Source: Lachnospiraceae bacterium
Lineage (GTDB): Bacteria > Bacillota > Clostridia > Lachnospirales > Lachnospiraceae
Direction of reading: 5' to 3'
Length of the DNA: 44,026 nt
Assembly (NCBI GenBank): GCA_014804245.1
Contig: JAAVAE010000014.1
Location: 126,680 to 170,705, forward strand
A program made the position numbers and the translations under genes. Below, piece by piece: positions 1-44,026 of this stretch; positions within the stretch are counted from its first letter, which is position 1, and every line of letters starts with the position of its first letter. The notes under the pieces are model-generated. The model worked only from the letters and a program-made list of their open reading frames with translations. It searched no databases and was not told where the DNA came from.

Positions 1-332
1 ATAAAAAGGAAAGTCTGCTTTGTATTCCATACCTGTTTCAGTCTCCGGAATAGCAGGGAAGCAATAAGCGCCGTAACACCCTTAATGATCAAGGTGGGAA
101 TTGCATAAATGACATACCCGGATAATAAATCTGCAAACATAGATCCGATTCCGGCAGCCAGAAAACCGGCAACAGGTCCCAGAATCACACCGCAGAGCAG
201 AACCAGACAGTCACCCGGATGGATATAGCCAAGGGTAGGACTGGGGATCCGGATGCTCATGGTGGCAATACAGGTAAAAGCAGCCATCAGAGCGGTAACA
301 GCCAGGGACTTTGTATCTTTTAGCATATTCAT
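1..332 (-). CDS. ECF transporter S component, 5' part (cut by window edge)
   Basis: Substrate-binding membrane subunit of an energy-coupling-factor vitamin or micronutrient importer; it would work with a shared EcfA/EcfA'/EcfT energising module that is not in this window. The ATG at 332-330 is preceded by a GGAG at a good distance. The readable 110 residues begin MNMLKDTKSLAV and contain alternating hydrophobic segments, the HPGD turn and the PVAGFLAAGIGSMFADL helix seen in ECF S components of the PF07155-like type. The C-terminal part lies beyond base 1. Substrate cannot be told from the visible part. It is transcribed divergently from spmB. A TATAAT -10 is readable on the minus strand at 393-398, about 60 bases upstream of the start, so the leader is too short for a typical riboswitch. 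Family call fairly secure; substrate unknown. Confidence 0.75.
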   Translation of the reverse strand, partial: MNMLKDTKSLAVTALMAAFTCIATMSIRIPSPTLGYIHPGDCLVLLCGVILGPVAGFLAAGIGSMFADLLSGYVIYAIPTLIIKGVTALIASLLFRRLKQVWNTKQTFLF

Positions 333-392
333 AATGAATCACTCCGTTTCTTTGTTTATAATTTGTTTTGAAAGAGCTCCTTCATATTGCCT

Positions 393-420
393 ATTATACG
401 AGAAAATGGTATTATCAAAA
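393..420 (-). promoter_or_regulatory. Probable promoter of the ECF S component gene
   Basis: On the minus strand a consensus TATAAT lies at 398-393. An approximate -35 (TTTTGA) lies 16 bases further upstream, ending near 420. The position, about 60 bases before the ATG at 332, suits a sigma-A promoter. The -35 is weak, so only the -10 is a strong signal. Confidence 0.45.
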
Positions 421-484
421 CTGCCACTTTGAGATTTTTTAATAAGACCAGTTTGGGAATATAGACGGTGATTGTTTAGCGGGG

Positions 485-803
485 GAGACATTCGGATTAG
501 GGGCGCACTTCTGGGAGAGATCCCTTTGGTATCAGGGCGGGCTTAAAACTATGCCGGAACCTATGTACAGCGATAAGAAGAACTAAACAGCCCTTGTCAA
601 AAATTGATACCGGACGCAAACGGCGTATTGACCCATCCATGGGTCAAATTACGCCTTCGCCGACCGTCCTGGTCGGCGCTTGCTGGACTTGGAGGGCTGT
701 TAAGTTCTTCTAATCGCTTCCCATAAGGTTCCGGCATAGTTTTAAGCCCGCCCTGATACCAAAGGGATCTCTCCCAGAAGTGCGCCCCTAATCCGAATGT
801 CTC
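485..803. repeat. 319-bp palindromic element with 78-bp perfect inverted arms (type C)
   Basis: Bases 485-562 are the exact reverse complement of 726-803 (78 of 78 when read base by base). The pairing continues imperfectly inward to 593 and 694, ending in ACAGCCC against GGGCTGT. The central loop (594-693) carries two smaller hairpins: GACCC/GGGTC around 629-645 and CGCCGACC/GGTCGGCG around 658-678. No coding frame of interest spans it. It sits in the gap between the divergent ECF S gene and spmB. Its arms do not resemble the type A/B repeats found elsewhere in the window, though the general design is similar. It could be a non-autonomous mobile element with long terminal inverted repeats or a structured RNA locus; no target-site duplication is obvious. 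Confidence 0.85.
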
Positions 804-820
804 TCAAACCATTACATATA

Positions 821-849
821 TTGAGCATGAAAGCCATATATTGTACAAA
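821..849 (+). promoter_or_regulatory. Possible promoter of spmB
   Basis: TTGAGC at 821-826 and TACAAA at 844-849 are separated by 17 bases and lie just after the palindrome, 26 bases before the spmB ATG. Both hexamers are imperfect, so this is a tentative call. Confidence 0.3.
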
Positions 850-874
850 ATGCAGAAAAATTGGGATAAAATAA

Positions 875-1405
875 ATGGCGTCTGTTTTGTCTAATATTTC
901 CAATATTATAATACCGCTTGTTATTTTTTATATTATTGCCTATGGGGTCTGCAGTAAAACAAATGTGTATGAGGATTTTGTCAAAGGGGCAAAGGAAGGT
1001 CTTAAGACGGTAGTAGGAATTATGCCAACGCTAGTAGCCCTTATGACAGCGGTAGGAGTGCTTAGGGCATCAGGATTTCTAACATTTCTGGGAAATCTTG
1101 TGAGACCCATAAGTGATAAAGTAGGATTTCCGGCAGAGCTGGTTCCCCTTGCGTTCATTAAAATGTTCTCCTCATCAGCAGCTACCGGACTGGTACTGGA
1201 TATCTTTAAAAACTATGGTACGGATTCCTTGGTGGGACTGATCACTTCTATTATGATGAGCTGCACCGAGACAATTTTCTATACGATGAGCGTGTACTTC
1301 ATTGCGGCTAAGGTCACAAAGACAAGATATACCCTAAAGGGAGCGCTTCTGTCTACCCTTGCTGGAATCGTGGCGAGTGTAGTACTGGCAGGAATGATGA
1401 TATAG
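875..1405 (+). CDS. spmB: Spore maturation protein B
   Basis: Membrane protein of the nucleoside-recognition (Gate) family required in Bacillus for spore core dehydration and maturation; it normally works with SpmA. The 176-residue product matches the usual SpmB length. It has a first hydrophobic segment near residues 10-28, the KEGLKTVVGIMPTLVALMTA stretch, a PLAFIKMFSSSAATG core and further hydrophobic segments at the C-terminus. The ATG at 875 has only a weak upstream purine run (GGGAT), so translation initiation may be poor or the start may differ slightly. Usually spmA lies immediately upstream; here the preceding 540 bases carry a large palindrome and no spmA. Family call is firm; the missing partner is an oddity. 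Confidence 0.88.
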   Translation: MASVLSNISNIIIPLVIFYIIAYGVCSKTNVYEDFVKGAKEGLKTVVGIMPTLVALMTAVGVLRASGFLTFLGNLVRPISDKVGFPAELVPLAFIKMFSSSAATGLVLDIFKNYGTDSLVGLITSIMMSCTETIFYTMSVYFIAAKVTKTRYTLKGALLSTLAGIVASVVLAGMMI

Positions 1406-1452
1406 GGAAGCCGATCTGTAACGTTATTTTTCACACTCTGACTAGAGTGACA

Positions 1453-1604
1453 CTCTGAGAGGATAAATAATTAGGCGTCGCCGCGCTCCCGCTCTACAAA
1501 AACACAGCAGACACTAGGCTCGTGAGGAACCGCATGCTTTTAAGCATGTGCTGAGTGCTGGTGTTTTTGTAAGGGCCCCTTATGGATTATTTATCCTCTC
1601 AGAG
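1453..1604 (+). repeat. Type A palindromic repeat unit, copy A1
   Basis: The unit is bounded by a perfect 19-bp inverted repeat: CTCTGAGAGGATAAATAAT at 1453-1471 and its complement at 1586-1604. Inside is the conserved GCGCTCCCGCTC block, then a nested stem made by CAAAAACAC..CAG.CACT against AGTG.CTG.GTGTTTTTG, and a small GCATGC/GCATGT hairpin. It lies downstream of spmB with no obvious gene. The same unit recurs inverted at 18322-18457. It forms the first half of a composite with the type B unit at 1673-1807. Confidence 0.85.
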
Positions 1605-1672
1605 CTGTGCATTGGCTATCTAGTGAAAAATAGCGAGCATTATGCTATTTTGCAGGCTAACCGATAACGTAG

Positions 1673-1836
1673 CACAGGACAGGTAAATATACCAAAAGGA
1701 GTCCCTATAAAAACGTCAGCGCTTGACGAGGTTCTTCCGAGTCTAGCGTCTGTTACGTTTTTATGGAGCGGGAGCGCGACGACGTTGGTATATTTACCTG
1801 CCCTGTGCGGACTCATGGCTACCCCGTGAAAAGTAG
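1673..1836 (-). repeat. Type B palindromic repeat unit, copy B1, with its right flank
   Basis: CACAGGACAGGTAAATATAC at 1673-1692 pairs with GTATATTTACCTGCCCTGTG at 1788-1807, with one mismatch. The interior, read on the minus strand, has the same GCGCTCCCGCTC block and a nested AAAAACGT..CAG.CGCT / AGCG.CTG.ACGTTTTT stem as copy B2 at 18104-18254. The sequence after the palindrome (GCGGACTCAT... to GTGAAAAG, to about 1836) is also shared with the fragment at 29723-29786, so it belongs to the element. Together with A1 and the 68-base spacer it makes one composite. A minus-strand reading frame across it is not a gene. Confidence 0.83.
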
Positions 1837-1952
1837 CGAACTGCAACGGCTATAAAAGAATATGGCAGGATACACGCTTACCATACGTTACTTTATCTGC
1901 TATAATGATACGCAGGATGAACTTTCTTCCAAATTACAAATGAGGTGAAGAG

Positions 1953-2414
1953 ATGGCGAAGGTTGAAGCTCTTATTGGAATCATATTAATAGCGGTTGTT
2001 ATAGTAATTTTGCTGTCAGTGATTTTCTGGCGGCTTTTTGTAAGGAGACGTAGAACGTCTGATATTTTTGAGGATATGGAGGGACATGAGTTCGAATATT
2101 TCTGTGCGGATCTGCTTAAGCAGAAAGGGTTCGTGGATGTGGAAGTGACAAAGGGAAGCGGCGATTACGGCGTGGATATTCTGGCGGAAAAAGATGGAAT
2201 AACATATGCTATTCAATGTAAACGTTACACAACCCCGGTAGGGATCAAGGCCGTTCAGGAAGCATATGCAGGCAGAGATTACTATGACCGGATGGTGGGA
2301 GCCGTGATGACCAATCAGTATTTCACCTCGCCTGCAGTGGATGCGGCAAAGAAACTTAAGATTCTGCTCTGGGACGGCGGCTACATGGAAAGTATGATGG
2401 ATGAGGAGCAGTAG
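1953..2414 (+). CDS. Membrane-anchored Mrr-like restriction endonuclease-fold protein
   Basis: A 153-residue protein with one N-terminal transmembrane helix (about residues 7-30) followed by RRRR and a compact Mrr_cat-type nuclease domain (about 42-150). The PD-(D/E)XK core is visible: GSGDYGVD with D75, then QCK with Q88 and K90, as in PF04471 proteins. The start ATG at 1953 is preceded by GAGGTGAAGAG, a good RBS. It stands alone: the repeat composite is upstream and a convergent peptidase gene lies 48 bases downstream. Family members cleave modified or foreign DNA, but small membrane-tethered forms such as this are not well characterised, so a role in DNA processing at the membrane is inference only. 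Confidence 0.8.
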   Translation: MAKVEALIGIILIAVVIVILLSVIFWRLFVRRRRTSDIFEDMEGHEFEYFCADLLKQKGFVDVEVTKGSGDYGVDILAEKDGITYAIQCKRYTTPVGIKAVQEAYAGRDYYDRMVGAVMTNQYFTSPAVDAAKKLKILLWDGGYMESMMDEEQ

Positions 2415-2462
2415 AATCAGAACTTATCCATACAGAGCTATATAGTGATGAAACAGAAGCAT

Positions 2463-4280
2463 CTACGAGGTCAGCCTGCTTTGCAGACCCTGGAAATCGG
2501 AAGGACCTGTTTCCAGAACAAACCGGTGGAAGCGCTGGAGGCTGAAATCCTCCCCCCACACATTTTGGGCGGCATCCCTGAGGAGGGTGAATTCCATAAA
2601 GCCCAGATAATATTTTAAGTAGGTTACAGGCTCTTCCACGATATACTCATAAATTGCGGCGACAGTCTCCTCGTCCGTGATTCCCAGTTCGCGCAGGATT
2701 GCCTGTACTTTGGCGGGAGTGGCGCCTTCATAGTGTATGGCGATATCCAGCAAGGAATACAGGCACAGTTGAATATTCCTGTTCAGGCGGCAGGCTTCAT
2801 ACCAGGCGGCGGTTATGGGGCTTTTATCCCGTACCAGACTCTGGGCATATTCGTAGGACAGGTTTTCCACATAAAGAGCCCAGCCTTCCACGTAGCCGCC
2901 ATAATGCAGAAGGTAACGGATGCAGGAGGTTTCTTTCTGGTTCATATAGAGTTGACTGTAAACTGTCTGGTAAAGATGTCCCGGATAGCCTTCGTGCGCC
3001 AGAGTGGTGTATAGTGTAAGGGCGTCAGGAGAGTTCTTGTGGTTGATGTAAATGATATTGTTGCTCATGTCGTCTATCGGAGGAGTCAGATAATAGGCAG
3101 GGCTGCAATAATCTTCCATGGAGGGAGAAACCCGTTTAATGGTGTAGGAGGTATTAAAACTGATTTCTTCTGAAACGGGAAAGGCAGGAAAGTCATCGGT
3201 CATGCGTTCCTTTAGGTCATCCAGCATTTCCTCTGGGGAAGTAAAGGGGAAAGGAGCGGTTTCGTCAGAGGAGATGACTGCTAATTCGGGATAATGGTAA
3301 AACAGGTCGCTCATAGCGGTCATGTTTTGCTGGAAATCATTGAAAAGCAAGGTCTTGATTTCAGCTATGCTGCGGGAGGAACCGGTAGTCGAGGCAAGCA
3401 GATATTCATAATAAGCGCGTCCCTCAGGGAAATAGCATAAGCCCATATCGTTTGAGCCGCTGCCCTGGAGAACGGTAAAAGCGTCTGCCACGTTTTCATA
3501 GGCGGGCGCCATGACGGTGGTGAGGAGACGGTCATTTTCCGCCATCCACTGACTTTTTTGTTCTTCTGTAATGAGATCCTCCTGCCGCATGGCATCAAGC
3601 CGTTCTTCAAAGGTGGTGTGGAGAAAATGAGTGCCCGAGGAGAGGTCGTCTTTGTCCATGATAGAGCAACATTGTTCTATGATTTTTCCGGCAGATGCAT
3701 CGGACATAAAGAGCCTGTTTTCGGATTTTGCTTTTTCATATTGTATCAATCCGTCAAAATAGGTGTCGGTCTGGTCAAGGATATGCAGATAATCCTCTAC
3801 ATCCTTTGCTGAACGAAAGGTGTAGTCGGCAAGAAGGATGGGCAGGCCGGATTGCATGCCGGAGGAAGGGGACAGAGGATCGCTGTAATAAGGATAAGCG
3901 GTGCCCTCAAGACGGAGATTTAAATAACGTGTCAGGAGTTCATAAGCATAGGCGTCCTCATCATTTAAATGTTCCGGTGAGATTCGGGAAAGCCGGTCCA
4001 GCATGGAGCGGATATCTTCTTCTCCGTTATCCGGTCCGAGATCATAGAAAGGAAGGCGGGCAGGTTCATCAATCCCGTAGTCCTCCGGGAAGGCTAAGGT
4101 GTAATGAAGACTTAAGGTGTTGTCGGAAAGCTCCGAATAGAACAATTCTTCTGTCAGATCTTTGAACTGACGGCTGTCATTTGTGTGCAGATATATAGTC
4201 AGGGTCAGGGTAATGGATAAAATTACCAGGACAAGAAATGAGATGCCTTGTTTTCGGCTGATTTTTACAGAATGTGACAA
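2463..4280 (-). CDS. DUF885 family protein, membrane-anchored putative zinc peptidase
   Basis: About 605 residues. The DUF885 (PF05960) signature HEGYPGH is at about residues 429-435, with a downstream GGYVEGWALYVE motif that likely supplies another metal ligand. Both are typical of this M3/M32-like gluzincin group, which is thought to degrade peptides. The N-terminus MSHSVKISRKQ followed by a ~20-residue hydrophobic stretch suggests a signal anchor, placing the enzyme outside the membrane. I chose a TTG start at 4280-4278 because a GAGG lies eight bases upstream on the minus strand. A GTG at 4340 would add 20 residues but has no good RBS. It is convergent with the Mrr-like gene and divergent from transketolase. 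Substrate unknown. Confidence 0.8.
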   Translation of the reverse strand: MSHSVKISRKQGISFLVLVILSITLTLTIYLHTNDSRQFKDLTEELFYSELSDNTLSLHYTLAFPEDYGIDEPARLPFYDLGPDNGEEDIRSMLDRLSRISPEHLNDEDAYAYELLTRYLNLRLEGTAYPYYSDPLSPSSGMQSGLPILLADYTFRSAKDVEDYLHILDQTDTYFDGLIQYEKAKSENRLFMSDASAGKIIEQCCSIMDKDDLSSGTHFLHTTFEERLDAMRQEDLITEEQKSQWMAENDRLLTTVMAPAYENVADAFTVLQGSGSNDMGLCYFPEGRAYYEYLLASTTGSSRSIAEIKTLLFNDFQQNMTAMSDLFYHYPELAVISSDETAPFPFTSPEEMLDDLKERMTDDFPAFPVSEEISFNTSYTIKRVSPSMEDYCSPAYYLTPPIDDMSNNIIYINHKNSPDALTLYTTLAHEGYPGHLYQTVYSQLYMNQKETSCIRYLLHYGGYVEGWALYVENLSYEYAQSLVRDKSPITAAWYEACRLNRNIQLCLYSLLDIAIHYEGATPAKVQAILRELGITDEETVAAIYEYIVEEPVTYLKYYLGFMEFTLLRDAAQNVWGEDFSLQRFHRFVLETGPSDFQGLQSRLTS

Positions 4281-4396
4281 TGGTGTGACCTCACATGGCG
4301 GTTTGTATGAGTATATGACGGACGCAGTTAAAAAATACACGGTAAGGTAAGCGCATTCGAGGCTGAATTATAACAGTATTTTGCTCGAACAGCGTA

Positions 4397-4425
4397 TAGA
4401 CGATAGCTTTAAAATATGATAAAAT
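4397..4425 (+). promoter_or_regulatory. Possible promoter of the transketolase operon
   Basis: Within the AT-rich gap upstream of the transketolase genes a TAGACG, a 17-base spacer and a TAAAAT can be read at about 4397-4425. The -35 is poor. The location between divergent genes and some 80 bases before the ATG at 4506 makes it plausible but not strong. Confidence 0.25.
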
Positions 4426-4505
4426 ATGAATCGGTTCGAAAATGCAGATTCCATAATAAAACAAAGCGTACAAAAGTAATTCACACAAGAATGGAGGAGG
4501 TCAAC

Positions 4506-5348
4506 ATGAACAATCTGGAACTTAAAAAAATGGCCAACGAAGTGCGTAAGGGTATCGTGAGCGCAGTTCACAGCGCAAAAGCGGGACATCCGGGAGGATC
4601 TTTGTCGGCAGCAGATATCTATACATATCTTTATTTTGAGGAGATGAACATTGATCCTGAAAATCCAAAAATGGAAAGCCGGGATCGTTTTGTATTGTCT
4701 AAGGGGCATACTGCGCCGGGGCTGTACTCTGCACTGGCAAACAGAGGTTTCTTTCCGGTTGAGGATCTGTTGACTTTGCGTAAACTCGGCTCTTACCTCC
4801 AGGGACATCCTTGTATGCAGCATATTCCAGGCGTTGACATGTCCAGCGGTTCCCTTGGGCAGGGGATTTCCGCAGCAGTAGGCATGGCGCTGGCAGGAAA
4901 GCTGGATGATAAGGATTATCGTGTATACACGCTTCTTGGTGACGGAGAACTGCAGGAAGGCCAGGTGTGGGAAGCATCCATGCTGGCAGGTTACCGTAAG
5001 CTGGATAATCTGGTGGTAATCGTGGACAATAACGGATTACAGATTGACGGACCGATAGATGAAGTCTGCTCTCCTTATCCCATTGATAAGAAGTTTGAAG
5101 CGTTCAACTTCCATGTCATCAATGTGGATGCGCATGATTTTGATGCCCTTCGCGCTGCTTTTCAGGAAGCAAGGCAGACGAAAGGGATGCCCACTGCAAT
5201 TGTCGCGCACAGTGTAAAGGGCAAAGGGGTTTCTTTCATGGAAGGCAATGTTGCATGGCATGGCACGGCGCCTAACGATGAACAGTACGCAGTTGCAATG
5301 GCAGATTTAAGTAAAATCGGCGAAGAACTTTTAAAGGAGGAAGCATAA
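4506..5348 (+). CDS. Transketolase, N-terminal (thiamine-binding) subunit
   Basis: First half of a split transketolase, which moves two-carbon units between sugar phosphates in the non-oxidative pentose phosphate pathway. The 280-residue product has AGHPGGS at 26-32, SKGH near 65-68 and the thiamine diphosphate motif GDG (145-147) followed by NN (175-176). The start is the ATG at 4506, seven bases after a strong GGAGG; an in-frame ATG at 4416 would add 30 residues unlike the family. Its stop overlaps the start of the second subunit by one base (TAATG), a sign of coupled translation. Split subunits are usual in Clostridia and Archaea. Confidence 0.95.
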   Translation: MNNLELKKMANEVRKGIVSAVHSAKAGHPGGSLSAADIYTYLYFEEMNIDPENPKMESRDRFVLSKGHTAPGLYSALANRGFFPVEDLLTLRKLGSYLQGHPCMQHIPGVDMSSGSLGQGISAAVGMALAGKLDDKDYRVYTLLGDGELQEGQVWEASMLAGYRKLDNLVVIVDNNGLQIDGPIDEVCSPYPIDKKFEAFNFHVINVDAHDFDALRAAFQEARQTKGMPTAIVAHSVKGKGVSFMEGNVAWHGTAPNDEQYAVAMADLSKIGEELLKEEA

Positions 5349-6295
5349 TGGCAGAGAATACAGTAAAAAAAATTGCAACCAGAGAAAGCTATGGAAATGC
5401 ACTCGTGGAACTGGGCGCAGAGAATCCTGATGTGGTAGTGTTAGATGCCGATCTTGCCGCAGCTACCAAAACCGGGGTGTTCAAGAAAGCTTATCCTGAC
5501 AGACATATAGACTGCGGTATTGCAGAGGGCAACATGGTCGGTGTGGCAGCAGGTCTTGCCACAGCGGGGAAAATTCCTTTTGTAAGCAGCTTTGCCATGT
5601 TCGTGGCTGGAAGAGCGTTTGAACAGGTAAGAAATTCTGTAGGGTATCCTCATTTAAATGTGAAGATAGGTGCAACCCATGCGGGCATCACGGTAGGAGA
5701 GGACGGAGCTTCCCATCAATGCAATGAAGATATTGCCCTGATGAGGACCATTCCCGGCATGGTGGTTATGTGTCCGGCGGATGACATAGAAGCAAAGGCA
5801 GCCGTTAAGGCAGCGGCAGAGCATGAAGGCCCTGTCTATATGAGATTCGGGCGTGCAGCCTGTCCTGTTATCAATGACAGGGAGGATTATCACTTTGAAA
5901 TCGGTAAAGGCACCATCCTGCGGGAAGGAACGGATCTTACCATTGTTGCTACCGGTATCTGTGTGGGAAATGCACTTGAGGCAGCAGCAATGTTAGAGGA
6001 GGAAGGAATCAGCGCGGAGGTTATCAACATCTGCACCATCAAACCGCTGGATGAAGAACTTATTATCAGTTCTGCCAGAAAAACAGGCAAAGTGGTAACT
6101 GCTGAGGAGCATTCTGTTATTGGTGGTCTGGGCAGTGCAGTATGCGACGCACTCTGCAGCGCTTATCCGGTGCCGGTCAAGAAAATCGGTATGCAGGACG
6201 TGTTCGGCGAATCCGGTTCTGCGGCAGCGCTGGTTGAAAAATATAAACTGGATGGCAAAGGGATTTACGAGCAGATAAAAGATTTTTTGAAATAA
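5348..6295 (+). CDS. Transketolase, C-terminal subunit
   Basis: Second half of the split transketolase (315 residues), carrying the pyrimidine-binding domain and the C-terminal transketolase domain. The catalytic glutamate is in CGIAEGNM (E60), followed by FVSSFAMF and GATHAGITVGEDGASHQ, which form the pyrimidine pocket. The C-terminal Rossmann-like domain begins at about residue 185 (DLTIVATG). GAGGAAGCATA sits just before the ATG, and the start overlaps the stop of the N-terminal subunit by one base, so equal amounts of the two chains are likely. The next gene, rpe, makes xylulose 5-phosphate, a transketolase substrate. The related DXP synthase is excluded because that enzyme is a single chain. 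Confidence 0.95.
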   Translation: MAENTVKKIATRESYGNALVELGAENPDVVVLDADLAAATKTGVFKKAYPDRHIDCGIAEGNMVGVAAGLATAGKIPFVSSFAMFVAGRAFEQVRNSVGYPHLNVKIGATHAGITVGEDGASHQCNEDIALMRTIPGMVVMCPADDIEAKAAVKAAAEHEGPVYMRFGRAACPVINDREDYHFEIGKGTILREGTDLTIVATGICVGNALEAAAMLEEEGISAEVINICTIKPLDEELIISSARKTGKVVTAEEHSVIGGLGSAVCDALCSAYPVPVKKIGMQDVFGESGSAAALVEKYKLDGKGIYEQIKDFLK

Positions 6296-6313
6296 GATGA
6301 TGGAGAACATACT

Positions 6314-6976
6314 ATGTATATTTTAGCGCCGTCTCTTCTGGCGGCAGACTTTAACATATTAGGACAGCAGATCAGGGAAACAGAGGAATCAGGTGCGCAG
6401 TATCTTCATATAGATGTCATGGACGGTATTTTTGTTCCCAGTATTTCTTTTGGGATGCCTCTCATTGCATCTATCAGGGGCACGAGCAGGCAGTTCTTTG
6501 ATGTACATCTGATGATCGTGAATCCAGAAAGATATATCAAAGAGTTCGTGGAATGCGGTGCCGACGGCATAACGTTCCATTTGGAGGCAGTCGGAAATGC
6601 TGAAAAAATCATAGAAGAGATTCATGCAGCCGGCGTAAAGGTAGGTATTTCCATCAAACCCGGGACTCCCGTAGAGAAGGTCTATCCCTATTTGAACAAA
6701 GTGGAGATGGTTCTTGTCATGAGCGTTGAGCCGGGTTTCGGAGGTCAGCCCTTTATGCCGGAAGCCTATGGAAGAATAAGGAAACTCAGAGATTACATTG
6801 ACGAACACCATTATCCTGTAAAGATCGAAGTGGATGGGGGTGTTGGCAAGAAAAATGTCAGAGAGGTTATAGGAGCCGGGGCAGATATTTGCGTTGCCGG
6901 TTCCGCTGTATTTAAGAAACGAAGCATCAGTGAGAACATTGCTCACTTCATGGATGCTTTTAAAGAAAAGGAATAA
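6314..6976 (+). CDS. rpe: Ribulose-phosphate 3-epimerase
   Basis: Interconverts ribulose 5-phosphate and xylulose 5-phosphate, feeding the transketolase encoded just upstream. The 220-residue length is standard. Family motifs in a TIM barrel: LAPSLLAADF at the N-terminus, HIDVMDG, FDVHLMI, VEPGFGGQPF and IEVDGGV, which carry the metal ligands and catalytic aspartates. Only 18 bases separate it from the transketolase C subunit, so it belongs to the same transcription unit. The ATG at 6314 follows ATGGAGAACAT, which contains a usable GGAG. Confidence 0.96.
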   Translation: MYILAPSLLAADFNILGQQIRETEESGAQYLHIDVMDGIFVPSISFGMPLIASIRGTSRQFFDVHLMIVNPERYIKEFVECGADGITFHLEAVGNAEKIIEEIHAAGVKVGISIKPGTPVEKVYPYLNKVEMVLVMSVEPGFGGQPFMPEAYGRIRKLRDYIDEHHYPVKIEVDGGVGKKNVREVIGAGADICVAGSAVFKKRSISENIAHFMDAFKEKE

Positions 6977-6998
6977 AAGAAGAAAATAATCAGGAAAA

Positions 6999-7871
6999 AT
7001 GGAAAAGATAAGTAGAAACGACCCCTGCTGGTGCGGCAGCGGAAAGAAATATAAAACATGCCATATGGCGCTGGATGAAAAAATTCATCATTATGAGCTG
7101 CAGGGGCATATCGTACCGAGAAGAGAGATATTAAAGACAAAAGAACAGATTGAGGGAATCAAGGAGAGCAGCGTTCTCAACATTGCAGTGTTGGATGCAG
7201 TAGATCAGATGATAGGTCCGGGCATCAGCACCCAGCAGATTGACGATCTTGTGCATGATATGACGATTCAGATGGGTGGGATTCCCGCACCTTTGAATTA
7301 TGAAGGATTTCCCAAAAGCGTCTGCACTTCTATTAATGAGGTAGTGTGCCATGGCATCCCATCCGAGGATGTTTTCTTAAAAGAAGGGGATATTATAAAT
7401 GTGGATGTATCTACAATTTATAAAGGATATTTTTCAGACTCTTCCCGAATGTACTGTATCGGAAAAGTAAGTGAAGAAAAGAAAAAGCTGGTGCAAGTTA
7501 CCAAAGAATGTGTGGAAAAAGGGCTTGCCATGGTAAAGCCATGGAATTTCCTTGGAGATATGGCACAGGTGATCAATGATCATGCGAAGGCAAATGGCTA
7601 CAGTGTGGTGATTGATATAGGGGGGCATGGAGTCGGTCTGGAATTTCATGAGGAGCCATTTGTAAGTTATGTGACTAAAGCGGGAACAGAAATGCTGATG
7701 GTGCCCGGGATGGTATTTACGATAGAGCCTATGGTCAATATGGGAACAAGTGAAATCTATATTGACGATAAGGATGGGTGGACGGTTTATACGGAAGATG
7801 GAAAGCCTTCGGCACAGTGGGAAATTACTGTGGCAGTTACAGAAGATGGGCATGAAGTTCTGACTTGGTAA
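6999..7871 (+). CDS. map: Type I methionine aminopeptidase with N-terminal SEC-C zinc motif
   Basis: Removes the initiator methionine from nascent proteins. Residues 1-22 form a SEC-C motif (NDPCWCGSGKKYKTCH: C10, C12, C21, H22) that binds zinc and is thought to help ribosome contact. The pita-bread catalytic domain follows: VCHGIP, the metal ligands in NVDVSTIYKGYFSD, GHGVGLEFHE, FTIEPM and the final glutamate in QWEITVAVTEDG. Length is 290 residues. Clostridia often have both a ribosomal-operon map and this longer SEC-C form. It follows rpe after 22 bases and may be co-transcribed, with a weak AGGAAAAATGG start context. Confidence 0.94.
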   Translation: MEKISRNDPCWCGSGKKYKTCHMALDEKIHHYELQGHIVPRREILKTKEQIEGIKESSVLNIAVLDAVDQMIGPGISTQQIDDLVHDMTIQMGGIPAPLNYEGFPKSVCTSINEVVCHGIPSEDVFLKEGDIINVDVSTIYKGYFSDSSRMYCIGKVSEEKKKLVQVTKECVEKGLAMVKPWNFLGDMAQVINDHAKANGYSVVIDIGGHGVGLEFHEEPFVSYVTKAGTEMLMVPGMVFTIEPMVNMGTSEIYIDDKDGWTVYTEDGKPSAQWEITVAVTEDGHEVLTW

Positions 7872-7944
7872 AACGTAAATCAGTGTTATTTGGGGCAGTG
7901 CTTTACTGTCTTAAAATAAAAACAAAAAGAGGAGGAAGAAGGAA

Positions 7945-8589
7945 ATGAAGAGGTTTTCTTACGCATTGGCAGGAGTTGTTTTAGCAATTTCTCTTGTAGG
8001 ATGCGGCAATGCAAGAAGTGTCCTGAACAGGGAAAACGAGGAAAGCAGGGAAATTGAGGAAAGAGAAGACAGAGAGGAGAGCGACGAGAGCGAGGATACC
8101 CGGGAAATCAAGGAAAGTGTGCTTAGTCGTGAAAGCGAGGAAGAGCAGGACAGCGAAGGCGGTTATTTCGAAGGACGCATGGGCGATACCATGGAAACAT
8201 ATTTCTTTGATTATACTGTCAACAGCGCATATGTGTGCGATGAATATGAGGGTTATCAGCCTGAGGAAGGCAAAAGCCTGCTGGTAGCAGATGTGACTGT
8301 GAAGAACACTTTCTATGAATCCATCGTTATGTTCGATACGGATTTCCAGGTTCAGTGGAACAGCGATGCAGAGGAAGATTGGGATGTCCCGATCACTTAT
8401 TATGGGAATGAAATGAGTGATGATCAGCTTCCTGATGAATATGAGCTTACTGTTAATGAGGAAAGAAGCGGTCTTCTGGTATTTGAAGTGCCTGAAGATA
8501 GGAAAGACTTTTCTATCTCTTATCTGGAGTTGTTTGATGATGATTCCGAAGGGGATGTGTTCTTTGTATACTTTACCGCTGACAGGTAA
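7945..8589 (+). CDS. Acidic lipoprotein with DUF4352-type domain
   Basis: A 214-residue secreted lipoprotein. The signal peptide ends in the lipobox LVGC (C20). Residues about 25-75 are a low-complexity linker rich in E, R, D and S, and the rest is a beta-rich domain resembling DUF4352/TRF2-like domains (YTVNSAYVCDEYEGYQPEEGKSLLVADVTVKN...). Such domains are found in extracytoplasmic Firmicute lipoproteins, without a defined reaction. AGGAGGAAGAAGGAA precedes the ATG at 7945. It lies 39 bases before the glycerol block, so read-through is possible, but no functional link to glycerol is evident. Confidence 0.8.
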   Translation: MKRFSYALAGVVLAISLVGCGNARSVLNRENEESREIEEREDREESDESEDTREIKESVLSRESEEEQDSEGGYFEGRMGDTMETYFFDYTVNSAYVCDEYEGYQPEEGKSLLVADVTVKNTFYESIVMFDTDFQVQWNSDAEEDWDVPITYYGNEMSDDQLPDEYELTVNEERSGLLVFEVPEDRKDFSISYLELFDDDSEGDVFFVYFTADR

Positions 8590-8628
8590 TTTAAAAGGCA
8601 GAATCTGGTAAATGTGAGAGGAATGGCT

Positions 8629-10086
8629 ATGTATGATGTGATCATTATTGGCGCAGGCGTAAGCGGATGCGCCATAGCAAGGGAATTATCCCGCTTTGAA
8701 CTGAAGATAGCAGTTCTTGAGAAAGCGCTTGATGTATGTGAAGGAACTTCCAAGGCAAACAGCGGCATTGTCCATGCAGGATATGATGCTAAGCCGGGCA
8801 CCTTAAAAGCTCGTTTAAATGTGGAAGGCAGCCGTAAAATGGAAGCACTTTCAAAAGAGCTGGATTTTCCTTATAAACGTAATGGTTCCATTGTACTTTG
8901 CTTTGACGAGAAAGACAAAGATAAGCTTTATGAATTGAAGGCAAGAGGAGAAGCAAACGGTGTAGACGGGCTTTCCATTTTAACCCGGCAGGAACTGCTG
9001 GAAGTGGAGCCCGGTGTAGGGGATGGCGCTATGGCGGCACTTTATGCGCCTGCCGGCGCCATTGTCTGCCCTTTTGGACTTAATATCGCACTAGCGGAAA
9101 ATGCTGCGGTAAACGGGGCGGAGTTTGTATTTGGGGCGAAGGTCCTGAATATACAGAAACAGTCTTATGGTTATTTTGTGCACACAGAAAAACAAGATTA
9201 TGAAACGAAAGTGGTTATCAATGCTGCGGGTGTTTATGCAGATGAAATCCACAATATGGTCAGCGAAAATAAGATGAAGATCACCCCCAGAAGAGGGGAG
9301 TATCTTCTTTATGATAAAGATGTAGGGAATATGGTAAGCCATACGCTCTTCCAGCTTCCTACCGCCCTAGGTAAGGGAATTCTGGTAACGCCTACGGTGC
9401 ATGGGAACTTGTTGATGGGTCCTACGGCGCAGGACATTCCTGACAAAGAGGGGACGGATACATCCGGCAAAGGGCTGGAGCGTGTGATAGAACAGGCCGC
9501 CCTCAGTGTCAGTCAGATTCCCGCAAAACAAGTAATTACTTCTTTTGCAGGGCTGCGTGCTCACATCACACAGTTTCCCCAAGATGGAACGGAGGATTTT
9601 GTTATTGGTCAGGCGGCGGATGCGCCGGGATTTATTGATGTGGCGGGAATAGAGTCACCGGGACTTTCCTGTGCGCCGGCAATAGGAGAATATGTGGGGG
9701 ATATGGTAATCAATATGCTTCATCCCTCCTCAAAGGAGAATTTTATCAGTACCAGAAAGGGTATACCAAGTATGGCGCTTTCTTCTGATGAAGAACGCCA
9801 CAGGCTCATAAAAGAAAACCCGGCATATGGCAATGTGATATGCCGTTGTGAGATGGTAACTGAGGGTGAAATTATGGACGCCATACGAAGACCGTTGGGA
9901 GCAAGAACTACAGACGGCATAAAAAGGCGCACCAGGGCAGGAATGGGACGATGTCAGTCAGGATTCTGTAATCCTAAGGTGGTGGAGATCCTTTCAAGGG
10001 AATTACAGATAGAAGAAAGTCAGATCCGAAAATCAGGGGAAGACTCATGGTATATCCTGCCGCCGGGGGAGGGAGGATGCCTATGA
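8629..10086 (+). CDS. glpA: FAD-dependent glycerol-3-phosphate dehydrogenase-like protein (GlpA type)
   Basis: A DAO-family flavoenzyme of 485 residues, probably oxidising glycerol 3-phosphate to dihydroxyacetone phosphate. The dinucleotide motif GAGVSG is at residues 8-13, with TSKANSGIVHAGYD next to the flavin site. The C-terminal 80 residues are a BFD-like [2Fe-2S] domain with CRC and CQSGFC cysteine pairs. The start is the ATG at 8629, seven bases after GAGAGG; GTG 8614 and ATG 8623 are too close to or upstream of that RBS. Its last codons overlap the next gene by four bases (ATGA). The adjacent FAD/DUF1667 gene and glpK make the glycerol assignment likely; an L-2-hydroxyglutarate oxidase-like activity is the alternative. 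Confidence 0.85.
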   Translation: MYDVIIIGAGVSGCAIARELSRFELKIAVLEKALDVCEGTSKANSGIVHAGYDAKPGTLKARLNVEGSRKMEALSKELDFPYKRNGSIVLCFDEKDKDKLYELKARGEANGVDGLSILTRQELLEVEPGVGDGAMAALYAPAGAIVCPFGLNIALAENAAVNGAEFVFGAKVLNIQKQSYGYFVHTEKQDYETKVVINAAGVYADEIHNMVSENKMKITPRRGEYLLYDKDVGNMVSHTLFQLPTALGKGILVTPTVHGNLLMGPTAQDIPDKEGTDTSGKGLERVIEQAALSVSQIPAKQVITSFAGLRAHITQFPQDGTEDFVIGQAADAPGFIDVAGIESPGLSCAPAIGEYVGDMVINMLHPSSKENFISTRKGIPSMALSSDEERHRLIKENPAYGNVICRCEMVTEGEIMDAIRRPLGARTTDGIKRRTRAGMGRCQSGFCNPKVVEILSRELQIEESQIRKSGEDSWYILPPGEGGCL

Positions 10087-11498
10087 AAACAGTAGACTTG
10101 GTAATTGTGGGCGGCGGACCTGCGGGAATGGCGGCAGCTGTCGCTGCTTACGAAAAAGGCGTCACAGATATTCTAATTCTGGAGAGAGACAAAGAATTAG
10201 GAGGAATATTAAATCAGTGTATTCATAACGGATTCGGGCTGCATACATTTAAAGAAGAATTGACGGGTCCGGAGTATGCCGTCCGCTATATAGAGCAGGT
10301 GTTGGAAAAGAAAATTCCCAGTCTGCTAAATACCATAGCGGTGGATGTACAGGGGGGAACGCCCTGCATGGTAACGGCAATGAACAAAGAGCAGGGAATA
10401 ATTCAGATACAGGCAAAAGCGGTGGTGCTTGCCATGGGATGCAGGGAGCGCCCAAGAGGAGCTATGAACATACCGGGATTCAGACCTGCAGGCATTTACT
10501 CGGCGGGAACAGCGCAGAGGTACGTGAATATAGAAGGAAGAATGCCGGGCAGGGAAGTAGTGGTGCTTGGATCAGGCGATATTGGTCTCATTATGGCAAG
10601 GCGTATGACCCTGCAGGGGGCAAAGGTCAAGCTGGTTGCAGAAATTATGCCCTATTCAGGAGGGCTTAAGCGAAATATTGTACAGTGTCTTGATGATTTT
10701 GGAATACCTTTAAAACTCAGCCATACTGTCACGGAAATTCATGGACGGGACAGGGTGGAAGGTGTCACTGTAAGTAAAGTCGATGAAAGATTAAAGCCCA
10801 TTCCGGGGACGGAAGAATTTGTAAAATGTGATACTCTTCTTTTGTCTTGCGGGTTGATTCCGGAAAATGAACTGAGCCGGCAGGCGGGGGCAAAAATGGA
10901 TGACGTGACCCAGGGACCAGTAGTGAATGCACGACTGGAAACCACGGTGCCGGGAATATTTGCCTGCGGAAATGTGCTGCATGTTCATGATCTGGTTGAT
11001 AATGTATCAAAAGAAGCGCAGGAAGCCGGCTCATTTGCAACTGATTATATTCTGCACGGGGAAGAGGACTGGGGGGAAGCAGTGCGTCCTAAGATTCCCG
11101 AAAAGACAAAGTGTACCCTGCCGGAGGGACGTGATGCCGGAAGTCAGCTGATATGCATTGGATGTCCGGTCGGGTGTCTTATCACTGCTGCAAGGAATGA
11201 GGATGGAAGTCTTGTCATTACCGGGAATACCTGTAAAAAGGGTGAAGCATACGCACGAAATGAGATGACGGCTCCGGTGCGGACAGTTACTTCCATGATC
11301 CGCGTAAGAGGAGGATGCGGTTTTGTGGTTCCTGTGAAGACCGCAGCAGAGATTCCAAAAGAAAAAATAGATGTATGCATGGAAGAAATCAAGGCGGCAG
11401 TCGTAGATGCGCCGGTCAAGGTGGGAGATATCCTGATTGAAAATGTGGCGGGAACTTCTGTTCCGGTAATTGCCACCGGAAATATGCAGCAGAAATAA
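10083..11498 (+). CDS. FAD/NAD-dependent oxidoreductase fused to a C-terminal DUF1667 domain
   Basis: A 471-residue pyridine-nucleotide disulfide oxidoreductase-like protein. GGGPAG at about 10-15 binds FAD, CRERPRGAMNIPGFRPAGIYSAG-type sequence (interrupted here) follows, and a second Rossmann motif GSGDIGLI binds NAD(P). After about residue 355 comes CIGCPVGC, later NTCKKGEAYA, then a small beta-rich tail: this is DUF1667, which in many Clostridia and Thermotogae is a separate gene placed between the flavoprotein and glpK. It probably passes electrons from the GlpA-like dehydrogenase to NAD. The start is ATG 10083 (GGAGG ends six bases before) and overlaps the upstream stop as ATGA, implying translational coupling. 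Confidence 0.85.
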   Translation: MKTVDLVIVGGGPAGMAAAVAAYEKGVTDILILERDKELGGILNQCIHNGFGLHTFKEELTGPEYAVRYIEQVLEKKIPSLLNTIAVDVQGGTPCMVTAMNKEQGIIQIQAKAVVLAMGCRERPRGAMNIPGFRPAGIYSAGTAQRYVNIEGRMPGREVVVLGSGDIGLIMARRMTLQGAKVKLVAEIMPYSGGLKRNIVQCLDDFGIPLKLSHTVTEIHGRDRVEGVTVSKVDERLKPIPGTEEFVKCDTLLLSCGLIPENELSRQAGAKMDDVTQGPVVNARLETTVPGIFACGNVLHVHDLVDNVSKEAQEAGSFATDYILHGEEDWGEAVRPKIPEKTKCTLPEGRDAGSQLICIGCPVGCLITAARNEDGSLVITGNTCKKGEAYARNEMTAPVRTVTSMIRVRGGCGFVVPVKTAAEIPKEKIDVCMEEIKAAVVDAPVKVGDILIENVAGTSVPVIATGNMQQK

Positions 11499-11516
11499 AA
11501 TAGAAGAAAGGTATGG

Positions 11517-13016
11517 ATGGGTATGAGCAGATATATCATGGCGCTTGATCAGGGAACTACCAGTTCCAGGTGTATCCTTTTTAATAAAAGGGGAGAAATC
11601 CTGAGCATGGCGCAGAAGGAATTTGGACAGATTTATCCTAAACCCGGATGGGTAGAACACAATCCTATGGAAATCTGGTCTTCACAGCTGGCAGTGGCAA
11701 CAGAAGCTATGGCCAAGGTGGGAGCCTCCCCTTCGGATATTGCGGGCATCGGGATTACGAACCAGAGGGAAACCACCATCATATGGGATAAGCAGACCGG
11801 AGAACCGATTTACAATGCCATTGTATGGCAATGCCGGAGAACCGCGGAAAAGGTGGATGAACTGGTTGCGGCAGGATATGGGGATCTGATACGGGAAAGA
11901 ACAGGATTGGTGCCGGATGCTTATTTCAGCGCCACCAAGATTGCATGGATCTTAGATCACGTGCCGGGGGCAAGAAAGAGAGCGCAGGAGGGAGAACTTC
12001 TATTTGGAACGGTAGACAGCTGGCTGGTCTATAATCTGACACAGGGGAAGATTCACGTCACGGATTATACCAATGCATCCCGCACTATGATTTATGATAT
12101 TCACAGATTATGCTGGGATGAAGAACTCCTTCAGCTTTTAAATATCCCTTCATGCATGCTGCCGGAGGTAAAACCTTCCAGCTGCATTTATGGATATACA
12201 GAAAGTGCAGTCTTAGGCGGCAGTATACCGATTGCGGGAATTGCTGGGGATCAGCAGGCTGCTCTTTTCGGACAATGCTGTTTTTCAAAAGGGCAGGTGA
12301 AAAATACTTACGGGACGGGCTGCTTCCTTTTGATGAATACAGGGACGGAGGCGATCACTTCCCGGAATGGTCTGATTACCACCATTGCAGCAAGCTGCGG
12401 GCAGCAGGTTGAATATGCGCTGGAAGGCAGCGTGTTTGTTGCCGGAGCAGCAGTACAGTGGTTAAGGGACGAAATGCGGATGATAAAAAGCGCTGCGCAG
12501 ACGGAAGAGTACACTGATAAAGCAAAGGACACAGCAGGTGTCTATGTGGTGCCGGCTTTCGCAGGAATGGGGGCGCCTTATTGGGATCCGTATGCTAGAG
12601 GAACAGTGGTGGGAATCACAAGAGGATGTAAGAAGGAACATTTTATCAGAGCTACATTAGAGTCTATTGCTTATCAGACTTATGATGTCCTTAAAGCGAT
12701 GGAAGAAGATGCAGGGATTTCTATAAACGGACTTAAGGTGGATGGCGGTGCCAGCGCCAACAATTTCCTGATGCAGTTTCAGGCGGATATTCTGGGCGTG
12801 GAGGTCCACCGTCCGGAGTGCATTGAAACCACAGCGCTGGGGGCGGCGTACCTTGCAGGACTTGCCTGCGGCTACTTTAAAGAGCGGGATGAAATAGCTG
12901 AAAATTGGCAGCTAGGCAGGAAATTTACCCATGAAATGAGCCAAGATGAGAGAGAAAAACTTCTGAAGGGATGGAAGAGAGCAGTAAAGTGCGCGATGTC
13001 CTGGGCGGAAGATTAA
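11517..13016 (+). CDS. glpK: Glycerol kinase
   Basis: Phosphorylates glycerol to glycerol 3-phosphate, the substrate of the dehydrogenase encoded two genes upstream. The 499 residues match the family. FGGY-kinase signatures: [11 protein letters not shown] (phosphate loop), [45 protein letters not shown] and the adenosine motif [18 protein letters not shown]. Start codon choice is open between ATG 11513 (out of frame), 11517 and 11523; 11517 fits AGAAAGG best. Gap to the previous gene is 18 bases. No glycerol facilitator gene is seen nearby in the window. Confidence 0.96.
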
Positions 13017-13036
13017 AAATAAAGTAGGAGACGAGT

Positions 13037-15316
13037 ATGGAGATAAAGGAAGTCCCTCAGGGACAAACAATTGTTGCAAGCGGACAGAAGATGGATGTTT
13101 TGTATCTGGTCACAAAAGGTACGGTCAGTGCTGTTTATCCGGGAGGAAAGTACCTTTTAACCAGCGGGGACGTGATTGGACTGTGTGAATTTAAATGCGG
13201 TGAAACAATTATGGAATACAGAGCTGAGGATGCAGTTTCTTTAATTGCGTATCCCTTGGAGGGTGAAAAACTGCCTGAGACTGTATCGGGAAATGCCGAA
13301 GCGTTGAAATATTTTATCATTTCACATTTCAGGCAGATTTATGAGATGTTCAGACAGTATAAACGTCTTTGGACAGAGTGTAATAACTTGTATGACTACC
13401 TGACCAACAGTTATAAAAATTATACTGCTATATGTGCAAGATACAGCCTGTCGCCGGGGGAATTGGCAGGGTTTGGAGAATTTTCAAGGATTTCTCTTTC
13501 TGAAGACATTCCTTCCTGGATGATAGGGTATTATGTGACCTTAAAGAAAGCACTGAATGTATGGGAGTTCGATAAGGACAGCATTGATTTCGCTCATGGA
13601 TTTCTCTTGAGAGCCAGCGAAGATATGTGTGCTGTTGTGAAGCTTTGCAGTCAGATGCAGGCATATAAGAAAAATGTGTGCAGCTTTTTTATGAATGAAA
13701 GCGGCATGGATTATTTGGAACTGCTTACCGTTCTTTATGGAAAAGTAGCAGGAAAGGACGGAATAGAAGCGGAAACTGCGGAAGTTGTACGCAAGAGGAT
13801 GGTTGATGTGACGAAGCTCATGGAAAATCAGGGTCTTGCGGAAGCATCATTTTATAGATCAAGAAAGAACACCTTTGAAAAGAAAGTGGAGGCTGTTAAG
13901 CAGATGTCAGCAGGAACTGAAGGCAGCGGGCAGACACAGGTTCAGCCTTTGGAGGATCTTACAGGTTCTCTCCAGAAAATTCTGGCATATGCAAAATGCG
14001 ACAGTCACACAGGGACGTCTTTTACCAAGCATATTCAGAAGTATAAGCAGATTGCCAATAAGAATGGTACAGAGGAAGATGTGCGTACTTTACGGCACAA
14101 GATCACGAAAGAATTTTATCAGGTATATGCTGCAGCATTTAAAAACAGTCTGCAGGATCAGGAGATTCCTACGGTTGTCAAAATGTTGTTCAACTTCGGC
14201 TATGTGGATGAGGAGCTGGCAGGGGAAAAGAACGCTGCCTATCTTTGCAGTATTGTAAATAATCTCCCTACTGCGCCGGAGAGGGGAGTTTATTCTATTT
14301 ACGAATGGCTGATGGCTGTTTATGAGGAGAGGAAGGAACCTAGCCGGAATGAGTTTGATTTAGATTATGCAGCGTATCTTGTGGAGCAGAGAAAGACAGG
14401 CGCGATAACGAAGGAAGAGGAGAAGAATCTTCTGACGGATAGGACTGCGAAGGTAATTTATGAACTTGAAAACATGTTCCCGGTGGTCAACAAAATCACG
14501 TATGGTAGAATCACTACATTCTGTCCTGTCTTTTCCGAGCATAATGTGATGAAGCCGTTAGACACCATACTAGTTTCAGCAGATGCCATTCATGATGCCC
14601 TTAACGGCATACGCGGTAAGGATTTTGGCGCATATTACAGAGAGACGATGTTTTCGGCACCGGAACAGGGTGTGCAGAAGGAGTTTATCAATGTTGAGAT
14701 TCTTCCGGATTTCATCCTTACGCCCAATGTGGGTGTGAGGGGTGTTATGTGGCAGGAGATTGAAGGAAAAAGGCGTACCACGCCGGCAAGAATGATGAGT
14801 TCGATTTTCCAATTAGAAGATCTGTCACTGATTTTGATAAGACTGACAGGGGAATTCCGTTGGGAAATGTGCAAACGTGTGCAGGGAGCGAGGTGGAATG
14901 ATGTTTCAGAGCGGTCCCTTACCAGCGAGTATTTCGATTATATACAGTTTTACCGTAAGAATCAGGAACTTTCCACGGATGCCAAGGAAAAGATCAAGAC
15001 CGATATGGCACGTGCTAAGAACAGCTTTAAGGAAATGTTCATAATGGATTATACAATCTGGATTCTTTTTGAGAGCAATGGCTCCCCCAGAATGAATAAA
15101 ATTGCAAGAGGAATAATGTACAGCTATTGTACCTTTAAGGCCGATATAAGGGAAAAACTGAAAGCCAACCCGATGTATCGGGAGATTTCGGAGAGATATG
15201 AAATCCGTATGGGACAGAAGCGCCACCGCATAGAAAATCTGTGTCAGAAGATTCGCAGCACAGGAAAACCTGTACCTGAGGAAATGGAAAGAGAAAGAGA
15301 TTTTCTTTATATGTAG
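13037..15316 (+). CDS. Large protein with N-terminal cyclic-nucleotide-binding-like domain, function unknown
   Basis: A 759-residue cytoplasmic protein. Residues 1 to about 110 read as a cNMP-binding/RmlC-like beta barrel (VPQGQTIVASGQKMDVLYLVTKGTVSAVYPGG..., interrupted here), as in Crp-type sensors. What follows is not a helix-turn-helix but about 640 mostly helical residues without a domain I recognise. Notable stretches are VEAVKQMSAGTEG near 290 and the C-terminal region QEIEGKRRTTPARMMSSIF to EFRWEMCKRVQGARW. There is no transmembrane segment or obvious catalytic motif. It follows glpK by 20 bases and precedes an aminotransferase by 30, so it is in a same-strand run. A signalling or scaffold role is possible but not shown. 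AGTAGGAGACG supplies the RBS. Confidence 0.7.
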   Translation: MEIKEVPQGQTIVASGQKMDVLYLVTKGTVSAVYPGGKYLLTSGDVIGLCEFKCGETIMEYRAEDAVSLIAYPLEGEKLPETVSGNAEALKYFIISHFRQIYEMFRQYKRLWTECNNLYDYLTNSYKNYTAICARYSLSPGELAGFGEFSRISLSEDIPSWMIGYYVTLKKALNVWEFDKDSIDFAHGFLLRASEDMCAVVKLCSQMQAYKKNVCSFFMNESGMDYLELLTVLYGKVAGKDGIEAETAEVVRKRMVDVTKLMENQGLAEASFYRSRKNTFEKKVEAVKQMSAGTEGSGQTQVQPLEDLTGSLQKILAYAKCDSHTGTSFTKHIQKYKQIANKNGTEEDVRTLRHKITKEFYQVYAAAFKNSLQDQEIPTVVKMLFNFGYVDEELAGEKNAAYLCSIVNNLPTAPERGVYSIYEWLMAVYEERKEPSRNEFDLDYAAYLVEQRKTGAITKEEEKNLLTDRTAKVIYELENMFPVVNKITYGRITTFCPVFSEHNVMKPLDTILVSADAIHDALNGIRGKDFGAYYRETMFSAPEQGVQKEFINVEILPDFILTPNVGVRGVMWQEIEGKRRTTPARMMSSIFQLEDLSLILIRLTGEFRWEMCKRVQGARWNDVSERSLTSEYFDYIQFYRKNQELSTDAKEKIKTDMARAKNSFKEMFIMDYTIWILFESNGSPRMNKIARGIMYSYCTFKADIREKLKANPMYREISERYEIRMGQKRHRIENLCQKIRSTGKPVPEEMERERDFLYM

Positions 15317-15346
15317 CATGAGGGGAAAGACTCAGGCGGGAGAGGA

Positions 15347-16543
15347 ATGGGTAAAAGTATGATTAATGAACAATATAAGAAAATGCTGGAAGGAAAATCT
15401 GTGATCAGGCAGCTGTCTGAATTTGCGGCAGAAAGAGGCAGGGAGATTGGGTATGAAAATGTGTTTGATTACAGTCTTGGAAACCCTTCTGTGCCCGTTC
15501 CGGAAAAATTAACAGAAGTTATGATTGAACTGCTTAAAACGAAAAATTCTATGGAACTGCATGGGTACAGTCCAAGCCTTGGCATTGCATCGGTCAAGGA
15601 TAAAATTGCTGACTCACTAAACCGCAGATTTGGAATGGATTATACAGGAAATCATATTTTCCCAACAACAGGTGCGGCAGGCGCAGTGGCACATGCAGTG
15701 CGATGCGTCACTTCTCCGGGAGATGAAGTTCTGACATTTGCACCTTACTTTCCTGAATATAATTTATATGTCAATATGACCGGAGCACAGCTTAAGGTCG
15801 TTCCCGCAGATACAGAAAACTTTCAGATTAATTTAGAGAAGCTTGAGGAAATGCTGACCGAAAAGGTTGCAGCGCTTTTGATCAACACGCCCAATAACCC
15901 TTCAGGGGCGGTATATTCTTCGGAAACACTTAAGGAACTCTCTGATTTGCTGAATAAAAAACAGAAGGAATATGGGCATGATATTTTTCTGATTTCTGAC
16001 GAACCATATAGGGAAATTGTGTTTGACAAGGTCGAGGCTCCTTATGTCTCCAAATTTTATGATAACACTTTGTCCTGTTATTCTTTTTCGAAGTCGCTGT
16101 CTCTTCCGGGGGAGAGAATCGGATATGTGGCAACAAATCCAAGGTGCCGGGATGCGGAACTGATTAGTGCCATATGCGGTCAGATTTCAAGAGGAATCGG
16201 TCATAATTGTCCTCCCTCCATTATTCAGCTGGCGGTAGCGGAGGTGCTCGATCAGACTTCGGATATGTCTGTTTATGAGACAAATATGAATCTCCTGTAC
16301 GGGGAACTTACATCGCTGGGATTTGACTGTGTAAAACCCGGAGGGACTTTTTATATTTTCCCGAAAGCGTTAGAGGAAGATGCCACGGTTTTCTGTCAGA
16401 AGGCATTAAAATATGATCTGGTATTGGTGCCTTCGGACAGCTTTGGAGTGCCGGGATATTTTAGAATGGCTTATTGTATCGATACGGAAAAAGTAGAACG
16501 TTCTCTTTTAGCGCTTAGAAGATTTGTGAAAGAGAATTATTAG
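15347..16543 (+). CDS. PLP-dependent aminotransferase, class I/II
   Basis: A fold-type I aminotransferase of 398 residues. Visible signatures: FDYSLGNPSVPVPEKL at the N-terminus, INTPNNPSGAVYS, ISDEPYREIV with the PLP-contacting aspartate and tyrosine, and SFSKSLSLPGERIGY with the Schiff-base lysine. Sequence type is close to aspartate or aromatic aminotransferases of Clostridia, but substrate cannot be read from these motifs. The ATG at 15347 sits close after GGGAGAGGA; a second ATG at 15359 is an alternative. Neighbours do not point to a specific amino-acid pathway. Confidence 0.88.
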   Translation: MGKSMINEQYKKMLEGKSVIRQLSEFAAERGREIGYENVFDYSLGNPSVPVPEKLTEVMIELLKTKNSMELHGYSPSLGIASVKDKIADSLNRRFGMDYTGNHIFPTTGAAGAVAHAVRCVTSPGDEVLTFAPYFPEYNLYVNMTGAQLKVVPADTENFQINLEKLEEMLTEKVAALLINTPNNPSGAVYSSETLKELSDLLNKKQKEYGHDIFLISDEPYREIVFDKVEAPYVSKFYDNTLSCYSFSKSLSLPGERIGYVATNPRCRDAELISAICGQISRGIGHNCPPSIIQLAVAEVLDQTSDMSVYETNMNLLYGELTSLGFDCVKPGGTFYIFPKALEEDATVFCQKALKYDLVLVPSDSFGVPGYFRMAYCIDTEKVERSLLALRRFVKENY

Positions 16544-16563
16544 TATGTTTGGAGGATTGATTG

Positions 16564-17415
16564 ATGATTGAATTTCTAAAAGCTGTGCTGTTTGGTATTG
16601 TGGAAGGAATTACGGAATGGCTGCCGATTAGCAGTACAGGACATATGATTTTGCTGGATGAATTTGTGAAACTGGATGTTTCAAAGGATTTCTGGGAAAT
16701 GTTTCTGGTGGTAATCCAGCTTGGCGCTATTTTAGCCGTTGTAATTTTATTCTGGAATCAGATATGGCCATTTGGAAAAAGCAGTAATACCCATCCGGTG
16801 AAACGGTCGGGATTTTTGTCCTACTGTAAAAAAGATACCTGGCTATTGTGGTTTAAGATTATTGTTGCCTGTCTGCCTGCAGCTGTTGTGGGAATTTTCT
16901 TTGATGAATTTTTTGAACGTCTTTTTTACAATGGAGTCTGTGTGGCAGTTGCGTTGATCGTGTTCGGAATTGGCTTTATTTTGATTGAAAATAGAAATAA
17001 AGGGACAAATGCAAAGATAAATTCTTTATCAGAGATTACCTTCCAGACAGCTCTCATGATTGGTATGTTCCAGCTGATAGCAGCCATTTTCCCAGGGACC
17101 TCCCGCTCAGGTGCAACCATACTGGGTGCCCTTTTGATAGGGGTTTCCAGAACGGTAGCCGCAGAATTTACCTTTTTCCTTGCAATCCCGGTCATGCTTG
17201 GCGCAAGCCTTCTTAAGATTGTAAAATTTGGATTTTCTTTTTCCGGAAATGAGCTTATGATTTTGGTTGCAGGTATGGTCACTGCATTTGTTGTATCGAT
17301 TATTGTAATTCGTTTTCTGATGGGATATATTAAAAAACACGACTTTAAAGTATTTGGGTGGTACCGCATTATATTAGGAACAATTGTGCTGCTTTATTTT
17401 GGGATTACAGGATAA
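16564..17415 (+). CDS. uppP: Undecaprenyl-diphosphatase (UppP/BacA)
   Basis: Integral membrane phosphatase recycling undecaprenyl diphosphate to the monophosphate lipid carrier for peptidoglycan synthesis; high levels give bacitracin resistance. The 283-residue protein has the two BacA signatures: GIVEGITEWLPISSTGHM near the N-terminus (catalytic glutamates and serine loop) and FPGTSRSGATI in the second half, within a set of hydrophobic helices. GGAGG at 16551-16555 is eight bases before the ATG at 16564, which I prefer to the TTG at 16561. It closes the same-strand run starting at the glycerol genes; no clear terminator follows before the next promoter. Confidence 0.96.
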   Translation: MIEFLKAVLFGIVEGITEWLPISSTGHMILLDEFVKLDVSKDFWEMFLVVIQLGAILAVVILFWNQIWPFGKSSNTHPVKRSGFLSYCKKDTWLLWFKIIVACLPAAVVGIFFDEFFERLFYNGVCVAVALIVFGIGFILIENRNKGTNAKINSLSEITFQTALMIGMFQLIAAIFPGTSRSGATILGALLIGVSRTVAAEFTFFLAIPVMLGASLLKIVKFGFSFSGNELMILVAGMVTAFVVSIIVIRFLMGYIKKHDFKVFGWYRIILGTIVLLYFGITG

Positions 17416-17439
17416 ATTTATGAAAAAGTTGTTAATTAG

Positions 17440-17468
17440 TTGACAAGAAGTAAAATATGGGGTACACT
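17440..17468 (+). promoter_or_regulatory. Sigma-A promoter of the H1-like gene
   Basis: A perfect TTGACA (17440-17445), a 17-base spacer and TACACT (17463-17468) form a strong vegetative promoter. The leader then contains an imperfect hairpin (CCC.GAAAAC / GTTTTC.GGG, about 17474-17497) before the RBS GAAAGGAG near 17558. Confidence 0.85.
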
Positions 17469-17573
17469 GTTTCCCAGAAAACAGGGTGTTTTCGGGGGAG
17501 AGCACACTGGACACTTATTTATTGGATTGCATGTTAGAGAAGAATTTTCTCAACGTGAAAGGAGTTTGTAATC

Positions 17574-18014
17574 ATGGCAGAAGTAAAAAAGGCAAAGACA
17601 ACTGCTAAGGCAGTACCTGTTAAAGAAGAAGTAAAGGCAGCAGAGGTTAAGGCAGAAGTTAAGGCTGCTTCTAAAGCAGAAGTAAAGGAAGAAGCAAAGA
17701 CACCTGCAAAGAAAACAGCAGGCAGAAAAGCAACTGTTAAAAAGACAGCTGCAGCGAAGAAAGAAACAGAGAAGAAAGCAGTTGGCAGAAAGCCGGCAGC
17801 AAAGAAAGCTGAAATTCAAGAAACAGTCAACTTCCAGTTCAGCGGCAAATCTTATACCCCTGAGGATTTGGTAAGAAGCTGTAAGGATGTATGGAAATAT
17901 GACTTAAACGGTAAAGAAGAAGATATCAAGAGTATCGAACTGTATGTGAAGCCGGAAGAGAACACTACATATTATGTAATCAACGGCGACGTTACAGGAA
18001 GCTTCTTTATCTAA
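17574..18014 (+). CDS. Lysine/alanine-rich histone H1-like protein with DUF6465-type C-terminus
   Basis: A 146-residue protein of two parts. Residues 1 to about 83 are low-complexity K, A, E, V and T with KKTAAAKK, AGRKA and VGRKPAAKK blocks like those of bacterial H1-like, nucleic-acid-binding tails. Residues about 85-146 (VNFQFSGKSYTPEDLV... YYVINGDVTGSFFI) form a small domain common in Lachnospiraceae and, as far as I recall, labelled DUF6465. It likely coats DNA or RNA, but that is inferred from composition. It is monocistronic, with a strong promoter upstream and a clear terminator downstream, which suggests abundant constitutive expression. A GAAAGGAG RBS precedes the ATG at 17574. Confidence 0.82.
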   Translation: MAEVKKAKTTAKAVPVKEEVKAAEVKAEVKAASKAEVKEEAKTPAKKTAGRKATVKKTAAAKKETEKKAVGRKPAAKKAEIQETVNFQFSGKSYTPEDLVRSCKDVWKYDLNGKEEDIKSIELYVKPEENTTYYVINGDVTGSFFI

Positions 18015-18053
18015 ATTATTAATATCTTATTATAAATATTGTTCAAGCGGGAT

Positions 18054-18090
18054 AAAAGATGGATGCATTTCAGTGTCCATCTTTTTTGTT
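18054..18090 (+). terminator. Intrinsic terminator of the H1-like gene
   Basis: AAAAGATGGA at 18054-18063 pairs with TCCATCTTTT at 18076-18085 around a 12-base loop, followed by a T run (CTTTTTTG). It lies 40 bases after the stop codon. Confidence 0.88.
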
Positions 18091-18103
18091 GGAGAATAGT
18101 CCG

Positions 18104-18254
18104 CACAGGATAGGTAAATAAACCAACGTCGCCGCGCTCCCGCTCCATAAAAACGTAACAGACGCTAGACTCGAAAGAACCCGCGCTTTTAAGCGCGTGG
18201 TCAAGCGCTGACGTTTTTATAGGGGCTCCTTATGGTATATTTACCTATCCTGTG
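18104..18254 (+). repeat. Type B palindromic repeat unit, copy B2
   Basis: CACAGGATAGGTAAATA at the left end pairs with the complementary TATTTACCTATCCTGTG at 18238-18254. The interior contains the GTCGCCGCGCTCCCGCTC block and a nested AAAAACGT..CAG.CGCT / AGCG.CTG.ACGTTTTT stem, with an additional GCGCTTTTAAGCGC hairpin that B1 lacks. It is the first half of the second A-B composite, in opposite orientation to the one at 1453-1836. It starts just after the H1-like gene terminator. Confidence 0.85.
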
Positions 18255-18321
18255 CTACGTTACTGGCAGTCCGCAAAATAGCAGAATATTTGCTGCTTTT
18301 CATTAGGTCGCCAAGACACAG

Positions 18322-18457
18322 CTCTGAGAGGATAAATAATCCAAAAGGAGCCCCTCAAAAAGCGTCAGCACTTAGCGAGGTTTTTTCGAGCTTAGTGCCT
18401 GCTACGCTTTTTGCGGAGCGGGAGCGCGGCGACGTTGGATTATTTATCCTCTCAGAG
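18322..18457 (-). repeat. Type A palindromic repeat unit, copy A2
   Basis: CTCTGAGAGGATAAATAAT at 18322-18340 and its exact complement at 18439-18457 bound the unit. The interior, on the minus strand, has the GCGCTCCCGCTC block and a nested stem AAAAAGCG..CAGCACT / AGTGC..CGCTTTTT. Reversed, B2-spacer-A2 aligns with A1-spacer-B1 across the spacer too, so both are copies of one composite. The unit ends about 70 bases upstream of the hrcA promoter. A plus-strand frame crossing it is not a gene. Confidence 0.85.
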
Positions 18458-18527
18458 CGTCCTCTAGCCAATCCCATGAAAAACAACAAATTTAGAATTT
18501 TTTTATAATTATTTTGGGATATATGTG

Positions 18528-18556
18528 TTGACAATATATAGGGTAAGTGCTATTTT
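18528..18556 (+). promoter_or_regulatory. Sigma-A promoter of the hrcA-grpE-dnaK operon
   Basis: TTGACA (18528-18533), 17 bases, TATTTT (18551-18556). The CIRCE operator starts 14 bases after the -10, so bound HrcA would block transcription near its start site. Confidence 0.88.
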
Positions 18557-18570
18557 AGGTTAAGAAGATG

Positions 18571-18597
18571 TTAGCACTCCATTAAGATGAGTGCTAA
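18571..18597 (+). promoter_or_regulatory. CIRCE operator (HrcA binding site)
   Basis: TTAGCACTC, nine bases, GAGTGCTAA: a perfect match to the CIRCE consensus. It is the operator for the HrcA repressor encoded immediately downstream and explains heat-shock control of the operon. No second CIRCE was seen before dnaJ. Confidence 0.97.
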
Positions 18598-18641
18598 TAA
18601 AAAAGAAGGCTTGTCATGTCGGATGGGAAGGGGTGATGGGA

Positions 18642-19673
18642 ATGCAGTTGAGTGAAAGAAAAATTAAAATATTGCAGGCCATTATCCGGAACTATCTTGA
18701 GACAGGGGAGCCGGTGGGCAGCAGGACGATTTCTAAATATACAGATTTGAATTTGAGTTCGGCAACGATTCGCAATGAGATGTCGGACTTGGAGGAAATG
18801 GGATATATTCTGCAGCCGCACACTTCAGCCGGAAGAATTCCTTCTGATAAAGGCTATCGTCTTTATGTGGATACCATGATGGAGGAGAAGGACAGGGAAC
18901 TGGAAGAGTTAAAGGAAATGATGCTGGAGAGAGAGGATAAGATGGATCATCTTCTCAAACAGGTGGCAAAGCTTCTGGCAACAAATACGAATTATGCCAC
19001 TATGATTTCGGCTCCCACGATTCATACGAATAAAATTAAATTTATACAGCTATCCAGAGTGGATGTGAATCAGATCCTGGCAGTAGTGGTTGTGGAAGGA
19101 AATGTGATTAAGAATAATATTATTCCGGTATCCGGGGAGTTGGATGATGAGACGCTTCTTAAGCTCAATATTCTTCTCAATACACATTTAAATGGGCTGA
19201 CACTAGAAGAAATCAATCTCGGCATGATTTCAGCAATGAAACAGCAGGCAGGCATACACAGTGCCATTGTAGCTGATGTAATAGATGCGATTGCGGAATC
19301 TATCAAGGCGGAGGAAGATCTGGAGATTTACACAAGCGGAGCCAACAATATTTTTAAGTATCCGGAGCTTGCCGACCAGCAGAAGGCCAGTGAGATCATC
19401 AATACATTTGAAGAGAAGCAGATGTTGACAGAACTGGTGCAGGATACACTTTCGGATGAGAAGAATACTGGCATTCAGGTTTATATTGGAAATGAGACGC
19501 CGATTCAGACAATGAAGGACTGCAGTGTGGTGACAGCTACCTATGAATTAGGAGAAGGAATGCGAGGAACCATAGGTATTATAGGACCGAAACGTATGGA
19601 TTACGATAAAGTCATAGGAACCCTTAAGACAATTACCCACCAGTTGGATGAATTATATAAGAATAAGACATAA
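18642..19673 (+). CDS. hrcA: Heat-inducible transcription repressor HrcA
   Basis: Represses class I heat-shock genes by binding CIRCE; its activity depends on GroE in known cases. The product is 343 residues with an N-terminal winged helix (LSERKIKILQAII... TISKYTDLNLSSATIRNEM, interrupted here), the HTSAGRIPSDKGYRLYVD signature at about 75-92, and the GAF-like and dimer regions behind. I use the ATG at 18642, eight bases after AAGGGG; ATG 18636 is too close to that RBS. It heads the operon under its own operator (autoregulation), and grpE follows after about 20 bases. Confidence 0.96.
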   Translation: MQLSERKIKILQAIIRNYLETGEPVGSRTISKYTDLNLSSATIRNEMSDLEEMGYILQPHTSAGRIPSDKGYRLYVDTMMEEKDRELEELKEMMLEREDKMDHLLKQVAKLLATNTNYATMISAPTIHTNKIKFIQLSRVDVNQILAVVVVEGNVIKNNIIPVSGELDDETLLKLNILLNTHLNGLTLEEINLGMISAMKQQAGIHSAIVADVIDAIAESIKAEEDLEIYTSGANNIFKYPELADQQKASEIINTFEEKQMLTELVQDTLSDEKNTGIQVYIGNETPIQTMKDCSVVTATYELGEGMRGTIGIIGPKRMDYDKVIGTLKTITHQLDELYKNKT

Positions 19674-19694
19674 AGATAGAAAGGGATGAAACGG

Positions 19695-20348
19695 ATGAGT
19701 GATGAATTAAAGAAGGACGTAGGGGATAATCTGGATACAGAGGAAGTACTGCAGGATGCGGAAGACGCACAGGCAGCTGCGGACACCGAGGGTTCGGAGG
19801 AAACTGCGGAGCCTATTGCAGGCAATGAAGGTGCAGAAGAAGGAGAGGCAGCGGAGAGCAAGGCGGATAAGAAGGCTGCTAAGAAAAAGCTGAAAGCTGA
19901 TAAAAAGCAGGATGCTCTTAAGGAAAAAATAGAGGAACTTGAAGACCGGGTGAAACGCCAGATGGCTGAATTCGATAATTTCAGGAAGCGTACTGAAAAA
20001 GAAAAAACAGCAATGTTCGAGACAGGAGCAAAAAGCGTCATAGAAAAAATCCTGCCGGTGGTCGATAACTTTGAAAGAGGTCTTGCAACGGTTCCGGAGG
20101 AAGAAAAGAATTCACCTTTTGCAGAAGGAATGGAGATGATTTATAAGCAGCTGATTTCAGAATTGGAAAAGATGGAAGTAAAGCCGATTCCCGCTGTGGG
20201 AGAAGAATTTAATCCAGAATTCCATAATGCAGTCATGCAGGTGGAAAGCGAAGAATATGAATCAGGTGTGATTGCCCAGGAACTGCAGAAAGGATATACT
20301 TATAGGGACAGCGTGGTAAGGCACAGCATGGTAGCGGTAGTAAGCTGA
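19695..20348 (+). CDS. grpE: Nucleotide exchange factor GrpE
   Basis: Accelerates ADP release from DnaK. Of 217 residues the first 60 or so are acidic and Ala/Glu/Lys-rich (disordered). A long coiled coil (KADKKQDALKEKIEELEDRVKRQMAEF, in part) follows, then the family motif FDNFRKRTEKEK, and a beta-rich head ending in YTYRDSVVRHSMVAVV. ATG 19695 is preceded by GAAAGGG with nine bases between; ATG 19686 abuts the RBS. The position between hrcA and dnaK is the standard Firmicute order. Confidence 0.96.
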   Translation: MSDELKKDVGDNLDTEEVLQDAEDAQAAADTEGSEETAEPIAGNEGAEEGEAAESKADKKAAKKKLKADKKQDALKEKIEELEDRVKRQMAEFDNFRKRTEKEKTAMFETGAKSVIEKILPVVDNFERGLATVPEEEKNSPFAEGMEMIYKQLISELEKMEVKPIPAVGEEFNPEFHNAVMQVESEEYESGVIAQELQKGYTYRDSVVRHSMVAVVS

Positions 20349-20422
20349 CATGAGAACTCAAGGAAACAATAAACATTTATCAGTATCATAAATGAAAGGA
20401 AAGAATTAAGGAGGAGATCATT

Positions 20423-22291
20423 ATGAGTAAAATAATTGGTATTGACTTAGGTACAACAAACAGCTGTGTGGCAGTTATGGAGGGCGGAAAGCCTACTGTC
20501 ATCGCTAATGCAGAGGGCGCAAGAACGACACCGTCTGTAGTAGCATTTACAAAAACAGGAGAAAGACTGATTGGTGAGCCTGCAAAGCGTCAGGCGGTAA
20601 CCAACGCAGAAAAAACAATTTCATCTATCAAGAGAGATATGGGTACAGACAGAGGCCGTAATATTGATGAGAAGAAATATTCTCCTCAGCAGATTTCAGC
20701 TATGATCCTGCAGAAACTGAAAGCAGATGCTGAGAGCTATTTAGGTGAAAAGGTGACAGAGGCAGTTATCACTGTTCCTGCATATTTTAATGATGCACAG
20801 CGTCAGGCAACAAAGGATGCAGGTAAGATTGCAGGTCTTGATGTAAAACGTATCATCAACGAGCCTACAGCGGCAGCCCTTGCTTATGGTCTTGACAATG
20901 AAAAAGAACAGAAAATCATGGTATATGACTTAGGCGGCGGTACATTCGATGTTTCTATCATTGAAATCGGTGACGGTGTCATTGAGGTTCTGGCAACTAA
21001 CGGCGATACACACCTTGGCGGTGATGACTTCGATAACAGGCTGACACAGTGGATGATCGACGAATTTAAGAAAGCGGAAGGTGTTGACTTATCCAATGAT
21101 AAGATGGCATTACAGAGATTGAAAGAAGCAGCTGAAAAGGCAAAGAAAGAACTTTCCTCTGCAACAACGACCAACATCAACCTTCCTTTCATTACAGCTA
21201 CAGCAGAAGGTCCTAAGCACTTTGATATGAACCTTTCCAGAGCAAAATTTGATGAACTTACACATGACTTGGTTGAAAAGACAGCAATCCCTGTACAGAA
21301 CGCAATGAAGGATGCAGGTCTTACCAACGCCGACTTAGGTCAGGTATTGCTGGTAGGCGGTTCCACACGTATTCCTGCCGTACAGGATAAAGTAAAACAG
21401 TTGACAGGTCATGAACCCAGCAAGACATTGAATCCTGATGAATGCGTTGCATTAGGCGCTTCCATTCAGGGCGGTAAGCTGGCAGGTGACGCCGGCGCAG
21501 GGGAAATCCTTCTTCTGGACGTTACACCTCTTTCTCTGTCCATCGAAACAATGGGCGGTATTGCAACAAGACTGATTGAGAGAAATACGACCATTCCTAC
21601 CAAGAAGAGCCAGATTTTCTCAACAGCAGCAGATAACCAGACAGCAGTTGACATCAACGTATTACAGGGTGAAAGACAGTTTGCAAGGGATAACAAGTCC
21701 CTCGGACAATTCAGATTAGACGGTATTCCTCCGGCAATGCGCGGCGTACCTCAGATTGAAGTAACTTTTGATATTGATGCTAATGGTATCGTTAATGTTT
21801 CCGCAAAGGATCTTGGTACAGGCAAAGAGCAGCATATCACCATCACAGCAAGCTCCAACATGTCTGATGATGAGATTGATAAGGCAGTAAAAGAAGCAGC
21901 TGAGTTTGAAGCACAGGATAAGAAGAGAAAAGAAGCAATTGATGCAAGAAATGAAGCGGACTCTTTCGTATTCCAGACAGAAAAGGCATTAAATGAAGTT
22001 GGCGACAAGATCGATGCTTCCGAAAAAGCAACAGTGGAAGCTGATATGCAGGCTGTAAAAGACATTCTGGAGAGAACCAAAGATCAGGAAATGTCTGATT
22101 CCGATTTGGATGCTCTTAAGGCTGCAAAGGAGAAACTTACCACAAGCGCTCAGGCACTGTTCACTAAAATGTATGAGAACATGCAGCAGGCAGGCGGGGC
22201 AGCAGGTCCCGACATGGGAGCAGGCCCTGATATGGGAGCAGATGCAGGTCCGGCGGATGATGTAGTTGACGGAGATTACAGAGAAGTATAA
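20423..22291 (+). CDS. dnaK: Chaperone protein DnaK (Hsp70)
   Basis: ATP-dependent chaperone, 622 residues. [13 protein letters not shown] begins the ATPase domain, with [12 protein letters not shown] and [14 protein letters not shown] following. The linker [14 protein letters not shown] leads into the substrate-binding domain, and the C-terminal lid ends in a Gly/Ala/Asp/Pro-rich tail with repeated GPDMGA and then [12 protein letters not shown] strong AAGGAGGAGATC RBS precedes the ATG. Codon use is more biased than in neighbouring genes, as expected for an abundant protein. It is expressed with hrcA and grpE from the CIRCE-controlled promoter. Confidence 0.98.
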
Positions 22292-22309
22292 ACGAGATGA
22301 AGATTGGTT

Positions 22310-22364
22310 ACAGTTCACACCTTGCCAGAATTTAATACTTTTTGAGCTATATGGTGTGAACTGT
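22310..22364. repeat. 12-bp inverted repeat after dnaK
   Basis: ACAGTTCACACC (22310-22321) and GGTGTGAACTGT (22353-22364) are perfect complements around a 31-base AT-rich loop. There is no T run after it, so it is not a classic terminator by itself. It resembles the GTAACTGT/ACAGTTAC inverted repeat at 24540-24566 and may belong to a small dispersed repeat family. Confidence 0.6.
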
Positions 22365-22368
22365 TACG

Positions 22369-22400
22369 AAGAATGACTCATCCGAGTCATTCTTCTTGTG
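22369..22400 (+). terminator. Terminator between dnaK and dnaJ
   Basis: AAGAATGACTC and GAGTCATTCTT are perfect complements around ATCC, followed by CTTGTG rather than a pure T run. It is placed to end or weaken the hrcA-grpE-dnaK transcript before dnaJ. Confidence 0.65.
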
Positions 22401-22424
22401 CTTTTGCACATTTTAATGTATACT
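22396..22424 (+). promoter_or_regulatory. Probable separate promoter of dnaJ
   Basis: TTGTGC (22396-22401), 17 bases, TATACT (22419-22424), placed after the terminator hairpin and some 60 bases before the dnaJ ATG. The leader contains GCCGCCTTTGGCGGC, a short strong hairpin at about 22439-22453. Confidence 0.6.
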
Positions 22425-22486
22425 ATAGGTATTATGTGCCGCCTTTGGCGGCATGTTGTGCGCTGAAAGCATGGGAGGAATTAGAA

Positions 22487-23647
22487 ATGGCAGAACAGAA
22501 ACGTGATTATTATGAGGTTCTTGGTATCGATAAAAACGCAGATGATGCCGCCATTAAAAAAGCATATAGGGCTCTTGCCAAGAAGTATCATCCAGATATG
22601 AATCCCGGAGATGCGGAAGCGGAGAAAAAGTTTAAGGAAGCTTCGGAGGCTTATGCTATTTTGAGCGATCCGGAGAAGAAAAGGCAGTACGACCAGTTTG
22701 GTCACGCAGCATTTGAAGGCGGAGGCGGCGGATACGGCGGCTTCGATTTTAACAGTGCAGATTTCAGTGATATTTTTGGCGATATCTTCGGCGATTTCTT
22801 TGGAGGAGGGCGCAAGGGCAGAGGAAGCAACGGTCCTATGAAAGGCGCCAATATCAGAACCAGCGTAAGAATTACTTTTGAAGAAGCTGTATTTGGTGTC
22901 GATAAAGAAATTGAACTGACCCTTAAGGACGAATGTAAGACCTGCCACGGCACAGGGGCAAAGCCGGGAACCAGTCCTGAAACTTGTCAGAAGTGCGGCG
23001 GTAAGGGACAGGTGGTATTTACTCAGCAATCTTTCTTCGGCACGGTCAGAAACGTGCAGACTTGTCCGGAGTGTAACGGAACAGGAAAAGTCATTAAAGA
23101 GAAGTGTGCGGACTGCCATGGCTCAGGTTATATTGCCAGCCGCAAAAAAATACAGGTATCTATACCTGCCGGAATCGATAATGGACAGAGCGTCCGCATC
23201 CGCGATAAAGGTGAGCCGGGTACCAACGGCGGTCCAAGAGGAGATCTTCTGGTAGAAGTAATCGTCGGACGTCATCCAATCTTCCAGCGACAGGATTACA
23301 ATATTTATTCTACTGTACCGGTTTCTTTTGCTGTGGCAGCTCTCGGAGGAGATGTATTAGTTGATACAGTGGACGGAAAAGTGCTTTACGAAGTAAAACC
23401 GGGTACGCAGACAGACACTAAAGTCCGCTTAAAGGGCAAGGGTGTTCCTACTCTGAGAAATAAGGAAGTCCGCGGAGATCATTATGTCACGCTGGTTGTG
23501 CAGACACCCGATAAATTGTCCCATGAAGCAAAGGAACTGCTAAAACAGTTTGATGCTTTGACTGGTGATAGTTTAAATGTCTCAAAGAATGTACAGGCAG
23601 AAAAAAGCGATGCTAAAGATTCAAAGAAAAAGAAATTCTGGAAATAA
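22487..23647 (+). CDS. dnaJ: Chaperone protein DnaJ (type I Hsp40)
   Basis: Co-chaperone stimulating DnaK ATPase and delivering substrates. The ATG at 22487 follows GGGAGGAATTAG. A longer in-frame reading back to 22373 covers only leader sequence and is not used. The 386-residue protein has a J domain ([14 protein letters not shown] motif at about 35-37), a Gly/Phe-rich region with GGGGGYGGF, four zinc-binding repeats ([32 protein letters not shown]) and the C-terminal substrate domain with KGKGVPTL. It is separated from dnaK by about 195 bases containing a hairpin and a promoter. Confidence 0.97.
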
Positions 23648-23659
23648 AGTCACCAAAAT

Positions 23660-23696
23660 AAGAGGAAGAATAGCGTTGCTGTCCTTCCTCTTTGTG
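23660..23696 (+). terminator. Terminator of dnaJ
   Basis: AAGAGGAAG (23660-23668) pairs with CTTCCTCTT (23684-23692) and is followed by TGTGG. It lies 13 bases after the dnaJ stop. The T run is short but the stem is clean. It could also serve the convergent gene at 23761. Confidence 0.7.
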
Positions 23697-23760
23697 GTAT
23701 TAGGCTGTATGCGAAAAGAAGGTCATATTAATCGATATGGAGGCATAAACTGATATTAGA

Positions 23761-24372
23761 CTATGACTTTAAAGTGTCCTCCAACATGGATACAATGTGA
23801 CCGGATAGACTGGTGTTCAGGCTTTGTGCCACAGGAATCAGTGCTTCTATCTTTTCGGGCTCATGGTTCTGGAGATAAATAGAAGACAGCAGCTTGTAGG
23901 CGGCACTGATATCAGTACGGGTCTCGACTGCAAATTCCAAGGTCCGGCATGCTTCTTCCACATATCCCTTTTCATATAAAGCTTCGGCAAGATTCTGAAG
24001 AGTGCGGACAAGTATGGTATAACTTTGATCATAACGGGACAGGATGTCAATGTTGGGAGCACCGTACATAAGCTTTAGATCTGTATTGCTTATGCCGGTA
24101 AAATTCACGATGGGAGATTTTGAGAGTTCCCTTAAAGTCTCATGGTACTCGGCAATTACCGGGTCTTCTGTGAGCAGATCCATAGGAAGACGGTCAAAGG
24201 GAATCTCTATATAGTCAAGGTCGTCAAGGGGTTTGCGCCGGGTACTGTTGGCGGCTGCTTCCTTTTCCCAGAAGGCATTGTAGGCTTTAGACTCTATATT
24301 CCGGTGCTTCTTTATTTCATAACCTAACCAGATACAAAATACGATAAAACTTGCAAAAAAAGGGAACTTCAT
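23761..24372 (-). CDS. Membrane-anchored TPR-like hypothetical protein
   Basis: A 203-residue protein with one N-terminal hydrophobic helix (MKFPFFASFIVFCIWLGYEI, residues 1-20) followed by a cytoplasmic or extracytoplasmic soluble part. The C-terminal half (about 115-195: LVRTLQNLAEALYEKGYVEEA... AAYKLLSSIYLQNHEPEKIE) has the length and A/G/Y/L spacing of two tetratricopeptide repeats, which usually mediate protein contacts. The ATG at 24372 has TATATGAAG context with a GGATAT upstream on the minus strand. It is convergent with dnaJ and divergent from a 35-aa membrane peptide. No function recognised. Confidence 0.65.
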   Translation of the reverse strand: MKFPFFASFIVFCIWLGYEIKKHRNIESKAYNAFWEKEAAANSTRRKPLDDLDYIEIPFDRLPMDLLTEDPVIAEYHETLRELSKSPIVNFTGISNTDLKLMYGAPNIDILSRYDQSYTILVRTLQNLAEALYEKGYVEEACRTLEFAVETRTDISAAYKLLSSIYLQNHEPEKIEALIPVAQSLNTSLSGHIVSMLEDTLKS

Positions 24373-24413
24373 ATATAATATCCTTTCAAAGATGGATAAA
24401 CCGGAGGGACAAT

Positions 24414-24521
24414 ATGTTTCATTTTTACAATAAGAAAAACAAAAAAATTGTATCGTCAGTTATCATCATTTTAATTGTACTTGCTATGATAATTCCAACT
24501 ATAGCATCTTTTTTCTCATAA
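24414..24521 (+). CDS. Small membrane protein, 35 residues
   Basis: A short gene: GGAGG, six bases, ATG at 24414. It encodes a peptide that starts MFHFYNKKNKKIVSSV, continues with a single hydrophobic helix (about residues 13-34) and ends FFS before TAA at 24519. The basic N-terminus plus one helix predicts an inner-membrane peptide with N-in topology. It is divergent from the TPR-like gene (41 bases apart) and 79 bases ahead of the VanW gene. The strong RBS and clean composition argue it is real. I do not know its role. Confidence 0.65.
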   Translation: MFHFYNKKNKKIVSSVIIILIVLAMIIPTIASFFS

Positions 24522-24539
24522 AGCAAATAAAGGATAAGT

Positions 24540-24566
24540 GTAACTGTGAAGGTACTGAACAGTTAC
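24540..24566. repeat. Short inverted repeat upstream of the VanW gene
   Basis: GTAACTGT (24540-24547) and ACAGTTAC (24559-24566), loop 11 bases. Located in the leader of the VanW gene, about 35 bases before its ATG. The arm sequence is related to the repeat at 22310-22364 (both contain GAAC.GTTACG at the right arm). Confidence 0.5.
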
Positions 24567-24600
24567 GGATGAGTGATCTGCAGTATGCAGGGGGTAAATT

Positions 24601-26139
24601 ATGAAAAAAATAATTAGTGGATTTGCATGTTTTGGACTGGCGTTTCTGGTGTCAGTTTTACCGGTAAAGGCTCAGGAAGAAAACCGAATACTGGATGGAA
24701 TTTATGCGGAGGATATGTCTTTGGAAGGCAAAACCGCTGATGAAGCCAGAAAAATGATATCAGATTATGTTGACAGTATAAGCGGCAAGGTGGTTACGCT
24801 GGTTGCTGTTGATGGAAATGAGATTCAGATTACGCCGGCAGATATAGGACTTTGCTGGAGCAATCAGGATATTGTGGATGAAGCGGCAAGAATCGGTCAG
24901 ACGGGCAATGTGGTACAGCGCTATAAGGCAGCGAAGGACTTGCAGCATCAAAATAAGGTCTATAATCTGGAGTTTGATGTGGATATGGATCTGGTAAGGA
25001 CAATTCTGTCAGAGCAATGCTCCGTGTACAATCTGGAAGCAAAAGATGCGACTCTTGTAAGAGAAAACGAAAGCTTTGTAATTAGCCCGGGACAGACCGG
25101 ACAGGTGGTAGATGAGACGGCTTCCGCAGAACTGATCTGTGATTTCTTCCGCGAGGGATGGAATAGGGAAGACGATATTCTGGAATTGGAAGTTATAGTG
25201 GATGAAGCAAGAGGAACAGAAGAGGAACTTGGAAAGGTAAAAGATGTTCTGGGTACCTTCACCACAAGCTTTAGTACATCAGGGGCATCAAGAAGCGCCA
25301 ATGTACGAAACGGCTGTGCCCTGATTAATGGAACCACATTATATCCGGGGGATGAATTTTCTACCTACGAGGCAGTTGCTCCTTTTTCAACAGCAAATGG
25401 ATATTACATGGCTGGCTCCTATTTAAACGGACAGGTGGTAGACAGTCTTGGCGGGGGTATTTGTCAGGTTTCCACTACTCTTTATAATGCAGTTCTTTTG
25501 TCAGAGCTGGAAGTCACAGAAAGGCATAACCATTCCATGATTGTGACTTATGTGGATCCTTCTGCTGATGCAGCAATTGCAGAATCATCGGGGAAAGATT
25601 TTAAGTTTGTAAATAATACGGATGCACCCATTTACATTGAAGGCAGGACTACAGATGATAAGCATATCAGCTTTACGATATACGGTATGGAAACCAGGGA
25701 CAGCAGTCATGGCGTACGGTATGAAAGCGAAGTGATCAGTCGGACTAATCCGGACACAGAAGTGATTTATGCAACTGAATCGCTGCCCATAGGATCTGTC
25801 TCTGTTCAGTCTGCCCATATAGGATACAAGGCTAATCTCTGGAAAATCGTTACAGAGAATGGAACGGAAGTCAGCAGGGAGAAGATCAATTCAAGTACTT
25901 ATCAGGCAGCTCCCAGAACAGCTACCGTGGGCGTTGCAACTGCTGATCCCAATGCGCATGCTGAGATTATGGCAGCCATTTCCACCAATAATATAGACCA
26001 TGTGAAAAATGTTGCTGCAGCCCTTGCAGCAGCCGCGGCACCTCCTGCAGCAGAAGGAGAGGTTCCGCCTCCGGCGGAAGGAGCGGCACCGGTACCGGCA
26101 CCAGCAGAAAGTGTACCAGTAGAAGAACCGGCAGAATAA
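24601..26139 (+). CDS. VanW family cell-surface protein with Ala/Pro-rich tail
   Basis: A 512-residue exported protein. The signal peptide is roughly residues 1-24 (MKKIISGFACFGLAFLVSVL ... VKAQ). The peptidoglycan-binding-like segment (PF12229 type: IYAEDMSLEGKTADEARKMI, then IQITPADIGL) precedes the VanW domain (about 235-400), with signatures NGTTLYPGDEFS, LGGGICQVSTTLYNAVLLS and RHNHSM. The tail from about 465 is Ala, Pro and Glu-rich low complexity. VanW occurs in some vancomycin gene clusters but is very common in Clostridia without vancomycin genes; its biochemical role is unclear. GGGGG upstream of the ATG serves as RBS. Only ten bases separate it from the PurM-like gene. Confidence 0.88.
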   Translation: MKKIISGFACFGLAFLVSVLPVKAQEENRILDGIYAEDMSLEGKTADEARKMISDYVDSISGKVVTLVAVDGNEIQITPADIGLCWSNQDIVDEAARIGQTGNVVQRYKAAKDLQHQNKVYNLEFDVDMDLVRTILSEQCSVYNLEAKDATLVRENESFVISPGQTGQVVDETASAELICDFFREGWNREDDILELEVIVDEARGTEEELGKVKDVLGTFTTSFSTSGASRSANVRNGCALINGTTLYPGDEFSTYEAVAPFSTANGYYMAGSYLNGQVVDSLGGGICQVSTTLYNAVLLSELEVTERHNHSMIVTYVDPSADAAIAESSGKDFKFVNNTDAPIYIEGRTTDDKHISFTIYGMETRDSSHGVRYESEVISRTNPDTEVIYATESLPIGSVSVQSAHIGYKANLWKIVTENGTEVSREKINSSTYQAAPRTATVGVATADPNAHAEIMAAISTNNIDHVKNVAAALAAAAAPPAAEGEVPPPAEGAAPVPAPAESVPVEEPAE

Positions 26140-26149
26140 AGGGGCAGTA

Positions 26150-27160
26150 ATGAAGACTGGAAAGATATCTGAAAGTGTATTGAAGCGTTCAGTGTTAAGG
26201 TTGATAGAAAATAGCAGGAAAGAAGTGATAAAAGGCGCTGGTGTAGGAGAAGACTGCGCCTTTTTGTCGTGGGAGGATTCTGACCGGACGCAGGGCAGGA
26301 GTATCGTGGCAACATCTACGGAAACGGTCAGCTTGCCTGTGAGAAACTCTGCCTATCTGGCAGTCATAGCGGCAGCAAATAATCTTGCGGCATCCGGTGC
26401 GGTTCCGCTTTCCGTATCTTTGTCTTTAACGCTTCCGGAAGATACCGAGGAAACAGCTTTAAAGGAGCTGATGAAGCAGGCAGGGAAATGCTGCAAGGAA
26501 CTTGCCATTCAGATTACAGGCGGTCATACAGAGGTGAGCAGGAGCGTGAAGGCTCCGGTTGTTACTGCAACGGTCATCGGAAAAGCGAAGGAGGAATTTG
26601 CAGGAAGCGCTGGTGGAACTGGTGCGGATCATCTGGATGTCGTCATTAGTAAGTGGATTGGACTTGAAGGAACATCCATCATAGCCAGGGAAAAGGAAGA
26701 AGAACTTTCACAGCGGTATCCAATCAGGCTGATATGTGATGCACAGGAGATGGACGGCTATTTATCTGTGGCGTCGGAGGCTGCCATAGCCCTTAAGTCC
26801 GGCGTTTATACAATGCATGATGCGAGAAGCGGAGGTATATTTGGTGCATTGTGGGAGATATCCCGTAGGATAGGCGTTGGACTTTATATCGATCTGAAAA
26901 AGATTCCGGTAAAGCAGGAGACCATAGAGATCTGTGAGTTTTATCATTTGAATCCTTATGCGCTTTTGTCAGGGGGAACGCTTGTGATGCTGACATCTGA
27001 CGGCGGAGGGCTTGTCAGGGCACTGGAGGCGGAAGGAATTCCAGCTGTAATCGTTGGCAATACCAATAAAAGCAATGACAAGGTGATCATGAGCAAGGAT
27101 GAGACCAGATATCTTGAACCTGCAGGACCGGATGAAATATTAAAAATATCATTTATCTAG
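26150..27160 (+). CDS. AIR synthase/PurM-fold protein (HypE/ThiL-like)
   Basis: A 336-residue member of the PurM ATP-binding superfamily. GAGVGEDCAFL (D35) at the N-terminus is the metal-phosphate motif. AAANNLAASGAVPLSVSLSLTLP and ITGGHTEVSRSV follow, and a C-terminal AIRS_C domain has MHDARSGGIFGALWEISRR and SGGTLVMLT. HypE matures NiFe hydrogenases, but no hyp genes are here and the usual HypE C-terminal cysteine (PRIC-type end) is absent, as the protein ends KISFI. A distinct PurM-like function is therefore more likely. RBS AAAGGGG precedes the ATG. It sits in a run with the AsnC regulator 12 bases downstream. Confidence 0.75.
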   Translation: MKTGKISESVLKRSVLRLIENSRKEVIKGAGVGEDCAFLSWEDSDRTQGRSIVATSTETVSLPVRNSAYLAVIAAANNLAASGAVPLSVSLSLTLPEDTEETALKELMKQAGKCCKELAIQITGGHTEVSRSVKAPVVTATVIGKAKEEFAGSAGGTGADHLDVVISKWIGLEGTSIIAREKEEELSQRYPIRLICDAQEMDGYLSVASEAAIALKSGVYTMHDARSGGIFGALWEISRRIGVGLYIDLKKIPVKQETIEICEFYHLNPYALLSGGTLVMLTSDGGGLVRALEAEGIPAVIVGNTNKSNDKVIMSKDETRYLEPAGPDEILKISFI

Positions 27161-27172
27161 GAGGAACATTTC

Positions 27173-27655
27173 ATGAGAGAACAGATTTTAGCGATTATAG
27201 AAAAGAACAGCCGAATCAATATCAAAGAACTTGCTGTGATTTTAGGTGCAGAGGAGATTGATATTGCAAATGAACTGAAGGCAATGGAAGAAGAAGGAGT
27301 TATCTGCGGTTATCATACGATGATAGACTGGGAGAAGACCTCGATTGAAAAAGTGACAGCGCTTATTGAGGTGAGAATTACCCCTCAGAGAGGGCAGGGA
27401 TATGATAATATAGCTGAGAGGATTTACAAATATCCTGAGGTAAACAGTGTATATCTGATTTCCGGGGGATATGATTTGTTGGTAACGTTGGACGGAAAAT
27501 CATTGAAGGAAGTTTCCCGTTTTGTATCCGACAAGCTTTCCACTTTAGACGGCGTGCTTAGCACAGCTACTCATTTTATTTTGAAAAAATATAAGGATCA
27601 CGGAACCATACTTACAAAGAAATATGAGGATACAAGAGAGAAGGTGACACCATGA
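27173..27655 (+). CDS. Lrp/AsnC family transcriptional regulator
   Basis: A 160-residue feast/famine regulator. Residues 1-55 form a winged helix-turn-helix (ILAIIEKNSRINIKELAVIL, then VICGYHTMIDW) and residues about 65-145 an AsnC ligand-sensing domain (ALIEVRITPQRG to SVYLISGGYDLLVTLDG). Such proteins respond to amino acids and often control the adjacent metabolic gene. Here its stop overlaps the start of an aminotransferase gene by four bases (ATGA), so it most likely regulates that operon, and the amino acid used by the aminotransferase is a reasonable ligand guess. GGAGG precedes the ATG. Confidence 0.92.
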   Translation: MREQILAIIEKNSRINIKELAVILGAEEIDIANELKAMEEEGVICGYHTMIDWEKTSIEKVTALIEVRITPQRGQGYDNIAERIYKYPEVNSVYLISGGYDLLVTLDGKSLKEVSRFVSDKLSTLDGVLSTATHFILKKYKDHGTILTKKYEDTREKVTP

Positions 27656-28824
27656 GAAATCCATTATCAGAAACAATTGTTACAATTAAACCCTCCGGTA
27701 TCCGAAAGTTCTTTGATATTGTAAGTGAGATGGAGGACGCTATTTCACTGGGTGTCGGAGAGCCTGACTTCGATACTCCGTGGCATATAAGGGATGAGGG
27801 GATTTATTCCCTTGAAAAAGGCAGGACGTTTTATACTTCTAATGCAGGCTTAAAGGAACTGAAAGTAGAAATCACCAAATACATAAAGAGAACGCAGGGC
27901 ATTTCCTATGATGTTGATCATGAAGTGATTGTTACGGTAGGCGGCTCGGAGGCAATTGATATTGCATTGCGGGCTATGGTTGATCCGGGGGACGAAGTGC
28001 TGATTCCGCAGCCCAGTTATGTCTCCTATGAGCCCTGTGCAATTCTGGCAGGTGCCAAACCGGTGATTATCGAGTTGAAGGAAGAAAATGAATTCCGTCT
28101 GACAGCGCAGGAACTGCGGGATGCAATTACGGATAAGACCAAAATACTGATTCTTCCGTTCCCCAATAATCCGACAGGCGCTATTATGGAAAAGGAAGAT
28201 CTGGAAGCCATTGCAGAGATTATTCTTGAGAAAGATATCTTTGTGATATCGGATGAAATCTATGCAGAACTAACTTATAAGGAAAAACATGTTTCTATTG
28301 CCAGTCTGCCGGGAATGCAGGAGAGGACCGTCCTGATCAATGGATTTTCAAAGGCTTATGCTATGACAGGATGGAGGCTTGGCTATGCATGTGCGCCAAA
28401 GGAGATTATGGAGCAGATGCTAAAGATTCACCAGTTTGCAATCATGTGTGCACCTACCACCAGCCAGTATGCAGCTGTTGAGGCTCTTCGGAATGGTGAT
28501 GAGGATGTTGCCATGATGCGTGAGTCTTATAACCAGCGGAGAAGATTTTTGATGCATGCCTTTAAGGAAATGGGGCTGGAATGCTTTGAGCCTTACGGGG
28601 CGTTCTATGTGTTCCCAAGTATTAAGGAATTCGGGATGACCAGCGATGAATTTGCAAACAGGCTGCTCCAAGAGGAAAAGGTTGCAGTGGTGCCGGGTAC
28701 GGCATTTGGAGATTGCGGGGAAGGATTCCTTAGAATTTCCTATGCATATTCAATTGATAGTCTGAAGATTGCATTGGATAAGATTAATGCATTCATTACA
28801 AGGCTTAGAAATGAAAAGAACTAA
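27652..28824 (+). CDS. PLP-dependent aminotransferase, class I/II, linked to AsnC
   Basis: A 390-residue fold-type I aminotransferase of the PatA/AraT-like group. Signatures: SLGVGEPDFDTPWHI, VGGSEAIDIALRAM, PFPNNPTGAIM, ISDEIYAELTY and GFSKAYAMTGWRLGYA (Schiff-base lysine), then FLRISYAYS with the carboxylate-binding arginine. It starts inside the stop of the AsnC gene (ATGA), which implies translational coupling. The substrate is not decided by these motifs; aromatic or aspartate-type amino acids are usual for the group. It differs clearly from the aminotransferase at 15347. Confidence 0.92.
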   Translation: MRNPLSETIVTIKPSGIRKFFDIVSEMEDAISLGVGEPDFDTPWHIRDEGIYSLEKGRTFYTSNAGLKELKVEITKYIKRTQGISYDVDHEVIVTVGGSEAIDIALRAMVDPGDEVLIPQPSYVSYEPCAILAGAKPVIIELKEENEFRLTAQELRDAITDKTKILILPFPNNPTGAIMEKEDLEAIAEIILEKDIFVISDEIYAELTYKEKHVSIASLPGMQERTVLINGFSKAYAMTGWRLGYACAPKEIMEQMLKIHQFAIMCAPTTSQYAAVEALRNGDEDVAMMRESYNQRRRFLMHAFKEMGLECFEPYGAFYVFPSIKEFGMTSDEFANRLLQEEKVAVVPGTAFGDCGEGFLRISYAYSIDSLKIALDKINAFITRLRNEKN

Positions 28825-28841
28825 GATATGGGGATAAAGCA

Positions 28842-29720
28842 GTGTATGAATTGGTACAGGTAGGAGAAAAGAGTTATTATATCAATTGTCCGGCAAAAAT
28901 CGGAGTTTATCTTTCCGGCGAAAATGATGTTTACCTAATAGACAGCGGAAATGACAAGGATGCAGGAAGGAAGGTCCGCCAGATCTTAGAAAAAAATAAT
29001 TGGCATCTGAAGGGAATTCTGAATACACACTCCAATGCAGACCATATTGGAGGTAATCATTATTTACAGGCACAGACGGGATGTAAAGTCTTTGCAGGAG
29101 GGATAGAGGTAGCATTTACAAGATATCCTGTCTTAGAGCCTTCTTTCTTATATGGAGGCTATCCCTGCAAAGACCTGCGTCATAAATTTCTGATGGCACA
29201 GGAAAGCAATGTTACAGACTTTTCAGATGAAGAGTTTCCGAAGGAAGTGGAAGTGATACCCCTTCCCGGACATTTCTTCGATATGACAGGATTCAGAACT
29301 CCCGACGGAACTGTTTTTCTTGCGGACTGCATCAGCAGCAAGGCAGCGCTGGATAAATATGCAGTCACTTTCATTTATGATGTGGAGGCTTATCTGAAAA
29401 CGCTGGACATGGTTGAGTCCATGGAGGCAGCGATGTTCGTACCTGCCCATGCTGAAAGTTCTGCGGATGTAAAGGAACTGACAGCGTACAACCGCAAAAA
29501 GGTTCATGAAGTGGCGGAGACAATTTTGGAGATATGCACAGAACCTGTGAATTTTGAGCGGATATTGCAGAAAGTATTTAGCAAATACGGACTTGCAATG
29601 AACTTTGAGCAGTATGTTTTGGTGGGGAGTACAGTACGCTCTTACCTATCATGGATGAAGGATCATGGATGGGTGGACACTATGTTCGAGAATAATCTTC
29701 TGCTCTGGCGGACAATTTAG
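28842..29720 (+). CDS. MBL-fold metallo-hydrolase with C-terminal helical domain
   Basis: A 292-residue metallo-beta-lactamase-fold protein. The metal site is visible as HSNADHIGG (an S in place of the common T/H at the second position), then GHFFDMTGF, FLADC and PAHAES. The last 80 residues look like a winged-helix extension (VAETILEICTEPVNFERILQKV..., interrupted), as in some thioesterase- or LACTB2-like members. A GTG start at 28842 is used because GGGGAT lies eight bases upstream, while the nearby ATG at 28828 is out of frame and soon closed. It follows the aminotransferase by 17 bases. A degraded repeat begins right after its stop. Confidence 0.85.
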   Translation: MYELVQVGEKSYYINCPAKIGVYLSGENDVYLIDSGNDKDAGRKVRQILEKNNWHLKGILNTHSNADHIGGNHYLQAQTGCKVFAGGIEVAFTRYPVLEPSFLYGGYPCKDLRHKFLMAQESNVTDFSDEEFPKEVEVIPLPGHFFDMTGFRTPDGTVFLADCISSKAALDKYAVTFIYDVEAYLKTLDMVESMEAAMFVPAHAESSADVKELTAYNRKKVHEVAETILEICTEPVNFERILQKVFSKYGLAMNFEQYVLVGSTVRSYLSWMKDHGWVDTMFENNLLLWRTI

Positions 29721-29722
29721 CA

Positions 29723-29786
29723 AGCGTGACGACGTTGGTATATTTATCTGCCCTGTGCGGACTCATAGATACCCTGTGAAAAGCAA
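29723..29786 (+). repeat. Truncated type B repeat fragment after the MBL hydrolase gene
   Basis: GACGACGTTGGTATATTTAT and the following CTGCCCTGTGCGGACTCAT and CCCTGTGAAAAG match the right end and right flank of copy B1 (about 1777-1836) with few changes. The left two thirds of the unit are missing. It begins within three bases of the MBL gene stop. Confidence 0.8.
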
Positions 29787-29986
29787 TGCTGAGTAAAGAC
29801 CAAATCTGAATTATAAACGAGAATAGATTGATTATCGTTCTATTGTGTGGTAGTATCATATTAAAGCATATAATATTTCTGTTAAAGGTAAATCATCCTT
29901 CTTGCGAATGCTATTATTCAGATAGCAGCACGTCGAAAAATTCTAAGAAATCTATGCTTTTAATTTACCCAATTACATGATGAAAA

Positions 29987-30030
29987 GCAGGAGATTTCTT
30001 TTTGGGTTCTCCTGCATGTTTACAGGAGGA
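29987..30030 (+). promoter_or_regulatory. Mutually exclusive hairpins over the Rpn ribosome binding site
   Basis: The segment TCTCCTGC (30008-30015) can pair either with GCAGGAGA upstream (29987-29994) or, through CTCCTG (30009-30014), with CAGGAG (30023-30028), which is the ribosome binding site of the next gene. The first pairing frees the RBS, the second hides it. No T run is present, so control would be at translation rather than termination. This is read from base pairing only; no ligand or protein is implied. Confidence 0.5.
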
Positions 30031-30034
30031 AAAT

Positions 30035-31006
30035 ATGGAAAAGGATTTTATCAGTAACAGTTTCTTTTCCGACAATGAAAGGTATGCAGATATCATAAAT
30101 GGTATAGGCTGTGATGGAGTACCTTTTGTGAAAGGAAAAGATTTGCAGGAACTGGACACAAAGGTGAGCTTTGGAAGATGGAAGGGGTTTGGACGAAGAC
30201 AGAAAGGGAAGAAAACTCTTTACAGAGATATGGTGAGGAAGACGCCCTTTGGAATCAACTTTGCAATTATTGGAATTGAAAATCAGGAAGAAATCGACTA
30301 TGCGTTGCCGCTCCGGATATTATGTTATGATGCGGGGGAATATGAAAAGCAGGCCGTACGGATACGCAAGGATGTAAGAAGAAACAGGAAAGGATTGTCA
30401 TCCGGCGAATACCTGTATGGATTTAGAAAGGATAGCAGGCTTTTTCCTACAGTGACGTTTGTTCTGTACTATGGAGAAAAGGAATGGGATGGGGCAAAGG
30501 ATATCTATGGTCTTCTTGATTTTACAGATATACCTAAAAGGCTTAGGGAAAAGATATCAAATTACCAGATACATGTGATTGAAGTTAGGAAACTGACAGA
30601 TACAAATCTGTTTAAGACAGATGTCAAGCAGGTATTCGACTTTATCAGATTCTCTAAGGATAAAGAGAAATTAAGAGATTTAATGACTGCTGATATGTCG
30701 TATGCATATCTGGATGAAGATGCGTATGATATGGTCGCCTCATATGCGGGAGAAGAAGAGATGTTTAAGATTAAGGACAAGTATAAGAAAGGCGGGAAGG
30801 TGAATATGTGTCAGGGATTAAGAGAATGGATGGAAGACGAAAGGAATGCGGGACTGGAAGAGGGAAAATTGGCTGGAAAAGCCGAAATGCTTGTAGCAAG
30901 CGTTGAATCAGTGATGTTGAAATTTAATGTGGACTTGGGGAAGGCGTGCGAAGGTGTTGGAACCACGGTGGAGGAATATTTTAAAGCAAAGGGAAAAGCT
31001 GATTGA
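30035..31006 (+). CDS. Rpn family recombination-promoting nuclease / putative transposase
   Basis: A 323-residue PD-(D/E)XK nuclease-like protein of the Rpn/PDDEXK transposase-related family, abundant in Lachnospiraceae. An N-terminal helical segment with RYADIINGIGCDG precedes the nuclease core: YRDMV, then IGIENQEEIDYALPLRI with the likely E-x-Q metal-site residues, and VTFVLYYGEKEWDG. The C-terminus (NVDLGKACEGVGTTVEEYF) is the typical tail preceded by a helical linker. In E. coli such proteins are DNA endonucleases that raise recombination. ATG 30035 follows AGGAGG by five bases. It stands between a truncated repeat and a convergent lipoprotein. Confidence 0.85.
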   Translation: MEKDFISNSFFSDNERYADIINGIGCDGVPFVKGKDLQELDTKVSFGRWKGFGRRQKGKKTLYRDMVRKTPFGINFAIIGIENQEEIDYALPLRILCYDAGEYEKQAVRIRKDVRRNRKGLSSGEYLYGFRKDSRLFPTVTFVLYYGEKEWDGAKDIYGLLDFTDIPKRLREKISNYQIHVIEVRKLTDTNLFKTDVKQVFDFIRFSKDKEKLRDLMTADMSYAYLDEDAYDMVASYAGEEEMFKIKDKYKKGGKVNMCQGLREWMEDERNAGLEEGKLAGKAEMLVASVESVMLKFNVDLGKACEGVGTTVEEYFKAKGKAD

Positions 31007-31035
31007 AATATATGCATTAGGTTGAGTAGAATCAT

Positions 31036-31080
31036 AAAAATGCAGGGAGGGTAGCAGAAGAAGTGCTGTTATCCTCCCTG
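31036..31080 (-). terminator. Terminator of the SIMPL lipoprotein gene (possibly bidirectional)
   Basis: CAGGGAGG (31043-31050) and CCTCCCTG (31073-31080) form a strong stem, extended inside by imperfect TAGCAG/CTGTTA pairing. On the minus strand the stem is followed by CATTTTT, giving a terminator for the gene at 31094. On the plus strand only TTCAAATTTTC follows, so its use after the Rpn gene is less sure. Confidence 0.75.
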
Positions 31081-31093
31081 TGTTCAAATTTTC

Positions 31094-31906
31094 TTAATAG
31101 AGTTGATATTCTACTACAATACTGGCTTCCACATGAATCTCACCGGGCATGATTCCAGCGGTGTCCGCCAATGACATAAGTTCCTCTTTGGCAGAAGAAC
31201 GGTATTTATTTGTAAGGGCATAGTCAGAGTAACGGGCTTCGGAGTAACCGCTGGTTTCCTGGATATTTATAACACTGCCTATATTGCATCCTGCCGCGCT
31301 GGCAAGTACCTCCGCCTTTTGGTGCGCTGTGGATACAGCGGCAGTCAGGGCTGCCTGATAACTCTCATCATATTTGCTTGCCTGATAAGTGATGGAGGAG
31401 ATGGTGTTGATACCGCCAGAAACAGACTGTGCCAGAATCTCGTCAAGTCCGTCAATGGGGAGATCTGATACGGTCAAAGTGGTAATCGCCTCATAGCCTG
31501 TGACACGGGCTGTATTTCCGCTGTAATCATAAACAGGGTTCATGTAATAGTCAGAAGTCTGAATTGAAGTCTCTGCAACGTTCAGTCCCTTTAAGATTTC
31601 AATCACCTGACTGACCTGTTCCGTATTCTGCTGCTGACAGGCAGCGGCTTCCCGTGCCTGTGTGCGCACAGAATATACGACTTCCGCAATATCGGGTACG
31701 ACGGTGACCTTTTCGCTGCTGTTTACAGTTATGGAATTAGAACCATAAGCATCTTGCGGGGAATCGGAAAGGACTGGATTGGTAGTTTGCGTATCAACGG
31801 CAAGCTGCCCTTCGGATGCCGGGTTTTCGGAAGGAGTATTCCCACATCCAGTAAGTCCTATGAGTATCATTACGATGGCTGATAATGCACAAATTATTTT
31901 TTTCAT
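31094..31906 (-). CDS. SIMPL (DUF541) domain lipoprotein
   Basis: A 270-residue exported lipoprotein: signal peptide with lipobox LTGC (C21), a Ser/Thr/Pro-rich linker to about residue 55, then the SIMPL domain (ITVNSSEKVTVVPDIAEVVYSV at the start; ALTAAVSTAHQKAEVLASAAG in the middle; GEIHVEASIVVEYQL at the end). The family forms oligomeric periplasmic or surface proteins with unclear function. The minus-strand RBS AGGAGG is just before the ATG at 31906. It is separated from trmL by 95 bases and has its own terminator, so it is probably an independent unit. Confidence 0.9.
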   Translation of the reverse strand: MKKIICALSAIVMILIGLTGCGNTPSENPASEGQLAVDTQTTNPVLSDSPQDAYGSNSITVNSSEKVTVVPDIAEVVYSVRTQAREAAACQQQNTEQVSQVIEILKGLNVAETSIQTSDYYMNPVYDYSGNTARVTGYEAITTLTVSDLPIDGLDEILAQSVSGGINTISSITYQASKYDESYQAALTAAVSTAHQKAEVLASAAGCNIGSVINIQETSGYSEARYSDYALTNKYRSSAKEELMSLADTAGIMPGEIHVEASIVVEYQLY

Positions 31907-32001
31907 AAAAAATCCTCCTGTCTATCATTGTCTTGTTAAAGATACGTAGGAGGATAAAAAAATTATGGGTAGAGTTAAATTTTTTTAATGAAGTTTAATA
32001 A

Positions 32002-32496
32002 TTATTCTTTCCAGTGCAGTCTGTGGAGCTCTCCCTCCAGCTGCATCTGTGAGAAATTCTGCTGACGCAGGGCTTCATAGAGTACAATTGCAACAGAATT
32101 GGAGAGGTTTAAGGAGCGGATTTGGGGAAGCATGGGAATACGGATACAGGTTTCCTCATAGGCTACCAGAATTTCTTCAGGAATGCCGGCGCTCTCTTTT
32201 CCGAACATAATAAAGTCATCAGGACCGAAGGCGGCATCCGTATAGGATAGTCTGGCTTTGGTGGTTGCCATCCAGATTTTTGCTTCTGGATGCAAAGTCT
32301 TAAATTCATCAAAATTCATATATCTGGACACATTTAAGTGTTCCCAATAATCCATTCCGGCACGCTTTATTTCTTTTTCATTTAAACGGAATCCTAAGGG
32401 CTCTATTAAATGGAGATCTGTGCCTGTTGCTACGCAGGTTCTTCCAATATTTCCTGTGTTTGCCGGTATCTCCGGCTGGTGTAAAATGATATGCAT
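32002..32496 (-). CDS. trmL: tRNA (cytidine/uridine-34 2'-O)-methyltransferase
   Basis: SPOUT-class methyltransferase that 2'-O-methylates the wobble nucleotide of certain leucine tRNAs, using SAM. The 164-residue protein matches the compact TrmL/CspR size. Motifs: HQPEIPANTGNIGRTC at the N-terminus, FGKESAGIPEEIL in the middle and IPMLPQIRSLNLSNSVAIVLYEALRQ, which makes the knotted SAM site. I use the ATG at 32496, eight bases after GGGAG on the minus strand; a further eight residues to 32520 are possible but unlike the family. Confidence 0.95.
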   Translation of the reverse strand: MHIILHQPEIPANTGNIGRTCVATGTDLHLIEPLGFRLNEKEIKRAGMDYWEHLNVSRYMNFDEFKTLHPEAKIWMATTKARLSYTDAAFGPDDFIMFGKESAGIPEEILVAYEETCIRIPMLPQIRSLNLSNSVAIVLYEALRQQNFSQMQLEGELHRLHWKE

Positions 32497-32644
32497 GATA
32501 GCTGCTCCCTGCCTGTTCAAAAACTATGAGGAAAGCGTGCTTGCCTCACTAAAATTTATTAATTATATCATGGTTTGAGTTTTTCTTCAATTTTTCAGGT
32601 GAAATTTTGGTCAAAATAATAATGATAGATTATGGAAATTCTAG

Positions 32645-32650
32645 TATAAT
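32645..32650 (+). promoter_or_regulatory. TATAAT -10 element before the DUF3791 gene
   Basis: A consensus TATAAT, 35 bases before the ATG at 32685, within an AT-rich stretch. No matching -35 is convincing at the usual distance. Confidence 0.4.
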
Positions 32651-32684
32651 AAAGATAATTCAAATGTAATGGAGATAGCAGGAC

Positions 32685-32903
32685 ATGTGTGAAGAAAGAG
32701 AATTAAGGTTTTCCATATTTATTCTATATAGTTTAGCGGAAAAATGGCAAAAGCCCCCGGCAGCGGTTTACAAAATATTGAATTCTACAGGAATTTTAGA
32801 TGATTATATTATTGCTTGCTATGATGTACTGCATACACAGGGAAAAGAATATCTTGTAGAAGATATTACAGAATATGTGAAGGAAAAAGGGGTCAACATA
32901 TGA
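32685..32903 (+). CDS. DUF3791 family small protein (likely antitoxin partner)
   Basis: A 72-residue protein with the DUF3791-like core LAEKWQKPPAAVYKILNSTG and LDDYIIACYDVLHTQGKEYLVEDI. DUF3791 genes are typically placed directly before DUF3990 genes, as here, where the two overlap by four bases (ATGA). DUF3990 proteins look like ADP-ribosyltransferase-fold toxins, so DUF3791 may be an antitoxin or cofactor; that is inference from gene context. The gene is intact although its partner is damaged. Confidence 0.72.
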   Translation: MCEERELRFSIFILYSLAEKWQKPPAAVYKILNSTGILDDYIIACYDVLHTQGKEYLVEDITEYVKEKGVNI

Positions 32904-33147
32904 TTGTTTATCATGGAACGACAGAAATAATAAAAGTACCGGATGTTAAGCATTCCAAGCGATATCTTGACTTTGGAAAAGGATTTTATCTGACAACGTT
33001 TGAAGAGCAGGCAAAAAAATGGGCAATACGAAAAGCCATGAGACAAGAGAAAACGTCTACTATCAAATTTGCATAGTAAATCAGGACACTTTGGATCAGA
33101 TATTGACTTTCCGTAAAGCGTATGAGGTGAAATGGCATGGTAGATAG
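32900..33147 (+). pseudogene. DUF3990 gene remnant with internal deletion and frameshift
   Basis: The first frame (32900-33076, 58 residues) begins MIVYHGTTEIIK and has the family's HSKRYLDFGKGFYLTTFEEQ and AKKWAIRKAM segments, then stops at TAG 33074. In another frame, from about 33064 to the TAG at 33145-33147, the usual C-terminal end of the family is readable: QICIVNQDTLDQILTFRKAY then EVKW. The central part of the domain is missing and the two ends are joined out of frame. Complete family members are, from memory, around 150-170 residues, so roughly half is lost. The YHGT and GFYLT motifs resemble ADP-ribosyltransferase-fold toxins. The toxin activity is presumably dead. Confidence 0.75.
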
Positions 33148-33364
33148 AAAACAAATTTCGGTAATATACAGACAAAACCTGGAAAATGATATTATTAAAG
33201 CGATAGCGGATATTAAGCAGTTGAATCTGCGAAAGGCATTTGATATTTATTATTCCAGTAAATTAGCAGGTCAGATAGCAAATGGCAGTTATGGGATAGA
33301 AAATTTGGATGCAAAGTATCTGGCGGAAGATTTACTGGAGAATGAACCAGAGTTGCTTCAATAA
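33137..33364 (+). CDS. Small protein after the DUF3990 remnant, cassette partner
   Basis: A 75-residue protein beginning MVDRKQISVIYRQN, helical, with an SKLAGQIANGSYGIENLDAKYLAEDL segment. In intact DUF3791-DUF3990 cassettes a gene of this kind often follows the DUF3990 gene, and here its start overlaps the old end of the broken gene by 11 bases. It could be a second antitoxin-like protein. GAGGTG lies upstream of the ATG as RBS. A hairpin terminator follows its stop. Family name not certain. Confidence 0.65.
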   Translation: MVDRKQISVIYRQNLENDIIKAIADIKQLNLRKAFDIYYSSKLAGQIANGSYGIENLDAKYLAEDLLENEPELLQ

Positions 33365-33374
33365 ATTTTGAAAG

Positions 33375-33412
33375 ATTATCTGGCAGATGATTTATCTGCC
33401 AGATAATTTAAA
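33375..33412. terminator. Bidirectional terminator hairpin between the cassette and the histidine kinase
   Basis: ATTATCTGGCAGAT (33375-33388) and ATCTGCCAGATAAT (33394-33407) are a perfect 14-bp inverted repeat with a five-base loop, flanked by TTTAAAAAT on one side and CTTTCAAAATTT (minus strand) on the other. It lies between convergent genes. T runs are modest, so efficiency is uncertain. Confidence 0.7.
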
Positions 33413-33425
33413 AATCTGCGCATTT

Positions 33426-34850
33426 CTAATCCTCATTTCCGTCATCAGCCACCGGAAGGGAGAAGATAAATTCCGATCCAACTCCTTCTGTACTGATGAC
33501 ATTGATATGTTCTCCATGCGCATGGATGATTTCTTTTGTAATGGAAAGACCAAGTCCGGTGCCTTTCTTATCTTTTCCTCTGGACAAATCCGACTTATAG
33601 AATCGGTCCCAGATTAGTTTCAGGTTATCTTTGGGAATGCCGATGCCGCTGTCTTTGACCGAAACAAAAATCTTATTGTGTTTTTCAGTGGTCTCTATTT
33701 TAATGATGGAATCGGGATGGCTGAATTTGATTGCATTGTCTAAGAGATTGTACAGCACCTGTTGGATTTTCCCTATATCTGCATTTACAATTAATTCGTC
33801 TCCGGTCAGAATCAGTTCAATAGCGATGGTCTTGCTTTTGCAGGTTCCTTCAAAGGAGGCAGCAGTATTGCGGATGACTTTGTTGATGTCAAAAAGGCTC
33901 TTATCCAGCATGATTCCTTTGGTATTTAAGTTGTTTAGAGTGAGCAGGCTGTTGGTCAGCTTGGTCAGTCTGTCTGTCTCATTTAAAACGATGGTCAGAT
34001 ATTTTTCATACAGTTCCGGGGGGATGGTGCCGTCCAGCATGGCTTCCAGGTAGCCCTTAATGGAGGTGAGGGGGGAACGGAAATCGTGGGAGACGTTTGC
34101 CACGAATTTCTTCTGATCGTCCTCAGAGCGGGCAATCTCGCTTGCCATGTAGGAAAGGGCGGCCCCCAGATATCCAATTTCGTCCTCACTGTCTATCTGA
34201 AATTCATAGTGCATATTGCCGGCAGCATACTGCTCTGTTGCCTCGGTTATTTTGCGCAGAGGCAGATATACCATCTCGGTGAAAAAAATCAGGATGATCA
34301 TGGAGAGCAGAAACAGGATAATCAACATTAAATAAGAAATATTTAAAAGGCTGTTGCAGGAGGTTTCGATACTTTTCATAGGATAATGAATCACCACATA
34401 CCCGCGAACCTTGTAATCTGAGGTGATGGGAGCGAATACGCTCAGTTGTTCCTCGGAGAAGCTGTCGAAAAAGTTGCCTATCGTGTAGTAAGTATTTTCT
34501 GTGACGGTGGGGTCAAAGCCTGTAATCACCGTTTCTGTTTCCACGTCAATGGGAGACTGGGAATCCAGGATCATCCGTCCGGAGGGGTTGATGATCCATA
34601 GATTCGCTGAAAGATAGGTATCCAAAGCATCCAGCTGTTTCTTTACCGTATCAAGGGAAGTCTCATTGTTATACAAGTCGGAGGCATAGGTATTTGCGAT
34701 CAAGGTCGCTTCTCTGTAAAGGGCGTCTGCTTTATCGCGCTTTAAATGCTCCAGAGTCATGCTGCTTACAAAAGTGGCAACGACCATAAATCCAAAAAAG
34801 CCAAAGATGAAGTATGCCAGAAGGAATTTCAAGTAGAGCGTCTTTCTCAT
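33426..34850 (-). CDS. Two-component sensor histidine kinase
   Basis: A 474-residue membrane kinase: transmembrane helix at about 8-30, an extracytoplasmic sensor of about 140 residues, a second helix at about 172-196, then HAMP (LPLRKITEATEQYAAGN), HisKA with the phosphorylated H255 in FVANVSHDFRSPL, and HATPase_c with LLDNAIKFSHP, DSGIGI and GTGLGLSI. It overlaps the response regulator gene by four bases (ATGA on the minus strand), so the pair is translated together. The extracellular signal cannot be read from sequence. Confidence 0.95.
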   Translation of the reverse strand: MRKTLYLKFLLAYFIFGFFGFMVVATFVSSMTLEHLKRDKADALYREATLIANTYASDLYNNETSLDTVKKQLDALDTYLSANLWIINPSGRMILDSQSPIDVETETVITGFDPTVTENTYYTIGNFFDSFSEEQLSVFAPITSDYKVRGYVVIHYPMKSIETSCNSLLNISYLMLIILFLLSMIILIFFTEMVYLPLRKITEATEQYAAGNMHYEFQIDSEDEIGYLGAALSYMASEIARSEDDQKKFVANVSHDFRSPLTSIKGYLEAMLDGTIPPELYEKYLTIVLNETDRLTKLTNSLLTLNNLNTKGIMLDKSLFDINKVIRNTAASFEGTCKSKTIAIELILTGDELIVNADIGKIQQVLYNLLDNAIKFSHPDSIIKIETTEKHNKIFVSVKDSGIGIPKDNLKLIWDRFYKSDLSRGKDKKGTGLGLSITKEIIHAHGEHINVISTEGVGSEFIFSLPVADDGNED

Positions 34851-35548
34851 TGGCGTACCTCAAATTTGTAGCCGATGCCCCAGATGGTGGCAATCCGCCA
34901 GCCCGCGTGATCATTTATTTTTTCGCGCAGACGTTTGATGTGTACGTCCACGGTTCTGGTATCTCCAATGTACTCATATCCCCAAATCTGGTCAAGAAGC
35001 TGCTCTCTGGTAAAAACATGGTTGGGGGAGGAAGCAAGAAAATATAAAAGCTCCAGCTCCTTGGGGGGCATCTCTACAGTCTTTCCCATATAGATGACAG
35101 AGTAATTCGTCTGATTAATGATAAGATCCGGATATTCAACACATTTATCACCGGGAGTATCTGAAGATGAAAAAGCCGGTTTGTATCTGCGCAGCACTGC
35201 CTTTACCCGGGCAACCAGTTCTTTGGAATCAAAGGGTTTTTCCATGTAATCATCAGCGCCGAGTTCCAACCCCAGAACTTTATCAAAAATTTCACCCTTG
35301 GCAGAAAGCATGATGATGGGGGTGGCAGATTTGGCGCGGATTTCACGGCAGACCTGGTAGCCGTCGATACCGGGAAGCATTAAATCCAGCAAAATCAGGT
35401 TAGGGGCAAAAGAGTCCGCAAGGAGCAGAGCGCTTTCCCCGTCGCTTGCAATCATGGTCTCAAAACATTCCTTTGTCAGATAAAGGGAAATCAGTTCAGC
35501 AATATTGCTGTCATCGTCTACAATCAGAATTTTCTGTTTGTTTACCAT
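34847..35548 (-). CDS. OmpR/PhoB-type response regulator
   Basis: A 233-residue regulator: receiver domain with acidic pocket DDD at 11-13, phospho-acceptor D55 in LILLDLMLPGIDG, S82 and K104 in the KPF motif; then an OmpR winged-helix DNA-binding domain (VEMPPKELELLYFLASSP, DQIWGYEYIGDTRTVDVHI, and IWGIGYKFE at the end). It is the cognate partner of the overlapping kinase. The upstream mutS2 gene ends only 31 bases before its start, so read-through from the mutS2 promoter is possible. Confidence 0.96.
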   Translation of the reverse strand: MVNKQKILIVDDDSNIAELISLYLTKECFETMIASDGESALLLADSFAPNLILLDLMLPGIDGYQVCREIRAKSATPIIMLSAKGEIFDKVLGLELGADDYMEKPFDSKELVARVKAVLRRYKPAFSSSDTPGDKCVEYPDLIINQTNYSVIYMGKTVEMPPKELELLYFLASSPNHVFTREQLLDQIWGYEYIGDTRTVDVHIKRLREKINDHAGWRIATIWGIGYKFEVRQ

Positions 35549-35579
35549 AGGAACCTCACTTTCTTAAAAACGGAGTTTA

Positions 35580-37961
35580 TCAATCCTTAAATGTTACAAT
35601 TGTGACACCTGCGTCACCCTCGCCGTATTCGCCAAGCCGGTAGGATTTCACATATTTGATTCTTTTTAAATGGCTGTGGATGGCGCTTCTAAGTGCGCCG
35701 GTTCCTTTGCCATGTACCACCCTTACTGTAGATAGATGTGCAAGGTAGGCATCGTCCAGATATTTATCTAACTCTGAAAGAGCTTCATCCACGGTCCGCC
35801 CAAGCAGGTTGATCTCGGGAGAAATGTTTAAGGACTTTGACATTTTAACTTTGCTGGTGTGGCTCTTTTGCAGGGAGGCAAGCCCGGCAGGGGTTTCATC
35901 CGCCAGCAGCACCAGATCCTTTACATTTGCCTGGGACCGCATGATTCCGCATTGGACAAAGAGATTTCCTTTGTGGTCGGGAAGAGTGCTTACCGTTCCC
36001 TTAAGCCCCATGGAAAGTATTTTGACGCTGTCGCCTATCTTTAACTGTTCGGGTTTTAGTTGTTTTCCTTTTTGCGGTTCTTTTGCTTTGATTGCCAGTT
36101 TATCATTTTTGCGGTTGATCTCACCGCGCAGGCGTTCTCTGGTTTTTTCCAGATCCTTCAGGGAAGCGCCGGGACCTGCTTTCTGGTAAATGCGGATGGT
36201 CTCGTCAGCCACGTTTTTGGCATCCTGCAGAATCTCTCGTGCCTGTTCGTTTGCTTCCCGCAGGATGCGTTCTTTGGCATTATCTATTTTTTCATTCTTT
36301 GCCTGCAATTTTTCTTTCAGAGACTTTACTTCTGCTTTGTAGGAGGCAATTTCCAGACGCTCCTTTTCAATGGTGACACGGCTTTCTTCAAGGTCTGTGA
36401 GCAGATCCTCAAAGCTTTTATCTTCGGTGGTGATCTGGGTCTTCGCAGCTTCTATGATATAGTCGGGCAGTCCCAGCTTGGAGGAAATGGCAAAGGCATT
36501 GCTCTTTCCGGGGATGCCGATTAACAGCCTGTAGGTAGGCGCTAGGGTCTCCACATTAAATTCACAGCAGGCATTTTCCACAAAATCAGTGGAAAGGGCA
36601 TAAACCTTAAGTTCACTGTAATGTGTGGTTGCCATGGTGCGGATGCCGCTTGTGTGCAGGTGATCCAAAATAGCAATGGCAAGGGCGGCGCCTTCCGTAG
36701 GATCTGTGCCGGCTCCTAATTCATCAAACAGACATAAGGAGTTTTCGTCCGCATTTTTTAAAATGGAGACGATGCTGGTCATGTGGGAAGAAAAAGTGCT
36801 GAGACTCTGCTCAATGCTCTGCTCATCTCCAATGTCCGCATAAACTTCTGTGAAAATAGAAAGTTCTGAACGATCCAATGCAGGAATGTGAAGTCCTGCC
36901 TGTCCCATCAGGGTAAAAAGCCCCACAGTCTTTAAGGAAACCGTTTTTCCGCCGGTATTAGGTCCGGTTACGATCAGCAGGTCAAAATCCTTTCCCAGAT
37001 GAATATCAATGGGCACCACCTTCTTCGGAGGAAGAAGAGGATGTCTTCCTTTTCGGATATGAATGTAATGCTCCGTGTTGAATAAAGGCATGGTGGCATT
37101 TTCATCCATGGCAAGGGAGGCTTTTGCAAACACAAAATCAAGATAAGTCATGATCCGTTGATTTTCAGAAATCTCAAAAATGTGTTCCCCGGTCTGGGCG
37201 CTTAAATCTGCCAGAACAGCTTCTATCTCCTCTTTTTCTTTGATGGCAAGTTCCTTTAACTGATTGTTCAGGTTTACGATGGCAGCAGGTTCAATGAAAA
37301 AGGTAGAACCGGTAGAGGACTGGTCGTGCACCATACCGGGTACCTGACTTTTATATTCGGCTTTTACGGGAATACAATACCGGTTATCCCGCATGGTGAT
37401 GACAGCATCCTGAAGATAGCTGCGGTAGGAACCGTTTACCATGCTTGTAAGCTGGGAGTGGATCTTGTCTCCGGTGAGTGCAATGGAACGCCTTACGTGT
37501 TTTAGCCCGGGGCTTGCATCGTCCGCGATTTCCTCTTCTGAAAGAATGCAGCGGTTAATCTCGCCGGAAAGAGAGGAGAGGGGTTCTAAGGTCTGGAAGT
37601 AACCGGTCAGCGAGGTTTCCTTTTCATCATCCTTTGGTCCCCGGCTGTAAGATTTGATTCTGCTTACATTGTCTAAAAGTCCTGCAATTTTTAACAGTTC
37701 CGGTGCTGAGAGAGTACTTCCGATTTCCAGGCTTCTCAGTGACATGGAAACATCCCTGTTGCCGCCGAAGGATGTGGAGCCTTTGGAAAAAAGCATGGAA
37801 AGAGCATCGGCGGTTTCCTGCTGGGATTGGTTGATGGCGGTTAAGTCGGTCTGAGGTTTTAGTTCCCGGCACATGGCGCGTCCTGGTTCGGAGGATGCTT
37901 TTTCGGCTAAAAGATTGATAATTTTGGTATATTCTAATGTGTGTAATACTTTTTCGTTCAT
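35580..37961 (-). CDS. mutS2: Endonuclease MutS2
   Basis: A 793-residue MutS-family ATPase lacking the mismatch-recognition domain. In Firmicutes MutS2 acts on branched DNA or, as shown in Bacillus, on collided ribosomes. Walker A is TGPNTGGKT and Walker B is LCLFDELGAGTDPTEG. A long coiled coil (about 510-600: EKERLEIASYKAEVKSLKEKL and on) follows, and the C-terminal Smr domain carries LLGRTVDEAL and HGKGTGALR, the nuclease signature. The N-terminus VLHTLEYTKIINLLAEKASSEPG (interrupted) matches the family start. Its minus-strand RBS is GAGGTCC before the ATG at 37961. Confidence 0.96.
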   Translation of the reverse strand: MNEKVLHTLEYTKIINLLAEKASSEPGRAMCRELKPQTDLTAINQSQQETADALSMLFSKGSTSFGGNRDVSMSLRSLEIGSTLSAPELLKIAGLLDNVSRIKSYSRGPKDDEKETSLTGYFQTLEPLSSLSGEINRCILSEEEIADDASPGLKHVRRSIALTGDKIHSQLTSMVNGSYRSYLQDAVITMRDNRYCIPVKAEYKSQVPGMVHDQSSTGSTFFIEPAAIVNLNNQLKELAIKEKEEIEAVLADLSAQTGEHIFEISENQRIMTYLDFVFAKASLAMDENATMPLFNTEHYIHIRKGRHPLLPPKKVVPIDIHLGKDFDLLIVTGPNTGGKTVSLKTVGLFTLMGQAGLHIPALDRSELSIFTEVYADIGDEQSIEQSLSTFSSHMTSIVSILKNADENSLCLFDELGAGTDPTEGAALAIAILDHLHTSGIRTMATTHYSELKVYALSTDFVENACCEFNVETLAPTYRLLIGIPGKSNAFAISSKLGLPDYIIEAAKTQITTEDKSFEDLLTDLEESRVTIEKERLEIASYKAEVKSLKEKLQAKNEKIDNAKERILREANEQAREILQDAKNVADETIRIYQKAGPGASLKDLEKTRERLRGEINRKNDKLAIKAKEPQKGKQLKPEQLKIGDSVKILSMGLKGTVSTLPDHKGNLFVQCGIMRSQANVKDLVLLADETPAGLASLQKSHTSKVKMSKSLNISPEINLLGRTVDEALSELDKYLDDAYLAHLSTVRVVHGKGTGALRSAIHSHLKRIKYVKSYRLGEYGEGDAGVTIVTFKD

Positions 37962-38060
37962 AAGGACCTCGTTTGATGTGTATTGATAACTTGTTTAAGT
38001 ATAGCATATTTTGAGGCGGGGCACTAGAGGAGGAAAATAACTTTGGGGGGATAATAGTAG

Positions 38061-38099
38061 TAGTCCGCGCAGGATAGGTAAATATACCAATGTCGCCGG
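38061..38099 (+). repeat. Truncated type B repeat fragment upstream of the VgrG operon
   Basis: AGTCCGCGCAGGATAGGTAA, then ATATACCAATGTCGCCG, matches the left flank and left end of copy B2 (18099-18135), after which the sequence diverges (GGCTGGTC...). Only the left end of the unit remains. It sits between mutS2 and the start of the spike operon. Confidence 0.78.
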
Positions 38100-38173
38100 C
38101 TGGTCTGTAAAAGTGCAATATAATGCCGGTGTTTATTACCTTTTACTCCATTTATTGTTCGTAAGGAAATTAT

Positions 38174-38199
38174 ACAATTATTGGTAAGGTAATAATTGT
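38174..38199 (+). promoter_or_regulatory. 9-bp inverted repeat just before the first VgrG-like gene
   Basis: ACAATTATT (38174-38182) and AATAATTGT (38191-38199) with an eight-base loop, directly ahead of the GGGAGGGG ribosome binding site. It could be an operator or an mRNA hairpin affecting initiation. No clear -35/-10 pair was found nearby. Confidence 0.45.
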
Positions 38200-38217
38200 G
38201 AAAAGGGAGGGGATAGG

Positions 38218-39768
38218 GTGAGTGCATTTACGTTATCGGAAATGAAGGTTGAAACATCGATAGTTATAGAAAATATACAGGTGTTTTGGATGGAAGCCAA
38301 GAGGAATGAGCATATCATGATAGGTTTGGAGGGGCTGGTGTCCCGGGAGGCTTTGGATGAGGTGTTGGTTGGGGCGCTGGAGGATGTTGATTTGAAGGTT
38401 TGGGTAGGTAATAGGTTGCTTTTTTCGGGGGTTATTAGGGAGGTTGGGATTACTCATGAAGGGCAGGAGCATCGGGTGGTGGTGCGGGGGATTTCTAAAA
38501 CCGCGCAGATGGATTATGAAAAGAAAAGTCGTACTTTTCAGAATGTGAATAGGACTTATCAGGATGTGATGAGGGAAGTTTTGGGAGGCGTCGATGGGGC
38601 GGACTTAAGGTTTTATGTGAAGGATCGGGAAATTGGAAGTCCTCTTTATCAATTGGAGGAAACGGACTGGGAGTTTGTAAGGCGTCTGGCAAGTCATTTG
38701 GAGACTTCGATTGTGCCGGTTGTTATAAATGGCGGAGCGGCAGTCAGTGTTGGGCTTTTGGAGGGAAGGACTTATGAACAGGAAAATATGGATGCTTATG
38801 AGGAAAGGGTCTGGTTCGATAAGGAAAGGGGAAGCCGGTGCCTAATCATCAGCGCCTATGAGGATTTGGAGCTTGGGGATAGGGTAAAGTGGAAAGGGCT
38901 TCTTTACGCGGTTATAGAAAAAAGCTGTAGTCTTGATAAAGGATTGCTGTGTTTTAAATATACGCTTACATCAAAGGAGGCATTTGCTGCAAAGAGATAT
39001 GAAAATCCTCATGCAGTAGGCAGGCTTCTGGCGGCAAGGGTATTAGAAACGAAGGATGAACAGGTGAAGGTAAAATTTGATATAGACAAGGCTCAGCCGA
39101 CCAAGGAGGCTTATTGGTATCCTTGGAGACCGGAGGTGGGAAATCTTATGTACTGTATGCCGGAGGCAGGTGAACTGGTTTATATTCATTTGGGCGATTA
39201 TTCGGAAAAAGAAGAGAGGGCAGTATATGGTGTACATGGAAACGGTGAGGGGCATCCTGAAATGCTGGCTGCCCATAGGTATTTCACCACGGTTGACAAT
39301 AAACGGATGTATCTGCAGCCGGAACAGATGGGATTTAAAGATTTAAAGCAGACAAGCCCGCTGGAAGTGTCGCTGGCGGATGATTCGGGAATCAGTGCAA
39401 TAAGTAACAAGAAAATCGTGATTTGGGCAAAAGATACAGTAGGCATTAAGGGCAATAATGTATTCTTTCAGGCGCCTAAGGAAGTGTCTTTAGTGAGACG
39501 GGATGGTTTCTCGCCCACGGTTATCAATATGTGCAATGGGTTTGATTCCGTAGGCGCCACAAATACTGTGTCGGTGGGAGGAGCAGAAAAGGCGGAATTT
39601 CCGCTGTTTGGTGAGTATAAACGGGAAGAGGGGAAGGAGTGGGGGCTGGACGGAATAGAAATGAAGATTATGGCATCCACTCCGTGCGGCGGATTGAAAA
39701 GCGGAATTGAAAAGCAGATACGGGGAGTCCAGGTGAACAGAATTGGAGGAGAAGGGGATTATGAGTAA
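38218..39768 (+). CDS. VgrG/Pvc8-like contractile injection spike protein 1
   Basis: A 516-residue protein with the VgrG plan: a gp27-like hub (about 1-270; note RTYQDVMREVLGG and LYQLEETDWEFVRRLASHL, the hallmark VgrG segment), then a gp5-like OB-fold (VKVKFDIDKAQPTKEAYWYPW to GELVYIHLGDYSEKEERAVYG), then a short beta-rich C-terminal part (KIVIWAKDTVGIKGNN). A GTG start at 38218 follows GGGAGGGG. The next gene starts inside its end (8-base overlap). VgrG trimers tip phage tails, type VI secretion systems and extracellular injection systems. The sequence is too diverged to assign a subtype. No toxin domain is fused. Confidence 0.82.
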   Translation: MSAFTLSEMKVETSIVIENIQVFWMEAKRNEHIMIGLEGLVSREALDEVLVGALEDVDLKVWVGNRLLFSGVIREVGITHEGQEHRVVVRGISKTAQMDYEKKSRTFQNVNRTYQDVMREVLGGVDGADLRFYVKDREIGSPLYQLEETDWEFVRRLASHLETSIVPVVINGGAAVSVGLLEGRTYEQENMDAYEERVWFDKERGSRCLIISAYEDLELGDRVKWKGLLYAVIEKSCSLDKGLLCFKYTLTSKEAFAAKRYENPHAVGRLLAARVLETKDEQVKVKFDIDKAQPTKEAYWYPWRPEVGNLMYCMPEAGELVYIHLGDYSEKEERAVYGVHGNGEGHPEMLAAHRYFTTVDNKRMYLQPEQMGFKDLKQTSPLEVSLADDSGISAISNKKIVIWAKDTVGIKGNNVFFQAPKEVSLVRRDGFSPTVINMCNGFDSVGATNTVSVGGAEKAEFPLFGEYKREEGKEWGLDGIEMKIMASTPCGGLKSGIEKQIRGVQVNRIGGEGDYE

Positions 39769-39964
39769 GCACATTAAGACGGGCGGAGTAGGAAAAAGTC
39801 CGGCAATAGAAAAAATGAATCAGCTGAATGAAATCAGCAGCCGGGTGCAGGCTGCATCCATGCTGGAGAAAAAGGCTTTTGAGGCGCAGAATGAAAAAGC
39901 GATGCAGGAACTTTTAAAAAGAAAGCAGATTATAGAGGAATTTCATATTTGTTTTACCAGATAG
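39761..39964 (+). CDS. Small helical protein of the VgrG operon
   Basis: 67 residues, starting MSKHIKTGGVGKSPAIEKMN, with a charged helix (about 22-60) that could form a coiled coil. The start at 39761 overlaps the end of the first VgrG-like gene and has GGAGAAGGGG as RBS. It may be an adaptor or structural subunit of the same complex; no family recognised. Confidence 0.6.
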   Translation: MSKHIKTGGVGKSPAIEKMNQLNEISSRVQAASMLEKKAFEAQNEKAMQELLKRKQIIEEFHICFTR

Positions 39965-39985
39965 AGAAAGGGTGGGGTTGCTTTG

Positions 39986-40516
39986 GTGAAGACGATATTT
40001 GAAAAGGAAACGGAAGGTTGTGGACAGGATGATTTACAGTTATCTATGTGGGAGTTGCATGATAAACAACTTGTAATAGAGCTTCCAGAAGGATTTGAAG
40101 AGATGGATGAAGAAAGGAAAGAAGAAAATTATCCTTTATCAGGCAGACCGGAAATGATTGTGGAGGATGGAGAGGGCAAAGTACAGATAACCTTTCAGTT
40201 TTTTCAGAAGGTGATGGGAACAGAGGAGACAAGAGACGTAACCGATCAAGTCCGTGAACTGATGGAGAGTACCTATGTACAATATCAAACTTCTCAAATT
40301 TATCTGGATACGGATGGAGAAATTCCGGTTGGATGGTTCCTTATGCATATGAATGATATTGAGAAGGAGCATATCAAGGCAGTATTTTCTATAAAGAAGC
40401 ATATGGTGCTTTTAACCTTGACTTATCCCACAGAAGAAAATTGGAAATGGCGTGTTGCAAAAGATTATATTTTTGCTTCGATTAAGGAGGGAAATCATGG
40501 AACAGGTTTCAAATGA
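39986..40516 (+). CDS. DcrB/Eag-like (DUF1795-type) protein 1
   Basis: About 176 residues, no signal peptide. Two similar halves are not evident, but the beta-alpha pattern LVIELPEGFEEMDEE, YPLSGRPEMIVEDGEGKVQITFQFF, then VRELMESTY and an amphipathic C-terminal strand IKAVFSIKKHMVLLTLTYP resembles the DcrB/DUF1795 fold. That fold is used by Eag chaperones that stabilise effector transmembrane segments next to VgrG. Start is GTG 39986 (TTG 39983 possible) after GGTGGGG. It overlaps the next gene by 20 bases. The fold call is by eye and should be treated as moderate. Confidence 0.6.
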   Translation: MKTIFEKETEGCGQDDLQLSMWELHDKQLVIELPEGFEEMDEERKEENYPLSGRPEMIVEDGEGKVQITFQFFQKVMGTEETRDVTDQVRELMESTYVQYQTSQIYLDTDGEIPVGWFLMHMNDIEKEHIKAVFSIKKHMVLLTLTYPTEENWKWRVAKDYIFASIKEGNHGTGFK

Positions 40517-41060
40517 TGATTTTGACTTTATTCTGCTTCGTATGAAAAAGAAATTTACTGTAAAGCCAGAGAAAAAAGGCAGAGAAAACGGAGGGGAAGG
40601 ACAGGATTTTGGGATGGGTTTTTCCCTTCGGGTGCCGGAGGAGTTTGAGCGGGCAGATGCAAAAAGAGCCTCTTGTCTTTTCTGGTCAGAAAAGCGTCCT
40701 CCAGTTATCCTGACTACCTCAAAGGGAAGAGAAGGACTTACCTTTCAGTTTTTTAATGGGGAAGTGGAAGGAGAATCGCTTTTGGAATGCAGTAAAATGA
40801 TAAAGCAACTGATTGAGCAGTTGGATGGGCGGTGTGTGTTCTACAGCGCAGGAGAAGAATCGGAGACTGTGTGGTTTGATTACAAAAGCTTTGCGGAAAA
40901 TGAGTGTGTCTATAATCTGGTTTTCCTGTTTCAGACCAGTACAAGGAAGGTGCTTGGAACCTTTTTCTGCTTGTTTGAAGAATATGATAAATGGAAACCG
41001 CAGGTATTGAAACTGCTTAAAACAATCAAGACAAAGGAGGAAGTTCATGAGGGATTATAA
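40497..41060 (+). CDS. DcrB/Eag-like (DUF1795-type) protein 2
   Basis: 187 residues from ATG 40497 (AAGGAGGG upstream). It shares with its neighbour the order of features: a beta segment FSLRVPEEFERADA, LFWSEKRPPVILTTSKGREGLTFQFFN, an amphipathic helix SKMIKQLIEQLDG, and the closing ECVYNLVFLFQTSTRKVLGTF and WKPQVLKLLKTIK. It is therefore a diverged paralogue. The closing helix is like that of the first (WKWRVAKDYIFASIK). Coding overlap is 20 bases with the gene before and 14 with the second VgrG-like gene, so synthesis is tightly coupled to the spike. Confidence 0.6.
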   Translation: MEQVSNDDFDFILLRMKKKFTVKPEKKGRENGGEGQDFGMGFSLRVPEEFERADAKRASCLFWSEKRPPVILTTSKGREGLTFQFFNGEVEGESLLECSKMIKQLIEQLDGRCVFYSAGEESETVWFDYKSFAENECVYNLVFLFQTSTRKVLGTFFCLFEEYDKWKPQVLKLLKTIKTKEEVHEGL

Positions 41061-42447
41061 TATTGCCGCTTCACCGTTATCTTTTCTTTCTGTTCTGGAC
41101 ATTCAGATGAAGGAGGAAGTGGGCGAACATGGAGTATTAACGATTACAGGATACATAGAGGATGCAGCGGAGGAGGAATATCTTTTCCGTCTTGCAGGAG
41201 ATGTCTGGGAAAAGATAGAAAAGGTGGGAATAGACGGAGAAAGAGAAACGATGTTCTGGGGAATAGTCATAGATTTTTCCATTGATTCGGGGTTTCATCA
41301 GAAGCAGATGACCTTGAAACTTGCCACTGGAAGCTGGCTGATGGATCAGGAAAAGCATCTTAGATCCTATCAGGACGGAAGGATTACCTATGAACAGATT
41401 TTCAGGGCCATTGGAAAAGGGTATCCGGATGGAGACATGATTTTTACCAGTTCTCTAGGAGACGCGGCGGAAAACCTTGTACTTCAATACCATGAGACGG
41501 ACTGGCAGTTCTTAAAACGGCTTGCCAGCAGAAAACATAAATTCCTGACACCGGAATCCAGAATAAAAGGAACAAAATTCACTTATGATCTGCCCAGGGG
41601 TCAAAGCGTGGAATTTCCAGAACATCAGAAGTATACTGTAAAAAAAGAACTGGACGAATATAGGCGAAAGAAGAGCGGCGGATTGTCGCCCCTTTATGAG
41701 TATGATTTCCTGGTTTATATCGTACAGTGCAGAGACAATCACAGGATTGGAGATTATATGACCATTATGGGAAGGGAGTGGTATATTTACAAGATTCAAA
41801 GCCGCTTCATTGGAGGCGAGATGCTTCATGACTGCTATCTCAAGCTGAAAAGAGGCATAGATACTTTAGAAATCAGGCAAAGTGAAATGACAGGGGCATC
41901 CCTTGACGGAATCGTACAGAAAGTGAAAGAAGACAGGGTGCAGGTTGTAATTTTACAGGATGAAAATAAGCAGCAGGATATCAACATCTGGTATCCTTAT
42001 GCCACCGTTTATTCCACTCCCGATGGAACCGGCTGGTACTGCATGCCGGAGCCGGGAGATAAGGTGCGCCTTACGATTCCCGGCAGGGAGGAAAAGGATG
42101 CATTCGTCACAAGTTCTGTCCATATGGAAACGGACAGCGCTGACAGAAAGGATCCAAATGTAAAATCTCTTAAAAGCAAGTATCAGAAGGAAGTGCGCTT
42201 TACTCCGGATTCTATTGTGATAACCAACAATCAGGGAACGAAAATCGAGCTTACGGATAAAGAAGGAATCCATATCGTCAGTGCCAATTCCGTTATGCTT
42301 GAGGCTGCGGAAGACATGACGATTTTAAGCGATACAGGATCTTTGATCGTGGCAGGAACCTCTTTGGTTAATCTTCAGCAGGGAGAGACCGCCATCAATC
42401 TGGACAAGGGCATTGCTTTTACAGGAGGGGAACTAAAGATTCAGTAA
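41047..42447 (+). CDS. VgrG/Pvc8-like contractile injection spike protein 2
   Basis: 466 residues, clearly related to but different from the first spike gene. The hub domain (1 to about 290) includes LVLQYHETDWQFLKRLASRK, the VgrG hallmark, and GDYMTIMGREWYIYKIQSRF. The OB-fold (about 305-360) has RVQVVILQDENKQQDINIWY and CMPEPGDKVRL, the latter echoing CMPEAGELV of the first protein. The tail (KSKYQKEVRFTPDSIVITNN to LVNLQQGETAINLDKG) is a short beta helix-like rod of the gp5 type. ATG 41047 follows AAGGAGG. It overlaps the gene before by 14 bases. Confidence 0.82.
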   Translation: MRDYNIAASPLSFLSVLDIQMKEEVGEHGVLTITGYIEDAAEEEYLFRLAGDVWEKIEKVGIDGERETMFWGIVIDFSIDSGFHQKQMTLKLATGSWLMDQEKHLRSYQDGRITYEQIFRAIGKGYPDGDMIFTSSLGDAAENLVLQYHETDWQFLKRLASRKHKFLTPESRIKGTKFTYDLPRGQSVEFPEHQKYTVKKELDEYRRKKSGGLSPLYEYDFLVYIVQCRDNHRIGDYMTIMGREWYIYKIQSRFIGGEMLHDCYLKLKRGIDTLEIRQSEMTGASLDGIVQKVKEDRVQVVILQDENKQQDINIWYPYATVYSTPDGTGWYCMPEPGDKVRLTIPGREEKDAFVTSSVHMETDSADRKDPNVKSLKSKYQKEVRFTPDSIVITNNQGTKIELTDKEGIHIVSANSVMLEAAEDMTILSDTGSLIVAGTSLVNLQQGETAINLDKGIAFTGGELKIQ

Positions 42448-42454
42448 GAGAAAG

Positions 42455-43090
42455 ATGGGTGCGGACATGATCATGCTAAGGATTTCCGAAAGAAGAGAAA
42501 AATTGCTTCTTGCGGCGGAGGAACTGCAAAGAGAAAAGTTTGAAAAGAGCATACGGGCATTAGAACAAGAATATCAAAAAGAGGAAAACCGCAAGGCGGT
42601 GATACAGGTATTTGAAGAACTGGCATCCTCTTGGAATCCGGTTTCTGTGGGCATAGAAAATAAAAAGAAAGCGGCAAGTCTTGGTATTACTTATCTCCTC
42701 AGCAGTATATTGATGGGGACTTATGAAATGAGACTATATCTAATGGGCGAAGAATTTTGGATGGAAGAGGCGCCTTTAGAGGCGGTATGGAGACCGGCAC
42801 ATTTCTATGAACATTTTGAAGAAGATATTGAATTTATCATAAAAAAATTGGAGGAAAGCTTTCCCAGAATGTGCAGGGCGGAGAAGGATGCGATAAAACT
42901 TAAATGTGCAGATTACTATCTGGCGGCAGTCTGTAAGCTGTGCAGGGACATGGGGGCGGAAATCGTGGAAAGCAAAGGCTTTCAGGAAATGGAGAAGAGG
43001 GATGATTTCTTTCTCTTCTTCGGAGGATTTCGGAAGGAAGGAGAAATCCTTTGGCGGATGAATGGAAACAGTGGCGGAAAGGATAAGTGA
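42455..43090 (+). CDS. Helical hypothetical protein of the VgrG operon
   Basis: 211 residues, mostly helical, with a charged N-terminal helix (ERREKLLLAAEELQREKFEK, continuing) and a C-terminal domain with KCADYYLAAVCKLCRDMGAE. No signal peptide or membrane segment. The AGAGAAAG before ATG 42455 is a weak RBS; seven bases separate it from the second spike gene. No family recognised. Its placement suggests a structural, adaptor or chaperone role in the same complex. Confidence 0.6.
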   Translation: MGADMIMLRISERREKLLLAAEELQREKFEKSIRALEQEYQKEENRKAVIQVFEELASSWNPVSVGIENKKKAASLGITYLLSSILMGTYEMRLYLMGEEFWMEEAPLEAVWRPAHFYEHFEEDIEFIIKKLEESFPRMCRAEKDAIKLKCADYYLAAVCKLCRDMGAEIVESKGFQEMEKRDDFFLFFGGFRKEGEILWRMNGNSGGKDK

Positions 43091-43094
43091 GCGG

Positions 43095-43541
43095 ATGGAA
43101 TATTTTGTACTGAAACCTCAATGGGGAAATCCAAGCCCGGAAATCACTTCCTGGTATGGAAAACTGGACGAGAGAAAGCTGACCAGAGAGCACTACAGGG
43201 AACTGCCCCAGAATTTTCTGCTGGATATGAAAACCGGAATGGATATTCTGTATCCAGATATTCTGATGGTTCCCTTTTTTCTGGTGTCAAGAGAAGTGCG
43301 GAATGTAATTCGGATGTATGACGAGGACATGCCTTTTTTGCATGTGATTTTATTTGATGCTAGGCAGGGGGAAAATGTGTTTTATTATTTACCGATACTT
43401 GCCGAGGGAAATGAGGACCGCCGGGAGGTTATTTATTGCACCCAGAACAGGGAACAGCGGGAAATAAGAATACGACTTGATCTGGCGGAGAGCCTGCTTG
43501 CAAGAGGGGCAGAAGGAATGGAACTTGAGAAGATACTGTGA
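43095..43541 (+). CDS. Hypothetical protein of the VgrG operon, weakly Imm11-like
   Basis: 148 residues from ATG 43095, four bases after the previous stop (ATG 43062 is in frame but lacks an RBS). The order of elements, MEYFVLKPQWG, then NFLLDMKTGMDILYPDILMVPFFLVSREVRNVI and FLHVILFDARQGENVFYYLP (each given in part), recalls the Imm11/DUF1629-type fold in which a SERLKD-like helix is followed by a strand pair. That similarity is slight. An immunity protein would fit a polymorphic-toxin operon; a structural role is equally possible. Confidence 0.5.
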   Translation: MEYFVLKPQWGNPSPEITSWYGKLDERKLTREHYRELPQNFLLDMKTGMDILYPDILMVPFFLVSREVRNVIRMYDEDMPFLHVILFDARQGENVFYYLPILAEGNEDRREVIYCTQNREQREIRIRLDLAESLLARGAEGMELEKIL

Positions 43542-43577
43542 AAAATCTGTATAAAGGAAAGGGGAACGAAGGAGAAG

Positions 43578-44026
43578 ATGGGAAAGGATTATCTGGTAAA
43601 CGGAGCGGGGCTGATCTGTGTAAATGGAACCGGCGTCAAAAGATTATGCGTCAAGAAGAAACGCGGCTATAAGGAAAACGGAAAGGAAAAAGCCAACTGC
43701 AGGGACTGTGAGGCAGGGATCAACATCCCGTATTTTGACAGCTGCAGGAAGAATGAAGAGACCCATATGTGCGACGGCTACATGGAGCTGGAAGAGCGGT
43801 GGGAGAATACGGAAGGCATGTCCTGCCAGATGGAGAGGATCAATGGCGAGGAAGCCATCACCATGAGCAGCGTGCTGGTGTGCAAAAAGGGCGGGCTCAT
43901 CCTGCCTGTCACTTCCGGCCAGGGGGATAAGATACCGCTGATCCCGGCGCTGTTCGCCGCCAGATATGCGAAAGCCTTCTTCTGGGCAAAGGGGAAAGGC
44001 TTAGGCTGCCAGATCTTCGGCTGCGA
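43578..44026 (+). CDS. DUF4280 PAAR-like protein, 5' part (cut by window edge)
   Basis: Readable for 149 codons with no stop before the window ends. It starts MGKDYLVNGAGLICVNGTG, the usual DUF4280 opening in which a PAAR-like tip sits at the apex of VgrG spikes. Conserved cysteines recur (CRDCEAG, then SCRKNEETHMCDGYM), and VLVCKKGGLILPVTSGQ is the second DUF4280 half. Family members often carry C-terminal toxin domains, which would lie beyond this window. RBS GGAGAAG directly precedes the ATG at 43578. From about 43700 the base composition becomes more GC-rich than in the rest of the operon. A plus-strand frame at 43624-43866 is only a shadow. Confidence 0.78.
   Translation, partial: MGKDYLVNGAGLICVNGTGVKRLCVKKKRGYKENGKEKANCRDCEAGINIPYFDSCRKNEETHMCDGYMELEERWENTEGMSCQMERINGEEAITMSSVLVCKKGGLILPVTSGQGDKIPLIPALFAARYAKAFFWAKGKGLGCQIFGC

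What the first reader, a model, noticed from the sequence alone, without database searches (positions are those of the whole stretch)
38218..44026. Gram-positive spike-and-tip delivery operon: two VgrG-like proteins, two Eag-like proteins and a DUF4280 PAAR-like tip
Seen: eight overlapping or nearly abutting plus-strand genes, with VgrG hallmark segments (ETDWEFVRRLASHL and ETDWQFLKRLASRK), OB-folds and a DUF4280 opening. Established: VgrG, DcrB/Eag (DUF1795) proteins and PAAR or DUF4280 proteins together form the piercing tip and effector-loading part of contractile injection systems. Inference: a toxin-delivery module in a Firmicute, where the injection apparatus is poorly described. No sheath, tube, baseplate or AAA+ ATPase gene is in the window, so the module is either distal to such genes or uses a shared machine.
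Basis: partly seen in the sequence, partly recalled or inferred. Interest (0 to 1): 0.8.

Follow-up and report, generated by a model that had tools for sequence, protein, structure and literature searches.

The report
Gram-positive bacteria's hidden toxin-injection spike
A gut bacterium with a Gram-positive cell wall carries genes for the tip of a spring-loaded protein syringe, and genes elsewhere in its genome and in many relatives look like the missing syringe, which could settle a published puzzle about how such bacteria inject toxins.

Summary
Window 38218-44026 (the contig ends there) holds a tight plus-strand operon: two VgrG-type spikes, two DcrB/Eag-like candidates, two uncharacterised conserved proteins and a truncated DUF4280 (PAAR-like) tip. 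A candidate for the rest of the machine is in the same genome bin: contig C9 carries another VgrG, two Hcp/TssD-like tube genes, a 720-aa candidate sheath, a wedge protein whose confident AlphaFold model aligns best with a T6SS TssF chain, and FHA, PP2C, DnaJ, VWA and Hsp70-like proteins. In 200 family genomes, VgrG and candidate sheath hit exactly the same 13. In a one-contig genome of another class, Eag-VgrG-x-g6-DUF4280 ends one operon with sheath, tube and wedge. Sheath and VgrG2 have no match among 50,697 phage records. I read this as a contractile injection system class of Bacillota, separate from canonical T6SS and eCIS, with the window as one spike/effector island. Papers of 2016 and 2021 speculated that such a system exists. 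Gaps: the sheath fold is unproven (its AlphaFold model failed), the wedge match is fold-level and moderate, anchor and energy source are inferred, and nothing has been tested at the bench.

The parts
38218..39768 (+). VgrG-type spike 1 (516 aa)
   Evidence: Pfam Phage_GPD 5.5e-8, above cut-off; OB domain only 0.085; member of VgrG profile A5 that finds 8gra at 3.9e-19
39743..39964 (+). 73-aa ORF, doubtful gene
   Evidence: open frame only; no convincing family match
39983..40516 (+). Eag/DcrB-like adaptor candidate 1 (177 aa)
   Evidence: same family as the next ORF and as proteins beside VgrG in other genomes; profile A13 finds DcrB E 0.012 and DUF1795 E 0.016 in PDB
40452..41060 (+). Eag/DcrB-like adaptor candidate 2 (202 aa; start perhaps 40497)
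   Evidence: as above
41047..42447 (+). VgrG-type spike 2 (466 aa)
   Evidence: Phage_GPD 2.2e-8, OB domain 2.5e-4; TIGR01646 vgr_GE 3.5e-11, below its cut-off
42455..43090 (+). 211-aa protein 'x', a family found between VgrG and g6 in other loci
   Evidence: phmmer finds relatives in C30 (4.6e-7), L022 (1.4e-6), L019 (1e-5), L031 (6e-4), L024 (0.0032); the L160 member extends the family to L159 and others
43062..43541 (+). 159-aa protein 'g6', neighbour of DUF4280; adaptor or immunity-like
   Evidence: family of 16 aligned members in spike and core loci; remote match to the Myxococcus protein MXAN_0049 (6a4c, E 0.43, second of four weak hits, not significant)
43578..44026 (+). DUF4280 (PAAR-like) tip protein, cut by the contig end; may carry a C-terminal effector domain
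   Evidence: PF14107 1.1e-10; all four conserved cysteine columns (24-26 of 26 rows) present

Best explanation
The window operon is a spike/effector-loading island of a contractile injection system of Bacillota whose core is encoded elsewhere in the same genome (contig C9). How it works: a VgrG trimer caps an Hcp/TssD-like tube, the DUF4280 protein sharpens it and carries an effector (fused or bound), and the DcrB/Eag-like proteins hold or load the effector (inferred). The tube sits on a TssF/gp6-type baseplate inside a sheath made of the 720-aa protein (inferred). Sheath contraction drives spike and toxin into a neighbouring cell (inferred). FHA, PP2C and, in Paenibacillus and Brevibacillus loci, a Hanks-type kinase probably control firing as in T6SS (inferred); DnaJ plus the Hsp70/SrfB-like protein may do what ClpV does in T6SS (speculative). 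Shown here at sequence or fold level: VgrG, DUF4280, tube family, wedge fold, synteny and co-occurrence. Not shown: contraction, anchoring, secretion, target.
Confidence: 0.8

Rival explanations
1. It is a conventional phage-derived module: the window spikes belong to a prophage or R-type bacteriocin and would be used with the phage-type sheath on contig C3.
For: G000 carries a PF17482 phage-type sheath at C3:23619-23909. VgrG shares the phage baseplate-hub (GPD) fold.
Against: Phage-type sheath is present in only 7 of 14 sheath-bearing genomes examined, while the C9-type tube is in 18 of 18. No match for the C9 sheath or VgrG2 in 50,697 phage records; in IMG/VR, by pattern scan, none for the sheath and one VgrG at 23% identity.
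Confidence: 0.05
2. The machine is real and contractile but is a free particle released by lysis (eCIS mode) or acts inside the producing cell, rather than being a cell-anchored T6SS-like weapon.
For: Contractile systems of other Gram-positives are described as particles or as cytoplasmic (PMC8505568 and PMC12237407, seen as listings with the start of the abstract). No TssJLM-type membrane complex was recognised.
Against: Hydrophobic segments in the VWA, one FHA and both PP2C proteins of C9 suggest membrane-bound parts (a crude scan that also flags VgrG1 and the 839-aa protein). PP2C and FHA control is known from T6SS (recalled; a PP2C and an FHA gene are annotated beside T6SS genes). Several spike islands with one core resemble orphan vgrG islands (recalled).
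Confidence: 0.3
3. The 720-aa protein is not a sheath and the system is a non-contractile tail-like or scaffold structure.
For: No fold or family match for the protein.
Against: Directly followed on its strand by the tube gene in 75 of 80 loci; mean column identity 77% against 45-49% for Hsp70-like, g4 and g3 and 70% for the tube, in partly different sets of sequences; rank 1 of 55 families against TssB with two ordered segments, but 17th against TssC and 9th against phage sheath.
Confidence: 0.1

Closest known systems
Type VI secretion system (T6SS); tube closest to Pfam TssD (Hcp)
   Same: VgrG spike, PAAR-like tip, Hcp/TssD-type tube, TssF-like wedge fold, FHA and PP2C partners, RHS and AHH-nuclease cargo candidates, several spike islands per core
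   Different: no recognisable TssC, TssE, TssG, TssK, TssJLM or ClpV in the C9 cluster by Pfam; candidate sheath is one large protein; Hsp70/SrfB-like, DnaJ and VWA proteins in the cluster; lies in Bacillota
Extracellular contractile injection systems (eCIS: Afp, PVC, AlgoCIS, Streptomyces CIS)
   Same: VgrG/Pvc8-type spike; wedge protein of the gp6 type
   Different: no phage-type sheath, gp25, baseplate J or AAA ATPase in the C9 cluster by Pfam; no fibre gene recognised; regulatory FHA/PP2C set
DUF4280 (PAAR_H) genes beside Phage_GPD genes in Firmicutes, noted in PMC8651086, and DUF4280 as PAAR-like domain in PMC5349215
   Same: same gene pair, same phylum
   Different: PMC8651086 reports no eCIS or T6SS genes next to them and PMC5349215 names no machine; here a candidate machine is identified

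Membership tests
VgrG / gp27-gp5 spike family | baseplate-hub (GPD) domain plus OB domain | tested here: met
   Phage_GPD above cut-off in both; OB 2.5e-4 in VgrG2 but 0.085 in VgrG1; profile finds solved VgrG at 3.9e-19
PAAR-like (DUF4280) tip | DUF4280 domain with four conserved cysteines (PMC5349215) | tested here: met
   PF14107 1.1e-10; four cysteine columns, all present in the window protein
Eag / DcrB (DUF1795) adaptors | DUF1795/DcrB fold | tested here: inconclusive
   Pfam negative; PDB profile hits DcrB 0.012 and DUF1795 0.016, below two designed proteins; no structure predicted
T6SS | Hcp-type tube | tested here: met
   TssD in 37 of 45 members, best 9.9e-5; member 1 alone is below the curated cut-off; tube ranked only 9th of 55 against a Proteobacterial Hcp profile
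T6SS | TssF baseplate wedge | tested here: met
T6SS | TssB/TssC sheath | tested here: inconclusive
   weak ordered TssB similarity, rank 1 of 55; rank 17 for TssC; model failed; the positive control TssC versus phage sheath also failed
T6SS | TssE (gp25) | tested here: not met
   PF04965 absent in 11 of 14 sheath-bearing genomes examined, three of the 11 single-contig; none in the C9 cluster
T6SS | TssJLM membrane complex and ClpV ATPase | tested here: not met
   no such Pfam match among the 15 C9 proteins; remote equivalents not excluded
eCIS | phage-type sheath, gp25, AAA ATPase in the cluster | tested here: not met
   Pfam scans of the C9 cluster; PF17482 only elsewhere in the genome
Prophage / R-type bacteriocin | relatives among phages | tested here: not met
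   sheath and VgrG2 no match in 50,697 phage records; no significant PHROG match for ten proteins

The most novel reading that the evidence does not exclude
Bacillota possess their own class of contractile injection machine, a Gram-positive counterpart of the T6SS. It has a single-protein sheath, a TssF-like wedge, a DnaJ plus Hsp70/SrfB-like pair in place of ClpV, kinase/phosphatase/FHA control, in some lineages an Agr quorum-sensing locus directly upstream, and mobile VgrG-Eag-DUF4280 islands that load RHS and nuclease toxins. The window is one such island.
Probability: 0.6. Interest if true: 0.92.

Novelty: new variant of a known kind. Interest (0 to 1): 0.83.

Why it matters
Two papers (PMC5349215, 2016; [quoted passage not shown] A conserved gene cluster that co-occurs with those tips makes the question directly testable in cultured species. 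If right, toxin injection by a contractile machine would be a trait of many gut and soil Bacillota, with a baseplate and perhaps a recycling machinery unlike the solved systems.

Tried and rejected
AlphaFold of the candidate sheath (32 sequences, 63-72% identity to the first) failed. A Foldseek search with that poor model returned only unrelated folds and is disregarded. HHalign of 13 core families against ten T6SS profiles gave no hit over 15% probability. Against a phage-sheath profile the sheath was not significant, and neither was the known relative TssC, so that method was too insensitive at this depth. In the ranking against 54 other families, the sheath came first for TssB (scores 20.9 and 20.5 for two ordered segments; next family 19.6) but only 17th for TssC and 9th for phage sheath; the tube came 9th for Proteobacterial Hcp and g4 21st for TssF. 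One search timed out and lost rows by a parsing error. Among 32 sheath members scanned singly, T6SS families appear once each and weakly (TssG 0.22, VipA 5.4). Profile searches of the PDB gave nothing usable for the Hsp70-like, g4 and g3 proteins. The BFVD search of the g4 model had no hit at E 0.001; rank 2 was a gp6-like wedge protein at 0.019, probability 0.23. The designed-protein hits for g3 and Eag look like composition or repeat matches. The plasmid collection holds no relative of the sheath. TssG or TssK equivalents were not found.

Literature: nothing describing this cluster was seen in searches; the library lacks preprints and most subscription journals, so prior description cannot be excluded. 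I read PMC5349215 whole; passages only of PMC8651086, PMC9230969, PMC10433429, PMC8213781, PMC11566945 and PMC12923769; the rest were seen as listings.
Full report
What is in the window. Positions 38218-44026 hold a run of plus-strand ORFs that overlap or nearly touch, next to a mutS2-like gene on the other strand (recognised by sight). Two are VgrG-type spike proteins by Pfam (Phage_GPD 5.5e-8 and 2.2e-8) and one is a DUF4280 protein (1.1e-10). A profile built from 13 relatives finds solved T6SS and eCIS spike proteins (8gra 3.9e-19; 7aef 2.1e-18; Pvc8; Afp8). The window stops where contig C14 of a 59.7% complete genome bin stops, so the DUF4280 gene is cut.

The other genes. The 177- and 202-aa proteins belong to one family, also found beside VgrG in other genomes. 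With more members its similarity to DcrB and to a DUF1795 protein went from E 0.65 and 0.81 (11 members) to 0.012 and 0.016 (17 members); two designed proteins rank above them through a short repeated stretch. This is suggestive of the Eag fold, not proof. The 211-aa protein ('x') and the 159-aa protein ('g6') are also conserved families of these islands. g6 is next to DUF4280 in several loci; in three divergent clusters it directly follows a DUF4280 protein that also matches an AHH nuclease (AHH 1.5e-4, 5.9e-4 and 3.5e-3, all below Pfam's cut-off, and one of the three DUF4280 matches is below its cut-off). Its best bacterial PDB match among four weak hits is MXAN_0049 (E 0.43), which I recall as an immunity protein.

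Where the machine is. A search of the same genome with VgrG2 found six matching stretches on C14, C30 and C9. C30 carries a second island (VgrG, two Eag-like, VgrG, x, g6, DUF4280 with a long C-terminal part). C9 carries, on one strand, a VWA protein, a 720-aa protein, two 141-142-aa tube-like proteins, DnaJ, two FHA proteins, two PP2C-like proteins, an 839-aa Hsp70-like protein, proteins of 427, 251, 257 and 215 aa, and a VgrG (the Hsp70 label comes from relatives, not from a match of the C9 protein itself; the larger PP2C match is weak, 0.016).

How general it is. A scan of public genome contigs with the 720-aa profile confirmed 371 of 455 candidate stretches; the best 80 were kept, with titles naming Lachnospiraceae, Clostridium, Paenibacillus, Brevibacillus, Pelosinus and others. 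In those 80, with mechanical ORF calling and flanks of at most 10 kb, sheath is in 80, PP2C 79, tube 75, Hsp70-like 74, g4 71, one FHA 71, the other FHA 66, VWA 65, g3 61, DnaJ 49. The tube gene directly follows the sheath gene in 75 of 80, and 67 of 80 hold sheath, tube, PP2C, Hsp70-like and g4 together.

Physical link to the window's gene set. G533 is an unnamed one-contig genome of another class of the phylum. Its operon reads sheath, tube, DnaJ, FHA, FHA, PP2C, PP2C, g4, g3, Hsp70-like, g8, Eag, VgrG, a pentapeptide-repeat protein with an x-like region, g6, DUF4280; G304 has nearly the same, with no DnaJ recognised. So the Eag-VgrG-x-g6-DUF4280 cassette of the window is, in these two genomes, the downstream end of the machine operon.

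Co-occurrence. In 200 genomes of the family (200 genera, the window's own included) the sheath and VgrG2 searches hit the same 13 genomes and no others; a Fisher test gives 1.1e-20, to be read loosely because genomes are related and because VgrG genes inside the core also count. In 398 genomes of the phylum, 13 have the sheath and 19 have DUF4280; 12 of the 13 sheath genomes have DUF4280 against 7 of the 385 others (p 2.3e-17). The thirteenth, G578, has a weak DUF4280 match beside its core when scanned directly. The seven DUF4280-only genomes were not examined.

What it is not. No relative of the sheath or of VgrG2 in 50,697 phage records, none of the sheath in 72,556 plasmid records; in IMG/VR, by pattern scan, none of the sheath and one distant VgrG. 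gp25 is absent from 11 of 14 sheath-bearing genomes examined. Phage-type sheath occurs in 7 of those 14, in the window's genome on C3. So it is neither a recognisable prophage part nor a recognisable T6SS or eCIS.

Mechanism. Most likely a contractile injector: the tube, capped by VgrG and a DUF4280 tip, is fired from a TssF-like baseplate by the sheath. Cargo may travel as VgrG-RHS fusions (2442 and 2124 aa, the second cut by the contig end), DUF4280 fusions or proteins loaded through Eag-like adaptors (inferred). Hydrophobic segments in the VWA, one FHA and both PP2C proteins hint at a membrane-bound control and anchor module; the scan is crude and also flags VgrG1. A protein family whose L108 member shows HRDIKP and DFG motifs of a Hanks kinase is encoded upstream in 15 of 80 loci; the seven of these printed are Paenibacillus or Brevibacillus. 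The Hsp70-like protein matches HSP70 at 0.017 in L159 (below cut-off) and SrfB at 4.1e-7 in L158; with DnaJ in the same cluster, a chaperone cycle replacing ClpV is an attractive guess only.

Known or new. PMC5349215 (read whole) raised the possibility that Gram-positive bacteria have a phage-like translocation system; PMC8651086 (passages) repeated it because Phage_GPD genes adjoin DUF4280 genes in Firmicutes without eCIS or T6SS genes nearby. This cluster is a candidate answer. Conventional eCIS are reported in some Firmicutes (PMC8213781, passages) and differ in their gene set. I found no description of this cluster in eight searches (listed in Tried and rejected), within the limits of the library.

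Noticed in passing
L044:4968-7951; L055:4456-7566; G111:C3:50491-51012: An Agr-type quorum-sensing locus lies directly upstream of the VWA-sheath genes: AgrB by PF04647 at these three places, matched by coordinates (5.7e-34, 2.2e-29, 3.4e-25); of the five genomes searched, G162 had no AgrB and L056's genome had none at the cluster. Response-regulator, sensor and AgrB-like clusters occur in 29, 21 and 22 of 80 loci, all three in 14.
   Followed up: partly
L108:6224-7246 and 14 further loci: A Hanks-type Ser/Thr kinase family (motifs read by eye in the L108 member) is encoded upstream of the sheath gene in 15 of 80 loci, which with PP2C and FHA makes a kinase-phosphatase-FHA set.
   Followed up: partly
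L035:7683-15011; L039:7602-13973; L028:3-3749: Giant proteins beside the core: VgrG head fused to DUF6531 and RHS repeats in the first two; only the DUF6531 and RHS part matched in the third, which is cut.
   Followed up: partly
L158:7593-9380; L157:15552-17333; L041:7384-9132: Divergent minimal variant of the machine in which FHA, PP2C and DnaJ were not recognised, each preceded by a DUF4280-AHH nuclease candidate and g6.
   Followed up: partly
L006:3891-6158 (contig C30): DUF4280 protein of 429 aa with an unmatched C-terminal part followed by two small genes, an effector-immunity layout.
   Followed up: no
G000:C3:23619-23909: Phage-type sheath (PF17482, 4.8e-28) in the window's genome, perhaps a prophage; surroundings not read.
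   Followed up: no
L029:8331-17747 (G088): Eight related ORFs (72-233 aa), with an N-terminal hydrophobic segment in the two printed, upstream of the sheath gene; unknown, possibly immunity or surface proteins.
   Followed up: no
G172:C1, G172:C15 and G172:C11: One genome with two sheath and six tube matches; the C11 and C15 tube pairs have identical scores and may be one assembled twice.
   Followed up: no
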